Under the pieces are notes generated by a model that saw nothing but the letters and a program-made list of their open reading frames with translations, made no database searches and had not been told where the DNA came from. Shown in pieces: positions 1 to 64,000 of a stretch of DNA of 64,000 bases. This stretch comes from Providencia rustigianii DSM 4541 (GTDB lineage Bacteria > Pseudomonadota > Gammaproteobacteria > Enterobacterales > Enterobacteriaceae), in contig NZ_GG703820.1 in NCBI RefSeq assembly GCF_000156395.1, forward strand, positions 288,947-352,946, written 5' to 3'. Position numbers and translations under genes: made by a program. Numbering within the stretch: the stretch's first letter is position 1; the number at the start of each line of letters is the position of its first letter.

Positions 1-46
1 CGAAGCTGACTTGTTCATTGTTATCTTTTAAATTATACAGTTTCAT
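1..46 (-). CDS. thrC: Threonine synthase, N-terminal fragment
   Basis: Only the first 15 codons lie in the window. The protein begins MKLYNLKDNNEQVSF, which matches the start of enterobacterial threonine synthase, the PLP enzyme that converts O-phosphohomoserine to threonine. The start codon lies three bases beyond the thrB stop, so it is the third cistron of the thr operon. The rest is outside the window. Confidence 0.93.
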   Translation of the reverse strand, partial: MKLYNLKDNNEQVSF

Positions 47-49
47 CGT

Positions 50-979
50 TTACCCTATTGTCCTTGCACCGACCAGATCTAAATGGCAGATATGCACAAA
101 GCCTTCATCATTTTGAATGTAATGTTGTTGTAGGTACTCCACCATTTCTTGCGCGATTTTTATATCATCGCTAATGGTGAACAAGGTTGGACCTGAACCT
201 GAAATTCCACAGGCTAGCGCCCCAATTTGTTTAGCATGCTCACGAGCTTGAGCAAAACCCGGTAGTAATTGAGTTCGGTATGGCTCGGCAACCACATCTT
301 TGATCATCGTGAGCGCCAATTCTGGCTGGTTAGTATGGCAAGCGTGGATAAAGCCTGATAAATATCGCCCATGGTTCACAATGTCATAGCGAGAATAGCT
401 ATCGGGTAAAATGGCGCGCGCTTCCGCAGTGGAGACTTTAATCCCCGGATAAGCCATTACCCAATACCAATTTTTAAAGGCAGGAACCGGCTGCGAAATA
501 ATGCCATTTTGCTCTATAATCAGCTGTAAGCCGCCGAGGTAGCAAGGTGCAACATTATCATAATGAATACTTCCTGAAATGCGTCCTTCCAAGACCCCCA
601 TCATCCCAAGTAATTCAGTTTGGTCAAACGGTTTACCTGCAAATTCATTGAGCGCCATCAGTGCGGCAACCACTGAACATGCACTTGATCCCAAGCCAGA
701 ACCAATGGGCATATTTTTTTCGAGAACCATTGCCACATTCAGTTTTTTACCAAGACGCTCACAAAACAGTTCCCAACATTGATAAACAATGTTGTGTTCC
801 ATTTTCTTTGGCAGCTTGCTAACGAATCGACCTTGATTGGTTAATGAAAAAGTATCCGCCGCTTCAATACTGACACAGTCACCTAATAATGAGCCATCAA
901 TAGGTGAAACTGCCGCGCCAAGCACATCAAACCCAACGCTCACATTCCCAATTGAAGCAGGTGCATAAACTTTAATCAC
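50..979 (-). CDS. thrB: Homoserine kinase
   Basis: This 309-residue cytoplasmic GHMP-family kinase phosphorylates homoserine for threonine synthesis, and its length is that of E. coli ThrB. The GHMP ATP-binding motif [13 protein letters not shown] is at about residues 90-102 and the C-terminal glycine motif [10 protein letters not shown] is near residue 258. It starts three bases after the thrA stop and ends three bases before thrC, so the three genes form one compact operon. Expression should follow thr attenuation. Confidence 0.97.
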
Positions 980-982
980 TTC

Positions 983-3442
983 TTAAACTCCCAATTTCCA
1001 TGATAGGGTACGCAGCATATCCGCAAATACACCCGCCGCAGTTACATCATTACCGGCACCATAGCCTCTTAACACTAAAGGAATTGGCTGGTAATAGCGC
1101 GTATAGAATGCCAGTGCGTTTTCGCCATTTTTCACTTTAAACAGTGGGTCGTTACCATCAACGGCGACAATTTTCACCTGACAGCGACCTTCTTCGATAA
1201 GACCGACATAGCGTAACACTTTTTCTTCTGCCTCTGCGGCTTTTATGCGCTCAGCAAATGGGGCATCTAGCTGGGGTAAACGTGCCATAAATTCAGTCAC
1301 GTTACCTGAACTGTCAAAATCAGCGGGTAATACTGATTCAATTTCAATATCTTCCAGTTCTAATTTATATCCCGCTTCACGGGCAAGAATTAATAATTTA
1401 CGTGCTACATCCATACCGGATAAATCATCACGAGGATCCGGCTCTGTAAAGCCTTTCTCTTTTGCTAATGTTGTCGCTTCAGACAATGACATGCCTTCGT
1501 CTAATTTACCGAAAATAAACGAAAGGGAGCCAGACAAGATACCGCTGAAATGAACCAGCTCATCCCCAGCATTGAGTAAGTTTTGAAGATTCTCAATTAC
1601 CGGTAAACCTGCGCCAACGTTAGTGTCATATAAGAATTTACGTTTCGAATTCTCTGATGCTTCACGTAGCTGATGGTAATAATCCATCGACAATGTGTTG
1701 GCTTTTTTATTCGGCGTCACAACGTTAAAACCATCTTTTAAGAAATTAACATACTGCTCAGCAATTTCTTGATTTGATGTACAGTCGATAATTACTGGAT
1801 TCAAGAAGTGATATTCACGCTCTAAGCGGATCAAGCGGCTAAGACTAAATGGCTCTTTTGCTTCAGCGAGTTCCGCTTTCCAGTTATCTAAATCAATACC
1901 TTGCATATTAGTTAGCATCGCTCTTGAGTTCGCGATACCGCACACACGCAGGTCAATATGTTTCTGTTTTAGCCATTGTTGCTGGCGATGAATCTGCTCA
2001 ATCAGCGCATTACCAACCCCACCGACACCCACTATAAAGGCCTCGATCACTTGTTCTGCATTGAAGAGCATTTGGTGACATAAGCGTACCGCCGTTGTCG
2101 CTGATTCATTGGCAATAACCGCGGAAATAGAGCGCTCAGAGGACCCCTGAGCAATCGCCACGATATTAATATTGCCACGAGTCAATGCTGAGAAGAAACG
2201 CGCTGAAATACCTTTTAGCGTACGCATACCGTCACCCACAACGGAGATGATAGCCAGTTGCTCCATCACATCTAATGGGTCTAATACCCCATCCTTCAGC
2301 TCTAAATAAAACTCTTCTTCTAGCGCAGTACGTGCTCGTCGAAGTTCATTTTGTGGCACACAGAAACTGATACTGTATTCTGAGGACGATTGGGTGATCA
2401 GTACCACGGAGATTCCTTTACGCGACATGACTGAGAAAATACGCGCAGCCATACCCACCATGCCTTTCATTCCCGGGCCTGAGACGTTGATCATCGCCAT
2501 ATTATTCAGGTTAGTGATCCCTTTAACTGGGGTACTGACGTCCGTTTGTCCATCCCCAATTAACGTTCCCGGAGCACTCGGATTAGTGGTGTTTTTGATC
2601 AAGCAAGGAATTTGGAACTGAGCAATCGGTGCAATAGTACGAGGATGAAGAACTTTCGCGCCGAAATATGAAAGCTCCATCGCTTCTTGGTACGACATTC
2701 CCTTGAGTAATCTTGCATCAGGCACTAAACGTGGGTCACAGGTATAAACACCATCAACATCAGTCCAAATCTCACAGCAATCAGCGCGTAAGCACGCCGC
2801 TAATACCGCCGCAGAATAGTCAGAGCCGTTACGCCCTAAAACCACGAGTTCACCTTTATCATTCCCTGCGGTGAAACCTGCCATCAAGATAAAATGGTCT
2901 TTTGGTATATTTAATTCGGCAATCCGTTTTGTTGATTCATTGATGTCAACTGTGGATTCTAAATAGTGCCCTTTTGCAAGCAAGCTTTCGACTGGGTTTA
3001 TCACAGTAACTTTGTGGCCACGCGCTTTTAAAACAGATTCCATGATGGCAATAGAGAGTTTTTCACCACGACAGATAATTGCGGCGTTAATGCTGTCAGG
3101 ACATTGTCCAAGAAGAGTAATACCATGCAGTACTTGTTTAATTTGCGCGAATTCGTGTTCAGTTAGTTTTTTTAACTTGTCATATTCGAAGCCGGGTAGC
3201 TTATCTTTCAAGCCCTTTAACAGATTAGCAAAAATCATTTCTGCATCATTCACATGCGTGATGACATCCTGACCCGCGACTGTTTTTTCAATCATTGCAA
3301 CGAGATGGTTAGTGATTTTTGCTGGTGCAGATAGCACCAGAGTCACTTGCCCATCAGCTAATTTGCTTTCAGCGATGTCAGCAACGTTCAGTACTCGTTC
3401 GTCATTTGCAACCGAAGTACCGCCAAATTTAAGCACACGCAT
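983..3442 (-). CDS. thrA: Bifunctional aspartokinase I / homoserine dehydrogenase I
   Basis: This 819-residue protein catalyses the first step (aspartate phosphorylation) and the third step (aspartate semialdehyde to homoserine) of the threonine branch. The N-terminal aspartokinase begins [12 protein letters not shown]. Regulatory ACT repeats follow at about residues 310-460, and the homoserine dehydrogenase half opens with the nucleotide motif [10 protein letters not shown] near residue 465. The reading frame extends 13 codons upstream, but the start at 3442 gives the family's N-terminus and has a CAGGAGAG ribosome-binding site; the longer start would run into the attenuator. Threonine feedback is known for this family. 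Confidence 0.97.
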
Positions 3443-3467
3443 GGTATTTCTCTCCTGAATTAACACC

Positions 3468-3500
3468 AAAAAAAAGCCCACATCTTTTTGGATGCGGGCT
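3468..3500 (-). terminator. thr operon attenuator hairpin
   Basis: On the minus strand a GC-rich stem (GCCCGCATCC pairing with GATGTGGGC) is followed by a run of at least eight T. It lies between the thrL stop and the thrA ribosome-binding site, where transcription attenuation of the thr operon occurs in enterobacteria. Confidence 0.9.
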
Positions 3501-3525
3501 TTTTCATTTTTATTTTTTGGATGCG

Positions 3526-3594
3526 TCAGCCCGCCCCGTTTCCTGTGGTTACGGTGGTGGTGGTAATAATCGTAGTCAGGCTGATGTTACGCAT
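3526..3594 (-). CDS. thrL: thr operon leader peptide
   Basis: This 22-residue leader reads M-R-N-I-S-L followed by a run rich in Thr and Ile ([11 protein letters not shown]) and ends GNGAG, the same ending as E. coli ThrL. Ribosome stalling at the clustered Thr/Ile codons when their tRNAs are uncharged is the known mechanism that prevents formation of the downstream terminator. No strong Shine-Dalgarno is obvious. Confidence 0.93.
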
Positions 3595-3638
3595 AAATTC
3601 TGTCTGTCTCATTGGGAACATTTAGTTTCTCCCTATAC

Positions 3639-3666
3639 GGTTAAAGTAATTGTTGAAAAATGTCAA
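3639..3666 (-). promoter_or_regulatory. thr operon promoter
   Basis: On the minus strand TTGACA (3661-3666) is followed by the segment ACTTTAACC and then TATAGG. This has the same layout as the E. coli thr promoter, where TTGACT precedes ACTTTAACC and ATATAGG. The match is by recall of the E. coli sequence. Confidence 0.7.
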
Positions 3667-4714
3667 ATTTATTTGCTCTAACTCGCATAATTCCGCCCTT
3701 TCGCTAGATTAAAGATCACCTAGCTTTAGGGAATATTCCTGTATAAAAACAGACAAAAGCTCCATAATCCAGAAATAAAAACCAATTACCATTGAGTTGT
3801 CAGATTTAAATATTATTTCAATAGCGGATGCATTTATTGTTCAATAAACAATCAAATTCTAATTATTGATATCTGTCATTGCTAGCTCAGAGGTAATCAA
3901 AATATTGAGATAAACACGGTTTTGAAAATCCATGTTTATCTTGAATTATTTTTCATCAATATTGATGCCAACCATAAAATCACCTTACCAAGTCACAAAT
4001 CAATTCCATTAATTGATGACTCAATAGCCATAAAATTTATTATAAAGAAGAAAATAGAATTCAGATATTTCTTAATTAATTTGTTAATTTTTTGTAAAAT
4101 AAAAGGGAATAATTCAAAGTGAATAGGTGTAATTCCCTAGTTTGAGTTATAAAAAACCAGAATTGCTATTTTTACGCGATTTTAGATTAATAAAATTGAT
4201 TTTACTCTTCCTTATTTTTAGAAAAAAAATTACAGTAAAAAAACGTTCCTTCAACCACTTTAAGTTAAATTTCAGCAGTGAGCACCCCATAACTATGCGG
4301 GCTCTCATCCATATACTCATGAAATAAAAACATTATCTATTTTTAAAACTATTATTTTTTATCTCAATTCGATACCTCAGAGTAATCTAAATTTGGTATA
4401 ATTCTCTACCTAACAATCTTTGTTAACGTGCTACAATTGATTTTGATATGTATCAACAAAAGTTAGTTTTTTAGGTGGTAAATGCAGTATTAGCTGTTAT
4501 ATTGCTGTTAACAGCCCAATATTGGGAAAGTGCTTTAATTTTGGTAGGTTTTACTATCTTATGCTTAACGGATAGGCAGCTTTAAATCACTGATAAATGT
4601 AAAGACAAATTTATACTCATGAACGTGATTTTCCAGATAATCATACCAACAACCACCTAACTGGAAACGGCTTGTGAGTTCAGTATTTTTATTTTAATAC
4701 TTTAGGTAGCAAAT
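3667..4714. other. Long AT-rich intergenic region between thr and arcA
   Basis: About 1 kb, strongly AT-rich, without a convincing gene. Two short plus-strand frames near 3922-4122 and 4142-4327 lack recognisable motifs or good ribosome-binding sites. The right third holds the FNR site and probably the arcA promoters and long 5' leader, as in E. coli. E. coli has yjjY and yjtD here; neither is recognisable in this window. Confidence 0.6.
4443..4456. promoter_or_regulatory. FNR-binding site upstream of arcA
   Basis: TTGAT-ATGT-ATCAA is a perfect match to the symmetrical FNR/CRP-family consensus TTGATnnnnATCAA. It is 258 bp upstream of the arcA start codon. FNR activation of arcA is established in E. 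coli, so anaerobic induction of arcA by this site is a sound inference. Confidence 0.75.
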
Positions 4715-5431
4715 ATGCAGACCCCACACATTTTGATCGTTGAAGACGAAATTGTCACACGTAATACGCTGAAAAGTATTTTTGAAGCGGAAGGTTATGT
4801 GGTCCATGAAGCCACTGATGGCGAAGAGATGAATAACGTTCTCTCTGAGCATGACATCAATTTAGTTATCATGGACATCAACTTACCAGGTAAAAACGGT
4901 TTACTGCTAGCTCGTGAATTACGTGAGCAAGAAAGTATCGCATTGATGTTTTTAACTGGTCGTGACAATGAAGTCGATAAAATTCTTGGTCTTGAAATTG
5001 GTGCTGATGACTATATCACCAAGCCATTCAACCCACGTGAACTGACTATCCGTGCACGCAATTTATTGTCTCGTACAATGAATTTAGTCGGTGGCACAGA
5101 AGAACGTCGCCTCGTTGAGAGTTATAAATTTAATGGCTGGGAATTAGATATCAATAGCCGTTCATTAGTTAGCCCTGCTGGCGAGCACTACAAATTACCA
5201 CGTAGTGAGTTCCGTGCAATGCTACACTTCTGTGAAAACCCAGGCAAAATTCAGACTCGCGCTGACTTACTGAAGAAAATGACCGGCCGTGAATTAAAAC
5301 CACACGATAGAACGGTCGATGTGACTATCCGTCGTATCCGTAAGCATTTTGAATCAACACCGGATACCCCAGAAATCATCGCAACCATCCACGGTGAAGG
5401 TTACCGTTTTTGTGGTGATTTAGACGAATAA
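4715..5431 (+). CDS. arcA: Aerobic respiration control response regulator ArcA
   Basis: This 238-residue OmpR-family regulator has exactly the E. coli length and near-identical sequence. The receiver domain (about 1-120) has the phosphoacceptor Asp54 in IMDINLPG and Lys in ITKPFNP. The winged-helix DNA-binding domain (about 135-235) contains [16 protein letters not shown] and ends [10 protein letters not shown]. It is phosphorylated by ArcB under microaerobic and anaerobic conditions and represses aerobic respiratory genes. It is monocistronic, with a terminator directly downstream; arcB is not in the window. Confidence 0.98.
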
Positions 5432-5463
5432 TCGTCACTTAATATCAGTATCTTGATTTAATG

Positions 5464-5497
5464 AAACCGTAGTCATTCATGACTACGGTTTTTTTAT
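5464..5497 (+). terminator. arcA terminator
   Basis: A perfect stem AACCGTAGTCAT/ATGACTACGGTT is followed by T6, 33 bp after the arcA stop codon. Confidence 0.9.
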
Positions 5498-5614
5498 AAA
5501 ACATTATCTTAAAGTACCCTTTTTTATTGATTCAGTTATATTTTTTAGAATCACCTAGCGATATATTCCCTTAAATATCCAAAATAAGCTTAGCTTAGAC
5601 ATTGAGGGGATAAT

Positions 5615-6373
5615 ATGGGGTTCGTTGTCGATGAAAGAAATAAGCTAGTTGAGGTAGATCACTCTCATAATCATTTTTGCATTACTACTGCAATTGGAAA
5701 CCCTACAACAACTCTATTGGATAATAACTTAAAAGTTACCTCTATTTTTGCAAGAACAAAAAGTAGAAGAAACAAACATGTCAGAAAACCTATTGGGGAT
5801 AATAACCCCATGCTTTACGCCTTAAAAGGCCTACACCAGGTCAGAGCTACACGACGTTCAATAATAGATTTGAATCAAAGCTATCGACAAATATTGCCAA
5901 AATTTCTCGCCGCTGGTTTTGTATGGGATTGGCTTATTCCATTACCATCATCTAGTAATTTAACAGCTTTATTTGCTAAAAAAGTAATCAAACATTCAGG
6001 AATTGGTGAGTATCATCACGACATAATAATAAAAAATAGCGCACAACATACACTTGATAGCCTTTATAATTTGCCCATAAGATCGTCCGAACGCTCCGCC
6101 TTACATGAGGATACTAAACGATTTATTTCATTTAACTCACCCAAAACACCTTTTGAAATAAAATCAATTACTCGGGTCAAGTTAAGAAAATATATTAACC
6201 CGCTAACTTGGGGAAATATACCCAGCAATATATCTGTCCCCTGCAATATTTTACTTGTTGATGACATGGTAACAACAGGTACCTCATTGATGGCTGCATT
6301 TAAGTTACTAAAACAACGATATCCAATCGTTAATATTGAGGCTCTCACCTTATTTGGCTCAAGTAAAAAATAA
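5615..6373 (+). CDS. Orphan phosphoribosyltransferase-fold protein
   Basis: This 252-residue protein has a type I PRTase PRPP loop, ILLVDDMVTTGTSL, at about residues 213-226, preceded by hydrophobic strands and PLPSSSN near residue 112, a segment resembling ComF-like PRTases. The start has a GAGGGG ribosome-binding site. There is no zinc-finger N-terminus typical of ComF and no substrate hood that I recognise, so the substrate is unknown. It is AT-rich, stands alone between arcA and creA where E. coli has creBCD, and looks acquired. It could be a nucleotide-salvage or defence-associated PRTase; the sequence does not decide. Confidence 0.7.
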   Translation: MGFVVDERNKLVEVDHSHNHFCITTAIGNPTTTLLDNNLKVTSIFARTKSRRNKHVRKPIGDNNPMLYALKGLHQVRATRRSIIDLNQSYRQILPKFLAAGFVWDWLIPLPSSSNLTALFAKKVIKHSGIGEYHHDIIIKNSAQHTLDSLYNLPIRSSERSALHEDTKRFISFNSPKTPFEIKSITRVKLRKYINPLTWGNIPSNISVPCNILLVDDMVTTGTSLMAAFKLLKQRYPIVNIEALTLFGSSKK

Positions 6374-6564
6374 TAATTGCCTCTAATAGTCATAATCGAT
6401 AGGATACCCATAAGAGCTGGTATGAGCGACCCTGCTCTATAAATTATCGAACGTCGCCCGCGCTGCGCGTGTGTAGCCAGACCGTAAGGGTCAGAAATCA
6501 CATCCTTAGAGAGCGGATAAGGCAACTAACAGGTTGTAAAAATGTCGTTTCACATTGCACAATC

Positions 6565-6590
6565 AAAAGGCACTGTAAAAAGTGCCTTTT
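6565..6590. terminator. Bidirectional terminator between PRTase gene and creA
   Basis: The stem AAAAGGCACT/AGTGCCTTTT carries A and T tracts on both flanks, so it can end creA transcription on the minus strand and the plus-strand transcript from 5615. Confidence 0.8.
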
Positions 6591-6602
6591 GCATTTATAT
6601 TG

Positions 6603-7106
6603 CTACCAAGGCATAACTGGCACTGCACTCAATGCATTTTTTGGTGAGCCATCAATCATTTTATCCGAATACGTCAAGTAGATTAACGCATTGCGTTTTG
6701 GATCATAGAAACGCACCACTTGCAGCTTTTTGAAGACTAATGAAGTTCTCTTTTGGAAAACGACCTGCCCTTTCTGTGGGTTACGTTTTACACGATCAGT
6801 CAATTCGATGGGGCCTACTTGCTGGCAAGAAATTGCGGCGTCCGACGTATCTTCGGCTAAGCCTAAACCGCCTTTAATTCCACCTGTTTTAGAACGACTT
6901 AAATAGCACGTTACATTATCTACATCGGGGTCATCAAAAGCTTCGACGACGATTTTATGATCTGGACCGAATACTTTAAATACCGTATCCACAGAGCCAA
7001 TTTCTTCAGCCACCGTGGCAAAAGAGAATGTCGATAGTAATGATGCGATAACGAGTTTTTTTATGGCATCGCCTAAGGCGTAATTTTTTAATCTAGAAAA
7101 ACGCAT
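6603..7106 (-). CDS. creA: CreA family periplasmic protein
   Basis: The 167-residue protein matches E. coli CreA along its length, including [21 protein letters not shown], the [20 protein letters not shown] segment and the C-terminal [14 protein letters not shown]. An N-terminal hydrophobic stretch (about residues 17-33) ending in an Ala-rich site suggests Sec export. The biochemical function is unknown. In E. coli it is the first gene of creABCD; here the gene next door is an unrelated PRTase on the other strand and no creB, creC or creD is present. Confidence 0.93.
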
Positions 7107-7293
7107 TCTGTATTCCCTTTTCAGCTTAATTAACTACAGCATCTTAATATAATAAAAATGATGATCACTCTGTTTTGTAACTAAATCTTAAATACACCGC
7201 ATTTACTATAAACGAAAAAGATAACTTGTTATAGAATAGCGAATCATTGATAACTCATATCAGTCCTGTGAGTCGTATTGCTTGGGGATATCC

Positions 7294-8205
7294 ATGGATC
7301 AAACTAATATTATTCGCGATCTTCTTCGCTGGATAGATGATAACCTTGATAAACCATTATCATTAGATAATGTTGCCGCTAAAGCGGGGTATTCAAAGTG
7401 GCATTTACAGAGAATGTTCAAGGATGTAACCGATCAAGCTATCGGTGCTTATATTCGCGCAAGACGCCTGTCCCGAGCGGCTGTAGCACTGCGCCTAACC
7501 AGCCGTCCCATCCTTGATATTGCATTACAGTACCGATTTGATTCACAACAGACATTCACTCGTGCATTTAAAAAACAATTTAACCTAACTCCGGCATTTT
7601 ATCGCCGCACTGAAGAGTGGTGTGCCGCAGGTATCTGTCCACCTATTTTGTTGAATGATCACCATCCTCTGAATTATGAATTTGTGCAGATACCGGAACA
7701 ATCATTGGTTGGTTTAGAACAAAGCTGTTCCTACGCCTTAGAGGAGTGGTCAACAGCCTGTTCGCAAATGCGTCAATCATTCTGGCGCTATTACCTAGAA
7801 CATACCACCAGCGTAGCATCTGAAGTCTTTGGCTTACATCACGCTATTCACAATGCTGAAAAAGAAGATGAGCAGACCGTGTTTTATACCACAGCGGTCA
7901 AACCTGAAGATGCAAGTTTCAATAATACGCAATACAGCCATATCACCATTCCCGCAGGGGAATATGTGAAGTTCAATTTCAGTGGTGAAGCAAATAGAGA
8001 AAGATTACAAGAATTTTTGTATCAGATTTATGGTATCTATCTGCCGAAGCTAAACCTAACTCGTCGCCCTGGCTATGATATTGAGCATTACAAAATTAAA
8101 GATGTTGAGATTGATGATGTGAGCAATAGTGATCCGAAAACCCATATTGATGCATTCAGCTATTATGTACCTATCAAAATAGATAGCACACAGTACGCAC
8201 AATAA
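7294..8205 (+). CDS. rob: Right-origin-binding protein Rob, AraC/XylS-type regulator
   Basis: The 303-residue protein has an N-terminal AraC-type dual helix-turn-helix (about residues 5-105, including AAKAGYSKWHLQRMFK and DIALQYRFDSQQTFTRAFKK) and a C-terminal GyrI-like effector-binding domain (about 120-300). Rob activates marA/soxS/rob regulon genes, including efflux and stress genes, after binding bile salts or fatty acids. The frame stays open to a TTG at 7282, but the ATG at 7294 gives the family start MDQ with a GGGGAT ribosome-binding site. Confidence 0.95.
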   Translation: MDQTNIIRDLLRWIDDNLDKPLSLDNVAAKAGYSKWHLQRMFKDVTDQAIGAYIRARRLSRAAVALRLTSRPILDIALQYRFDSQQTFTRAFKKQFNLTPAFYRRTEEWCAAGICPPILLNDHHPLNYEFVQIPEQSLVGLEQSCSYALEEWSTACSQMRQSFWRYYLEHTTSVASEVFGLHHAIHNAEKEDEQTVFYTTAVKPEDASFNNTQYSHITIPAGEYVKFNFSGEANRERLQEFLYQIYGIYLPKLNLTRRPGYDIEHYKIKDVEIDDVSNSDPKTHIDAFSYYVPIKIDSTQYAQ

Positions 8206-8226
8206 AATAGGTCTTTTTGGTGATTG

Positions 8227-8254
8227 AGGCGTTTTCTATGAAAACGCCTTTTTT
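8227..8254. terminator. Terminator between rob and gpmB
   Basis: The stem AGGCGTTTTC/GAAAACGCCT is followed by T6 on the plus strand. It sits between the convergent genes rob and gpmB. Confidence 0.85.
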
Positions 8255-8260
8255 ATACCA

Positions 8261-8908
8261 TTAACCCTGCTGCTCATCTAAGGCAGGCTGCGTTAAATGG
8301 GTTACCTCTCCCGCCGTTTCTACGATCCAGCCATTGGCTAACCATGGGCTATTTTGGTAATCCACTCGAGAAAGGGAGCAATTACGCAATCGTAAACGAC
8401 GCGGTGAATTAGCAGGAACCCCTAAGATACGACTTAATAAAGTACTTAGCGCTAAACCGTGGCTAACCAGCAATGGGCGGCTATCTTCAGGTAATTCAAG
8501 GCAACGATTCAATGCTGCAAACATGCGCGTAAACAATTCATCCATTGATTCACCATTAGGAATACGTCCGCCATCAGCGCCATTGATCAAGCTCTGACGC
8601 CATTGCTCTTCCTGCTCGGTGAGTGAATCAATCTCTCTCTGTTCTAATACGCCCATATTTAGTTCACGTAAACGCGGTTCTGTGATAATTTCACAACCGC
8701 AAACATCCGCAATAATTTGTGCAGTTTCGCGTGTGCGTCCCATATCACTAGTGATAATATGGGTAATACCTTCTGATTTGACCCGATTGGCGACTTGTTC
8801 CGCCTGTTTACGACCAAGAGCCGTCAGAGGGCTATCTGATTGACCCTGTATGCGACGAGCAACGTTCCATTCAGTTTCGCCATGGCGAACAAGATAAACC
8901 TGTAACAT
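8261..8908 (-). CDS. gpmB: Phosphoglycerate mutase-like phosphatase GpmB (YtjC)
   Basis: The 215-residue length equals that of E. coli GpmB. The histidine phosphatase signature LVRHGETEWN at residues 5-14 holds the catalytic His, and a second conserved His lies in LLVSHGLALS near residue 150. Annotated as a cofactor-dependent phosphoglycerate mutase, members of this branch act mainly as phosphatases, so a mutase role in glycolysis is uncertain. It is divergent from yjjX. Confidence 0.93.
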   Translation of the reverse strand: MLQVYLVRHGETEWNVARRIQGQSDSPLTALGRKQAEQVANRVKSEGITHIITSDMGRTRETAQIIADVCGCEIITEPRLRELNMGVLEQREIDSLTEQEEQWRQSLINGADGGRIPNGESMDELFTRMFAALNRCLELPEDSRPLLVSHGLALSTLLSRILGVPANSPRRLRLRNCSLSRVDYQNSPWLANGWIVETAGEVTHLTQPALDEQQG

Positions 8909-8960
8909 AGATGTGTTCCGTTATTACTGTGCAAAGTATGTGTTCAAAGGAAAATAATTA

Positions 8961-9497
8961 ATGTACCAAGTTATAGCTGCAACGACTAATCCTGCCAAAA
9001 TTAAAGCAATTCATCTTGCTTTCGATGCTGTTTTTGGACCAGGCAGTTATCAAATTGAAGATATTAATGTCGATAGCAGCGTTCCACAGCAACCTATCGG
9101 TAATAATGAAACCCGTACAGGTGCAAGACAACGAGTGATGGCATCGAGACAAGTTCGCCCAGAAGCTGACTTTTGGGTCGGTATTGAAGCTGGCGTCGAA
9201 GATGATATGACATTCGCTTGGATTGTTATCGAACACAGCCAAATTCGTGGAGAATCTCGTTCTGCCAGTATCATGATCCCAGAAAAAATTCTTGCGGGGA
9301 TCCGTGAAGGGCGTGAGCTTGGCGACGAAATGGCATTCTTAACCGGTATTGATAATATCAAGCAACAAGGTGGCGCTATTGGCTTTTTCACCAATGGCGT
9401 TCTGACGCGCACCAGTGTTTATCAACAAGCCTTAATACTTGCCTTAGTTCCTATTAAGCACGAAATTTATAAAGAGCTAAACCAGATAGACGATTAA
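8961..9497 (+). CDS. yjjX: Inosine/xanthosine triphosphatase
   Basis: This 178-residue ITPase-like protein removes non-canonical ITP/XTP to keep them out of nucleic acids. It opens [17 protein letters not shown], as YjjX does, and has the conserved [10 protein letters not shown] and [12 protein letters not shown] segments. It is slightly longer than the E. coli protein (170-171 residues) owing to a short C-terminal tail. A bidirectional terminator follows. Confidence 0.93.
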
Positions 9498-9524
9498 TTA
9501 TACCCGAAACAATTTAAAATGCAT

Positions 9525-9557
9525 GCAGGGCTCTCAATCATTGGGAGCCCTGCTTTT
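9525..9557. terminator. Terminator between yjjX and trpR
   Basis: The stem GCAGGGCTC/GAGCCCTGC plus further loop pairing is followed by T5 on the plus strand; A-rich sequence on the other side lets it serve convergent trpR too. Confidence 0.8.
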
Positions 9558-9570
9558 TGGTTAAATAAGA

Positions 9571-9888
9571 CTAAAGTAATTTCGACTCTAGCCACTCTTT
9601 GACCGGAATCGGTGCTGATTTCAAACTATTCGACCCACGAGTAATGGTTGCGATCCCAACACCTAACTCATTTTTTAACTCTCGTTGGCTCATTTCACCT
9701 CGCATCAACTCTTGCACTATCCTCACTCGAGTTCCTAGCGCTGTCCGTTCATCCGGAGTGAGTAATAGCTGAAGAATTGAATGCTGTATATTTTGTTCAA
9801 ATGCCATTTGTAGCAGTTCCACAAAACGTTGCCAATCTGCATTCTCATCGGCGGTTAATGCCGGATCAGAGGTATATTCTACAGTCAT
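9571..9888 (-). CDS. trpR: Trp operon repressor
   Basis: This 105-residue protein binds tryptophan and represses trp, aroH and its own gene. The helix-turn-helix core is intact: [18 protein letters not shown] followed by [28 protein letters not shown]. The frame opens at an ATG at 9903, but that start overlaps the operator. The ATG at 9888, with an AAGG ribosome-binding site, gives a product close to the family length (107-108 residues). The N-terminal arm diverges from E. coli, as is usual. Confidence 0.93.
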
Positions 9889-9902
9889 CGCCTTACCTTC
9901 CA

Positions 9903-9927
9903 TACTATTAAACTAGTACAAATAATA
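9903..9927 (-). promoter_or_regulatory. trpR operator and -10 element
   Basis: TACTATTAAACTAGTA (9903-9918) is a near-perfect inverted repeat matching the TrpR operator half-site CTAGTA. A TATTAT -10 hexamer on the minus strand lies at 9922-9927 just upstream of it. The position between promoter and start codon fits autorepression, known for E. coli trpR. The -35 element is not obvious. Confidence 0.75.
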
Positions 9928-9968
9928 GCACAGAACGCTATCCGTCATAGTTAAAAATAAAATAAGAA

Positions 9969-11882
9969 TCAGTATTTCATATTCCATTCAGAAGCAGATA
10001 ACACATTCCCTTTCTCCCCTAAGAAATGCTTATAAAACAAATCATAAGACAGCACATTTTTCACATAGCCACGGGTCTCGGAGAATGGAATACTTTCTAC
10101 GAATGCAATTGCATCAATACGCCCTGCACTGTTACCTAACCAACGATTCACTCGTGATGGCCCCGCATTATAAGCCGCACTGGCTAAAATACGGTTATTA
10201 CCAAACTGTTGATAAACATCATCTAAGTAGGCAGTTCCGAGTTCAATATTCATGACTGGGTTAGTCAGTTGGCTGGTATTCACATAGTTGCTAATACCTT
10301 GCTTTTTCGCAGTATGTTTTGCTGTTGCTGGCATCAACTGCATTAAGCCCGTTGCACCCACAGGTGATTGTGCTTGAGGGTTCCATGCACTTTCTTGACG
10401 AGCAATTGCCATTGCATAACTTTTCTGGATGCTTTTATCACGAGTATAAGTATTAAATTGCTTTTCCCATGCAAGAGGGAATCGCTCTTCCAGATGATCC
10501 CACAACTTCGCCGTGATCGTGGCTTGAACGCTGAGATCTGCCCATTTATTGTTAAAGGCATAGCGCGCTAACTGCTCCTGCTGATTAGCAGACATCGAAG
10601 AGACTAAATTAATCCATTCGGAACGCGCAAGATTATCCATTTCCCAATACATCAATTCACGTACACGCTGAATTTGCGGCATATTATGAATACTTTCATC
10701 CGGTTGTACGGCTTTATTCACATACACGGGATAATCCATTTTCAGCTGCTGAGCCGCAACCATTGGATAAAAACCACGTTTTGACGTTAACTGGCGCAGT
10801 AGTGTTTCCCCTTCTGCGGTTTTACCTTGATCAATTAATGTCATCGCCTGCCAATATTGCCACTCTTCCTTATTTTTCACTTCATTAGGAAGTTGCTTCA
10901 ACCACGTTGCGACGCCCGCTTTGTCACCTTGCCCCAAGGCCAAGCGCACGCGGCGCTCTTTTAAGGTTGCTGAATTCGTTTCACGGATAGTTTCATCACG
11001 CCACATTGCCTGCTCAGGGGTTACATCCCCCATGTATTGCCATGCTACGCTATCTTTGAGTTGCTGGGTTTCTGCCATATTCATTTTCTGGGCAGAACTA
11101 ATTCCCGCTAAAGCGGCACGCGCTTCATCCGGTGATTGACGTGCAAAGCGACTAAAACCCGCTATCGTCGCTTGGCGAGTAAAATCTGTTGGTGTGAGGT
11201 TTTTGGCGAATGCCACTACCGATGCCGGATCATTTTGCAATTTAACCAACGCATCTGCGACCGTTTTATAGCTGTTCGGAAGACGCTTAGCAAGGTAAGT
11301 TGCGGTTGACGTATTTCCTTCTTTGATCGCTAAATGAATGCGCGCCAAAATCATATCGGTCGATAGGTAGCCTTCCCTTTCCCACTCATTAAATAATTTG
11401 TCGCAGGAAGCTGGCATCGAATGGCCATTGAGCCATAATTTTTCAGCACCTTGCCACGCAACTTGCTTATTTCCCGTTGCCCAATTTGCAAAATAGAAAT
11501 TACATTGCGCTTCTGCTGGTTGAGGAGCTTCAGGGCTAAATTCCAGTAATGATTTCCACTCTTGGCGACGTGCTAACTCATTCACAAAACGGTTTTTGAG
11601 TGTTTTTGCGGCAGGTAACGTCGGATAGGTATTAATGAATTCTTGAGCTTGTCTTGGGGAGATAATATCCAAATCTTGGGACAGCTCACGGTAAACCAAA
11701 TAGGGATAGAGTGGATAATCCTGTAAGGTTGGTAACAATCGTTCCACTTCATCCATTTTATTGGCATCCCAAGCGAGCTTAATCGCTTGATAACGTTCAC
11801 GTTGTGCCTGTAAAGAATCCGCCCAAACTGTTGTGGATACTAACAGCATCGTCACTGGAACTGCCACTAACCAACCTTTCAT
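9969..11882 (-). CDS. slt: Soluble lytic murein transglycosylase (Slt70)
   Basis: The 637-residue periplasmic enzyme cleaves the MurNAc-GlcNAc bond of peptidoglycan to form 1,6-anhydromuropeptides. A Sec signal peptide (MKGWLVAVPVTMLLVSTTVWA) precedes the alpha-helical superhelix that fills most of the protein. The lysozyme-like C-terminal domain has the catalytic Glu in AIARQESAWNP and the conserved GATGLMQLMPATA. The start at 11882 was chosen over 11897 because it begins the signal peptide and has a GGAG ribosome-binding site. It is divergent from nothing nearby and co-directional with trpR. Confidence 0.96.
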   Translation of the reverse strand: MKGWLVAVPVTMLLVSTTVWADSLQAQRERYQAIKLAWDANKMDEVERLLPTLQDYPLYPYLVYRELSQDLDIISPRQAQEFINTYPTLPAAKTLKNRFVNELARRQEWKSLLEFSPEAPQPAEAQCNFYFANWATGNKQVAWQGAEKLWLNGHSMPASCDKLFNEWEREGYLSTDMILARIHLAIKEGNTSTATYLAKRLPNSYKTVADALVKLQNDPASVVAFAKNLTPTDFTRQATIAGFSRFARQSPDEARAALAGISSAQKMNMAETQQLKDSVAWQYMGDVTPEQAMWRDETIRETNSATLKERRVRLALGQGDKAGVATWLKQLPNEVKNKEEWQYWQAMTLIDQGKTAEGETLLRQLTSKRGFYPMVAAQQLKMDYPVYVNKAVQPDESIHNMPQIQRVRELMYWEMDNLARSEWINLVSSMSANQQEQLARYAFNNKWADLSVQATITAKLWDHLEERFPLAWEKQFNTYTRDKSIQKSYAMAIARQESAWNPQAQSPVGATGLMQLMPATAKHTAKKQGISNYVNTSQLTNPVMNIELGTAYLDDVYQQFGNNRILASAAYNAGPSRVNRWLGNSAGRIDAIAFVESIPFSETRGYVKNVLSYDLFYKHFLGEKGNVLSASEWNMKY

Positions 11883-12090
11883 ATTTACCCGCTCCATCGC
11901 TTAAATCCTGTTAGAGATAAACCTCAAACATACCCAAAGCATCAATTACATGTATCAATAATATTAATGCTACCTAAAGTTTTCAGCCAGTGACAGTGGA
12001 GATTTCTTGAATTTATCGAGTTTACAATACTTTTACACTCATTAGTGCGGGGGGGCGGGGCGGTTGAAGGCGCTAGAAAAACCAACATCA

Positions 12091-12117
12091 TCACGCCAAC
12101 AAAATGTGTTGGCGTGA
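12091..12117 (-). terminator. Probable terminator of the orphan gene at 12173
   Basis: A perfect stem TCACGCCAACA/TGTTGGCGTGA lies 56 bp downstream of the stop codon on the minus strand. The T-rich stretch (TTGGTTTTT) follows only after a short gap, so termination strength is uncertain. Confidence 0.55.
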
Positions 12118-12172
12118 ATTATAGGGATATTTATCTGTATTCCCGTTCTAGAAATAATACCTAGATTGCTAT

Positions 12173-12754
12173 TTAGCCAAATTGAAGTTCGCCTTTATTA
12201 TACGTTAGGTTCGGAAGATGAGCCGTTGAATCAGCTCTCATGCTATTTTCACTCAATAATTTATTCAATGATTGCAGGTCTCCATATACTGAAGAAGAGT
12301 GGTGGAGATGGAGACTGACATCGACATCACATTTTGCAAACCCTTTGTCTTCTCTCACTTTTTCAATTCCATTATTTATCGTATTAAAAGCCACTAACAT
12401 TCTAATATAGTGGTCTCTATCATTAGCGTTCTTCCCCGGTTTGAATTCCCCGCGAACACTATCCGTTCCTTCATTGATAAACTGATAAACCGAATTTCGA
12501 ATCTCAAATAAATCATCAACAATTTTATCTATTTTGCTACTTAATTGATTTCGTTGTTCCTTATTCGATATTGAATAAGCATTAATCATACTATCCACTT
12601 CATTTTGTTGTGATGAATCCAATAAGTGATAAGCATTTAATTCATTCACTGTCGTTGAAGAATTAAAGCCATTGGTTTTTGTATTGCCTTGAGTGGATAC
12701 ATCGCTAAAATCAATTAAATCAGAATGACGATGAGAAATATTAGCTGAAAACAT
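12173..12754 (-). CDS. Hypothetical protein, lineage-specific orphan
   Basis: The 193-residue protein is not one I recognise. It has no signal peptide or membrane segment; it is polar, Asn/Ser-rich in the first 40 residues and appears helical in the middle (LSSKIDKIVDDLFEIRNSVYQFIN). There is one cysteine. A plausible ribosome-binding site (AAAGGAATTAAT) precedes the ATG. Base composition is more AT-rich than slt and ettA on either side, suggesting a recent or transferred gene. The general look recalls secreted effectors or toxins, but no motif supports that. Confidence 0.6.
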   Translation of the reverse strand: MFSANISHRHSDLIDFSDVSTQGNTKTNGFNSSTTVNELNAYHLLDSSQQNEVDSMINAYSISNKEQRNQLSSKIDKIVDDLFEIRNSVYQFINEGTDSVRGEFKPGKNANDRDHYIRMLVAFNTINNGIEKVREDKGFAKCDVDVSLHLHHSSSVYGDLQSLNKLLSENSMRADSTAHLPNLTYNKGELQFG

Positions 12755-13191
12755 ATTAATTCCTTTTACGCAGATTTATTTCAGTATAAAAACACAATGA
12801 TAAGTAAATGAGTCCATATTTTTATAACGCTAATAAACCATGCTTAAAACATGCTATTTATCCCGTTATCGCTCCCATCTTAAACGAGTTAATGATTACT
12901 AAATTGCACGAAACGCCATCCTTTGCGTCATAAACAATCTCATGGTTTGATCGCAACAACAGACAAAATTTTGATCGATATGGCACTCTCATATGGGAAA
13001 TTATTGACTTAGGTACAAGAACAATTACAGTTAGGCACAAATGATTTTACTGTCTATGGGAATTCCCCCTCTGAGCACATAAGTTGCCAGGTTGAAGTAC
13101 TAAAATGCTAAAGTTAGCGATAAATGTCCCTGATATGTCTCATAGATGAAAAATATTTAATTTTTTCTTATAAAACAAAAGGTAAGATAAA
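12755..13191. other. AT-rich intergenic region upstream of ettA
   Basis: No intact gene is visible. On the plus strand a coding-like segment runs from the ATG at 12892 to a TGA at 13042, broken by one in-frame TAA at 12931. Its second part reads SWFDRNNRQNFDRYG and continues LIWEIIDLGTRTI. It may be a decayed gene fragment. The ettA promoter probably lies near 13100-13180. Confidence 0.4.
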
Positions 13192-14859
13192 TTGGCTCAA
13201 TACGTCTACAGCATGTATCGAGTGGGAAAAATTGTTCCACCGAAACGTCATATTTTAAAAAACATCTCTCTGAGCTTCTTTCCTGGAGCTAAAATTGGTG
13301 TTTTAGGTCTTAACGGTGCTGGTAAATCCACCTTACTGCGCATTATGGCGGGTATTGATACGGATATTGAAGGGGAAGCACGTCCTCAGCCAGGCATTAA
13401 AATTGGTTATCTGCCACAAGAACCAAAACTGAACCTTGAGCACACTGTACGTGAAGCGGTTGAAGAAGCCGTAGGTGAAGTGAAACAAGCATTAAACCGT
13501 CTTGATGAGGTTTATGCTCTGTATGCCGATCCTGATGCGGATTTTGATAAATTAGCCAAAGAGCAAGGTGAGCTAGAAGCAATTATCGCCGCTCATGATG
13601 GCCATAATTTGGATAACCAACTTGAGCGTGCCGCGGATGCATTACGCTTACCAGCTTGGGATGCCAAAATTGAAAACCTCTCTGGTGGTGAACGCCGCCG
13701 AGTGGCAATTTGCCGCCTACTGTTAGAAAAACCTGACATGTTGCTACTCGATGAACCGACTAACCACTTGGATGCTGAATCCGTCGCTTGGTTAGAGCGC
13801 TTCCTGCATGACTACGAGGGCACCGTTGTGGCAATTACCCATGACCGTTACTTCCTCGATAACGTCGCAGGCTGGATCCTCGAACTTGACCGTGGTGAAG
13901 GTATTCCTTGGGAAGGTAACTACTCTTCTTGGTTGGAACAAAAAGATGAGCGTCTGGCGCAAGAAGCGTCAACTGAAGCTGCTCGTCGTAAATCCATCGA
14001 GAAAGAACTTGAGTGGATCCGTCAAAATCCTAAAGGCCGCCAATCGAAAGGTAAAGCGCGTCTGGCTCGCTTTGAAGAACTTAACAGCGTCGAATACCAA
14101 AAACGTAACGAAACCAGCGAGCTGTTTATTCCACCTGGACCACGTCTGGGTGACAAAGTACTCGAAATTGAAAACCTGAGTAAATCTTATGGGGATCGTG
14201 TACTGATCGACAACCTGAGCTTCTCGATCCCGAAAGGGGCGATCGTGGGGATCATCGGTCCGAACGGTGCGGGTAAATCAACCCTATTCCGCATGATTTC
14301 AGGTCAAGAACAACCGGATTCTGGCTCAATCACGTTGGGTGATACCGTGAAGATTGCTTCCGTGGATCAGTTCCGTGATGCGATGGATGATAGCAAAACT
14401 GTATGGGAAGAGATTTCCAATGGTCAAGATATCATGCGTATCGGTAACTTTGAGATCCCAAGCCGTGCTTATGTTGGTCGCTTTAACTTTAAAGGCATTG
14501 ACCAAGGTAAACGTGTCGGTGAGCTATCTGGTGGTGAGCGTGGTCGTTTACATCTGGCAAAACTGCTGCAAGTTGGCGGTAACATGCTGCTCCTCGATGA
14601 ACCAACCAATGACCTTGATGTTGAAACTTTACGCGCACTGGAAAACGCCCTGTTAGAATTCCCAGGCTGTGCAATGGTTATTTCCCATGACCGTTGGTTC
14701 CTTGACCGTATCGCGACTCACATCATCGATTACCAAGATGAAGGCAACATTACCTTCTTCGAAGGTAACTTCTCTGAGTACGAAGATTACAAGAAACGTA
14801 CTTTAGGTGCTGATGCGTTGCAACCACATCGTATCAAGTATAAAAAGATGACTAAATAG
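13192..14859 (+). CDS. ettA: Energy-dependent translational throttle protein EttA
   Basis: This 555-residue ABC-F protein binds the ribosomal E site and gates entry into elongation according to ATP/ADP level. It has two ABC domains with Walker A motifs (GLNGAGKST near residue 39, GPNGAGKST near 357), two LSGGERxR signatures and Walker B LLLDEPTNHLD and LLLDEPTNDLD. The linker includes the P-site tRNA interaction region (about 240-300). There are no membrane segments. The start is TTG, supported by an AAGGTAAG ribosome-binding site and the family N-terminus MAQ-VY; no in-frame ATG lies nearby. Confidence 0.97.
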   Translation: MAQYVYSMYRVGKIVPPKRHILKNISLSFFPGAKIGVLGLNGAGKSTLLRIMAGIDTDIEGEARPQPGIKIGYLPQEPKLNLEHTVREAVEEAVGEVKQALNRLDEVYALYADPDADFDKLAKEQGELEAIIAAHDGHNLDNQLERAADALRLPAWDAKIENLSGGERRRVAICRLLLEKPDMLLLDEPTNHLDAESVAWLERFLHDYEGTVVAITHDRYFLDNVAGWILELDRGEGIPWEGNYSSWLEQKDERLAQEASTEAARRKSIEKELEWIRQNPKGRQSKGKARLARFEELNSVEYQKRNETSELFIPPGPRLGDKVLEIENLSKSYGDRVLIDNLSFSIPKGAIVGIIGPNGAGKSTLFRMISGQEQPDSGSITLGDTVKIASVDQFRDAMDDSKTVWEEISNGQDIMRIGNFEIPSRAYVGRFNFKGIDQGKRVGELSGGERGRLHLAKLLQVGGNMLLLDEPTNDLDVETLRALENALLEFPGCAMVISHDRWFLDRIATHIIDYQDEGNITFFEGNFSEYEDYKKRTLGADALQPHRIKYKKMTK

Positions 14860-14874
14860 TCCCTTTTTATGATC

Positions 14875-14906
14875 AAAAAACGGCACCTTTGGGTGCCGTT
14901 TTTTTA
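14875..14906. terminator. Terminator between ettA and nadR
   Basis: The stem AACGGCACC/GGTGCCGTT with T7 on the plus strand and A6 on the other flank lies between two convergent genes. Confidence 0.88.
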
Positions 14907-14907
14907 A

Positions 14908-16146
14908 TTACATTGAGTTATCTAGCATCAGTAATTGCTGAACTAACGAAACACACTCTAAGAAACGTGAGTCATAGTCTGAGGATTCCACATGGACAAA
15001 ATCAATACTGTTTTTCTTCAGCATCTCAATCAATAAAGTTTGAAACTCCATGCGGTCTTTATCACTGCCTAAACTACGTAACCCATCCGCCACCCACGGC
15101 GTATTATTCTCCAGCACAATCACCAAATCAAAACGATACTCGTCAATCAATGCCTGCACGAAAGGGTGCTCTTTACCCTCATAACGCAGACAAAATGCTT
15201 GAGTGGTGACAAAATCCGTATCAATGAAGGCCACTTTGTTCGCATACTTCACTGCAAAATCAATATACTGGGCATGCCCTAACGCAATTTTATCGTAATC
15301 AGAATATTGCAGCGCCATCTCATCACCACCCAAATGGCTGAAGACATAATCGCGCCCATACTCCCACGCACTGGTAGTATTAAAAATATTCGCCAGCTTA
15401 TTCACTAGCGTTGATTTCCCGCTAGATTCGCCACCTAAAATTGCCACTTTACGTACAAAGAAAGGCTTCACTTCGGTTGGAATATATTCCCAATAACGGA
15501 ATGGCGCCTGACGAATTTGATTTCCACTGATATTCATAAAGGTGCGTTCAGGATCAATCAAGATAGTTTCGATCCCAAGGTGTTTTTTATAACGTTGAAC
15601 ATCATTTGACTCACCAGAATAGATAAAGCTAGGATGAATATTGTGCTTTTTCATAAAGCCTTTCATTCCTTCGCTCCACACTTCCCAACCGTGAGGATAA
15701 GGCTCAATTCCTTGCTCATCAAATGAGTGAATATGAATATTTTTTTGATACTTAAAGGTTTGTAGCAACCAGCGCAGTCGGTCACTCACGGTAGGCTGTT
15801 GAGACATGGAGCTATTCACAAATAGCTCTTTATCGCGAGGCTCGTCGTGACATAAAATTACATGCAGCTCATCAACTTGGCTACAAGCTCGCTGAATCAA
15901 ATAAATGTGCCCCGTATGTAACGGATAAAATTTACCGAATACCACGCCAATCGTTTTTTGTTGGATGGGATACTCCAAGCCTAAGAAGCGATGAAGTGCA
16001 GCAATTTTTTGAGCACTCGGACTTTTGATTTTGTCATTAATTAACTGGCTGAGATACCCTTTGGTCATCTCTGTTGCATCAGCTACTTGCTGTAATGTAT
16101 AACCAGCACCCTTGATGGCACTTTTTAGATACTCAAATTCAGCCAT
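14908..16146 (-). CDS. nadR: Trifunctional NAD regulator / NMN adenylyltransferase / ribosylnicotinamide kinase
   Basis: The 412-residue protein joins three domains: an N-terminal helix-turn-helix (about 5-58, with TLQQVADATEMTKGYLSQL) that represses NAD synthesis genes; a nucleotidyltransferase domain with GKFYPLHTGHIYL near residue 70; and a C-terminal kinase with P-loop GGESSGKSTLV near residue 238. It salvages nicotinamide riboside and senses NAD. Length and order match the E. coli protein (410 residues). It is co-directional with radA, 124 bp downstream of it. Confidence 0.96.
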   Translation of the reverse strand: MAEFEYLKSAIKGAGYTLQQVADATEMTKGYLSQLINDKIKSPSAQKIAALHRFLGLEYPIQQKTIGVVFGKFYPLHTGHIYLIQRACSQVDELHVILCHDEPRDKELFVNSSMSQQPTVSDRLRWLLQTFKYQKNIHIHSFDEQGIEPYPHGWEVWSEGMKGFMKKHNIHPSFIYSGESNDVQRYKKHLGIETILIDPERTFMNISGNQIRQAPFRYWEYIPTEVKPFFVRKVAILGGESSGKSTLVNKLANIFNTTSAWEYGRDYVFSHLGGDEMALQYSDYDKIALGHAQYIDFAVKYANKVAFIDTDFVTTQAFCLRYEGKEHPFVQALIDEYRFDLVIVLENNTPWVADGLRSLGSDKDRMEFQTLLIEMLKKNSIDFVHVESSDYDSRFLECVSLVQQLLMLDNSM

Positions 16147-16270
16147 ATTATTTGTCCTTTCGCTTTTATTCCCTTTTTAACAGAGAATCTTTTCTCTCGC
16201 TATCGCATCATTATCTAAATGATCCGTGTTGTCGCTAGGCGCAAGCAACAGCGCGGAGCATGACGATAAT

Positions 16271-17653
16271 TTAGAGCTCATCGAGAATACTTAACGCATC
16301 CGCCAACTTCTTCACCCCATACACTTTCATATCAGCCGGTAATTTTTTTGGCATATTGGCATGGGGAACGATAGCGCGTTTGAAACCATGTTTTGCCGCT
16401 TCTGAAATACGTTCTTGCCCACTCGGTACAGGGCGGATTTCCCCTGCCAGTCCAACTTCACCAAACACCACTAAATCGCGAGGTAAAGGACGATCTCGGA
16501 AACTCGACACTAAAGATAATAGCAACGCAAGGTCAGCACTGGTTTCCGTCACTTTGACGCCACCGACCACATTCACAAACACATCTTGGTCAGACATTTG
16601 TAGCCCGCCATGGCGATGCAGCACCGCCAGCAAAATAGCCAAACGGTTTTGTTCTAAACCGACGGCAACACGGCGTGGATTGGACATCATAGAGTGGTCG
16701 ACAAGGGCTTGAATTTCGACCAGTAATGGGCGCGTACCTTCCCACACCACCATCACCGAGCTACCAGACGTCACTTCATCTCCACGACTTAAAAAGATAG
16801 CGGATGGGTTGCTGACCTCTTTTAAGCCTTGTTCGGTCATGGCAAATACGCCCAGCTCATTGACGGCACCAAAGCGGTTTTTGTGGCTGCGTAAGGTACG
16901 AAAACGGTTATCCGCATCACCATCGAGCATAATCGAACAGTCAATGCAGTGTTCAAGGACTTTAGGTCCCGCCAGTGAGCCATCTTTGGTGACATGACCG
17001 ACCATGATGATCGCCACGCCGCGAGTTTTGGCAAAGCGAGTCAGATAGGCGGCGGTTTCACGCACTTGCGCGACGCTACCCGGCGAGGATTGGATATCCG
17101 CCATATGCATGACCTGAATGGAGTCGATCACCATCAATTTAGGCTGTTCTTGCTCGGCAGTCAGGCAGATTTGTTCAATACTGGTTTCCGACAACATATT
17201 CAGTGAATCTGTCGGTAACCCTAAACGGTGAGCACGCATCGCGACTTGCTGTAGGGATTCCTCCCCAGTCACATACAGGGTTTTCATTCCTCGGGATAGC
17301 AAGCACATAGTTTGCAGCAATAGGGTACTTTTACCTGCCCCCGGGCTTCCCCCGATCAAAATTGCACTTCCCGGTACTACCCCTCCTCCCAACACGCGGT
17401 CAAACTCTTTAAATCCGGTGGTAAAACGCGGCAGTTCTTCGAGGCTAATTTCAGACAGTTTTTGGACTTTACTGACGCCAGCCGCATTTCCTGCATACCC
17501 CGTCAGCCTATCTGTACGAGCCGCCGCCGTCGATGCCAAGCGCACTTCCGTAATGGTATTCCATGCATTACAGGCACTACACTGCCCTTGCCAGCGCGGA
17601 TAATCCGCCCCACACTCATTACACACAAATGCCCTTTTTGCACCTTTCGCCAC
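16271..17653 (-). CDS. radA: DNA repair protein RadA (Sms)
   Basis: This 460-residue RecA-like branch-migration helicase helps extend heteroduplex in recombination. It has the N-terminal C4 zinc finger (CNECGADYPRWQGQCSACNAW), Walker A GGSPGAGKST near residue 100, the RadA motif KNRFGAVNELGVF and a C-terminal Lon-like domain (about 290-455, including VGLAGEIRPVPSGQERI). The start is GTG, with GGAG five bases upstream and the family N-terminus MAKG-KRAFVC. In E. coli it follows serB in one operon; here a repeat array separates them. Confidence 0.96.
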   Translation of the reverse strand: MAKGAKRAFVCNECGADYPRWQGQCSACNAWNTITEVRLASTAAARTDRLTGYAGNAAGVSKVQKLSEISLEELPRFTTGFKEFDRVLGGGVVPGSAILIGGSPGAGKSTLLLQTMCLLSRGMKTLYVTGEESLQQVAMRAHRLGLPTDSLNMLSETSIEQICLTAEQEQPKLMVIDSIQVMHMADIQSSPGSVAQVRETAAYLTRFAKTRGVAIIMVGHVTKDGSLAGPKVLEHCIDCSIMLDGDADNRFRTLRSHKNRFGAVNELGVFAMTEQGLKEVSNPSAIFLSRGDEVTSGSSVMVVWEGTRPLLVEIQALVDHSMMSNPRRVAVGLEQNRLAILLAVLHRHGGLQMSDQDVFVNVVGGVKVTETSADLALLLSLVSSFRDRPLPRDLVVFGEVGLAGEIRPVPSGQERISEAAKHGFKRAIVPHANMPKKLPADMKVYGVKKLADALSILDEL

Positions 17654-17721
17654 AGCAACTCCTTAATCACCCAATAAAAATATTTAGCGCTTTATTTTTA
17701 AATCTTTAATTCTTTGACTTT

Positions 17722-18154
17722 TAACTTCTACAAATTTTCTAAATAGTTCACGTTACGACTAGGCGGCAAGTGAGGATATTCCTAGGAGCATACACAAGTA
17801 TGTGACTAGGATAACCGAAAGAAGCCAACACCCCTACAATCCGAAATATGACGAAAACTCTTTAGTTTTTAACTTCTACAAATTTTCTAAATAGTTCACG
17901 TTACGACTAGGCGGCAAGTGAGGATATTCCTAGGAGCATACATAAGTATGTGACTAGGATAGCCGAAAGAAGCCAACACCCCTACAATCCGAAATATGAC
18001 GAAAACTCTTTAGTTTTTAACTTCTACAAATTTTCTAAATAGTTCGGCGTTGTAGGTAGGCGGCAATTGAGGATATTCCTAGGAGCATACATAAGTATGT
18101 GACTAGGATAGCCGAAAGAAGCCAACACCCCTACAATCCGAAATATGACGAAAA
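17722..18154. repeat. Threefold tandem array of ERIC-type elements
   Basis: Three copies of a 148-bp unit stand head to tail (about 17722-17869, 17870-18017, 18018-18154). The first two differ at only a few positions; the third diverges in the segment after AGTTC. Each unit contains AGGCGGCAAGTGAGG, a central hairpin CTAGGAGCATACATAAGTATGTGACTAG, GCCAACACCCCTACAAT and the end TATGACGAAAA, which correspond to the enterobacterial ERIC (IRU) consensus. The third copy ends directly at the serB stop codon. ERIC elements usually occur singly, so a triple array is unusual. It separates serB from radA. Confidence 0.85.
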
Positions 18155-19132
18155 TTAGCGTTCCTCGTGCTTGAGCCCCCCGCTCAGGACACACAAAACC
18201 CCCATGAGATCCGCATGCTTAATCCCCACTTTCGCCCTCGCATACACTTTCGGCTTCGCATGATACGCAATTCCCAACCCTGCTTTTCTGAGCATTTTGA
18301 GGTCGTTTGCTCCATCACCAATAGCCACAGTCTGTTCCAGTGGAATGTCTAATTTTTCAGCCAGTTTTACGAGGGTTTGTGCTTTGTATTTGGCATCCAC
18401 GATAGGGCCTTTAACTTTCCCCGTCAGTTTGCCATTTTTCACTTCGAGTTGATTAGCCACGGCCGCGACCAGCTTTAAGCGTTGGCGCAAATTATCCGCG
18501 AAGAAAGTGAAGCCACCGGACGCAATCGCAATATGCCAATCCATCGCTTGGAGTTTGCGAACCAAGCTGGTCAATCCGGGCATCAGTGGCAAGGTTTCAA
18601 GGACTTGATCGAGGATTGCAGCATCTGCACCTTCGAGAAGTGCAACACGAGCACGCAGACTTTCTGTAAAGTCTAGCTCACCTTGCATCGCCCGCTCAGT
18701 CACTTCAGAAACTTGTTCACCCACACCGACTAATCGAGCAATTTCATCAATACACTCGATTTGGATCGCCGTAGAATCCATATCCATCAGCAAGATCCCA
18801 GGAGATCGTAAACGCGGAATTTTACCTAATGGCACCACATCCAATTGACTATCATCGGCAAGTTTTTTAATTCTAGGAGTAATGCTGCCGGCGATGCGGA
18901 CAACTTGATAGTCATCAATGCGCCAAGAAGAGACGATCACAATAGCGATCCCTAAACGCTGCTGGAAATCACTGATCCGGGCTTTATCTAAACCACGGCC
19001 ATATAATAACCACCCTGTGTCCCCTGCACGATAATCTAATGGCATCACTTCTTCACCACTTAGTGAAAGTGGTAAACCCGGCCATTTCTGGATTTCATCG
19101 GGCAGATAACAATAGGTCAAACTCGTTGACAT
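18155..19132 (-). CDS. serB: Phosphoserine phosphatase
   Basis: This 325-residue HAD-family enzyme dephosphorylates phosphoserine in the last step of serine synthesis. The nucleophile motif MDMDSTAIQIECIDE is near residue 108, with GGFTFF, the lysine and GDGANDL (Mg binding, near residue 260) motifs following in order. The N-terminal 90 residues are the enterobacterial extension. The open frame begins at 19159, but the ATG at 19132 has a GGAG site and fits the family length of 322. It is divergent from smp. Confidence 0.96.
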   Translation of the reverse strand: MSTSLTYCYLPDEIQKWPGLPLSLSGEEVMPLDYRAGDTGWLLYGRGLDKARISDFQQRLGIAIVIVSSWRIDDYQVVRIAGSITPRIKKLADDSQLDVVPLGKIPRLRSPGILLMDMDSTAIQIECIDEIARLVGVGEQVSEVTERAMQGELDFTESLRARVALLEGADAAILDQVLETLPLMPGLTSLVRKLQAMDWHIAIASGGFTFFADNLRQRLKLVAAVANQLEVKNGKLTGKVKGPIVDAKYKAQTLVKLAEKLDIPLEQTVAIGDGANDLKMLRKAGLGIAYHAKPKVYARAKVGIKHADLMGVLCVLSGGLKHEER

Positions 19133-19291
19133 GAAAATTAGCTCCTGTAGTGGATACAAACTTTTGTGGGCACAACCTTTTTTTTGTAATGTATACCCTG
19201 AATAAAATTACTATACTTAGATTTTCCAGCACGTTATCGTTTTGCTATTCACGCCATTGCGGTCAAACAGACAAAGAGCACCATTAATCTT

Positions 19292-20050
19292 ATGAAACTC
19301 CCGTTTAGGCTACACAAAACCGTTATTATCGTTATTTGCGTTGCACTGGTAACCTTGCTGATGCATGGGGTTTCATACTTGGGCTATAGCCAAAATCAAA
19401 ATCGAGTGGAACAATTTAAGCAATTAACTCAGGTATTAGCTGAGCAAGTGGCATTCAGCTTATCCGATTATATGGTTCCCGGCAGCAAAGATTTTAATTT
19501 AGAACGAATTAATGCCAATCTTAATCATCTCGCCCGAGATAAATATATTTTAGATGCGAGTTTATATACTGCCGCAGGCGTGCTAGTCACTCAAGTCGGT
19601 GAGCCTACAACCGTCAAAGAAAGGTTGGCTATCGATAGCAATGTCGCACTGCAAAATTTTCAATATCAGCTAGTCGTCCCCGTTCAAGGGGAAAAAGAAC
19701 CGAAAGGCTATTTACGCCTAACTATCGATACTGAATTGCTCATCGCAGATACTCAACAAACCGATAACAGCACAAATATTATGCGCACTTTTATATTATT
19801 AGCATTGTGCATCGGATTTATCTTGGCAAATACGTTATTCCGTTTGAAGAAAAAGAAAGGTCAGCAGCAGCCGTTAATTGTCACGCCAGAAGAGAATGAT
19901 GAAAGTGATAATGGCAAGGGAGCCGTACAACAAAACAGCCCCCCACTAAAAACACCGAATAAACGTCCTCACGGAAAACGCCGTAAGGAACCGAGTGCAC
20001 ATCGTTCCAGACGAGTGGTAAAAAAACACGTCAATAAACCAGAAAATTAA
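19292..20050 (+). CDS. smp: Smp/YtjB membrane protein
   Basis: The 252-residue inner-membrane protein is divergent from serB, as in E. coli. It has a first transmembrane segment at about residues 11-29, a periplasmic domain including QVAFSLSDYMVPGSKDFN, and a second segment at about 165-182. The cytoplasmic tail (about 190-252) is strongly basic and longer than in the E. coli protein (214 residues), ending in repeated Lys/Arg clusters (GKRRKEPSAHRSRRVVKK). Function is unknown. The identification rests on position and the N-terminal sequence pattern. Confidence 0.85.
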   Translation: MKLPFRLHKTVIIVICVALVTLLMHGVSYLGYSQNQNRVEQFKQLTQVLAEQVAFSLSDYMVPGSKDFNLERINANLNHLARDKYILDASLYTAAGVLVTQVGEPTTVKERLAIDSNVALQNFQYQLVVPVQGEKEPKGYLRLTIDTELLIADTQQTDNSTNIMRTFILLALCIGFILANTLFRLKKKKGQQQPLIVTPEENDESDNGKGAVQQNSPPLKTPNKRPHGKRRKEPSAHRSRRVVKKHVNKPEN

Positions 20051-20075
20051 TCGAAAAAAACAACCCATTTATTCT

Positions 20076-20870
20076 CTAGATTGACGTCGTATCGAACACG
20101 ATCGGCGCAATTAGCTCCACTTTTCCTTCAACAAGTAACGTTTCTGGTGGTACAGGGAATGGCGCTGCTCGCTGGATAGTCGCCATTGCCTCTTTATCCA
20201 GAATCTTAGTTCCTGATGAGTTAATCAAACTCGCACTCACCAGCCCGCCATGGTTATCAACGATAATTTTTACCTGCGATACTCCTGTAGAACGAAAACG
20301 CAATGCCGCTCTTGGGTAACGCTTGGATTTTGCTAGTCGCTGATGGACTTCACTTTGCCATCCTTGATGGCCGCTCACCGCTGCCGCAGCATTGCTGGAA
20401 AAATTAGCGCTGTTATTCGATGCACTACCGGATGTCGGCACGGAAGTCACCATTGATTCTTGAGGGGAAACCGGCGCGTCTTCCAACACTTTTTTCTCTT
20501 GGATTTGTTGCTTTTTCGGTGGACGTTTTTTCTCGGTAACTCGGGTTAACGTTCCGTTATCTACGAGGGGAGTTTGGGGTAATTTTTCTACTTTTTCAAC
20601 GACTTCAGGTTGAATTTCCTCACGCGTCGCCATCTGCTGTTTTGGGGCGTTATTCACCTCAGGCTCATTCTGCTGTTCAAGCTGATATAGCCCCAGCTGC
20701 AAAGAGATTGCAGGTGGCAAAACTCCAGTTCTCGGAAGATTCGACGTGAACCATCCAATAAAAATCATTGCGAGTGTTCCATGGAAAACAAGACTAACAA
20801 ATAAACCGCCCAGAGGACGAAAAATTGGGCGATCCAGCTGACCCATACTGCTGTTCATATTTTGCCTCAC
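20076..20870 (-). CDS. TonB-family energy transducer, FusB/HasB-like
   Basis: The 264-residue protein has TonB architecture: one N-terminal membrane anchor (about 23-42), a periplasmic Glu/Lys/Pro/Gln-rich spacer (about 65-140, including KKRPPKKQQIQEKK), an Asn/Ser linker and a C-terminal TonB domain (about 175-264, with RLAKSKRYPRAALRFRSTG). It lies divergent from a FecI-like gene and next to a receptor, ABC transporter and M16 protease, so it is probably a dedicated TonB for that system, as FusB is in Pectobacterium. The start could be the first or fifth codon. Confidence 0.88.
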   Translation of the reverse strand: MRQNMNSSMGQLDRPIFRPLGGLFVSLVFHGTLAMIFIGWFTSNLPRTGVLPPAISLQLGLYQLEQQNEPEVNNAPKQQMATREEIQPEVVEKVEKLPQTPLVDNGTLTRVTEKKRPPKKQQIQEKKVLEDAPVSPQESMVTSVPTSGSASNNSANFSSNAAAAVSGHQGWQSEVHQRLAKSKRYPRAALRFRSTGVSQVKIIVDNHGGLVSASLINSSGTKILDKEAMATIQRAAPFPVPPETLLVEGKVELIAPIVFDTTSI

Positions 20871-20907
20871 ATCTTTATTTTTCGCCGATTATAGGCATAA
20901 TACAAAT

Positions 20908-20926
20908 CAAAATGATATTCATTATT
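20908..20926. promoter_or_regulatory. Fur box in the divergent tonB-like/fecI-like control region
   Basis: The 19-mer matches the Fur consensus at 15 of 19 positions, with the core AATGATATTCATT being palindromic. It is 38 bp from the start of the TonB-like gene and about 100 bp from the sigma factor gene, so iron repression of either or both is likely. Confidence 0.7.
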
Positions 20927-21023
20927 ATTAATAAAATAACAATAGTAACTACAAGGTATTGATTTATTTTACAAAGTAAATTTGAGCAAATAATTTGAAC
21001 TCTTTCACTTTTGACACCAGAAA

Positions 21024-21560
21024 ATGACTATCGATAAATCCCTTACCCGCAAGATTAGTGGGGCGTACCAATCAACCCATAGCCAGCTTGTGCGATTTTT
21101 CCGCAATCGGCTAGGTAATAGTAACGATGCGGATGATTTATCACAGGATGTGTTTACACTATGGCTGAACCGTAAAGCGGAGGATCCCGTCAAAGAGAGC
21201 CGCGCTTATCTGTTCAAAATTGCCAGTAATGTGTTAATTGACCATTGGCGACGTAATCAGCAACAAAATCAATCAGCGACTTCGATTGATGATGTCGCTC
21301 ATGAGCATAGTTTCGAGCAAACTGCGGCAGATCCCAGTGAAATATTGGAACATCAGCAACGTATTACGCAGTTAAGTGAAGCCATTGATCTCTTGCCTCC
21401 TCGTCGTCGAGAAGCGTTTTTGCTGTATCGCTTTGATGGCTTATCGCAAAGTGAGATTGCTGAACGGATGGAAATTTCTATCAGTATGGTTGAAAAACAT
21501 ATTGCTGCGGCATTAGTTCACTGTAAAAAATACCTTGAAGATCAGGGCAATAATAAGTAA
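21024..21560 (+). CDS. ECF sigma factor, FecI-like
   Basis: The 178-residue protein has sigma-70 region 2 (about 8-75, including DADDLSQDVFTLWL and SRAYLFKIASNVLIDHWRR) and region 4 (about 115-165, LPPRRREAFLLYRFDGLSQSEIAERM). This is the iron-starvation class that serves TonB-dependent receptors carrying a signalling domain. Its stop overlaps the start of the downstream FecR-like gene (TAATG), so the two are translationally coupled. It probably drives the receptor gene at 22667. Confidence 0.92.
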   Translation: MTIDKSLTRKISGAYQSTHSQLVRFFRNRLGNSNDADDLSQDVFTLWLNRKAEDPVKESRAYLFKIASNVLIDHWRRNQQQNQSATSIDDVAHEHSFEQTAADPSEILEHQQRITQLSEAIDLLPPRRREAFLLYRFDGLSQSEIAERMEISISMVEKHIAAALVHCKKYLEDQGNNK

Positions 21561-22543
21561 TGGCAGACTCAAAAACTCAGCAACTGGATGAACAACAGCG
21601 CATCGATGAAGACGCGGCGCTGTGGTTTACTCGCGTACATAGCCAGCGGCTTAGCGACCAGCAATCTCAGCAATTCAAAGCTTGGCTACAAGCTTCGAAA
21701 GCTCATGCTGATGCTTTTGAATCTATCGCCGGAATTTGGCAAGATTTTGATGAAATGCCACGTCCGACGAGTACTGATATCACGATACCCAAACGCCAAC
21801 TTTCTTTTTTTTGGAAGCCAATGGGTCATCTTGTTGCCGCCTGTTTTATTGCCGCCGTACTCTTTTTACCCTATAGCCACCTACCGTCCATGTTATTAAA
21901 TAACATGACATTAGCCGCCACTGATTCCCCTAAAGAAGTCACTCTATCCGATGGCTCACGACTGTTTCTTAATCACAATACTCGAATCCGCGTCGCCTAT
22001 GAGACCCAAGTTCGCCAAGTGTATTTAGACCAAGGCACCGCTTACTTTAAGGTAAAGTCGAATCCTTATCGTCCATTTATTGTTCAAGCGGATCAACGGC
22101 GGATCCAAGTGGTAGGAACTGAATTCGAAGTCAATAAACAAGGGCAGCAAATCGCGGTAAATGTCAGCCAAGGTATCGTCACCTTTCAAAGCCAAAAAGA
22201 GGCTAAACCGGTATTTTTACTCGCTGGGCAAAGTGCCGTAAGTCCGAAAGTTGATGGCCAAATCGCGTTACGTAACGTTAATCCCCAAGATGTGGCGAGA
22301 TGGCGTTACGGTGAACTGGTTTTTGTGGATAAACCGCTTTCTGATGTTCTTGCAGAATTAAAAACCTATTCAAGTTTCAATGTTGAACTTTCGCCAAGCA
22401 CATTAGCCGCTCGAAAAATCTCTGGTCGAATAAATCTCCAGCGTCCTGAAGCCTTTTTTCAGGCACTTCCCTCATTGCTTCCTGTACAAGTTGTCTATCA
22501 AGACAAAACTAATCTATTGATTATTCAGAATAAACAAAAATAA
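21560..22543 (+). CDS. FecR-type anti-sigma factor / sigma regulator
   Basis: This 327-residue inner-membrane protein relays a signal from the receptor to the ECF sigma factor. The cytoplasmic N-terminal domain (about 15-65, with DAALWFTRVHS and FKAWLQASKAHADAFE) binds the sigma factor. A membrane segment lies at about 90-115. The periplasmic FecR domain (about 125-225, KEVTLSDGSRLFLNHNTRI) is followed by an STN-like C-terminal region that meets the receptor's signalling domain. It overlaps the sigma gene by one base. Confidence 0.93.
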   Translation: MADSKTQQLDEQQRIDEDAALWFTRVHSQRLSDQQSQQFKAWLQASKAHADAFESIAGIWQDFDEMPRPTSTDITIPKRQLSFFWKPMGHLVAACFIAAVLFLPYSHLPSMLLNNMTLAATDSPKEVTLSDGSRLFLNHNTRIRVAYETQVRQVYLDQGTAYFKVKSNPYRPFIVQADQRRIQVVGTEFEVNKQGQQIAVNVSQGIVTFQSQKEAKPVFLLAGQSAVSPKVDGQIALRNVNPQDVARWRYGELVFVDKPLSDVLAELKTYSSFNVELSPSTLAARKISGRINLQRPEAFFQALPSLLPVQVVYQDKTNLLIIQNKQK

Positions 22544-22666
22544 CTGAAAAATATTTTCATTTGCAGGTGAGGATAATTCTCATTTCACCCTCTTCTTAAG
22601 TAGCTTCATTTTTTATTGAACATTTTATCGCACACTTTTTGTGCAGCTTAAGAATAAGGGATATCC

Positions 22667-25420
22667 ATGGCAATTCAATTCACAATCGGCCGATTTAAAC
22701 CGATTGCGCTGTCAGTGGCGGTCGCTAGCGCCTTAGTCAGCCAATCAGTTATCGCTCAAGAACTTACGTTTTCACTACCCGAACAAGGGCTTGCTAGTTC
22801 CATTGAGCAAATTAGCCGTCAAGGGCAAGTTGCACTGTTATACGATAAGGGGCAGCTTAACGGCTTACGCGCCCCCGCATTATAAGGGACTTATTCTCCG
22901 CAAACCGCATTACAAAAAATCCTCATTGGTAGCGGGTTAGAATTAGTCAATGAAAATGGCATGTTAGTGATCCGCCCGCAGAATTTAAACCAAGGCACAT
23001 TGGTTCTGCCCGAAACCCAAGTTTCTGGCGCGGTGCAAAATCACCCATCAATGGATGTGATGTCGGCACCACAATATGTCACCGCAGAAGAAATTAGCCA
23101 AAAAAACACCGGTGACGGCAACATCACAGATTTAATGAAAACCAACCCTGCGGTGCAATTTGCCAATAACGATAGTAACTCCATGAACCAAGGGGAAATC
23201 AAGCCTTCCCGTATTTCTATTCACGGTTCGAGCAGCTACCAAAATGCCTATCGCCTTGATGGCGTCAGTTTCAATAATGACTTTGACCCTGCCGATAATG
23301 GCTTAGGGGAAACGGCAACGAAGCTCAGCAGTAGCGATCAAGGGATCTACATTGATAGCCGCTTGATTGATAGCATGGCAGTCTACGATAACAATATTCC
23401 TGTGGAATTTGGTGGTTTTACTGGGGGCACCGTTGAAGTAAATAGCCGCCGCTGGCAAGGTGAAAATAGCGCCCATGCCTATTATCGCTTGACCCGCTCT
23501 GGCTGGAATAATCTGTTCCACGATTCAACCCAAGCCATTGATACCAGCAAGAATGACACCGCAAACCCTGCTCGTTTCCAGAATCGCTATGATAAAAATG
23601 ATTTTGGTGGTTGGTTTGAACTGGGTGTCACCGAAAATTCTGGGGTGGTATTCTCCGCATCACGCCGTAGCTCGACAATCCCGATGACCGTGACGGGAGG
23701 AACAGGCGTCACACTGAATGGTAATGGGGAATTAGAAGAAATTTATTCCGCTGAAGGTACCCGTAAACAACGCCGAGATTCAGATAACTTTTTCCTCAAG
23801 TACAGCATGAATCTTTCCCCACGAGATTCTGTCGACTTATCAATAAACTATGCCAAATATGATAGCTATCTTTTTGCTAGCTCCGTACTGAACTCTGGCT
23901 ATGACAGCACCCATGATGGTCTTGGCTTTACCGGTGTTTTCAAACACGAATATGACATTGGTAAATTAGAGTTAACGGCAAGTACTCAAGATCTCAAAGA
24001 CGATCGTAAAAACGACCAAACAGACTATGTTGAGTTACTGGATTATAGTGACTGGAAAAATCCTCAATCATTACGTAGTGGTGGTCAAGGGGATCTCACG
24101 ACAGAACAGAGATTGCATTCGGCAAAAGCCGCCCTGCGTTTCAATCCAATCATTGATGGTTTAGGAATTACTCACCAGCCGACAATCGGTTCAGAGATCG
24201 CTTACACCAAAGGAACTTATAAACGAGATAAAGATTATTATCGTTACCGTTTTGTTGGAAATGCCGATAATCTTCAATGGGTTGGTTCAGCCCAAAATAT
24301 TACTCGTTTCCAAGCTGGTACGCACTCAGCTGATTATACAAACTACGCGATTTTCCTCGATGATAATCTTCAGTACGGCAAACTAACCCTACGCCCAGGA
24401 TTGCGTTTAGATCGCGATGATTTTGTTAACCGTACCAACATCGCACCTCGTCTTTCAGGAACTTATGATTTATTTGGAGATCAAAAAACTCAGCTGATTG
24501 CAGGAGCTAACCGTTATTATGGTCGCTCAATGCTGACCTATGCTCTGTATGGTGCACAAAACGCTGGTATGCAAAACTGCCTTTTCATGTGCGATGTTGA
24601 CCCAAGTAAAAACGAATGGAACGATGCCCGTGACTACGAAGGGATTGATTCACTTAAAACACCTTACAATGATGAGTTAACCCTCGCACTGCAACAAGAA
24701 GTTTTATCTACGACTTGGCGTTTACAGTATGTTCATCGTGAAGGCTACGATGAAGTTCGTTCCCGTACAAAATATAATACTCGAGATGCCGATAAACGTA
24801 GTATCCGTATGTATGATAATGGTGGTCGTAGTTCCCACGATACAGTGACTTTATCTGTTAAAAATAGCCAACCTTGGGAATGGGCAGAAGCCTCCCATGT
24901 GATGAACGCATCCTTTACTTGGCAACAAAGCGAAAGTAATACCCCAAAAGACACGGGTTATAACGCTTACGATCCAGCAAATAAAGTTAATCTCAATAAA
25001 GTGTGGTACGACGGAAAAGTCATTGATTCATCAAAGCTTCCATCCACCAGCTTTAACTCACCAATCAAGTTGAATCTCGAACTGACCAGTGTGTGGGATG
25101 AATATAATGTGACATGGTACAACCGCCTGCAATGGTGGGGGTCACGTGACCAAGCTGTTCGTTATGACAACACGTATTACAACGATGCTGAATATGGGCA
25201 ACTGCGTAAATACACCAAACAAAACTTCGCCAGCAAATATACATGGGATACCCGCTTAGGCTGGAAACCTAACTTCGCTTACGGTTTTGGTTTCTCCGTT
25301 GAGGTTAATAATATATTGAATAATAAGAATATTGCAGACCGCTTTATGTTCGATGACCGCGAACTTAAATCCTATGATCCTGGCCGTCAATTCTGGCTAC
25401 AAGTGAATTACGACTTATAA
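22667..25420 (+). pseudogene. TonB-dependent receptor with signalling domain, FusA/YddB-type, interrupted by one in-frame stop
   Basis: A single frame of 918 codons encodes a signal peptide (about 1-30, ending SQSVIAQ), an STN signalling domain (about 31-105), a plug with RISIHGSSSYQNAYRLDGV, and a 22-strand barrel ending in aromatic L-Q-V-N-Y-D-L. One TAA at 22883-22885, at codon 73 within the STN domain, interrupts it; the frame on both sides is otherwise intact. The next in-frame ATG (22961) would give a product without export signal. The upstream region has AAGGGATATCC before the ATG and a Fur-like GGATAATTCTCATTT near 22572. The family imports iron-containing ligands; unless TAA is read through, this copy is inactive. 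Confidence 0.85.
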
Positions 25421-25467
25421 GTTACCGCAATGAGCAATGTCAAAAACCATAACCAAGAAATAGTGCG

Positions 25468-27174
25468 ATGAAGACTATTAAACAATTTTTCTATTTAGTA
25501 ACACCTTTTTGGGGGCAGCGTGCTGCCCTTTTGTGCTGGCTATTACTGTTTGCCTCACTGGGATTAACACTCTCCTCCGTCTGGTTCAATGTCAAAATGA
25601 ACATGTGGAATGGTGACTTTTATAACGCTCTGCAAAAGTTAGATGGACAAGCACTTTACGGGCTATTGCAGTATTTTGTTATTTTAGTCAGTGGGCTAAT
25701 TTTTGTGGTCGTCATGGGCTCTTACCTCAAGCAGATGCTTATTATCCGCTGGCGTAAAGGTATGACCGAACAAGTTTTGAGTCGTTGGTTATCCAGTAAT
25801 AGTAAACACTATATGCTGAGATTAGCCTCCCAAGAACCTGATAACCCAGACCAACGTATCGCGGAAGATATCCGCTTACTGATTGAGTCCACCTTGAATT
25901 TGCTGGTGACGTTCCTGCACTCCATGCTAACACTAATCTCCTTTGCCGCCATTTTATGGACGCTATCTGGCAGCCTCTCGTTTAGTTTCGCAGACAGTGT
26001 TTGGACCATTCCCGGCTATATGTTCTGGGCATGTATTATTTATACTATCTTCGGGATCGCTCTAACCCAGCTGATTGGTTATCCATTACGTCGTTTGCAT
26101 ATGGATAAACAGCGTCGTGAAGCCGATTATCGTAGTAGTTTAATTAACTGCCGCCAGCATGGTGATGCCATCGCCGGACAGCGGGGTGAGAATCAAGATC
26201 GTAAAGAATTAATGGGTCGTTTCAGCGAAATCATCCGTAACTGGAACCAGCTCATTCGTTGTGAACGTAACCTTTCGTTTTATACCGTTGGCTATCAGCA
26301 AGTGACCGCATTAGCCCCTGTATTACTGGCACTGCCCAAATTTTTGGCAGGTGAAATAATGCTCGGTGGGTTGATGCAATTACGCCAAGCATTCTCCAGC
26401 GTTGCCACTTCATTAGGCTGGTTTATTTTTGCCTATAAAGAAATTGCCGCATGGCAAGCAACGGTTGCCCGTTTATATAATTTCGTGGTTTTACTGGAAC
26501 ATGATAAAACCCCTGAAGTCACTATTGAAGAAAATCAATCACCACTCAAGGCGACCGTTAGCTTATTTACCGCAGACCATCGCCCTCTATTGGATAACGT
26601 TTCTCTCAATGTCAAAACTGGCGAATTAGTGCTAGTTTCCGGTCGCTCAGGGATTGGTAAATCGACCTTACTACGAACGTTAAGCGGTCATTGGCCATTC
26701 TTTCATGGCGATATCACGCGAACTCACAGCGTAATGTGGCTACCTCAGCGCCTCTATCTCCCCGTCAGTCGTCTCGATAACTTGTTAGCGTATCCACAAG
26801 ATGCCAGTAAATTTTCACAGGCTGAATTACAACATGCGTTGAGCCTCGTTGGATTAGAAAAGCTTCACCATCAGCTCGCCTTAGAAACGGAATGGAATAA
26901 CCGCTTATCGGGCGGTGAGCAGCAACGGGTGATGTTTGCCCGACTGTTACTCAACCGACCAAAACTGATGTTATTGGATGAAACCACGTCTGCATTAGAT
27001 GAAAACAGCGCGTTAGCCCTGCTACAACTGCTGAAAAACCAGCTCCCTGAAAGCAGCATTGTGTTAGTGAGTCATCAACGCTTTGTCGGTCAGCTCGCTG
27101 ATCAACATGTTGATTTAACTGAGTCCCGCAATGATGCCCCTTTAATGACAGGAACCCCTGAATATGTTTCGTAA
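25468..27174 (+). CDS. YddA-type ABC transporter, permease fused to ATPase
   Basis: The 568-residue protein has an N-terminal six-helix SbmA/BacA-like membrane domain (about 10-330) and a C-terminal ATPase with Walker A GRSGIGKST near residue 392, signature LSGGEQQR near 480 and Walker B LMLLDET. It corresponds to E. coli YddA, whose gene neighbours yddB and pqqL, and to FusD of the ferredoxin-uptake operon, where it is thought to export peptide fragments or move them into the cytoplasm. It follows the receptor by 47 bp and overlaps the protease gene by 11 bp. Confidence 0.92.
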   Translation: MKTIKQFFYLVTPFWGQRAALLCWLLLFASLGLTLSSVWFNVKMNMWNGDFYNALQKLDGQALYGLLQYFVILVSGLIFVVVMGSYLKQMLIIRWRKGMTEQVLSRWLSSNSKHYMLRLASQEPDNPDQRIAEDIRLLIESTLNLLVTFLHSMLTLISFAAILWTLSGSLSFSFADSVWTIPGYMFWACIIYTIFGIALTQLIGYPLRRLHMDKQRREADYRSSLINCRQHGDAIAGQRGENQDRKELMGRFSEIIRNWNQLIRCERNLSFYTVGYQQVTALAPVLLALPKFLAGEIMLGGLMQLRQAFSSVATSLGWFIFAYKEIAAWQATVARLYNFVVLLEHDKTPEVTIEENQSPLKATVSLFTADHRPLLDNVSLNVKTGELVLVSGRSGIGKSTLLRTLSGHWPFFHGDITRTHSVMWLPQRLYLPVSRLDNLLAYPQDASKFSQAELQHALSLVGLEKLHHQLALETEWNNRLSGGEQQRVMFARLLLNRPKLMLLDETTSALDENSALALLQLLKNQLPESSIVLVSHQRFVGQLADQHVDLTESRNDAPLMTGTPEYVS

Positions 27175-29953
27175 AATTACTTTAGCTGCCGCTGTTGCCC
27201 TGCTGCTTGGTGGCTGTGCTGGCAATATGTCGCCGAAAAATCATGGGCAACAGTTGTTGCCTGTTCGCCAAGACTTACAACATTATCAACTCGATAATGG
27301 CTTACAAGTTTACTTGCTGCAACGAGACCAGCCGGGTGTCGAACTGCGTTTATTAGTCAACGCGGGGTCGTTACAAGAAACTGAGCAGCAGCTAGGATTA
27401 GCGCACTTTACTGAGCACATGGCATTCAAAGGTACTAAACATTTCCCGGGAACCACTGGCTTTAAACAGTTGGAGCAACAGGGACTGAAATTAGGAAGCC
27501 ATGTGAATGCAATCACCAGCTTAAACAGCACGTTGTACAAACTATCGTTACCTAATGCAACACCAGCGCAAGTGACCAGTGGATTGCAGGTCATGGCTGA
27601 TTGGGCGGCGAATATGACCTTCGATACAGATGCTTTTGAAAAAGAGCGCCCTGTGATTATCGAAGAGTGGCGTTTACGCCAAGGAATGGGCTACCGCATC
27701 AATGACAGCTTAGAAAAATTACGCTACCACGGTAGCCGCTATGCCGAACGCAATCCGATTGGTTCACTCGATGTGGTTCGCCAAGCCCCCATTGAACAAG
27801 CTAAAAACTATTACCAAACGTGGTACCAGCCTCAGCGTATGAGCTTATTGATTATTGGGGACTTTAATTCTTCGTCAGTTCGCAATGAGGTTAACACCTT
27901 ATTCGCACTTCCGAAGCCAGAAAAAACTTCCCAAGATTCACCGGAGTGGAAGCGCTTTAGCGATTCTAATAATATGTTAGTTCAAGGGATTTTTGATAAA
28001 GAGCAAGGAGCGCGTTATGTTCAGTTTGCTCTGCAAAAAAATGTCTCTGCACCGCTAAATACTCGCCAAGGTCAAGCTGAAGATTTGATGGATAATTTAT
28101 GGTTAACCATCCTAAATCAACGTTTTTCTGTGATGGTGGATAATGGCATTCTGCCGTCTATCAGTATCAATGAGCAGGGATCAATGCTGGATAATCAACG
28201 TCTCCAGCAACTCATGATTATCCATCCAAAAGGCAATGATTATGCGGGAGCCACTGAAGTGTTATTCACGGAGTTGCAGCGTCTTGCCACAGAGCCAGTG
28301 ACTCAGCAAGAATTAGACACAGCAAAACAAGCTATGCTGAAAAAACTCAGCCAACAAGCAGGTTCCGAACAACGTTACAGTAATGACTATATGGCTGGGC
28401 AACTGACCACCGCACTCGAATATGAGATGCCAATGTGGAATAAGCGCCAGCAATTAGATAACAGTTACCAGTTAACAAAAGATATCAAGCCACAAGATTT
28501 ACAACGTCACGTTGCAACACTTTTGCAAGTCGCCTCTCCACGTTTAGCGTTAATTGGCCCTGATACCGATGCCAACAGTGTTAATAAAGCCACCTTTAGC
28601 GAACAATGGCAGAAAATTCGCCAAACCTCTCCGGGTCCTTTTGCCTTACGATCTCAGGCGATTAATTTGCAATTACCCGCAGTTACTAAAGGCTCAATTG
28701 CACAAGAATCTGACTTACTGATCGCCAAAACAGAGCAATGGATATTAAGTAATGGAATCAAGGTTATTGTTAAATCAGATAAAAATCTGAAAGATGATAT
28801 TCAATTCAATTTACAGTTACCCGGTGGACGCTCCTTAGAAACCCCACAAACCGCAGGTTTAACCGATTGGGCGTTAAAACTCCCCGAAACCAGTGGTTAT
28901 GGTAGCTATAGTGCTCGTGATCTAGCCTTGCTCGCAAAACAAAATCAAATTAGTGTGCGACCATACAGTGAGCTACTGACTCACGGTTATCGCGGTAAAA
29001 CGCCAGTCGATAATTTAGAAACTGCACTAAAACTTCTTAACTTAAAACTAACTGCTCCACAATTTAGTGGTGCAAAGTTAGAACAACAGAAACAAGCATT
29101 TGAATTAAATCTGGCAAAAACGCCTGTTGAACGCACTTTCCTCGATCATATTAATCAGCAAAGTTATCAGCACGGCGAGCTATTAGTGATTTCACCACAA
29201 GGTGCTTGGAAGCAATTCACCGCCCAACAATTGCAGCAAGCTAACCGCCAATTATTAACGTCGACGGCAGATATGACGTTGGTGATCACCGGAGCCATGA
29301 ATGCCCGTGAACTGAAACCTTTGTTAGAACAATGGGTTGCTTCTATCTCAGCTCATGATGGTAAGTTGGTATGGCGTAACCAAGGGATCATGCCAAAGAT
29401 GGAGAGCTTTAATCAGCAATATCCCATCAGTAGCAGCGATAAAAGCATGGTCAGCATTCAATTTGCCGCACCAGCCCAGTGGTCACAGCAAGATCAATTA
29501 GCCATGCAGTTAATTGATACGATTGTTAGCCAGCGTTTACGTGGGGAACTACGTGAGAAAGCGAGCGGTATCTATGCCCTTGGATTCTCTCAAATGTTAG
29601 CAAAAAGACCGCAACCTTATTATATGGGACGCTTGAATTTTACTACCTCTCCAGAGCGCGCTTCTGAGATGGTACAAATCGCCCAAAAAACGGTGGAAAA
29701 AATTCGTCAATCCGGTGTGACAGAGAAAGAGTTAACTGAAGCCAAAAATATCTGGCTCACGGAAAATTCGCAGGTAACAGACAGCTCAAGTTATTGGACT
29801 GAAGCGTTAGCTCAAGTGGCAGCGGATGATAAACAGTTCCAACGTATCACTCAAGAGCAAGCAATTATTGAAAAGCTCAGTACTCAAGATATTAACCGGC
29901 TTACTAAGCAATATTTAGGTCAAAACCAGAAAGTATTTATGATGACCCCGTAG
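27164..29953 (+). CDS. M16 zinc protease, PqqL/FusC-like lipoprotein
   Basis: This 929-residue protein is about the size of E. coli PqqL (931). It has two M16 repeats: the N-terminal one carries the inverted zinc motif HFTEH at residues 81-85, with the third ligand Glu probably at 161. A lipobox LGGC with acylated Cys18 and Ala at +2 predicts outer-membrane sorting facing the periplasm. FusC cleaves imported ferredoxin in Pectobacterium to free iron, and the operon position after receptor and ABC genes supports the same role. The start overlaps the ABC gene's end. Confidence 0.93.
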   Translation: MFRKITLAAAVALLLGGCAGNMSPKNHGQQLLPVRQDLQHYQLDNGLQVYLLQRDQPGVELRLLVNAGSLQETEQQLGLAHFTEHMAFKGTKHFPGTTGFKQLEQQGLKLGSHVNAITSLNSTLYKLSLPNATPAQVTSGLQVMADWAANMTFDTDAFEKERPVIIEEWRLRQGMGYRINDSLEKLRYHGSRYAERNPIGSLDVVRQAPIEQAKNYYQTWYQPQRMSLLIIGDFNSSSVRNEVNTLFALPKPEKTSQDSPEWKRFSDSNNMLVQGIFDKEQGARYVQFALQKNVSAPLNTRQGQAEDLMDNLWLTILNQRFSVMVDNGILPSISINEQGSMLDNQRLQQLMIIHPKGNDYAGATEVLFTELQRLATEPVTQQELDTAKQAMLKKLSQQAGSEQRYSNDYMAGQLTTALEYEMPMWNKRQQLDNSYQLTKDIKPQDLQRHVATLLQVASPRLALIGPDTDANSVNKATFSEQWQKIRQTSPGPFALRSQAINLQLPAVTKGSIAQESDLLIAKTEQWILSNGIKVIVKSDKNLKDDIQFNLQLPGGRSLETPQTAGLTDWALKLPETSGYGSYSARDLALLAKQNQISVRPYSELLTHGYRGKTPVDNLETALKLLNLKLTAPQFSGAKLEQQKQAFELNLAKTPVERTFLDHINQQSYQHGELLVISPQGAWKQFTAQQLQQANRQLLTSTADMTLVITGAMNARELKPLLEQWVASISAHDGKLVWRNQGIMPKMESFNQQYPISSSDKSMVSIQFAAPAQWSQQDQLAMQLIDTIVSQRLRGELREKASGIYALGFSQMLAKRPQPYYMGRLNFTTSPERASEMVQIAQKTVEKIRQSGVTEKELTEAKNIWLTENSQVTDSSSYWTEALAQVAADDKQFQRITQEQAIIEKLSTQDINRLTKQYLGQNQKVFMMTP

Positions 29954-29965
29954 TGAGATAAAAAC

Positions 29966-29999
29966 AGCCAACCACGGGAAAAAATACCTGTGGTTGGCT
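29966..29999 (+). terminator. Terminator after the M16 protease gene
   Basis: The stem AGCCAACCAC/GTGGTTGGCT, 13 bp after the stop codon, is followed only by AAATTATT, so the T-tract is weak. It may act in both directions, also ending the gene at 30033. Confidence 0.55.
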
Positions 30000-30032
30000 A
30001 AATTATTCGCTATATTTTCTTCGAGAATCAAA

Positions 30033-31043
30033 TCATAGCATTAGTAAATTTCTGGCTGCTAACTTAATATTTTCTGCTGATAAACTTAATTTATCTATCA
30101 AATAGTTACCTACTTGTTTTTTACTTAAAAAATTACCTTCAGTTTTTATTAATTTCGTTACGTAATGTATTCTGATTGTTAATTCATCAGGAATAATCAT
30201 ATTCTCCAATTTATTGATATGCTCTGACACTTTATTTATTTCTTTACTAGAAATATGCAAACTTTCCAGATTTGCTAATAAAATAGTTTTGATGATATTT
30301 AAAGATGGAAAATACTCTTCCGGCTCACTGATTTTTCTGACTACATTTTTTTGTGGTGATTCAAGAGTAACTAATTGAGGTTTTACCTCTTCTCGGCGAT
30401 TGACTTCACATAGTTTATTATTAAGCCCACTTATAATCTTATTATGTGACTTTGCTTTTAACTGGTTATCCACTACAATGTTTTGGATATCCTCTATAAT
30501 TTTCACTGCCTCTATTTTTGTTTTACCATCAATAACTCTATCAACTCTTGAAATGATTTCATTAACTGTTTTATTCGAAACTGTATCATTATCTTTTTTT
30601 ATTATGACGATATCTTCAAGTGTATGTTCAGGTTGAATATGACTAATATTTTTTTTATTCAAACTAGTTAGTGAGCTATATAATTTTTCCGTTTTATGCG
30701 AAAAATTGTAATTTACTTCACTTTGATTGGCTAAAGTAGTCTTAGGCTTAGCCAATGCCTCCGCTCCCATATTTGATATACACATAGGAATACTTAATAC
30801 TTTATCAATTTTACTAGCGACACCATGATTTTTAAAACTAAACAATTCACTCCTTGCAGATTCTATTTGAATTTTAAAATCGTATTCTGAATAGGAATTT
30901 TTCATACCAATGATAATTTCACTTATTTTCCTTAATGATTTATCGGTAATTTTTTCATTATTCTTTTTTTTAGCAACAGCATCTATTAATGATGTTTTTC
31001 CTGTAATTCTACTACTAAAAATATTCATTAAATTATTCACCAC
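30033..31043 (-). CDS. Hypothetical AT-rich orphan protein
   Basis: The 336-residue protein is not recognised. It is Lys/Asn/Ile/Ser-rich, predicted largely helical, with no signal peptide or membrane span and two cysteines in all. Segments such as EINKVSEHINKLENMIIPDEL suggest coiled or bundled helices. Its base composition is far more AT-rich than neighbouring genes. Two adjacent GTG codons (31043, 31040) lie after AAGGGA, while the ATG at 31028 (MNIFSSRITGKTS) lacks a good site, so a GTG start is likely. It may be a transferred effector-like gene, but nothing in the sequence fixes a function. Confidence 0.65.
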   Translation of the reverse strand: MVNNLMNIFSSRITGKTSLIDAVAKKKNNEKITDKSLRKISEIIIGMKNSYSEYDFKIQIESARSELFSFKNHGVASKIDKVLSIPMCISNMGAEALAKPKTTLANQSEVNYNFSHKTEKLYSSLTSLNKKNISHIQPEHTLEDIVIIKKDNDTVSNKTVNEIISRVDRVIDGKTKIEAVKIIEDIQNIVVDNQLKAKSHNKIISGLNNKLCEVNRREEVKPQLVTLESPQKNVVRKISEPEEYFPSLNIIKTILLANLESLHISSKEINKVSEHINKLENMIIPDELTIRIHYVTKLIKTEGNFLSKKQVGNYLIDKLSLSAENIKLAARNLLML

Positions 31044-31209
31044 TATTCCCTTATACGTTTTTCTCTGAAGTGAAATAATATATATAAAGAAAAGTAGCTG
31101 GATATCAGATATCGCTGCTCATTAGTATTATTGAATAAACAAATTTTCTCTATTGACAGTCAATTTCATTAATGTGATTACTATATGTTATAAACACCAG
31201 GAGAATTTT

Positions 31210-31710
31210 ATGAATGACGTAATAATACGTAGAGCGACATTGGAAGATGTACCTGCGATAACTCAAATGCATGCGGACTATTCAACCTATGCTAACACTT
31301 TACAGCTTCCTTACCCAACGACCAAAACATGGGAGGTTCGATTAGGCGCGAATGATCCTCTAGTAACACAATTTGTTGCGACAATTTGTGAGGATGCTGT
31401 AGGGTTACTGGTCATTCACCAGCCACCACAAATCCGCCGCCGTCACGTTGCGACTTTTGGGATCACCGTGAGTGAGTCTCATCAAGGCAAAGGAATTGGC
31501 TCGCAATTAATGCAAGTGATGGTGGATTACTGTGACAATTGGCTCAATATCCATCGCATTGAATGTGAGGTTTTTGCCGCCAACGGCAGCGGTGTTGGGC
31601 TATATGATAAATTTGGATTTACGCAGGAAGGCATCATGCGTGATTATGCATTTCGTGATGGTAGATATGTAGATGCGATCATGATGAGTCGGATTAGACA
31701 AAAAAATTGA
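31210..31710 (+). CDS. GNAT acetyltransferase, YhhY/AaaT-like
   Basis: This 166-residue GNAT protein resembles E. coli YhhY (AaaT), which acetylates free amino acids; shared stretches include YANTLQLPYP, the acetyl-CoA motif SHQGKGIGSQLM, DNWLNIHRIE and the end RDGRYVDAIMMSRI. The frame is open from 31153, but the ATG at 31210 has AGGAG eight bases upstream and starts at the family's N-terminus. It is a single gene ended by a bidirectional terminator shared with higA. Confidence 0.88.
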   Translation: MNDVIIRRATLEDVPAITQMHADYSTYANTLQLPYPTTKTWEVRLGANDPLVTQFVATICEDAVGLLVIHQPPQIRRRHVATFGITVSESHQGKGIGSQLMQVMVDYCDNWLNIHRIECEVFAANGSGVGLYDKFGFTQEGIMRDYAFRDGRYVDAIMMSRIRQKN

Positions 31711-31723
31711 TGTCATTCCCTCG

Positions 31724-31752
31724 AAAAATGCCACTCAAAAGTGGCTTTTTTT
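31724..31752. terminator. Bidirectional terminator between acetyltransferase gene and higA
   Basis: The stem GCCACT/AGTGGC with T7 to the right and A5 to the left lies between convergent genes. Almost the same hairpin recurs at 32503-32530 on the other side of higBA. Confidence 0.82.
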
Positions 31753-31755
31753 CGG

Positions 31756-32121
31756 TCAAACACCAACCAAACTACGCAATGGAATACCAAATTGACAATG
31801 TAAGCGGCGGATCATCGGAAGTGTTAACTTACGTTTTCCATTAAGAATTTCATATACTCTATTAGCTTTACCAATCGCAGGCTCTAAATCCTTTACAGTT
31901 AAACCCTGCTGCTCCATTCTGAATTTAATTGCTTCAATAGGATCCGGCGCCTCAATCGGGTAATGCCGTTTTTCATACTCTTCTATTAATAAACACATGA
32001 CTTCAAAATAATCGCCTTCGGGGCTATTTATTTCAGGTTCATTATCAAACATTGGAGAAATAGCTTTCAATGCAGCTTCATAGTCTTGTTCGGTTCTGAT
32101 GGGTTTAATCTTCATAATCAT
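31756..32121 (-). CDS. HigA-type antitoxin
   Basis: The 121-residue antitoxin has a helix-turn-helix of the HigA class in its C-terminal half (about 62-115, with QQGLTVKDLEPAIGKANRVYEILNGKRKLTLPMIRRL) and an N-terminal region (EQDYEAALKAISPMFD) typical of this family. It neutralises the upstream HigB toxin and represses the operon. Its ATG overlaps the toxin stop as ATGA, so translation is coupled. A second ATG two codons on is also possible. Confidence 0.9.
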   Translation of the reverse strand: MIMKIKPIRTEQDYEAALKAISPMFDNEPEINSPEGDYFEVMCLLIEEYEKRHYPIEAPDPIEAIKFRMEQQGLTVKDLEPAIGKANRVYEILNGKRKLTLPMIRRLHCQFGIPLRSLVGV

Positions 32122-32423
32122 GATAGTAACTCCACCGTTTCTGCATCAATTTCATCATATTGTTCATGAGTACCTACGAACTTAACAAATATCCATCCAC
32201 GCTGATATGCAATCGCCACAATCAATCGGTAACTATTTCCTTTTATATTAAAAACCACACGCTTATTTTTTAAAATACTCGCGTTTCGGTACATTCCTTT
32301 GATATCTGCGGGTGTTTTCCATGCAGCTTTTACAGCTTCATCGACCCAAGCTCTCAATGGCTGCTCCGTTTCAGGGTATCGAACCCAAAAATCTTTCAGA
32401 GTTTTTATGGATATAATTTTCAT
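32118..32423 (-). CDS. HigB-type mRNA interferase toxin
   Basis: The 101-residue RelE-superfamily toxin begins MKIISIKTLKDFW and contains KNKRVVFNIKGNSYRLIVAI and FVKFVGTHEQYDEID, the usual HigB strands. Such toxins cleave mRNA on the ribosome. The frame is open a further 33 codons upstream, but that part covers the operators and promoter, so the ATG at 32423 is the real start. The order toxin-then-antitoxin is the normal higBA order. Confidence 0.9.
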   Translation of the reverse strand: MKIISIKTLKDFWVRYPETEQPLRAWVDEAVKAAWKTPADIKGMYRNASILKNKRVVFNIKGNSYRLIVAIAYQRGWIFVKFVGTHEQYDEIDAETVELLS

Positions 32424-32430
32424 ATCCAGA

Positions 32431-32482
32431 TTTATAGTCCCACGCTGGGATGAAGTCAAATTATAGTCCCATTTTAGGACTA
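32431..32482 (-). promoter_or_regulatory. higBA promoter with two operator palindromes
   Basis: On the minus strand TTGACT (32454-32459), a 17-bp spacer and TATAAA (32431-32436) form a clear sigma-70 promoter eight bases upstream of the higB start. Two inverted repeats overlap it: TAGTCCCATTTTAGGACTA (32464-32482) and TAGTCCCACGCTGGGAT (about 32435-32451). They share TAGTCCCA and are likely HigA operators giving autorepression. Confidence 0.75.
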
Positions 32483-32502
32483 ACTTCAAGCGGTAATCAA
32501 AT

Positions 32503-32530
32503 ACAAAAAAAATGCCACTCAAAGTGGCAT
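32503..32530 (-). terminator. deo operon terminator
   Basis: The stem ATGCCACT/AGTGGCAT is followed by T8 on the minus strand, 32 bp after the deoD stop and just upstream of the higBA control region. Confidence 0.85.
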
Positions 32531-32561
32531 TTAATCTTTAGATTTAAACTCTAATAAACGA

Positions 32562-33278
32562 TTATTTATCGCCTAGCAGAACTGAATCCAGTGCGATTTC
32601 AATCATTTCGTTGAACGTAGTTTGACGCTCATCTGAAGTGGTTTGTTCGCCAGTTTTGATATGATCAGAGACAGTACAGATAGTCAGTGCGCGTGCGCCA
32701 AACTCAGCGGCGACACCGTAAATACCTGCAGCCTCCATTTCCACACCCAAAATGCCGTATTTTTCCATCACTTTGAACATGTCTGGATCTGGAGAATAGA
32801 ACAGATCCGCAGAGAATAAGTTACCCACACGAACATTAACATTTTTCGCTTTTGCTGCTTCAACTGCGTTATGCACTAAGTCATAATCTGCAATTGCTGC
32901 AAAGTCATGGTCTTTGAAACGCTGACGGTTTACTTTCGAGTCTGTGCATGCGCCCATACCGATAACAACGTCACGCAGTTTGACATCATCCATGACTGCG
33001 CCACATGAACCAACACGGATCAGGACTTTAACGCCGAAATCAGTGATTAATTCTTTTGCGTAGATTGAACATGAAGGGATACCCATGCCGTGACCCATCA
33101 CCGAAATCTTACGGCCTTTATAAGTCCCAGTGAAACCTAACATGCCACGAACGTTGTTCACTTGGCGAACGTCTTGAAGGAATGTTTCTGCAATGTACTT
33201 CGCGCGCAGTGGGTCGCCCGGCATCAATACGACGTCAGCAAAATCACCCATTTCTGCATTAATATGTGGAGTAGCCAT
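32562..33278 (-). CDS. deoD: Purine-nucleoside phosphorylase
   Basis: The 238-residue protein is nearly the same length as E. coli DeoD (239). It phosphorolyses purine (deoxy)nucleosides to base plus (deoxy)ribose 1-phosphate. Conserved segments include [52 protein letters not shown] and the catalytic Asp in CTVSDHI. It is the last gene of deoCABD, 83 bp after deoB, and ends at a strong terminator. Confidence 0.97.
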
Positions 33279-33361
33279 TATTATTCCCTTTTAATCATCA
33301 AAATTATTAAAAATAAATAAGGTGGTTACCCACCTTATTATTAAATCACAATGTCACCAGC

Positions 33362-34585
33362 TTAAAACATTGGCTTGCCGTATTCCATTGGTGATAAATC
33401 AAAATATTTCGCGACGGTTTGGCCAATATCTGCGAAAGTTTCACGGTGGCCTAATGAACCAGGTTTTACTTTTGGACCATAGACCAGAACAGGAATGTGC
33501 TCGCGAGTATGGTCAGTGCCCGGCCAAGTTGGGTCGCAACCGTGGTCAGCCGTTAAAATTAGAATGTCGTCTTCTTTGACCAGTTTCAGCATTTCAGGTA
33601 AGCGGCTATCGAATAATTCGAGGGCAGCAGCATAACCAGCAACATCACGGCGATGACCATAAGCAGAGTCGAAATCAACAAAGTTAGTGAAAACGATAGT
33701 ATCGTCTCCCGCAATTTTCATCTCTTCTAATGTCGCATCAAACAGTGCATTGATGCCGGTCGCTTTGATTTTTTTGGTGATACCAACATGTGCATAGATA
33801 TCAGCAATTTTACCGATAGAAACCACTTCACCTTGTTTTTCATCGACTAATTTTTTCAAAACTGTTGGTGCTGGTGGCTCAACAGCTAAGTCATGACGGT
33901 TACCCGTACGCTCAAAATTACCCGCTTTGTCACCAACAAATGGACGCGCAATAACACGACCGATGTTGTAACCGCCTTTGGTTAATTCTTCACGCGCGAT
34001 TTCGCACAGTTCATACAGTTTGTCTAAACCGTAAGTTTCTTCGTGGCACGCAATTTGGAATACAGAGTCAGCAGAGGTGTAGAAAATCGGTTTGCCGGTT
34101 TTCATGTGTTCTTCACCCAGCTGGTCAAGAATGACAGTACCAGATGAGTGGCAGTTGCCTAAATAACCCGGTAAGTTAGCTTTTTCTACCAGCGTATCCA
34201 GTAGTTCTTGTGGGAAGCTGTTTTCGTGTTTCTCGAAATAGCCCCAATCAAATAGCACGGGTACACCCGCGATTTCCCAGTGACCTGACGGTGTATCTTT
34301 ACCAGAAGAAAGTTCACTGGCATAACCGTATGCACCGATGATTTCCGCGTTAGGATCCAGACCCGCAGGGAATGTTCCGCTCGATTCTTCCCCTGCTTTA
34401 CCTAAACCTAATTTTGTTAAGTTAGGCAGGTGTAATGGACCTTTACGGCCTTTATCAGCTTCTCCGCGAGCACAAGCTTCTGCGATATGGCCAAGTGTAT
34501 TCGAACCTACATCACCGAATTTGTGGGCATCGCCCGCTGCGCCGATCCCAAAGGAATCCAATACCATAATAAATGTGCGTTTCAT
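33362..34585 (-). CDS. deoB: Phosphopentomutase
   Basis: This 407-residue alkaline-phosphatase-superfamily enzyme interconverts (deoxy)ribose 1- and 5-phosphate. Metal-binding motifs are visible at the N-terminus ([13 protein letters not shown]) and C-terminus ([19 protein letters not shown]), and the phosphorylated Thr lies in [10 protein letters not shown]. Length matches E. coli. It links deoA and deoD products to DeoC aldolase. Confidence 0.97.
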
Positions 34586-34665
34586 GTTTATTCTCCTGCG
34601 ATACAGTTTATCTGTTCATCGCGTCAATCTACCCGCACTCTTCAATGAAAAATGCGGGTATCGGT

Positions 34666-35988
34666 TTATTCACTAATTTGACGATAGACCATTGGCGTTG
34701 CTTCCGGAGCTTTATCCCCAATAACCATAGCAGCGCGGACTTCTTTCGCCGCTTCTTCCCATGATTTTTCGTTATTGGCATGAATAATCGCTAATGGGGT
34801 TTGGATATCAACTTTGCTACCTAATGCTGCGATCTCACTTAAACCAACACTATAATCAATGGAGTCTGTCGCTTTGCGGCGTCCACCACCTAACGTTACC
34901 ACAGACATCCCCAACGCACGTGTATCCATTTGTGTGATAATGCCCGCTTGAGATGCGTAAACCGCTTTGCTCAGTACTGCTGTTGGCAGATATTTGTTGT
35001 AGTTTTCAACAAAATCTTTAGGTCCATTCTGAGCTGCAACCATACGGCCAAAGACTTCTGCCGCTTGACCATTATCCAGAACGGCTTGTAATTTTTGACG
35101 AGCTTCATCGCGGTTAGCCGCCAATTTTCCAGACACTAGCATTTCTACACACAGCGCCATAGTCACTTCGAATAGACGTGGATTACGATATTCACCAGTG
35201 AGGAACTGAACAGCTTCTCGAACTTCAACGGCGTTACCTGCGCTGGATGCCAGCACTTCGTTCATGTCGGTTAACAACGCAGTTGTATTGCAGCCAGCAC
35301 CATTTGCCACTTGAACAATTGACTCAGCAAGCTGCTCCGATTTTTCATAGGTTGGCATAAATGCACCAGAACCTACTTTTACGTCCATGACTAACGCATC
35401 CAAACCTTCGGCTAATTTTTTCCCTAAGATAGATGCTGTAATCAATGGGATAGAGTCTACGGTTGCCGTGATATCACGAGTTGCATAGAAGCGTTTATCC
35501 GCAGGCGCTAAGGAGTTGGTTTGGCCAATAATCGCCACACCTACATTTTTGATGATATCGCGGAAGCGTTCATCATCAGGGAAAATATCAAAGCCTGGAA
35601 TGGCTTCTAATTTATCTAATGTTCCACCTGTGTGGCCTAAACCACGCCCTGAAATCATTGGAACATAACCACCGCAAGCGGCAACCATCGGACCTAACAT
35701 TAGTGAAGTCACGTCACCTACGCCACCGGTAGAATGCTTATCAACTAATGGACCATTCAGGTTTAATGATTTCCAATTCAATACGCTTCCTGAATCACGC
35801 ATCGCTAATGTTAGCGCAACACGTTCCGGGGTCGTCATATCATTGAAATAGATCGTCATCGCCAGTGCAGCAATTTGACCTTCAGAAACGGTGTTGTCAC
35901 GTACGCCATTAATAAAGAAGCGGATTTCTTCTTCGCTTAACACCTTGCCATCACGCTTTTTACGGATAATTTCTTGAGCTAGAAACAC
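34666..35988 (-). CDS. deoA: Thymidine phosphorylase
   Basis: This 440-residue enzyme phosphorolyses thymidine and deoxyuridine; the length equals that of E. coli DeoA. The pyrimidine-phosphorylase signature with [14 protein letters not shown] is near residue 83, and the active-site region [16 protein letters not shown] follows. It is the second gene of deoCABD, 101 bp after deoC. Confidence 0.97.
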
Positions 35989-36089
35989 AATAGGCTCCTT
36001 AATTCACATTGAATTCTTAGGCTAAAGAGTTATGGCTATCGCTCAACTTTCGTTGAGCAATAGTCTGATATAACTCGTCACTGCGATTA

Positions 36090-36869
36090 TTAATAGCTGC
36101 TGGTTGATTTTTTAACGTCAAAACCCAGTGTATTTAATAAATTCGCTAATAGGCTTGATGCACCAAAACGGAAATGGCGCGCATCAGCCCAATCATCGCC
36201 TAAGATTTTGCTTGCTAAGGCTAAATATTGTGCTGCTTCTTCAGCGGTACGAACACCACCAGCAGGTTTAAAACCAACGCTCTTAGCAACGCCCATATCA
36301 TGAATAACTTGCATCATGATTTCAGCACTTTCGAGGGTGGCATTAACAGGCACTTTACCTGTTGAAGTTTTGATAAAGTCGGCACCTGCTTTGATGGAAA
36401 TTTCAGATGCTTTGCGGATCAGTGCCGCGTCTTTTAATTCACCCGTTTCAATGATTACTTTCAGCAATACATTGGAAGCTGCACAAGCTTCTTTACAGGC
36501 TTTCACTAAATCATAACCGATTTGTTCATTGCCTGCCATCAGCGCACGATAAGGGAATACCACATCAACTTCATCCGCACCATAAGCAATCGCCGCTTTG
36601 GTTTCTGCCAATGCGATATCGATATCGTCATTACCATGAGGGAAGTTGGTGACCGTTGCGATACGGATGTCAGGAGTACCTTGCTCACGTAATGTTTTAC
36701 GTGCAATAGGAATAAAACGAGGATAAATACAAATTGCGGCGGTATTACCTGCTGGGCTTTTTGCTTGATGACATAATGCAATCACTTTGGCATCTGTGTC
36801 GTCATCATTCAATGTGGTTAAATCCATCAGGGTCAGTGCGCGTTGCGCAGCTGCTTTTAAATCAGTCAT
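36090..36869 (-). CDS. deoC: Deoxyribose-phosphate aldolase
   Basis: This 259-residue class I aldolase splits deoxyribose 5-phosphate into acetaldehyde and glyceraldehyde 3-phosphate. The Schiff-base lysine lies in DFIKTSTGK near residue 167, and [10 protein letters not shown] follows near 200. Length and sequence match E. coli DeoC. The frame opens at 36881, but the ATG at 36869 has GGAGAG eight bases upstream and gives the family start MTDLKA. It is the first gene of the operon. Confidence 0.97.
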
Positions 36870-37289
36870 ATAACTCTCCAACGATGTTAATTCTATCAGA
36901 ACGATACGTTCTTTGTTGGCGAGCGGGCTTGTTCCATAAAGATGCTAGTTGGGAATTTCCAAACACAGCAGCTGAGATCCTTCTCACCGCACGGTGCCCT
37001 AGAGTAACTTGACTCTAAGAACTATCAGTTCCGTGGCAACTTACTTGTACCTATTTGACCATGAAACCGGGTTGTTTTATGCGCTACAAATCACATTTAT
37101 CGACTGAACGTTACATTATTTAATATATTATTGTGAAGATTATCACAATAGTCTGGATTTTGAATTACTCTTTCTCAGCCAATAATTCGTTGCTGATTAT
37201 CTCATCTTAAATGGATTACGTTAAGAATAGTTGAAAAAGTAAGAATCACGATAAAAAACAGAAAAAGAATATCGCAAAAGAAAATGACA
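36870..37289 (-). promoter_or_regulatory. deo operon control region with CRP site
   Basis: This 420-bp region holds a perfect CRP site, TGTGA-AGATTA-TCACA, at 37132-37147. A DeoR-like sequence TGATAGAATTAACA (minus strand, 36885-36898) lies just before deoC but lacks two bases of the 16-bp palindrome. cAMP-CRP control of deo is known in E. coli, with CytR and DeoR. No gene is visible here. Confidence 0.65.
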
Positions 37290-37314
37290 GCGGAAAGACA
37301 GATCGTCTTTCCGC
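37290..37314 (-). terminator. Terminator after the CNT nucleoside transporter gene
   Basis: A perfect 10-bp stem GCGGAAAGAC/GTCTTTCCGC lies 16 bp beyond the stop codon, followed on the minus strand by TGTCATTTTCTTTT. Confidence 0.65.
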
Positions 37315-37329
37315 GCCAAAATGGAGGAA

Positions 37330-38625
37330 TTATAGTGCAGTCATTGCCGTCAATGTTAAGAAGAATCCAGCAATCGTTGCGCTCATTAAGTTAGATAATG
37401 TACCTGCCATAACGGCTTTCATTCCTAAACGGGCAACGTCACTACGACGATTTGGTGCCATTCCACCTAAACCACCAAGCAGGATTGCAACAGAAGACAA
37501 GTTGGCAAATCCACACAGGGCAAAAGAAATAATCGCTTTAGTATGATCAGACAGGACTTGTTTGCCTGCTGCGATTACATCCGCATCCGCCTTCATATAT
37601 TCACCGAAATTCATGAAAGCAACGAATTCGTTCACTACCACTTTTTGTCCGATGAAAGAGCCCGCTATCGTTGCTTCGCTCCATGGCACACCAATCAAAT
37701 AAGCAATTGGAGCAAATAACCACCCCAATAATAATTCAAGGGATAACTGTGGATAGTTAAACCATCCGCCAACACCACCTAAAATGCCGTTAATCAGTGC
37801 AATCAATGCAATGAAAGCCAGTAGCATCGCACCCACGTTCATGGCCAATTGCATACCTGATGCAGCGCCGGATGCCGCCGCATCAATAATATTTGTAGGG
37901 CGGTCTTCTTCGGCAATTAAATCAATAGCATTAACATTGTCTTTAGCGACTTCAGTCTCTGGCACCATTAACTTAGCAAATAATAAACCACCTGGCGCCG
38001 CCATAAAGGAGGCTGCAATCAGATATTCCATCGGTACACCCATTTGGGCATATCCCGCTAATACAGAACCTGCGACTGATGCTAAACCACCACACATAAT
38101 GGCAAATAATTCAGACGTGGTCATGGTTGCAATATAGGGACGAACAACCAGAGGCGCTTCTGTTTGACCAACGAAAATATTCGCAGTTGCAGAGAGTGAT
38201 TCAGTTCTTGAAGTACCCAGTACTTTTTGCAAACCACCACCTAAAACTTTGATGACCAGTTGCATGATGCCTAAGTAATACAGAACCGCAATTAATGATG
38301 AAAAGAATACAATGATAGGCAATACACGAAATGCAAATATAAAACCGCCACCACCAAATAGCTCGAACATCTTATCGGAAACCAGCCCACCAAAGATGAA
38401 GCTCATTCCATCTTGACCATAGCCGATGACTTTAGAAACAGCATCAGATATGCCTTGTAATACGCTACGACCCGCAGGTACATACAGGACAAATGCCCCA
38501 ACCGCTAACTGGATTAAAAAAGCACCGCCAACGGTACGAAGTCTAATCGCTCGACGATTGCTGGAGAAGAGAACGGCTATCGCAATAAGCACCGCCATCC
38601 CAACAATACTCATAATGAGTTGCAT
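37330..38625 (-). CDS. Concentrative nucleoside transporter, NupC/NupX family
   Basis: The 431-residue inner-membrane CNT protein imports nucleosides with protons. It has about nine hydrophobic segments and the CNT motifs [26 protein letters not shown] and [15 protein letters not shown]. It resembles E. coli NupC/NupX (YeiJ); which orthologue is unclear. The ATG at 38625 has AGGG upstream and is preferred to the GTG at 38643. It stands upstream of deoCABD on the same strand with its own CRP site, so it feeds that catabolic pathway. Confidence 0.92.
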
Positions 38626-38779
38626 GGAAGTATCCCTGTTCACTTAATTCTAGGTTAATGTATAAAGAAACTCGCTAGAGTCCTTGAATCTTAGTTCGAT
38701 GATTATAACCAGTCATCATTAATAACTCGCAACATTCATCACAAATACAAAGTGAAATAAGTAACATAAATTCAAATCT

Positions 38780-38795
38780 TGTGATGAAAATCACA
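38780..38795. promoter_or_regulatory. CRP site upstream of the nucleoside transporter gene
   Basis: TGTGA-TGAAAA-TCACA is a perfect match to the CRP consensus, 155 bp upstream of the start codon. cAMP-CRP activation of nucleoside transport is known in enterobacteria. Confidence 0.75.
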
Positions 38796-38920
38796 ATTAA
38801 GAGTCAGTTTAGTCTGGAATAGCATTTCTGATATAGCTGAGGGAAGTAAAAACTGAATGGCTTTTAGTTGGAATAACAATAAAATAGATAAGTAAAAATA
38901 ATTAATTAATGAATTTAAAT

Positions 38921-39706
38921 CTAATTTAGATTAAATAAAATTTTGCTATTGTTGTAAAGTTGTTGCGCTATTTCATCCGGTGATTCGTGGCGAAGTTCAC
39001 ATAATGCACGAAAAACCCACTGAATGCGTTCGGGTCTATTTGGTTCTCCTTGAAAACCGGATACTGGCATATCAGGTGCATCCGTTTCAAAAACTAAACA
39101 ATTCAAGGGTAATTGCGCCATTACTTGCCGAGTTTTATTCGCCCTTTCATAGGTAATCGTTCCTCCGACACCAATGTAATAACCTAATTTCACGAAACTT
39201 TGTGCTTGTGACAAGCTACCGGAAAAACCATGCACGACTCCACGAGCTGGCACTTCATGTCGACGTAACATAGCGACTAATTGATCGTGGGATTTACGTG
39301 AATGTAAAATGACGGGAAGATCAAATTGTTTAGCGAGTTTTAATTGTCTCTGAAGCAGTGTTTGTTGCAATTCAAATAAAGGGTCTTGCATGTATAAATC
39401 CAACCCTATTTCCCCAATAGCGACACATTTTTGACTTGATTGTTTTAAATAAGAAACCAATTCGTCAAATTGAAACTCTTGGAATTGATTTAAATACAGT
39501 GGATGAAACCCCATTGCAGCATGTAACTGAGAATATTGATGAGCAAGCGCCCATACACGCTGAAAATTATCCGCACTCACCGAGGGGATAATAATATCAG
39601 TTATTCCAGCTTGTTTAGCCAATTCGAGATTTTCAGGGTATGAATCACTGAATGGGGGAAAATCAAAATGGCAATGGGTATCAATAAAACGAGGGCTATG
39701 CATCAT
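38921..39706 (-). CDS. yjjV: TatD-family metal-dependent hydrolase YjjV
   Basis: The 261-residue protein has TatD DNase motifs: FIDTHCHFDF at the N-terminus (metal-binding His-x-His), AIGEIGLD in the middle, ILHSRKSHDQL and VVHGFSGS, and the Asp in ETDAPDMP. It is a TIM-barrel phosphoesterase or nuclease. The start at 39706 (or the next ATG at 39703) lies inside the 3' end of yjjU, so the two are coupled. The upstream extension of the frame to 39754 lies wholly within yjjU and is not used. Confidence 0.93.
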   Translation of the reverse strand: MMHSPRFIDTHCHFDFPPFSDSYPENLELAKQAGITDIIIPSVSADNFQRVWALAHQYSQLHAAMGFHPLYLNQFQEFQFDELVSYLKQSSQKCVAIGEIGLDLYMQDPLFELQQTLLQRQLKLAKQFDLPVILHSRKSHDQLVAMLRRHEVPARGVVHGFSGSLSQAQSFVKLGYYIGVGGTITYERANKTRQVMAQLPLNCLVFETDAPDMPVSGFQGEPNRPERIQWVFRALCELRHESPDEIAQQLYNNSKILFNLN

Positions 39707-40775
39707 GAAGTTGATTATCCGGCATGACTGGAGCGCCAAACGTTTCAATGCCATTTTCCACTAATTCTTCAGCGAGGACGTCTTCTTTATGAGCCATTTC
39801 TAATGACCGCTTGTGAGATGCAAAACGACTAAAATGGGCATCATTACTCGCAAAATGTTGAGCCAATGTCGCCACGAAATAGCGTCCACAACGCCGACCG
39901 ACATGATAGTCCTGATTTAATGCACTAATTTTGCTGCCTAAAGCACTGCTTTTTAGTGGAGTTGGTGGATATATTTCAAAAATTTGGACACCATCAGGTG
40001 GATTTTCAATAAATTCTTGAGTTCGACGGTAGCTTTTTAAATGTACTTTCAGCATGGCAGCCATCCGTTGTAAAGCGCTGCTATCCCCCTCCAACCAACG
40101 AGTCATGCGTTTTAACCACTCAGGGGTAAAATACATTTGTGAAGGGACAGTACGAATAACCACAATCGTATCAGCGCCTCGATGATAAGCTTCCTCGACT
40201 GGAACTGCCGCACTAATTCCCCCGTCATGGTACAAACGACCATCAAGCTCAACACCCGTGCGATAAAAACCGGGAATCGCACTGGAAGCACGGATCATAT
40301 CGAGCCATGAATCCGCATTAGGCTGCAAAAATTCAGCTGAAAAATCATCGCTACGGCTAGCCCCCATATAGAATTCTCGGCCAGAATTGAGTAATTCCAG
40401 CCCTGCATCCATGTTCAGTGGAAATTCTTTCGCCGTCGTAGAGATTAACCAATCTAAATCAATCAAATGACCGCCACGAATAAATCGTAATGGGTTAAAA
40501 AATTCTGAGTTAGTGGTGTATCGAGTGATCACTCGTCGGGCATATCCAGCCTGACCACAGATATAAGCAGAAAGATTTTGAGCTCCCGCAGACGTACCAA
40601 TCATCAAATCGAAAGGGTTAAAGTTTTCGATTAGGAATTCATCCAGAACACCAGCAGTAAAGATCCCTCGCTGTCCCCCACCTTCACAAATAAGGGCAGT
40701 TTTACCTGAATTGATCTCATCAAAAAATGCGAGCGGCTCAATTGTGCCTAACGTGACTGGAACATGTTTTCCCAT
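39696..40775 (-). CDS. yjjU: Patatin-like phospholipase YjjU
   Basis: The 359-residue protein has the patatin oxyanion motif CEGGGQRGIF near residue 32, the nucleophile serine in IGTSAG near 64, and the catalytic Asp in YHDGGISAAVP. It is a predicted cytoplasmic serine esterase acting on phospholipids; the physiological substrate is unknown. The ATG at 40775 gives the E. coli-like start MG-VPVTLG and was chosen over 40817. It overlaps yjjV. Confidence 0.93.
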   Translation of the reverse strand: MGKHVPVTLGTIEPLAFFDEINSGKTALICEGGGQRGIFTAGVLDEFLIENFNPFDLMIGTSAGAQNLSAYICGQAGYARRVITRYTTNSEFFNPLRFIRGGHLIDLDWLISTTAKEFPLNMDAGLELLNSGREFYMGASRSDDFSAEFLQPNADSWLDMIRASSAIPGFYRTGVELDGRLYHDGGISAAVPVEEAYHRGADTIVVIRTVPSQMYFTPEWLKRMTRWLEGDSSALQRMAAMLKVHLKSYRRTQEFIENPPDGVQIFEIYPPTPLKSSALGSKISALNQDYHVGRRCGRYFVATLAQHFASNDAHFSRFASHKRSLEMAHKEDVLAEELVENGIETFGAPVMPDNQLHDA

Positions 40776-40873
40776 ACTAACCCTTTTTGCCATTGGCGTA
40801 TTTGCAACCAAACCCACGAAATAATGTGTTGATTGGTTTTCATTGAACTCTTTTCAGCGGGATAAAGAATGGC

Positions 40874-40904
40874 AAAATGAGCTTTCTAATGAAAGCTCAT
40901 TTTT
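40874..40904 (-). terminator. Terminator of the BON lipoprotein gene
   Basis: The stem AAAATGAGCTTTC/GAAAGCTCATTTT lies 8 bp beyond the stop codon, with A/T-rich flanks on both sides. Confidence 0.75.
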
Positions 40905-40911
40905 AGACAAA

Positions 40912-41325
40912 TTACTTATTGGTAAGTACTAAGCCATTTTGTACAGATTTAACCCCTTTTGCGCTGGCGGCAATCTGTGTAATTTGATTGATTGTGTCAC
41001 TAGATTTAATAAAGCCTGATAAGTAAACCACACCATTAACGGTTTTTACCGAGACGCTATTACTCGGGATCCCACTGGTACTCAGTAATTTACTTTTAAT
41101 GTCAGCGGTAATCGCAGAATCATCGATATAGGTATCGGTGCTTTTCACACCGCTAGAGATGGCATTTCCCGTATCTTTGCCCGCTATCTCAACTGTTTTA
41201 CCCGCACTATCCCATGTTTCTGACGCTTGTTTTTTCAATGCGCTATCGGATGATGAGCTACATGCAAATAATGCCCAACTCAACCCAATGACACCCAAAG
41301 AACGTAAGATGGCGATCTTTTTCAT
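40912..41325 (-). CDS. OsmY-like lipoprotein with a single BON domain
   Basis: The 137-residue protein has a lipoprotein signal (LFAC, acylated Cys22, followed by a Ser-rich linker) and one BON domain (about 68-135, ITADIKSKLLSTSG, then VNGVVYLSG). It sits where E. coli has osmY, upstream of yjjU, but OsmY is a soluble periplasmic protein of 201 residues with two BON domains. Ser at +2 predicts outer-membrane location. A stress-related envelope role is likely by family. Confidence 0.85.
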   Translation of the reverse strand: MKKIAILRSLGVIGLSWALFACSSSSDSALKKQASETWDSAGKTVEIAGKDTGNAISSGVKSTDTYIDDSAITADIKSKLLSTSGIPSNSVSVKTVNGVVYLSGFIKSSDTINQITQIAASAKGVKSVQNGLVLTNK

Positions 41326-41541
41326 TGGAACCTTCCTCTTGCTATGATTATCAGACTAACGATGTTATAGCCTAAGTAAAAAACAGACAAAGATAAAGCC
41401 AAATAATAGGTTAATCAGTCTATTTCATAAGCAATTTGAATATTAGCAGAAAAACATTCTTAATCTGATGATTTAAAAAGGGTGCTTGTATCACCAGCCT
41501 CAACAGAAATGAGAAATGTGGGGGAAAGTTCCCCCACCAGA

Positions 41542-41685
41542 CTACTCAGTGCAAGATAGAGTAGCTTGAACCGCCGTATTTCCACTGATCACGCTAAAAG
41601 AACACAGCCTATCGCGCATCAATAATGAAAGCCCTAAAACCGTGATACACACGGCTATCAGCCCCATCAGGGTAAACTTGGTCAT
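41542..41685 (-). CDS. Hok/Gef-family type I toxin, copy 1
   Basis: This 47-residue peptide was found by reading the minus strand. It starts MTKFTLMGLIAVCITVLGL, a single membrane span, and continues RDRLCSFSVISGNTAVQATL, which carries the Hok/Gef signature (LC, then I-x-x-G-x-T-x-V-x-A). Hok peptides insert into the inner membrane and collapse its potential. Expression should be blocked by the antisense RNA at 41727-41786. The start codon overlaps the stop of a mok-like frame (ATGA), as in hok/mok coupling. Confidence 0.88.
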   Translation of the reverse strand: MTKFTLMGLIAVCITVLGLSLLMRDRLCSFSVISGNTAVQATLSCTE

Positions 41686-41726
41686 TCCTCTTGACTCCTG
41701 TATATAAAGGAGACAGAATCAAGTTG

Positions 41727-41786
41727 TTGGGACGAGAAACTGCCTCGGGTTAATGGTAAAACATAACTCGGGGCTTTCGTCTTTTT
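41727..41786 (+). ncRNA. Sok-like antisense RNA, copy 1
   Basis: A plus-strand promoter TTGACT (41691-41696), 17-bp spacer, CAGAAT (41714-41719) predicts an RNA starting near 41727. It would contain GCCTCGGGTTAATGG and CTCGGGGC, then CTTTTT near 41781. Its complement is the leader of the hok transcript, and the sequence resembles plasmid R1 Sok (CCTCGTGG, GTTAATG, ACGGGGC). Ends are inferred. Confidence 0.65.
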
Positions 41787-42022
41787 GGCTCTTGGCAAAT
41801 GCTTGAACCAAAATGATCCAAGCACCCACCGCCATCATAGCAAGAATATGCTAACAATCCGCCATGAAATATCATTATCAGATTGAATTTATTGATTATT
41901 TAGTGATTTAACTAACGGGAATAACTCATGTCATTGAGTGAATAATTTCGATATGAGAAAGGGCGCTTGTATCACCAGCCTCAACAAAAATGAGAAATGT
42001 GGGGGAAAGCTCCCCCACCAGA

Positions 42023-42166
42023 CTACTCAGTGCAAGATAGAGTAGCTTGAACCGCTGTATTTCCACTGATCACGCTAAAAGAACACAACCTATCGCGCAT
42101 CAATAATGAAAGCCCTAAAACCGTGATACACACGGCTATCAGCCCCATCAGGGTAAACTTGGTCAT
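42023..42166 (-). CDS. Hok/Gef-family type I toxin, copy 2
   Basis: This is the second 47-residue Hok-like peptide, with the same predicted amino-acid sequence as copy 1; at least two silent differences separate the genes (in the Leu codon of RLC and the Thr codon of NTAV). The membrane span, RDRLC and ISGNTAVQA motifs are intact. The start overlaps the stop of the mok-like frame. Retention of identical protein with silent changes suggests selection or recent duplication. Confidence 0.88.
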   Translation of the reverse strand: MTKFTLMGLIAVCITVLGLSLLMRDRLCSFSVISGNTAVQATLSCTE

Positions 42167-42354
42167 TCCTCTTGACTCCTGTATATAAAGGAGACAGAAT
42201 CAAGTTGTTGAGCGTGAGACTGCCTCGGGTTAATGGTAAAACATAACTCGGGGCTTTCGTCTTTTTGGCTCTTGCAAATGCTTGAACCAAAATGATCCAA
42301 GCACCCACCACCATCATAGCAAGAATATGCTAACAATCCGCCATGAAGTGGCAT
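42163..42354 (-). CDS. mok-like overlapping reading frame of hok copy 2
   Basis: This frame of up to 63 codons runs through the hok leader and ends in IYRSQEE with TGA overlapping the hok ATG. In the R1 system, translation of mok is needed for hok translation, and Sok blocks mok. The true start within the frame is unknown; the only initial ATG is at 42354. In copy 1 two length changes alter the upstream part of this frame, though its last 16 codons are the same. Confidence 0.45.
   Translation of the reverse strand: MPLHGGLLAYSCYDGGGCLDHFGSSICKSQKDESPELCFTINPRQSHAQQLDSVSFIYRSQEE
42208..42266 (+). ncRNA. Sok-like antisense RNA, copy 2
   Basis: A promoter TTGACT (42172-42177), 17-bp spacer, CAGAAT (42195-42200) predicts a start near 42208. 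The RNA would include TGCCTCGGGTTAATGG and AACTCGGGGC and end in CTTTTT near 42266. It is antisense to the hok copy 2 leader. It differs from copy 1 mainly in the first 15 bases, so cross-regulation between copies is possible. Confidence 0.65.
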
Positions 42355-42390
42355 TATCAGATTGAATTCATTAACTATTTAGCGATTTGA

Positions 42391-42417
42391 ATAAAAATGG
42401 CTCATATTACTGAGCCA
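42391..42417 (-). terminator. prfC terminator
   Basis: The stem TGGCTC/GAGCCA followed by TTTTTAT on the minus strand lies 36 bp after the prfC stop codon. Confidence 0.75.
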
Positions 42418-42452
42418 CTTTGAATGGGATGAATTAATAGAACGGTTGTGAA

Positions 42453-44042
42453 TTAGTGTTCCCGTGTCTTCCTGAATCTAACTTCAGGATAACGTTCACT
42501 CGTTAGATTTAAATTTACCATCGTTGGTGCGATATACGATAAATTATCGCCGCCATCTAACGCCAAGTTTTGTTCATTTTTGCGTTTAAATTCTTCGAAT
42601 TTCTTCACATCATCACATTCAACCCAACGCGCTGTAGAAACGTTCACCGTTTCATAAATTGCTTCAACGTTATATTCGCTTTTCAAGCGAGAAACTACCA
42701 CGTCAAACTGCAGCACACCAACCGCACCTACAATCAAATCATTGTTGGTTAATGGGCGGAATACCTGTACAGCACCCTCTTCGGATAACTGAACCAGACC
42801 TTTTAATAGCTGTTTCTGTTTTAACGGATCACGTAAGCGGATACGACGGAATAGCTCAGGAGCAAAGTTAGGGATACCCGTGAATTTCAGATCTTCACCT
42901 TGAGTAAAGGTATCACCAATCTGAATAGTGCCATGGTTATGCAAGCCAATAATATCCCCAGCATAAGCATGCTCAACTTGAGAACGATCACCCGCCATAA
43001 AGGTCAGAGCATCTGAGATCACCACATCTTTCTTAGTTCGCACTTGGCGTAGTTTCATTCCTTTTTCATAGGTACCTGAAACAATACGCATAAAAGCAAC
43101 ACGGTCGCGATGTTTTGGATCCATATTTGCCTGAATTTTAAAAACGAACCCAGTAAATTTCTCTTCTGTCGCTTCTACTTCACGTACATCTGTTTTACGC
43201 GCTTGTGGTGCTGGAGCCCATTTAACTAAACCATCGAGCATGTGGTCAACACCAAAGTTACCGAGTGCTGTACCAAAGAAAACAGGGGTCAATTCACCCT
43301 CAAGGAAAGCATCATGGTCAAACTCATGAGAAGCTCCTTGAACAAGTTCTAATTCTTCACGAAGTTGTGAAGCAAGATCTTCACCAACAGCGGCATCCAG
43401 TTCTGGATTATTAAGCCCTTTAACAATGCGAACTTCTTGGATAGTGTGACCTTGACCTGTTTGATACAGAATGGTTTCGTCACGCAGTAAATGATAAACC
43501 CCTTTGAATAATTTACCGCAACCAATTGGCCATGTGATTGGGCAACAAGCTATTTTTAGCTCATTTTCCACTTCATCCAATAGCTCCATTGGGTCACGAA
43601 TATCACGGTCTAATTTATTCATGAATGTCAAAATTGGCGTATCACGTAAACGGGTGACTTCCATTAATTTGCGTGTACGATCCTCGACCCCTTTACCTGA
43701 GTCAATGACCATCAAGCAACAGTCAACAGCGGTTAATGTCCGATAAGTATCTTCAGAGAAGTCTTCATGTCCAGGGGTATCAAGGAGGTTTACCAAGCAA
43801 TCGTTATAAGGAAATTGCATCACAGAAGTTGTGATCGAAATACCACGCTGCTTTTCCATTTCCATCCAGTCTGATTTAGCGTGTTGGTTCGAACCACGCC
43901 CTTTTACTGTTCCTGCGCGTTGGATCGCGTTTCCAAACAGTAATACTTTTTCAGTAATGGTCGTTTTACCCGCATCGGGGTGAGAAATAATAGCAAACGT
44001 TCTGCGTGTGCTAACTTCATGAAGAAAATTCTGATCTGTCAT
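42453..44042 (-). CDS. prfC: Peptide chain release factor 3
   Basis: The 529-residue length is identical to E. coli RF3. This translational GTPase recycles RF1 and RF2 from the ribosome. G1 [10 protein letters not shown] is near residue 18, G3 DTPGHEDF near 88 and G4 MNKLDRD near 141. Domains 2 and 3 follow and the C-terminus ends [10 protein letters not shown]. It is transcribed alone on the minus strand with a terminator after it. Confidence 0.97.
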
Positions 44043-44228
44043 TTAACCGTTCTTTTCGTTTATATCCAGATTTGTATTGGCATCGGGAAGAGGCTCTAGG
44101 TAGCTCTAAGCGCAGCAAATCCGTCTTGTTGATCGTAATTGGCGGTTATTTTCGCAGATCTTGGGGTTATAAACAATCAGAGCCTGCCATGTTCAGGTCT
44201 TCATTCCTTTGAAGACCCTTTATCAAAA

Positions 44229-45299
44229 TTATTTCAACTGTGATACTAGTTGAGCAATTGACTGTCCCAGATCCTGTGTACTGGCATTTCCGCCCATATC
44301 ACGCGTTAAATGACGACGTTCACGAATAGCCATTTCTACTGCGGTCATTATCGTGTCATGCATCTCTTGGCAACCTAAATGCTGCATCATCATCGCCGCA
44401 GCCCAAATGGTCCCTATAGGGTTAGCAATATTTTGCCCTGCAATATCTGGTGCGGAGCCATGAACTGGTTCAAACATGGATGGGAATTGTTTTTCAGGGT
44501 TAATATTTGCGGATGGGGCAATCGCAATAGTTCCCGTGCAAGCAGGACCTAAATCGGAAAGAATATCGCCAAATAAATTAGAACCAACAATCACATCGTA
44601 AAACTCCGGCATTCTCACTAAATTAGCCGCAAAAATATCGATATGGAATTGATCAACTTTGACATCCGGATACTGTTTAGCCATCTCAGCGACACGGCTA
44701 TCCCAATAAGGCATTGAGTGAAATAAGCCATTAGATTTGGTTGCCGAACTTAAATGTTTTTTATCGCGAGAACGGGCAAGTTCGAAAGCATATTTTAAAA
44801 TACGGTCAGTGCCTTTACGGGTAAAAATACTTTGCTGGGATACCATTTCATCTTCAGTACCTTCATATTGAATCCCACCAATAGCCGAGTATTCCCCTTC
44901 AACATTTTCACGTACCACATAGAAATCAATATCACCCGGTTTTTTATCGGCTAATGGGCATTTAATACCGTCAAATAAACGGACAGGACGCAGATTAACA
45001 TATTGATTAAATGCACGGCGAATTGGCAGTAATAAACCCCATAATGAAATGTGATCAGGAACGCCGGGAAAGCCTACGGCACCAAGAAAAATAGCATCAA
45101 ATTTTTTGAGTTGTTCTAAACCATCCTCAGGCATCATTCGCCCCGTTCGATGGTAGGTTTCACATGACCAGTCAAAGTGGGTGAAGTTTAATTTTATATC
45201 ATGCTTTTTCGCTGCTGCTTCTAAAACGCGTAAACCTTCTGGGATCACTTCCATACCGATACCATCGCCCGGTATCACCGCTATATTGAACTGTGTCAT
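44229..45299 (-). CDS. Tartrate/D-malate dehydrogenase (decarboxylating), DmlA-like
   Basis: The 356-residue protein belongs to the isocitrate/isopropylmalate dehydrogenase family. It has IPGDGIGMEV at the N-terminus, VNLRPVRLF, the substrate-binding YVVRENVEGEYS near residue 138, NLFGDILSDLGP and EPVHGSAPDIAG. The pattern is that of tartrate dehydrogenase and E. coli DmlA rather than LeuB. It oxidises and decarboxylates D-malate or tartrate with NAD. The ATG at 45299 has GAGGCG upstream. It is a single gene. Confidence 0.88.
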   Translation of the reverse strand: MTQFNIAVIPGDGIGMEVIPEGLRVLEAAAKKHDIKLNFTHFDWSCETYHRTGRMMPEDGLEQLKKFDAIFLGAVGFPGVPDHISLWGLLLPIRRAFNQYVNLRPVRLFDGIKCPLADKKPGDIDFYVVRENVEGEYSAIGGIQYEGTEDEMVSQQSIFTRKGTDRILKYAFELARSRDKKHLSSATKSNGLFHSMPYWDSRVAEMAKQYPDVKVDQFHIDIFAANLVRMPEFYDVIVGSNLFGDILSDLGPACTGTIAIAPSANINPEKQFPSMFEPVHGSAPDIAGQNIANPIGTIWAAAMMMQHLGCQEMHDTIMTAVEMAIRERRHLTRDMGGNASTQDLGQSIAQLVSQLK

Positions 45300-45412
45300 T
45301 CGCAACGCCTCTTATTATTGTGTCTTCATATGCTCCAATACAAAAAACCACGAATCACAATAAATTGCTACATCGTGGTTTCTTTTTTAAATCTATTTGA
45401 CGGAATAATTTA

Positions 45413-45883
45413 TTATGCTTTCTGGCTAAACATATCTTCACTAAATAATGTTAGTGCCAATACCAACGCATCTTCTCGACCTGTTTTTGTTGGATAATAA
45501 TCTTTGCGCACCGTTGCTTGTTGAAAACCTAATTTATCATATAAATGAATAGCGGAAGCATTCGATTCCCGAACCTCTAGCCACAGGGTCATGATCCCTT
45601 TTTTTATCAGATCATCAATTAATTTTTCTAAGAGTTGCCGACCATAACCATGTCCTTGAAAATCAGGATGGATAGCGATATTAAATAAAGTTGCCTCATC
45701 CAGAACATACTGGGTTATCGCGTATCCAATGATTTGATTATTAACCGAAATTTTTAAATTATGATATTTCTCACCTTGATTGCCATAAAAAACACGTTCA
45801 GTCCATGGAAAATCATGGCTTAGTTTCTCAATTAAGAAGGCAGTGGCGAGGTCAGATTGCTTTAGTGTTGAAATTTTCATCAT
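45413..45883 (-). CDS. rimI: Ribosomal protein S18 alanine N-acetyltransferase
   Basis: The 156-residue GNAT protein matches RimI: NQGEKYHNL, AITQYVLDEATLFNIAIHPDFQGHGYGRQLLE, LWLEVRESNASAIHLYDKLGF and DYYPTKTGREDALVLAL. It acetylates the N-terminus of S18. The start lies within the 3' end of holD, as in E. coli; the ATG at 45880 is an alternative. The longer frame to 45919 lacks support. Confidence 0.94.
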   Translation of the reverse strand: MMKISTLKQSDLATAFLIEKLSHDFPWTERVFYGNQGEKYHNLKISVNNQIIGYAITQYVLDEATLFNIAIHPDFQGHGYGRQLLEKLIDDLIKKGIMTLWLEVRESNASAIHLYDKLGFQQATVRKDYYPTKTGREDALVLALTLFSEDMFSQKA

Positions 45884-46262
45884 ATTGATAAATCTGTTTC
45901 CATAGCGCCTGTTTAGCATGACTGCTTGCTATCAGTTCAGATAAAACAGGAGAAATAAATGTGAATTTTGAACCCTCGGGATGAATTTCATTTCCTAATA
46001 CCCAACAAGGAATTGTTATTGGTGTTGGGATTAACTTTAACTGCTCAGAATTAATACACACCATATCCGTCTCATCGATATCCATGGTGAAAAAAATATC
46101 TTTTAACAGTTGGCTGTTTAAATCGAGGTTCTCATCAGTAATAATAATAAGCTTAGTCGACTCGGGAATACGAACACCTCGTTCACCACGTAACACAGCC
46201 GGATTTCTCACCATCCATTGAGTAATCCCCATTTGTTCTAAAAGTCTGTCACGTCGTGTCAT
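45852..46262 (-). CDS. holD: DNA polymerase III psi subunit
   Basis: The 136-residue protein is the psi subunit of the clamp loader, linking it to chi and SSB. It begins TRRDRLLEQMGITQWMVRNPAVLRGERG, the conserved HolD N-terminus, with the rest diverging as usual. Length is close to the E. coli protein (137). It overlaps rimI by about 30 bp and is divergent from rsmC. Confidence 0.93.
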   Translation of the reverse strand: MTRRDRLLEQMGITQWMVRNPAVLRGERGVRIPESTKLIIITDENLDLNSQLLKDIFFTMDIDETDMVCINSEQLKLIPTPITIPCWVLGNEIHPEGSKFTFISPVLSELIASSHAKQALWKQIYQYDENFNTKAI

Positions 46263-46397
46263 TGCTTTTTCCCGTCGTTATTTTACGACCACATCTTATC
46301 AAAGGGGATTAATAGCGCCAACAGAGCAATGCTATTTATCTTTTTTCTGGTAAGGTAGCGACCGTGGTTAATTATCATTTTAGGAGATAGACAGGAT

Positions 46398-47411
46398 ATG
46401 TCATTACTGACACCCGCCAGCGAAGTTATTGAACGTCATTTAGAGCACTTTACAGATCGTCATGTTATCTTGGCTGGTGACATTCAGGATGAACTGGGCG
46501 CTACCCTTGAAGCCGCCAGTGTGCGTGTTCTGACTAATCAGTATCATCGCTGGAAAAATTTACAACCCACCTTAGGTGACAATGTTGTATTTGCGACAAC
46601 GGTACCCGCTGAATTTATCCAACCTTGCGATACCTTAATTTATTTCTGGCCAAAGAATAAACAAGAAGCTGCTTTCCAACTGGATGACCTTTGTACCCAC
46701 CTTGCTGTGGGCAGCCAGATCTTTGTTGTTGGTGAAAATCGCAGCGGCGTTAAGAGTGCCGACGCGATTATGGAAGGCATCTCAACATTACAAAAAATTG
46801 ATTCTGCACGCCGTTGTGGGCTCTATCACGGTGAATTAGAGCATCCAACCGAATTTAACATTAGTCGCTGGTGGCGTAATTATCAGCTCGATAATGTGGT
46901 TGTTAATGCACTACCGGGCGTATTCAGCAACAGCGAGTTAGATATTGGCAGCGATTTACTCTTGTCCACCCTAACCGAGCCTATGAATGGCAATGTCCTG
47001 GACCTGGCTTGTGGTAATGGTGTACTTGCAGCCGTTGTTGGCTCACAAAATCCGAATGTGACCTTAACACTCAGTGATGTGAGTTCCGCAGCCCTAGATT
47101 CAGCAACGGCCACTCTCGCAGCGAATAAACTGACTGGAAAAATTATTCCTAGTGATGTCTACTCAGAGATTAATGACAAGTTTGATTGGATCATTTCGAA
47201 TCCGCCATTCCACGATGGAATCAATACAAGTTATAACGCAGTAGAAACCTTAATTTCACACGCACCTAAGTACCTGAAAAAAGGTGGTCGCTTGCGAATT
47301 GTCGCAAATGCATTCCTACCTTACCCAGACTTACTGGACAAAGCATTTGGTGGTCATGTCGTGTTAGCTAAAACCGGTAAATTCAAAGTTTACGAAGCCA
47401 TTAAACGTTAA
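46398..47411 (+). CDS. rsmC: 16S rRNA (guanine1207-N2)-methyltransferase
   Basis: The 337-residue enzyme methylates G1207 of 16S rRNA. Two tandem Rossmann-like domains are expected; the N-terminal one is degenerate and the C-terminal one has the SAM motif VLDLACGNGVLAAVV near residue 200 and the catalytic NPPFHDG near 272. Length is close to the E. coli protein (343). A terminator follows. Confidence 0.95.
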   Translation: MSLLTPASEVIERHLEHFTDRHVILAGDIQDELGATLEAASVRVLTNQYHRWKNLQPTLGDNVVFATTVPAEFIQPCDTLIYFWPKNKQEAAFQLDDLCTHLAVGSQIFVVGENRSGVKSADAIMEGISTLQKIDSARRCGLYHGELEHPTEFNISRWWRNYQLDNVVVNALPGVFSNSELDIGSDLLLSTLTEPMNGNVLDLACGNGVLAAVVGSQNPNVTLTLSDVSSAALDSATATLAANKLTGKIIPSDVYSEINDKFDWIISNPPFHDGINTSYNAVETLISHAPKYLKKGGRLRIVANAFLPYPDLLDKAFGGHVVLAKTGKFKVYEAIKR

Positions 47412-47437
47412 TTTACGTTAGCTGTTTATCGCATTTT

Positions 47438-47468
47438 AACGGTCAGCTTTATCCGCTGGCCGTTTTTT
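47438..47468 (+). terminator. rsmC terminator
   Basis: The stem AACGGTCAGC/GCTGGCCGTT with one mismatch is followed by T6, 27 bp after the stop codon. Confidence 0.85.
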
Positions 47469-47576
47469 CATCAAATGAAAATTGAGCGATAAAAAATTAT
47501 TGACGCCAGCAGAAATTAGCCTAAAATCCGCACCGTACTATTGATGCATAAACAATTATGCAAAAGAGTTAGTATT

Positions 47577-47662
47577 GCGAGGGTGGCGGAATTGGTAGAC
47601 GCGCTAGCTTCAGGTGTTAGTGTCCTATGGACGTGGGGGTTCAAGTCCCCCCTTTCGCACCA
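47577..47662 (+). tRNA. tRNA-Leu (anticodon CAG), copy 1
   Basis: An 86-nt class II tRNA from GCGAGGGTGGCGG to TTTCGCACCA, with anticodon CAG in GCTTCAGGTG, a long variable arm (TGTCCTATGGACG) and TTCAAGT in the T loop. CCA is encoded. It is nearly identical to E. coli leuQ/P/V, which lie in the same chromosomal neighbourhood. Confidence 0.97.
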
Positions 47663-47826
47663 CTTACTCTTCATAATTTCAATTATCTAAGCGTTGACTT
47701 CTCTTCGCTATCCGTATCACATAGTTGTCTATGTTCAACGGAATAGCCGCGCTTGTCGCCTTAATCTAATTGAAATTCTTTTGAGTAAGAACGCTTATTT
47801 CATAATTTCAATTATCTAGGCGTTGA
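47663..47826 (-). repeat. ERIC-like element and partial second copy between tRNA-Leu genes
   Basis: Read on the minus strand, 47663-47795 holds AAGGCGACAAGCGCGG, an imperfect hairpin centred on AACATAGACAACTATGTGA, GTCAACGC and AATTGAAATTATGAAG. It follows the same layout as the ERIC units at 17722-18154 but is diverged. The terminal piece ATAATTTCAATTATCTA-GCGTTGACT recurs at about 47802-47828, ahead of the second tRNA. Confidence 0.65.
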
Positions 47827-47867
47827 CTCAGAAACAAGCATCAATAGAAAGAATTTTGACAGTATTT

Positions 47868-47953
47868 GCGAGGGTGGCGGAATTGGTAGACGCGCTAGCT
47901 TCAGGTGTTAGTGTCCTATGGACGTGGGGGTTCAAGTCCCCCCTTTCGCACCA
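47868..47953 (+). tRNA. tRNA-Leu (anticodon CAG), copy 2
   Basis: The 86-nt gene is base-for-base identical to copy 1 as read here, including the encoded CCA and CAG anticodon. It is probably co-transcribed with copy 1 and arose by tandem duplication. Confidence 0.97.
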
Positions 47954-48003
47954 CTGTTAATATTCGTAGCCCGCTTTAAACTTCAATGTATTCCGCTCTA
48001 AAT

Positions 48004-48258
48004 TTAGCTTCTCAAAATAAATGCTAATAAGAAACAAGCCAAAGATAAAACCGCAGGAATAATCAACAAGCGTCGAGAGCCTCGATTAAATAACATACCT
48101 GCCGTTGCAATCATCAGTGTGACCATCAATACCCTTAAAGGGTCAACACCCATATTACTCAACAGATAAATAATACTGAGTAAAACTACCGCAAAGACGC
48201 CCCACAAACCAGCGCCGATACGTCGCAACCCAGTTGCTTTTGATACGCTAGTTCCCAT
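48004..48258 (-). CDS. Small inner-membrane protein, DUF1435-like
   Basis: The 84-residue protein has three hydrophobic stretches (about 14-32, 36-52, 60-81) and a Gly/Arg-rich N-terminus. Size, position next to tRNA-Leu and hydrophobic pattern suggest the DUF1435 (YjjZ) family, function unknown. The ATG at 48258 has a perfect GGAGGCG site; the frame's extension to 48294 runs through the Fur box and is not coding. It is controlled by its own promoter with an overlapping Fur box. Confidence 0.75.
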   Translation of the reverse strand: MGTSVSKATGLRRIGAGLWGVFAVVLLSIIYLLSNMGVDPLRVLMVTLMIATAGMLFNRGSRRLLIIPAVLSLACFLLAFILRS

Positions 48259-48279
48259 AACGCCTCCGAAATCACAAAT

Positions 48280-48315
48280 GATAATGATTATCAATCATAT
48301 CTTTGTTTCTGTAAA
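48280..48315 (-). promoter_or_regulatory. Promoter with overlapping Fur box
   Basis: On the minus strand TTTACA (48310-48315), 17-bp spacer, GATAAT (48287-48292) forms a good promoter. The Fur box at 48280-48298 matches the consensus at 15 of 19 positions, including an uninterrupted GATAATGATTATC, and covers the -10. Iron repression of the small membrane protein is predicted. Confidence 0.75.
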
Positions 48316-48370
48316 AATCAATCAGATTTTTATGGGGTATTTCGCTAAGAAAAAATGATGACAGGGAAAA

Positions 48371-48410
48371 ACAAAAAATTCTCCGTAACATCCTGTCACG
48401 GAGAATTTTT
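48371..48410 (-). terminator. phoA terminator
   Basis: The stem ATTCTCCGT/ACGGAGAAT with flanking T6 (minus strand) lies about 20 bp after the phoA stop. Confidence 0.85.
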
Positions 48411-48425
48411 AACTACGGGGTTGGT

Positions 48426-49865
48426 TTATTGCTTCAGTCCCATTGCATCGCGCATGGTAAAGAACAAATCTGTTTGGTCGGTTAGACCCATTACATTGGC
48501 AGCATGTGGACCGTATGCGGCAACACGCAATTGAGCACCAGTATGCTCTTGTGAATCTTCTTCCTCAGAGTTACCGTAGTTCACTACCATCACTGAACCA
48601 TCTTTGGTGATCAGTGCCTGAGTTAAACCCGATGATTTAGTCCCTTCAGGAATAATTTGGCTAGAATGCGAGTGGTCAGCCGTCACGATGACTAGCGTAT
48701 CGCCATGTTTCTTCGCAAAATCTAAGCCAACTTGAACCGCTTGGTCTAATGAAATTGTCTCACCGATTTGTCCGCATGGATTCGCTTTATGATCCTGCTT
48801 ATCGATAGATGCGCTTTCAACTTGTAGGAAGAAACCATTCGGATTCACTTGCAACAAATCAATCGCTTTTTGCGTCATCTGAGCCAATGTTGGTGCATTC
48901 GGGTCGAGTTTAGCGTTTGGTTTACACTCTAACGGCGGGTTATTCAAGTTGCCATGATACGTGGCTTTTGGACCTTCTAATGCAATGGTCATGTTACCAT
49001 CATGGAACAGGCCTAATACTGGCTTATCTTGATTGGCTTCTTTGATTGCATCTAAAGATTTCGCATCACGAACGATACTAAAACCACGTTCGGTTGCCTG
49101 TTGTTCTAATGTTTTTCCTTTGTAATCACCGGCTTTAGCTTCCTGCTTAAAGCTCTTCGCGCCACCGCCTAGCGTAACATCAGCACGCGTAATTAATAGC
49201 TGTTCAGAGATAGAACCACGACCGCCATTTTCTAAAGCATTTGTCGCACATTTCTCACTAGTCTCTTCCGGACCGTAACATTTACGCGCTGTGACGTGAG
49301 AAAATTGTGCCGCTGGTGTCGCATCTTGAATTTCCGAGGTTGTCACGTTACCCGTCGCTTTACCACTACGCTTAGCAAGCTCAATCAGCGTGTCATGGTC
49401 CTTGCCAAATACATCAACCCCTAATGCGCCATTATACGTTTTTACACCTGAAGACCATGCTGTCGCCGATGCCGCAGAATCTGTAACATAATCTGGTTTT
49501 TGGGTCTTTTTATCTAACGCATAGTGAGTATATTGACCTGTAATTGGCAATGCATCGATACCTTTAAAGAAACCGCCAGCACCTTCTGCATAGTTACGTG
49601 CAACAGTAATTTCAGAATCACCCATCCCATCGCCAATAAATAAAATCACGTTTTTTGCTTGGCCATTATGCAGAGCGGCTTTCATGATATCCGTTTGCTC
49701 TGTGGATAAACGACGAGCTCCGCCAAACTTAGTGATATCCCCTTTCGCGGCACGACTTTCTGAAACGGCTTCATTTTTATCTGCCGCATGCGCAGGAATC
49801 GCTGTACCTAACATTAACGCACTTACAGCAACGGCTAACATAGATTTCATAAAATGACCTGTCAT
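48426..49865 (-). CDS. phoA: Alkaline phosphatase
   Basis: The 479-residue periplasmic enzyme hydrolyses phosphomonoesters. A signal peptide (about 1-28, ending AHA) precedes the mature protein. The active-site serine lies in [12 protein letters not shown], metal ligands in LFIGDGMGD and [10 protein letters not shown], and further His in QEHTGAQL. The ATG at 49865 has AAGGA eight bases upstream; the first ATG of the frame is at 49883. A Pho box upstream indicates PhoB control. Confidence 0.95.
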
Positions 49866-49943
49866 AACTGTTTTCCTTGCCAATCAATAAATAAAATAAG
49901 ATGGATTTGCTTCGAATAATGACCAGCATGCTAGAGCAGCCAG

Positions 49944-49961
49944 ATGACAGTTGAATGACGG
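49944..49961 (-). promoter_or_regulatory. Pho box upstream of phoA
   Basis: On the minus strand CCGTCAT-TCAA-CTGTCAT gives two 7-bp PhoB half-sites (consensus CTGTCAT) with a 4-bp spacer, 79 bp upstream of the start codon. Confidence 0.85.
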
Positions 49962-49998
49962 TTTTATGTCGATATAAAGATGATTGTCATAAATGCGA

Positions 49999-50017
49999 AA
50001 CGCCCTTACTGGGCGTT
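49999..50017 (-). terminator. Terminator overlapping the end of the DUF3156-like gene
   Basis: The stem AACGCCC/GGGCGTT encloses the stop codon of the gene at 50006 and is followed by TTCGCATTT. Moderate support. Confidence 0.55.
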
Positions 50018-50620
50018 ATTTGATAAATCATTTTTATTTATTAGCTGGTGTATCAGCTGTAAAGCACTGAGTAAACGATGCCTCTGCAACTGTGTTAAGC
50101 GTAAATATCGCCGAGCCGCAGGAAGCCGGCTAACCATTTCAGATGCAGTGAAAGGCTCAATTTCACAACGCCAAACGCCATCTTGGATTTCAATAGAGCA
50201 ATGCGTAAAATCCAGCTCCTCAAGTGTTTGTTGGATCACAGGATATTGATTTAACTGGTTGATGAACATCTGTCCATCCACTTGTTTAGACGTATAATGC
50301 ACCTGTTTTTTTCGTGTGGTTCCTGCTGTTTTTACATCAATACGTGCCACTAACGTTTCATTACATTGACCAGATATTGCAAAACGGCTATGTACAATGA
50401 AAGCCATAAATAACGTTTTTACCCGTTCAGTCACTTGAACAGTTAGCCCCTGAGGCAGATGAATGAGTAGCTCCCCTGGCGTCCGCCACTCACAAGGATA
50501 GGGCGTAATATCCTTTTCAATCCGATTGAGCGTTAGCCCTGCTTGATAACCCGCAGGAAGACGCTTTTGAGTTAATTTCTGCCACCATGAATATTTAGGC
50601 AAGGTTACGTAAAGGCTCAA
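50006..50620 (-). CDS. DUF3156-like hypothetical protein
   Basis: The 204-residue soluble protein has no signal peptide or membrane span. I assign it tentatively to DUF3156, a family seen beside amino-acid permeases. The start is TTG with a very strong GAGGAGG site six bases upstream, both lying inside the end of the permease gene, so translation is coupled. Segments QVTERVKTLFMAFIVHSRF and RLPAARRYLRLTQLQ are notable. The role is unknown; by context it may serve the permease or its pathway. Confidence 0.7.
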   Translation of the reverse strand: MSLYVTLPKYSWWQKLTQKRLPAGYQAGLTLNRIEKDITPYPCEWRTPGELLIHLPQGLTVQVTERVKTLFMAFIVHSRFAISGQCNETLVARIDVKTAGTTRKKQVHYTSKQVDGQMFINQLNQYPVIQQTLEELDFTHCSIEIQDGVWRCEIEPFTASEMVSRLPAARRYLRLTQLQRHRLLSALQLIHQLINKNDLSNNAQ

Positions 50621-52088
50621 GTTCTACCTCCTCAATACTTTCATCAGCAAAAGAATTCGATAATACTTGCTCCACCGGAACAGGTTTGAACGGATTTACT
50701 TTCTGTACCAGTACTGTCCAGCCCAATGCATAGCTAGCGGTGAGCCCTAACATGATGGCAAATGGAATATATACATCCGCTTTATTCATACCCGGCGGGG
50801 TGATGTAAACAATGGCTAAAATGATCCCCACACTAGAAATGATTTGCGGAATTGGGAAGAACGGAGAACGATAGGCTCGATGTAAGTCAGGGCGACGAAT
50901 TCGCAATAAAACAACAGAAATAGTGACTAATAAATATGCCGTTCCCCAAGAGCAAACCGCCGCCAAAACCAGAGGAATGATACGTTCCAAATCCCCTTGA
51001 ATAGCAAAGGCATGTAAGCATGGGATCATGACTGCGATTAAAATACCAAATACAGGGGTTTTAAAACGTGGATGTAAATACGCAAAGATCCGAGGCAATG
51101 CCCCATCCAGCGCCATCCCATACAGAATACGAGGAACCGCTGCCATCAAAGTATTGATCGTCGCCCCGCCAGCAAGCAGTAATGCGATCCCAATCCAATA
51201 TTTACCGAAATCGCCCATAATTTGACCCGCAAATGCAGGGATCGCCATAGGTGTTTCTAATAAGCTCACTCCATTTTGTGGATCAATAATCACGTTTTCG
51301 ACTTGATTCGTCAGCGCCGCGCCGAAAAGGAACATACAAAATGCAACACCGCATAAGCCGGTTGCCATTGCCCTAGGGATCACTTTCGCCGAATTTTTAA
51401 TTTCAGGAGCCATCGGAGTGACTAATTCACACCCCACAAACATGAACATCGCCATGCCAATAAAACTTAATACCAAGGTGGGATCTGAAATATTTAGCCC
51501 TTGTCCAAACCAGCCATCAGTAGAGACATGAAATGGCATGAGTAATCCACAAATACTGAAAATAACCAATGTGCTCCACATGGCAAAAGTCAGCACTACT
51601 TCCACCTTACCAAAGGCTTCAATCCCAAATGCATTCAATAACCCGAACGCAATCACTAAACCCACCCCAACCATCCAAGAAGAGTTATTAGTTTCTAGTA
51701 CGGTATTGAGGCTTTCAAAATTGACTAATGCCATAATTCCCGACAGGATGGTTTCCGCGGTTCCAGCAAAAACATGCACAATCAGGTAAGCAGACAAAGC
51801 CCCAGTAATAGCCCAAAATCGCCCCATCCCACACGAAATATAGTCGTAAACAGATCCCGAAGTTGGCAGGATTGCCGCAGCTTCAGAGAAAGTCGTTAAC
51901 TGAGCCTGCATCATAATAAAACTTAATAAAACCGCTAAAGCAAAAGTGTCTCCGCCAATGCCAAATCCGCTTGTCACAGTCAAAATCACGGGACTTGCCA
52001 TGATCACACCGACGGAACTGGCTAGTGTCGTTGGAAAACCCACCTTCCCGTTCTCAATATGTGAGGATAATTTTGAGGATAAATTCAT
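50595..52088 (-). CDS. APC-superfamily amino-acid/amine permease
   Basis: The 497-residue protein has about twelve membrane segments and the APC N-terminal pattern (LASSVGVIMASPVILTVTSGFGIGG). It exchanges or imports amino acids or amines with protons. The ATG at 52088 follows GAGAGGGA. Adjacent genes encode an aldehyde dehydrogenase, an FAD amine oxidase, a cupin and LuxR regulators, which suggests an aromatic amine or polyamine substrate. It overlaps the downstream gene by 26 bp. Confidence 0.88.
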   Translation of the reverse strand: MNLSSKLSSHIENGKVGFPTTLASSVGVIMASPVILTVTSGFGIGGDTFALAVLLSFIMMQAQLTTFSEAAAILPTSGSVYDYISCGMGRFWAITGALSAYLIVHVFAGTAETILSGIMALVNFESLNTVLETNNSSWMVGVGLVIAFGLLNAFGIEAFGKVEVVLTFAMWSTLVIFSICGLLMPFHVSTDGWFGQGLNISDPTLVLSFIGMAMFMFVGCELVTPMAPEIKNSAKVIPRAMATGLCGVAFCMFLFGAALTNQVENVIIDPQNGVSLLETPMAIPAFAGQIMGDFGKYWIGIALLLAGGATINTLMAAVPRILYGMALDGALPRIFAYLHPRFKTPVFGILIAVMIPCLHAFAIQGDLERIIPLVLAAVCSWGTAYLLVTISVVLLRIRRPDLHRAYRSPFFPIPQIISSVGIILAIVYITPPGMNKADVYIPFAIMLGLTASYALGWTVLVQKVNPFKPVPVEQVLSNSFADESIEEVELEPLRNLA

Positions 52089-52484
52089 TTTGTTTCCCTC
52101 TCTTTGCAACAACCATAATTGTGAAATTTTTGTAAAAACAGAGTGGCTGTATTCTCACTATAGAAATAAGCATAAACATGTCGCTATCGTCCTTTTGGAC
52201 GATACCTAGAGGGAGGGGAGTCTGAATTTATTACGACGAAAAGTCCTGTTTTATTTTAATGAAAAAATAATAATTATTAAGATATCAATAAGTAACCAAT
52301 AAGACGCTCATTAATATATTAATAAAAAAACAGCGAAAGATACCAAAAATTAGAAAACTGCATTTCTTATAGAAAAAACAAGTTTTAAATAGTGTAATCA
52401 AGCTCACGTTATTAATATGTTTACTTTATGTTAACACCAATACATAGCATGATGGTTTATAACCTAACTATTAATGGAGATTGA
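52089..52484. other. Divergent intergenic region between permease and LuxR-type regulator
   Basis: About 400 bp, AT-rich, without a gene. It must hold the divergent promoters of the permease operon and the regulator at 52485. I see no clear operator. Confidence 0.5.
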
Positions 52485-53153
52485 ATGGAACAGCCTCTAT
52501 TTAGCTACCATCAACAAGCATTAATCGACTGTTGCCTAAATACGATTGCCCATATCATTCCTATTTCCGCCGCCGTTTACTATCTCGTTAATGATTATTG
52601 GCAACCTGAAAATCATGTGTTGTATGGAATATCACCGCATATGCATCATGAATATCTAACGCATTTTTCTCATCACGATCCGTTACATCCCGATCACTTT
52701 CGTGGTGAGGATTTACGATTAGTCAAAATGGCGCCCGAAATGCGTCAGCAAAATAAAACTTTTTTCCATGACTTTATGCAGCCTAACCAACTAGCGGATA
52801 TGGCAGAAATTTTTATTCGTCGTAAAAATAAAATTATTGCGGGAATCTCCGTGCTCAGAGATAAACCTTTCACACCACAAGAGGTCGTGAGACTGAATGC
52901 GATTCTACCCATTGCGGAATTGATGACATTTGATGTCCTTCCTGACTCATTAGTTTCATACACGCCTAAAGAGCAGGAAATTATTCATTTAGTACGAGAA
53001 GGCGCCAGTAATAAGCGAATTGCGTTGCTACTGGGAATATCCCTTTCTACAGTAAAAACTCATTTGAGGAATATTTTTACTAAGGCGAATGTGAGTAACC
53101 GAACCGAGTTAGTATCATCCGGCTTCATTATTCGCCAAGACAAAATTTTGTAA
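52485..53153 (+). CDS. LuxR-family transcriptional regulator
   Basis: The 222-residue protein has a C-terminal LuxR/FixJ helix-turn-helix (about 160-215, TPKEQEIIHLVREGASNKRIALLLGISLSTVKTHL) and an N-terminal domain that is neither a receiver nor a clear acyl-homoserine-lactone binding domain; it may sense an unknown ligand. It lies between the divergent permease operon and the convergent aldehyde dehydrogenase operon and is the best local candidate to regulate them. Confidence 0.85.
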   Translation: MEQPLFSYHQQALIDCCLNTIAHIIPISAAVYYLVNDYWQPENHVLYGISPHMHHEYLTHFSHHDPLHPDHFRGEDLRLVKMAPEMRQQNKTFFHDFMQPNQLADMAEIFIRRKNKIIAGISVLRDKPFTPQEVVRLNAILPIAELMTFDVLPDSLVSYTPKEQEIIHLVREGASNKRIALLLGISLSTVKTHLRNIFTKANVSNRTELVSSGFIIRQDKIL

Positions 53154-53156
53154 AAA

Positions 53157-53180
53157 AATCCCGGCTAAAAAGCCGGGAAA
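53157..53180. terminator. Terminator between LuxR-type and aldehyde dehydrogenase genes
   Basis: The stem TCCCGGC/GCCGGGA is flanked by A7 to the left (T7 on the minus strand), 40 bp from the aldehyde dehydrogenase stop and 5 bp from the luxR stop. Confidence 0.85.
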
Positions 53181-53218
53181 ACCTGTTGCTTTACAGAAAA
53201 AACAAAACCACCAGAACG

Positions 53219-54712
53219 CTAATAACGTATCATTACCGATTTCAATTCTGTGTAATGCTCAATGAAAGCACTACCAAACTCCCGTCCAATTCCGGATGAT
53301 TTAATCCCTCCAAAAGGAACCGCAGGATCAAGGAAAGTATGCATATTCACCCAAACTGTCCCAGCTTCAATTTGAGACACCATCCGCATGGCTTTACCAA
53401 GGTCATTCGTCCATACGCTAGCCGCTAATCCAAATGGTGTACTATTCATCATGCTAATTAATTCATCTTCATCGTCATAGCTTAAGAATGTACCCACTGG
53501 ACCAAAAGTTTCTTCCTGCATTAAAATATCATTTGGGCTATTTGCACGAATGATGGTTGGAGGAACAAAATATCCCGCACCAGCAATCGGCTGACCACCA
53601 TAAATAATTTCACTACCATCTTGGCGTGCTTTTTCAAACAAGCTTAGAATTTTATCGTAGTGTGCCTTATTGGCTAATGGTCCCATTTCTGTCGTTTCGT
53701 CTAATGGAGAACCAATTTTCATTGTTGATAAACGTACTTTTAATGCATCAAGAACGTCATCCATCAGCTTCGATGGAATATAAAAACGTTCTGCCGCTGC
53801 ACAGATTTGGCCTTGGTTTAAATAACCAGCCTCAATGATGCCATTAACAATCTTATCAACAGGCAAGTCTGCCAAGAATGCGGCTCCATTCTTTCCACCC
53901 AGCTCCAGAGTTACGCGAGTCAGTTTGCTTTCCATAGCCGAGCGTCCTACCGCTAATCCTGTAGGAACCGAACCAGTAAAAGTCACTTTTGAGCAGAGTG
54001 AATGATGAATTAATGCAGGACCGACTTCACGCCCACCACCATTAACAATGTTAATCACACCATCGGGAATACCCGCTTCCTTCGCTAATTCAGCAACCCG
54101 TAACATTGTTAGCGGTGTAAATTCACTGGGTTTCAGTACAATCGTACAACCGCAGGTTAATGCCGCAGCCAATTTCCAAATGGAAATCATGATCGAGAAA
54201 TTCCAAGGAATAATGCCAGCAACCACACCGACGGGCTCTCGTTGAGTAAATGCTGAATATTTTTCACCATGAAATGAAGGTAGCGAAACGTTCAGAGTTT
54301 CACCACTAATCTTGGTTGCCCATCCAGCAAAATAACGTAAGAACTGGGCAGCAGAGCCCACCTCAAGAAAACGCGATAATTGAATAGTTTTTCCTGAGCT
54401 TAAGGTTTCTAACTGAGCTAACTCTTCTAAATGCTTTTCCAATAAGTCGGCTAAGCGGCTCAGGCAATTACCTCGCTCCATTGGCGTGGTATTTGCCCAT
54501 GAACCTTTAAATGCAGTATAAGCCGCATCCATTGCAGCATCGACTTCGGCCAATGTTCCTTCTTTGACTTTAGCTATAACCTGCTCGGTGGCTGGATTCA
54601 CAACGTCGAAATAAGTATTTCCCTTGCCAGAAACAGGCAATCCATTGATAAAATGTCCATGTTGGCGTTTAAGGAATTCTGTAACTTCTGGTAATAGGGC
54701 TAACTCACTCAT
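53219..54712 (-). CDS. Aldehyde dehydrogenase, FeaB-like
   Basis: The 497-residue NAD-dependent enzyme has the nucleotide-binding PWNFSIMISIWK, catalytic Glu in VTLELGGKNGA and catalytic Cys in NQGQICAAAERFY. N-terminal FLKRQHGHFINGLPV and C-terminal ETELKS-like ending resemble E. coli FeaB (phenylacetaldehyde dehydrogenase) more than PuuC. It would oxidise the aldehyde made by the FAD oxidase encoded upstream. The ATG at 54712 has a GGAG site. Confidence 0.88.
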   Translation of the reverse strand: MSELALLPEVTEFLKRQHGHFINGLPVSGKGNTYFDVVNPATEQVIAKVKEGTLAEVDAAMDAAYTAFKGSWANTTPMERGNCLSRLADLLEKHLEELAQLETLSSGKTIQLSRFLEVGSAAQFLRYFAGWATKISGETLNVSLPSFHGEKYSAFTQREPVGVVAGIIPWNFSIMISIWKLAAALTCGCTIVLKPSEFTPLTMLRVAELAKEAGIPDGVINIVNGGGREVGPALIHHSLCSKVTFTGSVPTGLAVGRSAMESKLTRVTLELGGKNGAAFLADLPVDKIVNGIIEAGYLNQGQICAAAERFYIPSKLMDDVLDALKVRLSTMKIGSPLDETTEMGPLANKAHYDKILSLFEKARQDGSEIIYGGQPIAGAGYFVPPTIIRANSPNDILMQEETFGPVGTFLSYDDEDELISMMNSTPFGLAASVWTNDLGKAMRMVSQIEAGTVWVNMHTFLDPAVPFGGIKSSGIGREFGSAFIEHYTELKSVMIRY

Positions 54713-54741
54713 CGTTATCTCCACCTCGTTAATTTATCTAA

Positions 54742-55110
54742 TTACGCATTCACGCAAGCTAAATAATGTTTCACAAAACGCTCAGCATTAATTTCCCACA
54801 GTACTTCAGTGCCTTTCTCTGCAAACCAAGTATCACCTTTATGGTATTCCACTGTAACCCCAGTTTTTATGTCAGTTAATTTCACCGAACCTTCATGCAC
54901 TGTTGCCATCTCATCAAATGGGTAAACCATTTTGAACTTACCTTTGGTGCACGCAAAAATGCCGCAAGTCAGATTATCCGTTGGTTCACCATGGATCATA
55001 GCGACGCTAGCCTGTGGGTCACCTTCAACGACAACAGATCCTAAATTAGTTACGCTACCGATATTCAGTAGCTCAGGAAGTGGTTTGTTTAACAGTAATG
55101 GGCTGATCAT
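54742..55110 (-). CDS. Small cupin-domain protein
   Basis: The 122-residue single-domain cupin of the DUF861 type has the strands YPFDEMATVHEGSVKLTDI and GDTWFAEKGTEVLWEI. The usual paired histidines of metal-binding cupins are largely missing. Similar cupins are encoded in amine and putrescine catabolic operons. It lies between the FAD oxidase and aldehyde dehydrogenase genes, with short gaps, and has an AAGGT site. The role is unknown. Confidence 0.82.
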   Translation of the reverse strand: MISPLLLNKPLPELLNIGSVTNLGSVVVEGDPQASVAMIHGEPTDNLTCGIFACTKGKFKMVYPFDEMATVHEGSVKLTDIKTGVTVEYHKGDTWFAEKGTEVLWEINAERFVKHYLACVNA

Positions 55111-55164
55111 ATTTATTTACCTTGTATTTAATGAAATCAAAAAGCTAAAACCAATTGAGAGAAT

Positions 55165-56466
55165 TTAACGGCGCCCTTGCCAATATCCAGAGACTTGATG
55201 CCAACATTTTGCGAGGGATACAATTGCATTTCTCATGCTATCTTTCCCCACGATATTGGCATGGGGAATCGAGCTCATCAGGTCATAGCGACTAGAGCCT
55301 TCTGCCATCCCTTCCGCTAGCACTTTACAAACAATCTGGCTTGGAGTGACGCCAAAACCGGAATACCCTTGCACATAAAAAACATTGTTATGACCAGGAA
55401 TAGTGCCAATTTGTGGGAATAAATTGGCACTGCAAGCCATTGGACCACCCCATGCCAACTCGATTTTCACATCTTTCAAGTATGGGAAAACGTTCAACAT
55501 TAACTTGCGGTTCCACGCTTTTAAGTCGGATGGAATATACTCAAGAAAATAGGTTGAGCTTCCAAACAACAAGCGGTTTTCATTTGTCACACGGTAGTAG
55601 TCAATCACAGGGCGAATATCACTGTATGCGCCACGAATAGGGCTGATACGCTCAATCAGCTCATCAGAGAGCTCTTCCGTCATCAGTTGATAGGCATAGG
55701 TATTAATCGTTTTTGGATACAGCGTTGGCTCAAGACCATTTAAAAATCCATCACAAGCCCACAGCATTTTCTTCGCTTTGACCGATCCCATTGCCGTGCG
55801 AACAGTAACGGTATCGCCATATTCAACATTCAGTACTTGGCTATTTTCAAAAATTTTTGCGCCATATTCACTGACTGCTTTTGCTTCACCTAACAGCAAG
55901 TTAAGGGAATGAACATGCCCTCCCCCCATGTGTTTTATTCCACAGGTATAAGCATCAGAGCCAATGATTTGTTTTAAATCGGACCCGGTATAAAATTCAA
56001 TTTCTTCATCCGGAGCAACTGCTTTGAAATCTGTTAGCCAGCTACGTAATGTTTTTTCTTGGCGCTTATTACTGCCTAAATAGGCATAACCATGGCAAAA
56101 ATCCGCATCAATATTATATTTAGCAATGCGGTCGCGCATAATGCCTGCGCCCATATTGCTAAGTTTAAAAATTGTTTCTAAACCTTCAGAACCAACATGC
56201 TTCTTGATTGCATCTAAGTCATGACCAATGCCAGCCATCACTTGTCCACCATTTCGCCCTGTACCACCATAGCCAAGATGACGCCCTTCAAGGATAGCAA
56301 TGTTAGTGATGCCTTTTTCACACAGCTCCAGTGCGGTATTTATGCCTGAAAAACCACCACCGATAATCACGACATCAACGTCCAGATCTTCTTTTAATGT
56401 AGGAAAACGCAGATCATATTTTTTTGTTGCTGAGTAATAAGTTAATGATTCTACTTGGTTATTCAT
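55165..56466 (-). CDS. FAD-dependent amine oxidoreductase, PuuB-like
   Basis: The 433-residue DAO-family flavoprotein has the Rossmann motif DVVIIGGGFSGINTALEL near residue 31, GYGGTGRNGGQV near 66 and the C-terminal VYVQGYSGFGVTPSQIV. It resembles gamma-glutamylputrescine oxidase. It would oxidise an amine to an aldehyde, releasing ammonia and hydrogen peroxide, and is the first gene of the operon with the cupin and aldehyde dehydrogenase. No glutamylputrescine ligase is present, so the substrate may be a free amine. Confidence 0.87.
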   Translation of the reverse strand: MNNQVESLTYYSATKKYDLRFPTLKEDLDVDVVIIGGGFSGINTALELCEKGITNIAILEGRHLGYGGTGRNGGQVMAGIGHDLDAIKKHVGSEGLETIFKLSNMGAGIMRDRIAKYNIDADFCHGYAYLGSNKRQEKTLRSWLTDFKAVAPDEEIEFYTGSDLKQIIGSDAYTCGIKHMGGGHVHSLNLLLGEAKAVSEYGAKIFENSQVLNVEYGDTVTVRTAMGSVKAKKMLWACDGFLNGLEPTLYPKTINTYAYQLMTEELSDELIERISPIRGAYSDIRPVIDYYRVTNENRLLFGSSTYFLEYIPSDLKAWNRKLMLNVFPYLKDVKIELAWGGPMACSANLFPQIGTIPGHNNVFYVQGYSGFGVTPSQIVCKVLAEGMAEGSSRYDLMSSIPHANIVGKDSMRNAIVSLAKCWHQVSGYWQGRR

Positions 56467-56753
56467 AATGGATACCCTGTCTAGTATCTTACAATAACCT
56501 TGATTATGTTAACCTGGCATTAACATTTACATAGCCCTTTAGGGACATTCTAAAACATAAAATTAACATCTGTGATGCAAGTACAGTATTAACTTATAAA
56601 TGATATAAAAAAACTTTAAATATTCTTTTTAAATTTTAATAACTTAATTGATTATTTTTATATTAATGGAAATGGTTATCCACAACTAAACGAGATGAAA
56701 AATGAGGAGGTAAGCTAAAAATATTTCTCTGAAAAAATTATTCAGTGCCAATA

Positions 56754-57500
56754 TTATTGCTTTATTGGTGTCATTAATAAGTTAAATAACTCGACTTGTG
56801 AGCCTATACCGAGTTTTTGATAGATATTTTTTCGGTGATTTTTCACGGTTCCTAAACTGATGAATAAGGTATCTGCTATCTGCGGGGAACCTTTACCTTC
56901 CAAAATTAACTCAACAACCTCACACTCTCTTGGCGTTAGGCCAAAACAGGTTTGTAAATCTGTATGTCGATAATCACTAGAGACTGAATTAGGAACCACA
57001 TCTTTATGGAGCCTAGCGATACTCCTAATAATATCAAAAGCTTCTTTCAATGGTGCCCGCTTACTTTCTTCTGATAACAAAGGCTTTTCTTCATTACCAA
57101 AAAAGATAGCCAGCTGCCTATCACGAGAGATCTCCAACAGTAAGCCCGCCTCATCACACCATCCCGTTTTACGGTAAAAATTCAGATAATAATCCGTATG
57201 GTGAAAACCTTTTGGTGCTAGCTCTTTTAAGGTCAATACCTTAGAACTTCCCCCCTTTAGCAGTTCTTGATAAAAGGGGTCCATTAAATAAGCGCCACGT
57301 TGATATAAGCGATTAATATTATCGCTATTACGCGTTTCAACTTTAGAGAGAAAACGAGGAGCTCCCCCTTTTTCGAAGGCATAAATAATCGCGTTATCAA
57401 AAGCAATAAAAGAAGAGAGCCAAGATAAGAGGTTAGGATAGAACTGGTTGGTAGCAACAGAATCAATAAGATGGGGTAACTTATTTAGATAATTATCCAT
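56754..57500 (-). CDS. LuxR-family transcriptional regulator
   Basis: The 248-residue protein has a C-terminal LuxR-type helix-turn-helix (about 183-240, FGLTPRECEVVELILEGKGSPQIADTLFISLGTVKNHRKNIYQKLGI). The N-terminal sensing domain is not recognised. It lies 287 bp upstream of the PuuB-like operon on the same strand and may activate it, forming a second local regulator beside the one at 52485. Confidence 0.85.
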   Translation of the reverse strand: MDNYLNKLPHLIDSVATNQFYPNLLSWLSSFIAFDNAIIYAFEKGGAPRFLSKVETRNSDNINRLYQRGAYLMDPFYQELLKGGSSKVLTLKELAPKGFHHTDYYLNFYRKTGWCDEAGLLLEISRDRQLAIFFGNEEKPLLSEESKRAPLKEAFDIIRSIARLHKDVVPNSVSSDYRHTDLQTCFGLTPRECEVVELILEGKGSPQIADTLFISLGTVKNHRKNIYQKLGIGSQVELFNLLMTPIKQ

Positions 57501-57701
57501 TATACCCCCTATTCATTAACTCATTAATAAGCCCCTGCCAAACATATTCGAGCAGGATAGAGTGGTATAAAAACCATATTATGAAAGGAATCTCAATTAG
57601 TTTGTTATTACTATGTTAATCAAATCACAATGAATACTGTTTTTGTTAAAATTTTTTAACAATCACTTGATAAATTGAAAAGAAAATTCAGAGAGGATAT
57701 A

Positions 57702-57727
57702 CAGAAAAACAGCCCCGAAAGGCTGTT
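57702..57727 (-). terminator. Terminator of the glycosyltransferase gene
   Basis: The stem AACAGCC/GGCTGTT with a TTTCGG-type loop is followed by TTTTCTG on the minus strand, 7 bp after the stop codon. Confidence 0.8.
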
Positions 57728-57733
57728 AATGCA

Positions 57734-58720
57734 TTAATGTTTAATAATGGCTTTTAACTTGGAATAGCGGCGAATTAAACGCCATTTTAATTTCAGGGTT
57801 GTCGCATGTTTCCAGACGATTTCCCAGTAACCTTTATCAAAGAACATTTGTACCATTTGTTTTTGAATTTCAGGGGATTTTATCGCTAATAGCGCTTGTA
57901 CGACTCCTAACCCCTCTTTACCTACTTGCCATAAACAGGCTGGTGCTTGCTTAACGTGTTCCGGATAGCGTTGATAAATAGCCAATAACATATCAAGGAT
58001 TTTCAAATAGGTATTAATCTTGCGTACAGATCTTTCATCACCCGTTAATGAGTGAGAAACTGACTGATTATGAATCAAATATTCATAATACTGTTCATTG
58101 ATAAATTGCACCCGTTTTGCCACTAACAACATTTCTGTAGTCCAAGGAATATCCTGATGATGCAGCTTTGGCTCAAAGAAAAAGTGATATTCCCTAATAA
58201 GCTCTAAACGATAGATATTTAACCAAGTCACATGTAAAAATTTACGGGAGCTCAACCCCATTTGTAGCCATTGTGGCCCAGTGATCACGCCGGTTGATGG
58301 CACTTTATTTGGCGGAAAAATTGCTTTAGGCGCATCACCATTGGTATACACATAAGTACCATTACATGTTGCAACATCTAAATCTCCCTCAAGTGCGATC
58401 TCTAATAAACGACCATACATTTTCGGGTTAATTTCATCATCAATATCAGGGAAAGTGATATATTTTCCCGTAGCCTCTACCATTCCCGTATTGCGAGCAA
58501 CAGAAACACCTTGGTTTTCCTGAAAGAGAACTTTGATATTCTCAAATTTATCTTCATATTGACGAATAACGCCTTCACTATCATCTTTAGAACCGTCGTT
58601 AACAACGATCAGTTCCCAGTTTTCCAATTTCTGCGCGATCAGGCTATCAAAAAAATGAGGTAAAAATTTTTCACCGTTGTATACGGCTACAACGATACTC
58701 AAAACAGGTTGAGAAGACAT
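57734..58720 (-). CDS. Family 2 glycosyltransferase
   Basis: The 328-residue protein has a GT-A fold: SIVVAVYNGEKFLPHF at the N-terminus, VNDGSKDDSEG, NTGMVEATGKYITFPDIDDEINP with the metal-binding acidic cluster. There is no membrane segment in the C-terminal third, which is basic and may sit at the membrane surface. It probably adds a sugar to lipopolysaccharide or another surface glycan. It stands alone, with no other glycan genes nearby, so the acceptor cannot be inferred. Confidence 0.88.
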   Translation of the reverse strand: MSSQPVLSIVVAVYNGEKFLPHFFDSLIAQKLENWELIVVNDGSKDDSEGVIRQYEDKFENIKVLFQENQGVSVARNTGMVEATGKYITFPDIDDEINPKMYGRLLEIALEGDLDVATCNGTYVYTNGDAPKAIFPPNKVPSTGVITGPQWLQMGLSSRKFLHVTWLNIYRLELIREYHFFFEPKLHHQDIPWTTEMLLVAKRVQFINEQYYEYLIHNQSVSHSLTGDERSVRKINTYLKILDMLLAIYQRYPEHVKQAPACLWQVGKEGLGVVQALLAIKSPEIQKQMVQMFFDKGYWEIVWKHATTLKLKWRLIRRYSKLKAIIKH

Positions 58721-58930
58721 GTATTAACCTTAAACTAATCAAAAAGATTATAATTAAAAAATATATTCGTTCATTTCATATAAATTTTATAATTAAATCA
58801 ATATAGTTATGATAGAAGTTACTGATATGGCTCTATTATTACTCAAATACCCAAATAGTTGTGAACTAATTTTTACTTCTTTGATCTAACAAACATCAAT
58901 TATACCTCACGATAACAGAAGGATCCTCCC

Positions 58931-59860
58931 GTGGCTGGAAGTAGCTTACTTGCCTTATTAGATGATATTGCCGCAGTATTAGATGACGTATCCGTCATGA
59001 CAAAAATGGCAGCAAAGAAAACATCGGGAGTTTTAGGGGATGACCTCGCCTTAAACGCTCAACAAGTGACTGGGGTACGCGCCGATAGGGAGTTGCCTGT
59101 TGTCTGGTCCGTTGCAAAAGGCTCTTTTCTCAATAAGTTAATTTTGGTACCACTGGCATTATTGATTAGTGCATTTATTCCCTGGGCAGTGACTCCACTT
59201 CTAATGGTAGGAGGTGCATATCTTTGTTTTGAAGGGGCAGAAAAGCTAGCGCATAAATTTTTGCATAAAAATAGCCAAGAGCCGTCGGAAACACAGCAAG
59301 TTGAGCTATCTCCAGAAGATATTGCTGAATTTGAAAAACAAAAAATTAAAGGCGCAATTCGTACCGATTTTGTGCTATCCGCTGAAATCATCGCTATCAC
59401 TCTAGGTATTGTCTCCTCAACGACTTTTCTCAATCAAGTTGTAGTCCTATCACTCATTGCTATTGTCATGACTATCGGAGTGTATGGATTAGTTGCAGGG
59501 ATAGTAAAACTCGATGACTTAGGGTTTTATTTACAGAAAAAAGCATCAGCGCTCTTACGTAAATGCGGTAATGGGTTAATTTATGCCACGCCTTATCTCA
59601 TGAAAACGCTTTCCGTCGTTGGAACCGCAGCAATGTTTATGGTCGGTGGAGGTATACTCACACATGGAATTTCTTACCTGCATTCATGGATAGAAAAAGT
59701 CGCTGAAATGTCGGCGATGACCCCCGCAATTGGTGCTATTTTGCAATTTTTAATGCCTTCTATTCTTAACTTAGTGTTCGGGTTGGTTATTGGTTTAATC
59801 ATTGTGCTAATCTTCAGTGTTTTCGCTCACGTTAAAAAAGCCAAACCCTCGCTAAAATAG
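58931..59860 (+). CDS. DUF808 family membrane protein (YedI-like)
   Basis: The 309-residue inner-membrane protein begins [42 protein letters not shown] as the DUF808/YedI family does. Hydrophobic segments lie at about 70-100, 145-195, 225-250 and 270-300. A Glu/Gln-rich linker is at about 115-135. The function is unknown. The start is GTG with AAGGA upstream. It is a single gene. Confidence 0.88.
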
Positions 59861-59926
59861 TTGATAAATAGCATTAATCTTATGTGATAATTCGTGAATT
59901 AGCGTTGCGCCAGAGGAAAAAGAATT

Positions 59927-61705
59927 ATGCCGACACTTTACCGCCGTTTCTCAATTATCAATCAAGTCATTGGGTTGATGTTATTAATTGCGATCCTAGG
60001 TATTATCGGCATGACTATATCTAATCGCATGATCATCAGTGCGCAAGGCAATGCCCATGCAATTAATACCTCTGGCTCATTACGTATGCAAAGCTACCGC
60101 TTACTTTCCTTGACGCCTCTAAATCAACAAAATCAAAGCTATCTTAATGAGCTAGAAAACGACTTATTAAGCCCCGAATTAACCCAAGTTGTCAAAATCG
60201 AAAACTTAACACCGCAATTTAATAAAATACATGACTTTTGGCTAAATACCCTAAAGCCAGCACTTACTCAGGCTTCATCTCCAGATGACGCCCGCTACGA
60301 AGTCATTACTTTTGTTAATATGCTCAATGAGCTCGTTCATAATATTGATGATATTACCGAGAGAAAAATTGCCTATGTTGCGATGACACAACTCATTTTT
60401 ATCAGTCTCGTTTTCTTATTATTAACAGGAACTATATGGCATCTAAGACGAAAAATTTACTACCCTTGGATGAAGTTACTTTCTATGGTGAATGCGATTG
60501 GTCAAAAGGATTTTAGCCAACGTTATCCATTAAAAAATAATAAACAAGATGAGCTCAATGCCCTTGGCGAAACACTAAACCACATGTCTGATGAACTAGC
60601 ACAAAGCTATCATCAGCTTGAAGAACGGGTTGCAGAAAAAACAGCTGACCTATTAGCTAAAAATCGTGTTTTATCTTATCTGTACCAGTCAAATCAAATT
60701 TTGCACTCTTCAGATACACTCTATTCAAGGCTACAAAAGGTCTTAGTAGAATTAAAAAGTATCACGCAATTAAAAAATCTACGTATAAGACTGTATGAAG
60801 ATAGTAATGAAAAATACTTTCATGAAATCTCTTATTTTTCTAGTCCTGCTGCTCAGGATATGGAATTAACTCATGCGGTTGATCCGTTTAGATCTCAGGA
60901 AATGATTTTTAATAACCCACAAATACTACAGTGGGATCTATCTGATAACATGCATCGATATGGTGTTATTATCGGTGAAATTGAGCAAAACCAACCATTT
61001 GCAGATGAAAAAAATAAACTGGTACTGATGTTAGCTAAGCAAATTTCAGGCATGTTAACAATGGAGCAGCAAATAGAACAGCAGCAGCAATTACTCATTA
61101 TGGACGAGCGTGCAGCCATTGCTCGAGAGCTGCATGACTCAATTGCACAGTCGCTCTCATGCCTAAAAATGCAAATTAGCTATCTACAAATGCAACCCGA
61201 ACCTCTACCGGAAACGACTAAACATTTACTCAATGAGATGCGTACTGAAATCAATACTGCGTATAGCCAATTACGTGAATTACTGACGACATTCCGTTTA
61301 AAATTGACTGAGTCTGGTTTATTGCCCTCACTTAAAAGCACGCTTGATGAATTTAGTGAACGTATTGGATTCAAGATTCAACTTAGCTATGACATACCAG
61401 CTAAAAGTATTTCACCTCATCAATCGATTCATATAATTCAAATAATACGCGAAGCGCTAAGCAATATTTTAAAGCATGCGAATGCAAACTGGGCAGCCAT
61501 ATCCCTAAGCCAAGATCGAGGAATAGTCACCATTACCATTGATGATAATGGTCGAGGAATAGATGACAATCCCAATAAAATCAACCACTATGGTTTAATC
61601 ATTATGAGAGAAAGAGCGCTCAGCTTGAATGGTGAATGCTATATAACACCACGAGTTCAAGGGGGAACCGAGGTTAAAGTAACTTTCCCTCTGTCAGAAG
61701 TTTAA
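59927..61705 (+). CDS. narX: Nitrate/nitrite sensor histidine kinase NarX
   Basis: The 592-residue membrane kinase has two membrane segments (about 14-33 and 150-170) flanking a periplasmic sensor with the nitrate-binding P-box NAHAINTSGSLRMQSYRLL. A HAMP domain (about 170-225), a central GAF-like module (about 245-385), the HisKA_3 phosphoacceptor His403 in RELHDSIAQSL and the ATPase DDNGRGI with HYGLIIMRERA follow. The central module lacks the cysteine cluster of E. coli NarX. It is 37 bp upstream of narL. Confidence 0.93.
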   Translation: MPTLYRRFSIINQVIGLMLLIAILGIIGMTISNRMIISAQGNAHAINTSGSLRMQSYRLLSLTPLNQQNQSYLNELENDLLSPELTQVVKIENLTPQFNKIHDFWLNTLKPALTQASSPDDARYEVITFVNMLNELVHNIDDITERKIAYVAMTQLIFISLVFLLLTGTIWHLRRKIYYPWMKLLSMVNAIGQKDFSQRYPLKNNKQDELNALGETLNHMSDELAQSYHQLEERVAEKTADLLAKNRVLSYLYQSNQILHSSDTLYSRLQKVLVELKSITQLKNLRIRLYEDSNEKYFHEISYFSSPAAQDMELTHAVDPFRSQEMIFNNPQILQWDLSDNMHRYGVIIGEIEQNQPFADEKNKLVLMLAKQISGMLTMEQQIEQQQQLLIMDERAAIARELHDSIAQSLSCLKMQISYLQMQPEPLPETTKHLLNEMRTEINTAYSQLRELLTTFRLKLTESGLLPSLKSTLDEFSERIGFKIQLSYDIPAKSISPHQSIHIIQIIREALSNILKHANANWAAISLSQDRGIVTITIDDNGRGIDDNPNKINHYGLIIMRERALSLNGECYITPRVQGGTEVKVTFPLSEV

Positions 61706-61742
61706 TACGCCGGAAAAAATCATTCATGGAGACCAAAAATAA

Positions 61743-62381
61743 ATGAACGAAAAATCAACGATCTTACTCATTGATGATCATCCGATGCTAAGAAATGGTG
61801 TAAAACAACTAATTAGCTTAGAGCCTTCATTACAGGTCATCGGAGAAGCAGGTGATGGGAAGACAGGGATCCAAATTGCAGAAGAACAAGATCCTGACTT
61901 AATTCTTCTGGATCTTAATATGCCAGGGATGAATGGATTTGAAACCCTTGATGAATTAAGAAAGCGCGAACTCTCAGGTCGGATCATTTTATTTACTGTG
62001 TCCAATTATAGTGATGATCTTGTGAGTGCATTAAAAAGAGGTGCCGATGGATATTTACTAAAAGATATGGAGCCTGAAGAGTTAATTATTGCACTAAAAG
62101 AAGCGGCAAGTGGCAAGATGGTCGTTAGCCCAACATTAACTTCAGTGCTAGCTGAATCGCTAAGAGATCATCAGACACAATCGGAAAGTGATGCTGTAGC
62201 CTTAACCCCAAGAGAGTCGGATATTTTGGAACTCATTGCTCAAGGGTTATCTAATAAAATGATTGCGCGAAATTTAGATATTGCAGAAAGTACAGTAAAA
62301 GTACATGTCAAACATTTACTAAAAAAGTTAAATTTAAAATCTAGAGTAGAAGCTGCCGTTTGGGTATTACAACAGAAATAA
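61743..62381 (+). CDS. narL: Nitrate/nitrite response regulator NarL
   Basis: The 212-residue regulator has a receiver domain ([17 protein letters not shown], phosphoacceptor Asp57 in [11 protein letters not shown], Lys in [18 protein letters not shown]) and a C-terminal LuxR-type helix-turn-helix (about 148-205, [23 protein letters not shown]). Its sequence is closer to NarL than to NarP. It activates nitrate respiration genes and represses alternatives. The start has a GGAGACC site. It is paired with narX; the narGHJI genes are outside the window. Confidence 0.94.
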
Positions 62382-62392
62382 GATGTTAAATA

Positions 62393-62433
62393 ATTCATAG
62401 CTACATGACCACATCATCTAGCTATGAATTTTC
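62393..62433 (+). terminator. Possible narL terminator
   Basis: The stem AATTCATAGCT/AGCTATGAATT with a 15-base loop, followed by TTCC, lies 12 bp after the stop codon. The stem is AT-rich and the T-tract short. Confidence 0.45.
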
Positions 62434-62540
62434 CTCGTTACTATCCCCCACAATAAACCCATATCAATAGCTCTAATCTACAAGCTAATTTTTTCCAGTT
62501 ATAATAAGCTCGTTGAAGACTTATCTATGAAAAATACGAA

Positions 62541-63065
62541 ATGATGAAAGAAGAACAACTTATTTTAGTTAATGAACAAGATATTGAAATTGGTACGATG
62601 CCAAAATTACTTGCTCATCAAGAAGGTCGTTTACATCGGGCATTTTCTATTTTTATTTTTAATAATAAAAATGAATTGCTGATTCAGCAACGAGCTTTCC
62701 ATAAATATCATTCCGCAGGTCAGTGGGCTAATTCATGCTGTAGCCACCCTAGACCTCAAGAAAATACATTAGATGCCGCTATACGCCGGTTATATGAAGA
62801 ACTTGGGTTCAAGACTGAGCTAAAACATGTCGATGCTTTTATCTACTATGCAGACGTTAATGGTGGATTGATTGAGCATGAGTATGACCATATTTTTGTT
62901 GGTTATTATAATGGTGACTTTAAACCTAATTCCAATGAAGTGAATGCGGTCCGTTGGGTTGGAATTGAATTGCTGAATCAAGAGGTTCATGAGGAACCCA
63001 CAAAATTTACCCCATGGTTTAAAGCAATTTTAGCAAAATATCCTTTATTGAACTTTACTATCTGA
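62541..63065 (+). CDS. idi: Isopentenyl-diphosphate delta-isomerase (type I)
   Basis: This 174-residue Nudix-fold enzyme interconverts isopentenyl and dimethylallyl diphosphate. It has the IDI-specific catalytic cysteine in SCCSHP near residue 67, the Nudix-like AIRRLYEELGF and HEYDHIFVG with the metal-binding residues. The length is typical for bacterial IDI (about 180). The first two codons are both ATG; either may be used. It is a single gene. Confidence 0.95.
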   Translation: MMKEEQLILVNEQDIEIGTMPKLLAHQEGRLHRAFSIFIFNNKNELLIQQRAFHKYHSAGQWANSCCSHPRPQENTLDAAIRRLYEELGFKTELKHVDAFIYYADVNGGLIEHEYDHIFVGYYNGDFKPNSNEVNAVRWVGIELLNQEVHEEPTKFTPWFKAILAKYPLLNFTI

Positions 63066-63460
63066 TTTTAAAATACCTTAATTCAGTAAAATTGGCTCTA
63101 TGACATTTATCTCTATTTAAGATAAAAATGCTAATAAATAGCTGTTTATACCCCAAGGCCTAAAATATCCCTTCAGTTATTTCCCACTAAAACCCGATGT
63201 ATTACACATTAATATTCCAAATCGCTTATATTTTTTCGTCATTAATCAGAACTGACTCAGCACAAGAAGATATACGCCAGGAAAAGTACAAGAAAGAAAA
63301 GAAGAAAAAAAGAAAGGAAGAGCGGAAGAAAGGGATCGAAAAAAAATCACCTAGGGGTTCAATGACGGATTGGGTTAATTGACGGATGAGTTTCAGTACT
63401 TTTGCCAACTTAAAATTGGAAAACGATTGAACCTCTTCAACTGTCACCAAGTACCCAACG
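63066..63460. other. Intergenic region with a polypurine tract
   Basis: No gene is supported. A 47-base stretch at about 63290-63336 on the plus strand is almost entirely A and G. The open frames over it (both strands) are low-complexity and lack motifs. Confidence 0.5.
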
Positions 63461-63486
63461 CAAAAAAGCCACCCAATGGGTGGCTT
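63461..63486 (-). terminator. rRNA operon terminator
   Basis: A perfect stem GCCACCCA/TGGGTGGC is followed by T6 on the minus strand, 14 bp beyond the 5S gene. Confidence 0.9.
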
Positions 63487-63499
63487 CTCGGCTAATTTA

Positions 63500-63619
63500 A
63501 TGTCTGGCAGTTCCCTACTCTCACATGGGGAGACCCCACACTACCATCGGCGCTACGGCGTTTCACTTCTGAGTTCGGCATGGGGTCAGGTGGGACCACC
63601 GCGCTATTGCCGCCAGACA
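63500..63619 (-). rRNA. rrf: 5S ribosomal RNA
   Basis: The 120-nt gene on the minus strand runs from TGTCTGGCGGCAATAGCG to GGAACTGCCAGACAT with the conserved CCCACCTGACCCCATGCCGA and GAACTCAGAAGTGAAACG. Ends pair with each other (helix I). Confidence 0.97.
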
Positions 63620-63757
63620 AATTCTGTTTATTCCCGTTTAAGTCTTTTATCCTTAAACCAGAACATCAATCCTGAACAAGCTGCTGTGTCCTTCACCTTT
63701 CGGCTTCTCACTTTATTGAATTCAACTTTATCTCTCTAAAACACCTTCGGTGTTGTC

Positions 63758-64000
63758 AGGTTAAGCCTCACGGTTCATTAGTATTGGTTAGCTCAACGTA
63801 TCGCTACGCTTACACACCCAACCTATCAACGTCTTAGTCTTAAACGTTCCTTTAGGACCCTTAAAGAGTCAGGGAAGACTCATCTCAAGGCAAGTTTCCC
63901 GCTTAGATGCTTTCAGCGGTTATCTCTTCCGCACTTAGCTACCGGGCAATGCCATTGGCATGACAACCCGAACACCAGTGGTGCGTCCACTCCGGTCCTC
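63758..64000 (-). rRNA. rrl: 23S ribosomal RNA, 3' end
   Basis: The last about 243 nt of 23S rRNA on the minus strand. The plus-strand complement GGTTAAGCCTCACGGTTCAT is the usual gammaproteobacterial 23S terminus. The gene continues beyond the window. The 3' end position is by comparison with E. coli and may be off by a few bases. Confidence 0.95.

What the first reader, a model, noticed from the sequence alone, without database searches (positions are those of the whole stretch)
20076..29953. Protease-associated iron-protein import system of Fus type with its own ECF sigma/anti-sigma pair
Seen: adjacent genes for a TonB homologue, FecI-type sigma, FecR-type regulator, STN-containing receptor, YddA-type ABC transporter and M16 protease, with overlapping or tightly spaced coding frames from the sigma factor onward. 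Established: FusA-FusB-FusC-FusD in Pectobacterium import and cleave ferredoxin, and E. coli keeps yddA-yddB-pqqL. Inference: this locus imports a host or dietary iron protein, cleaves it in the periplasm, and senses it through the receptor's signalling domain. As far as I know, a Fus-type system wired to surface signalling has not been described.
Basis: partly seen in the sequence, partly recalled or inferred. Interest (0 to 1): 0.75.

Follow-up and report, generated by a model that had tools for sequence, protein, structure and literature searches.

The report
Self-sensing protein-import cluster, receptor broken here
This Providencia genome carries a gene cluster of the kind predicted to import a foreign protein and cut it up for its iron, joined to its own pair of switch genes that would likely turn it on when that protein is sensed outside the cell; the receptor gene is interrupted by a stop codon in this strain but whole in most relatives.

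Summary
The six genes are real. The receptor belongs with the protein-import receptors: its only solved-structure sequence matches are E. coli YddB and Pectobacterium FusA. The M16 protease matches PqqL and FusC full length; the ABC protein matches YddA. The unit is conserved in order in 23 of 23 other Providencia genomes, with relatives in Proteus, Morganella, Yersinia, Serratia and others. The proposed surface-signalling wiring gains support. Among related clusters with ABC and M16 genes, receptors with the STN signalling domain go with a FecI/FecR pair (45 of 46) and receptors without it never do (0 of 12; kinship uncorrected). A promoter-like block resembling the E. coli fecA promoter precedes the receptor in 40 of 40 Enterobacterales STN loci and occurs once in each of 24 Providencia genomes. 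Two corrections: the window's receptor frame is cut by a TAA inside STN (whole in 22 of 23 relatives), and the import family, with a 'Providencia' receptor cluster, was surveyed in 2019. My searches found no paper describing the sigma wiring. Substrate, import, cleavage and sensing are untested. The protease is a predicted lipoprotein, unlike PqqL.

The parts
20076..20870 (-). TonB homologue (FusB/HasB-like), divergent from the sigma gene
   Evidence: PF03544 4.6e-12; only solved match at E<=0.001 is HasB 2m2k, 2.1e-21; one of 4 TonB_C genes in the genome; present in 23/23 relatives, ORF split in L042 and L053
20910..20929 (.). Fur-like site AAATGATATTCATTATTATT between tonB and sigma
   Evidence: in the window and exact in 23/23 Providencia relatives; 7-1-7 match with 2 mismatches at 20913 (where chance alone gives about 8 matches at <=3 mismatches in the window); Fur consensus recalled
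21024..21560 (+). FecI-type ECF sigma factor
   Evidence: PF04542, PF08281; 31% identity to E. coli FecI, 1e-25
21560..22543 (+). FecR-type anti-sigma/regulator
   Evidence: PF16220 DUF4880 + PF04773 FecR; 24% identity to E. coli FecR, 8e-15; Gly186-Thr187 (22115-22120) aligns with the FecR 181-182 bond
22568..22595 (+). promoter-like block TGAGGATAATTCTCATT ... CTCTTC before the receptor (predicted target of the sigma factor)
   Evidence: 24/24 Providencia, 40/40 Enterobacterales STN+ loci, 0/35 other loci in this place; shares 13 of 14 bases with the E. coli fecR-fecA gap; one site per genome
22667..22885 (+). receptor, first piece: signal peptide (by eye) and first part of STN signalling domain, ending at in-frame TAA 22883-22885
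   Evidence: own STN model 2e-17 at residues 31-72
22961..25420 (+). receptor, second piece: plug and FusA/YddB-type barrel
   Evidence: PF07715 1.5e-7; YddB 6ofr 7.3e-87, FusA 4zgv 2e-69, no other solved structure at E<=1
25468..27174 (+). YddA/FusD-type ABC transporter (SbmA/BacA-like membrane part plus ATPase)
   Evidence: PF06472, PF05992, PF00005; 37% over 552 residues to E. coli YddA, 5e-118
27164..29953 (+). FusC/PqqL-type M16 metalloprotease; lipobox with Cys18 (27215-27217), HFTEH zinc motif residues 81-85 (27404-27418)
   Evidence: PF00675, PF05193; 9ldy 3e-74, PqqL 6ofs 1.9e-61, FusC 6b03 1e-48, each over most of the protein; lipobox and HxxEH

Best explanation
The locus is a Fus/Ydd-type protease-associated import cluster (receptor, linked TonB, ABC transporter, M16 protease) joined to a FecI/FecR-type sigma/anti-sigma pair, predicted to import an extracellular, probably iron-bearing protein and to induce itself when the receptor binds that protein; in this genome the receptor frame is interrupted by a stop codon. 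Inferred steps: Fur likely represses tonB and sigma-fecR when iron is plentiful. In iron lack, the loaded receptor's STN domain would signal to FecR, FecR would be cleaved, and the sigma factor would then read the single fecA-like promoter before receptor-ABC-M16. The linked TonB would power import, and the lipid-anchored M16 protease would cut the protein at the inner face of the outer membrane. The ABC protein would take up a fragment or cofactor. Here the interrupted receptor is predicted to be non-functional, so the circuit should be off unless the stop is an assembly error; intact copies exist in relatives.
For: Receptor barrel: only YddB and FusA among solved structures at E<=1; Foldseek of an intact relative's model ranks YddB 2.7e-43 and FusA 5.1e-40, next FpvA 5.6e-18. 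M16: matches to PqqL and FusC over most of its length, HxxEH present. ABC: YddA 37%. Gene set equals fusA, fusB (TonB), fusC (M16), fusD (ABC) as described in PMC7593965 (passages), plus sigma and FecR. Unit conserved in 23/23 congeners. STN with FecI+FecR in 45/46 loci that have receptor, ABC and M16, against 0/12 without STN. Promoter block in 40/40 Enterobacterales STN+ loci and one per genome in 24/24 Providencia; 13/14 bases shared with the E. coli fecR-fecA gap, the only match in 14 kb of the fec region (2 of 200 shuffles had one). FecR keeps the Gly-Thr bond. Fur-like site exact in 23/23 relatives.
Against: No expression, import or cleavage was measured. The receptor of this genome is broken. 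After allowing for kinship, the STN-FecIR link rests on 4 independent pairs (same direction in 2-4, never opposite; sign test median p 0.25, cannot reach 0.05). Two of the 50 STN loci lack the pair (L134: neither found; L078: contig ends before sigma) and one of 25 STN-less loci (L140) has weak hits to both, another (L141) a weak FecR hit. The promoter block is itself an imperfect palindrome that could bind Fur, and it is absent in the 10 STN+ loci outside Enterobacterales. Substrate unknown; PqqL cut none of the iron proteins tried in PMC6793856 (section 8), and that paper has a section titled 'PqqL and YddB do not support growth during iron limitation in LB media' (title seen).
Confidence: 0.74

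Rival explanations
1. A siderophore- or haem-uptake locus with ordinary FecIR surface signalling; the M16 neighbour is incidental.
For: The FecIR-STN systems in the review passages seen are citrate, siderophore or haem systems (PMC9249621); the TonB resembles HasB; the third-best fold match is the siderophore transducer FpvA.
Against: The receptor's only sequence matches among solved structures are YddB and FusA. ABC and M16 genes both lie near the receptor in 58 of 75 loci, and the 17 without both are all distant receptors of 26-30% identity; both are there in 23/23 Providencia relatives. None of the nine proteins scanned at 19292-31043 is a periplasmic binding protein or FecCD-type permease.
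Confidence: 0.08
2. STN and FecIR are present but the operon is controlled mainly by Fur; the conserved block is a Fur site, not a sigma promoter.
For: The block TGAGGATAATTCTCA matches 11 of 14 positions of the 7-1-7 Fur motif; E. coli ydd/pqqL is Fur-regulated (PMC6793856 section 8) with no FecIR genes in its flanks.
Against: A plain Fur site should recur across the genome and in STN-less sister clusters; the block occurs once per genome and is missing from all 25 STN-less loci in this place; it matches the E. coli fecR-fecA gap.
Confidence: 0.12
3. A protein- or peptide-import system for a non-iron substrate (nutrient peptide or bacteriocin-like protein).
For: The ABC protein matches the SbmA/BacA family; the substrate of YddB/PqqL is unknown; FusA is also the entry receptor of a pectocin (PMC11658791 passages).
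Against: A Fur-like site and FecIR pairing point to iron; PqqL is iron-regulated.
Confidence: 0.2
4. In this strain the locus is a decaying relic.
For: In-frame stop in the receptor; other decayed copies exist: L051 receptor split, L055 M16 split, TonB split in L042 and L053, Symbiopectobacterium L103 and L118 in pieces.
Against: Sigma, FecR, ABC, M16 and TonB are open frames in this genome with M16 and FecR motifs intact; 22/23 congeners keep a whole receptor; a single recent mutation or an assembly error fits as well.
Confidence: 0.45

Closest known systems
Pectobacterium Fus system (FusA, FusB, FusC, FusD)
   Same: FusA-type receptor, system-linked TonB, M16 protease and ABC transporter in one cluster
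   Different: Here the receptor has an STN domain with its own FecI/FecR pair and promoter block; TonB is divergently transcribed; protease is a predicted lipoprotein; substrate unknown; receptor and protease only distantly alike (238 and 169 bits)
E. coli yddA-yddB-pqqL
   Same: YddA-, YddB- and PqqL-type proteins (37% ABC, 25% M16, receptor 296 bits)
   Different: The 13 kb E. coli region shows no sigma, FecR or TonB gene; gene order differs; PqqL has no lipobox and is soluble periplasmic
Protease-associated import systems survey, 'Providencia' FusA cluster (PMC6793856)
   Same: Names Providencia as one of the four largest receptor clusters with FusC homologues
   Different: Main text holds no FecI, FecR, anti-sigma or ECF; figure labels and S1 Table not held, so not checked
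E. coli FecIRA and Serratia HasISR surface signalling
   Same: ECF sigma, FecR-type regulator with Gly-Thr bond, STN receptor, fecA-like promoter block; HasR also has its own TonB, HasB (passage)
   Different: Those receptors import ferric citrate or haem; here the receptor is of the protein-import type with an M16 protease
Sister clusters without STN in Vibrio, Shewanella, Moritella, Gilliamella, Vogesella, Sutterellaceae
   Same: Receptor, ABC and M16 genes together (12 loci)
   Different: No STN, FecI/FecR or linked TonB found (0 of 12 each), no promoter block before the receptor

Membership tests
Fus-type protease-associated import system | FusA/YddB-type TonB-dependent receptor | tested here: met
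   YddB 7.3e-87, FusA 2e-69, no others at E<=1; Foldseek ranks 1 and 2 on an intact relative's model of modest confidence, pLDDT 62; VIA-align near-ties with BtuB
Fus-type protease-associated import system | linked FusC/PqqL-type M16 protease with HxxEH | tested here: met
   long matches to PqqL and FusC; HFTEH at 81-85; linked in 23/23 congeners, in pieces in one, L055
Fus-type protease-associated import system | ABC transporter of FusD/YddA type | tested here: met
   37% over 552 residues to YddA; FusD itself not compared
Fus-type protease-associated import system | system-specific TonB homologue (FusB) | tested here: inconclusive
   TonB_C gene linked in 23/23 congeners and three further TonB_C genes elsewhere in the genome; that it serves this receptor is inference, and FusB itself was not compared
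Fus-type protease-associated import system | soluble periplasmic protease (as PqqL) | tested here: inconclusive
   predicted lipoprotein: lipobox in 23/23 complete Providencia M16 proteins, none in PqqL; location not measured
Fus-type protease-associated import system | import and cleavage of an iron protein | not testable with these tools
   needs binding, uptake and protease assays
FecIRA-type cell-surface signalling | FecI-type ECF sigma and FecR-type regulator adjacent to the receptor | tested here: met
   no NCBIfam FecI or FecR equivalog cut-off reached
FecIRA-type cell-surface signalling | FecR Gly-Thr self-cleavage bond | tested here: met
   window G186-T187 aligns with E. coli G181-T182; bond named in PMC9249621 (passages); cleavage not tested
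FecIRA-type cell-surface signalling | intact STN domain at receptor N-terminus | tested here: not met
   interrupted by TAA in this genome; 22 of 23 congeners have one frame over 900 aa with STN, the 23rd (L051) has STN but a split barrel
FecIRA-type cell-surface signalling | sigma-dependent promoter before the receptor | tested here: inconclusive
   conserved fecA-like block, one per genome; transcription not measured
FecIRA-type cell-surface signalling | ligand-dependent induction | not testable with these tools
   needs reporter or mutant
Haem/siderophore receptor (FecA, HasR, FpvA) | receptor barrel of that family | tested here: not met
   no chain but YddB and FusA matches by sequence at E<=1; fold similarity to the others only at the general TonB-dependent level

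The most novel reading that the evidence does not exclude
A widespread enterobacterial system in which an imported protein is its own inducer: the protein-import receptor is also the sensor, working through a private sigma factor that serves a single promoter per genome, and the captured protein is handed to a protease tethered by lipid to the outer membrane right behind the receptor.
Probability: 0.45. Interest if true: 0.75.

Novelty: new variant of a known kind. Interest (0 to 1): 0.6.

Why it matters
Which proteins are targeted by Fus-like importers beyond Pectobacterium is an open question in PMC6793856 (passages). If this branch induces itself through a private sigma factor with one target promoter, that promoter is a ready-made sensor: a reporter on it could be used to fish the unknown imported protein out of host or gut extracts. 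It would also extend cell-surface signalling from small chelates and haem to whole imported proteins, and the STN-less sister clusters give a natural control for what the signalling domain adds.

Tried and rejected
Haem or siderophore receptor: rejected. An AlphaFold model of the intact relative P0001 (alignment A1, 12 rows) reached only pLDDT 62 with the plug unresolved. VIA-align put BtuB first by Z (19.3, 484 aligned), then YddB (18.2, 631 aligned) and FusA (17.4, 666 aligned), near-ties that show the general receptor fold only; of its 50 rows only FoxA (6i97_A) spans the STN part. The 72-aa receptor piece alone has no Pfam or NCBIfam match; the STN call rests and on my own STN model. In the rows shown, no NCBIfam equivalog cut-off was reached by the sigma, FecR, ABC or M16 proteins. 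A Fur pattern search of the window alone is not above chance; only conservation supports the site, and outside Providencia it was looked for in 13 loci, of which 7 have it with up to 3 mismatches near the right place. The next-best motif hit in the genome (C35:851932, 2 mismatches) lies among integrase-like and phage-like ORFs, by eye, and was dropped. PDB entry 9ldy, the closest M16, could not be traced to a paper. Paper searches for Fus, PqqL or M16 import combined with FecI, FecR or surface signalling listed none that, from title and abstract start, describes the wiring; most listed papers were not opened. PMC7921472 on Pseudomonas fragi uses FUSC (fusaric acid) and FusC together (passages). 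Rows left out of the tree: L087, L103, L118, L119, L129, L132, as split or partial receptors. Neighbourhoods of about 9 kb each side were examined, less at contig ends, so distant sigma genes would be missed.
Full report
What is there. Window 20076-29953 lies in a 3.98 Mb genome (G000, contig C32) of the genus Providencia: several of its 23 same-genus genomes have contigs of the same length as named Providencia records (for instance 351,794 and 217,775 bases). The receptor frame, however, carries a TAA at 22883-22885 inside the STN domain, leaving a 72-aa piece and an 819-aa piece without signal peptide by eye. I therefore compared the two pieces apart.

Is the receptor of Fus type? The 819-aa piece matches two solved structures at E<=1, YddB (7.3e-87) and FusA (2e-69), and nothing else. 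A model of the intact relative P0001, of modest confidence (pLDDT 62), gives Foldseek ranks YddB 2.7e-43, FusA 5.1e-40, then FpvA 5.6e-18. VIA-align gives near-ties with BtuB by Z, but YddB and FusA align over more residues (631 and 666 against 484). The M16 protein matches 9ldy and PqqL over nearly its whole length and FusC over residues 30-863, and has HFTEH. The ABC protein is 37% identical to YddA over 552 residues, M16 25% to PqqL over 963 aligned columns, sigma 31% to FecI, FecR 24% to FecR. The TonB's only solved match at E<=0.001 is HasB; the genome has three other TonB_C genes. The Fus operon is fusA, fusB (TonB homologue), fusC (M16), fusD (ABC), per passages of PMC7593965.

Is the unit conserved? 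The M16 orthologue (79-89% identity, in pieces in G009) is in all 23 other Providencia genomes examined; in the 12 other same-family genomes of that draw no listed match exceeds 34% identity, and all are partial. All 23 keep serB, the smp2 gene, tonB, sigma, fecR, STN part, barrel, ABC and M16 in the same order. The receptor is one frame over 900 aa with STN in 22 of 23; L051 has a split barrel. Among 125 proteins found with the 819-aa piece (120 listed), named STN-bearing relatives come from Providencia, Moellerella, Yersinia, Cedecea, Citrobacter and Pseudomonas solani, while named Vibrio, Shewanella, Moritella and Endozoicomonas relatives carry no STN annotation. In a sample of 197 genomes of the order, 12 including this one have a receptor at E<=1e-120, so the system is sporadic; whether those carry STN was not looked at.

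Does STN go with the sigma/FecR pair? I annotated 75 named loci (the best of 121 relatives found, capped at 80) with models built from the window genes. Eleven of these are Providencia, at least some being the same genomes as. Sigma and FecR lie near the receptor in 48 of 50 STN loci and in 1 of 25 STN-less loci. Within the 58 loci that also have the ABC and M16 genes, the figures are 45 of 46 and 0 of 12 (Fisher p 1.5e-11, not corrected for kinship). The exceptions: L078 (contig ends before sigma, FecR present), L134 (neither found), L140 (weak hits to both though STN-less) and L141 (weak FecR hit only). In five of the six Pseudomonas loci the pair lies downstream on the other strand; Halomonas has it about 2 kb upstream. 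On a tree of 71 receptors (barrel columns, six of the 75 left out, window piece and YddB added) STN changes state 4 times and FecIR 6 times; of 4 independent pairs FecIR goes the same way in 2-4 (mean 3.3) and never the other way, but four pairs cannot reach significance. Long branches such as YddB are placed unsurely in that quick tree.

Is there a promoter for the sigma factor? The 123-base gap between fecR and the receptor holds AGGTGAGGATAATTCTCATT in 24 of 24 Providencia, followed by CTCTTC in 23 and by CTCTAC in L055. With 0-2 mismatches the block TGAGGATAATTCTCATT stands just upstream of the receptor in 40 of 40 Enterobacterales STN loci (Providencia, Proteus, Morganella, Yersinia, Serratia, Klebsiella, Citrobacter, Cedecea, Symbiopectobacterium and one unnamed). 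It is there in none of the other 35 loci, that is 25 STN-less and 10 STN loci of other orders; L120 and L122 have 3-mismatch hits elsewhere on the other strand. In Proteus my open-frame caller starts the receptor upstream of the block, so the true start is probably later. At up to one mismatch the block occurs once in each of 24 Providencia genomes, without mismatch, and the reversed control once in all 24 together. E. coli K-12 has AAAATAATTCTTATTTC between fecR and fecA; the 14-mer ATAATTCTCATTTC matches there with one mismatch and nowhere else in 14 kb, while 2 of 200 shuffles had a match. The role of this region as the FecI promoter is recalled. The tonB-sigma gap has AAATGATATTCATTATTATT, exact in 23 of 23 relatives and close to the recalled Fur motif; in the window alone such matches are not above chance.

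Other features. FecR keeps the Gly-Thr bond that PMC9249621 names as the self-cleavage site (passages). The M16 protease has a lipobox in 23 of 23 complete Providencia copies (the window and 22), in 36 of 44 complete copies of the named STN loci (which include Providencia again) and 8 of 11 of the STN-less loci; Yersinia thracica, proxima and massiliensis, three Gilliamella and a few others do not fit the pattern, and neither does PqqL, which is soluble periplasmic (PMC6793856 section 8). The HxxEH motif is in 23 of 23, 43 of 44 and 11 of 11. The residue after the cysteine is Ala in the window, which by the recalled Lol rule would send the protein to the outer membrane.

Mechanism, shown and inferred. 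Shown: gene content, order, conservation, co-occurrence of STN and FecIR, conserved blocks, motifs, and the broken receptor frame. Inferred: Fur repression; sigma recognition of the block; STN-FecR signalling; protein import powered by the linked TonB; cleavage by M16 at the membrane; uptake of a fragment or cofactor by the ABC protein; iron as the gain. In this strain the receptor piece that could fold as a barrel has no signal peptide, so the system is predicted to be off here while the other genes stay open.

Known or new. PMC6793856 (abstract, sections 6, 8, 10, 15 and passages read) surveyed such systems and names a 'Providencia' receptor cluster with FusC homologues; its main text holds no FecI, FecR, anti-sigma or ECF, but figure labels and S1 Table are not held. 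A review of surface signalling does not contain the word ferredoxin (PMC9249621); a review of TonB-dependent uptake treats FusA and FecI in separate passages (PMC11658791). Searches listed no paper that brings them together (listings; most not opened). I therefore file it as a new variant of a known kind: a protease-associated importer with built-in surface signalling and a predicted membrane-anchored protease.

Noticed in passing
window 22883-22885: In-frame TAA splits the receptor gene in this genome; 22 of 23 congeners keep it whole.
   Followed up: yes
window 23501-24800: The barrel centre is among the fastest-changing parts of the locus (65-75% DNA identity to congeners other than L038, leaving aside one partly aligned row), yet L038 (G014) is 82% there while no closer than its neighbours elsewhere: a sign of receptor-allele exchange between species, as for receptors exposed to phages or bacteriocins.
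   Followed up: partly
   Followed up: partly
window 30033-31043 (-): 336-aa ORF after the M16 gene with no Pfam, NCBIfam or PHROG match; in the 2-3 kb searched beyond M16, partial matches of 25-39% identity in 4 of 23 congeners: a variable gene of unknown role.
   Followed up: partly
window 48279-48293: Perfect Fur-like palindrome TGATAATGATTATCA in the gap before an alkaline-phosphatase-like gene 48426-49883 (named by eye).
   Followed up: no
L110, L111, L112, L121, L124: Five Pseudomonas STN clusters keep the sigma/FecR pair downstream of M16 on the opposite strand and lack the enterobacterial promoter block and a linked TonB: another arrangement of the same parts.
   Followed up: partly
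PDB 9ldy: The closest solved M16 (3e-74) is an entry named only 'Peptidase, M16 family'; no paper found.
   Followed up: partly
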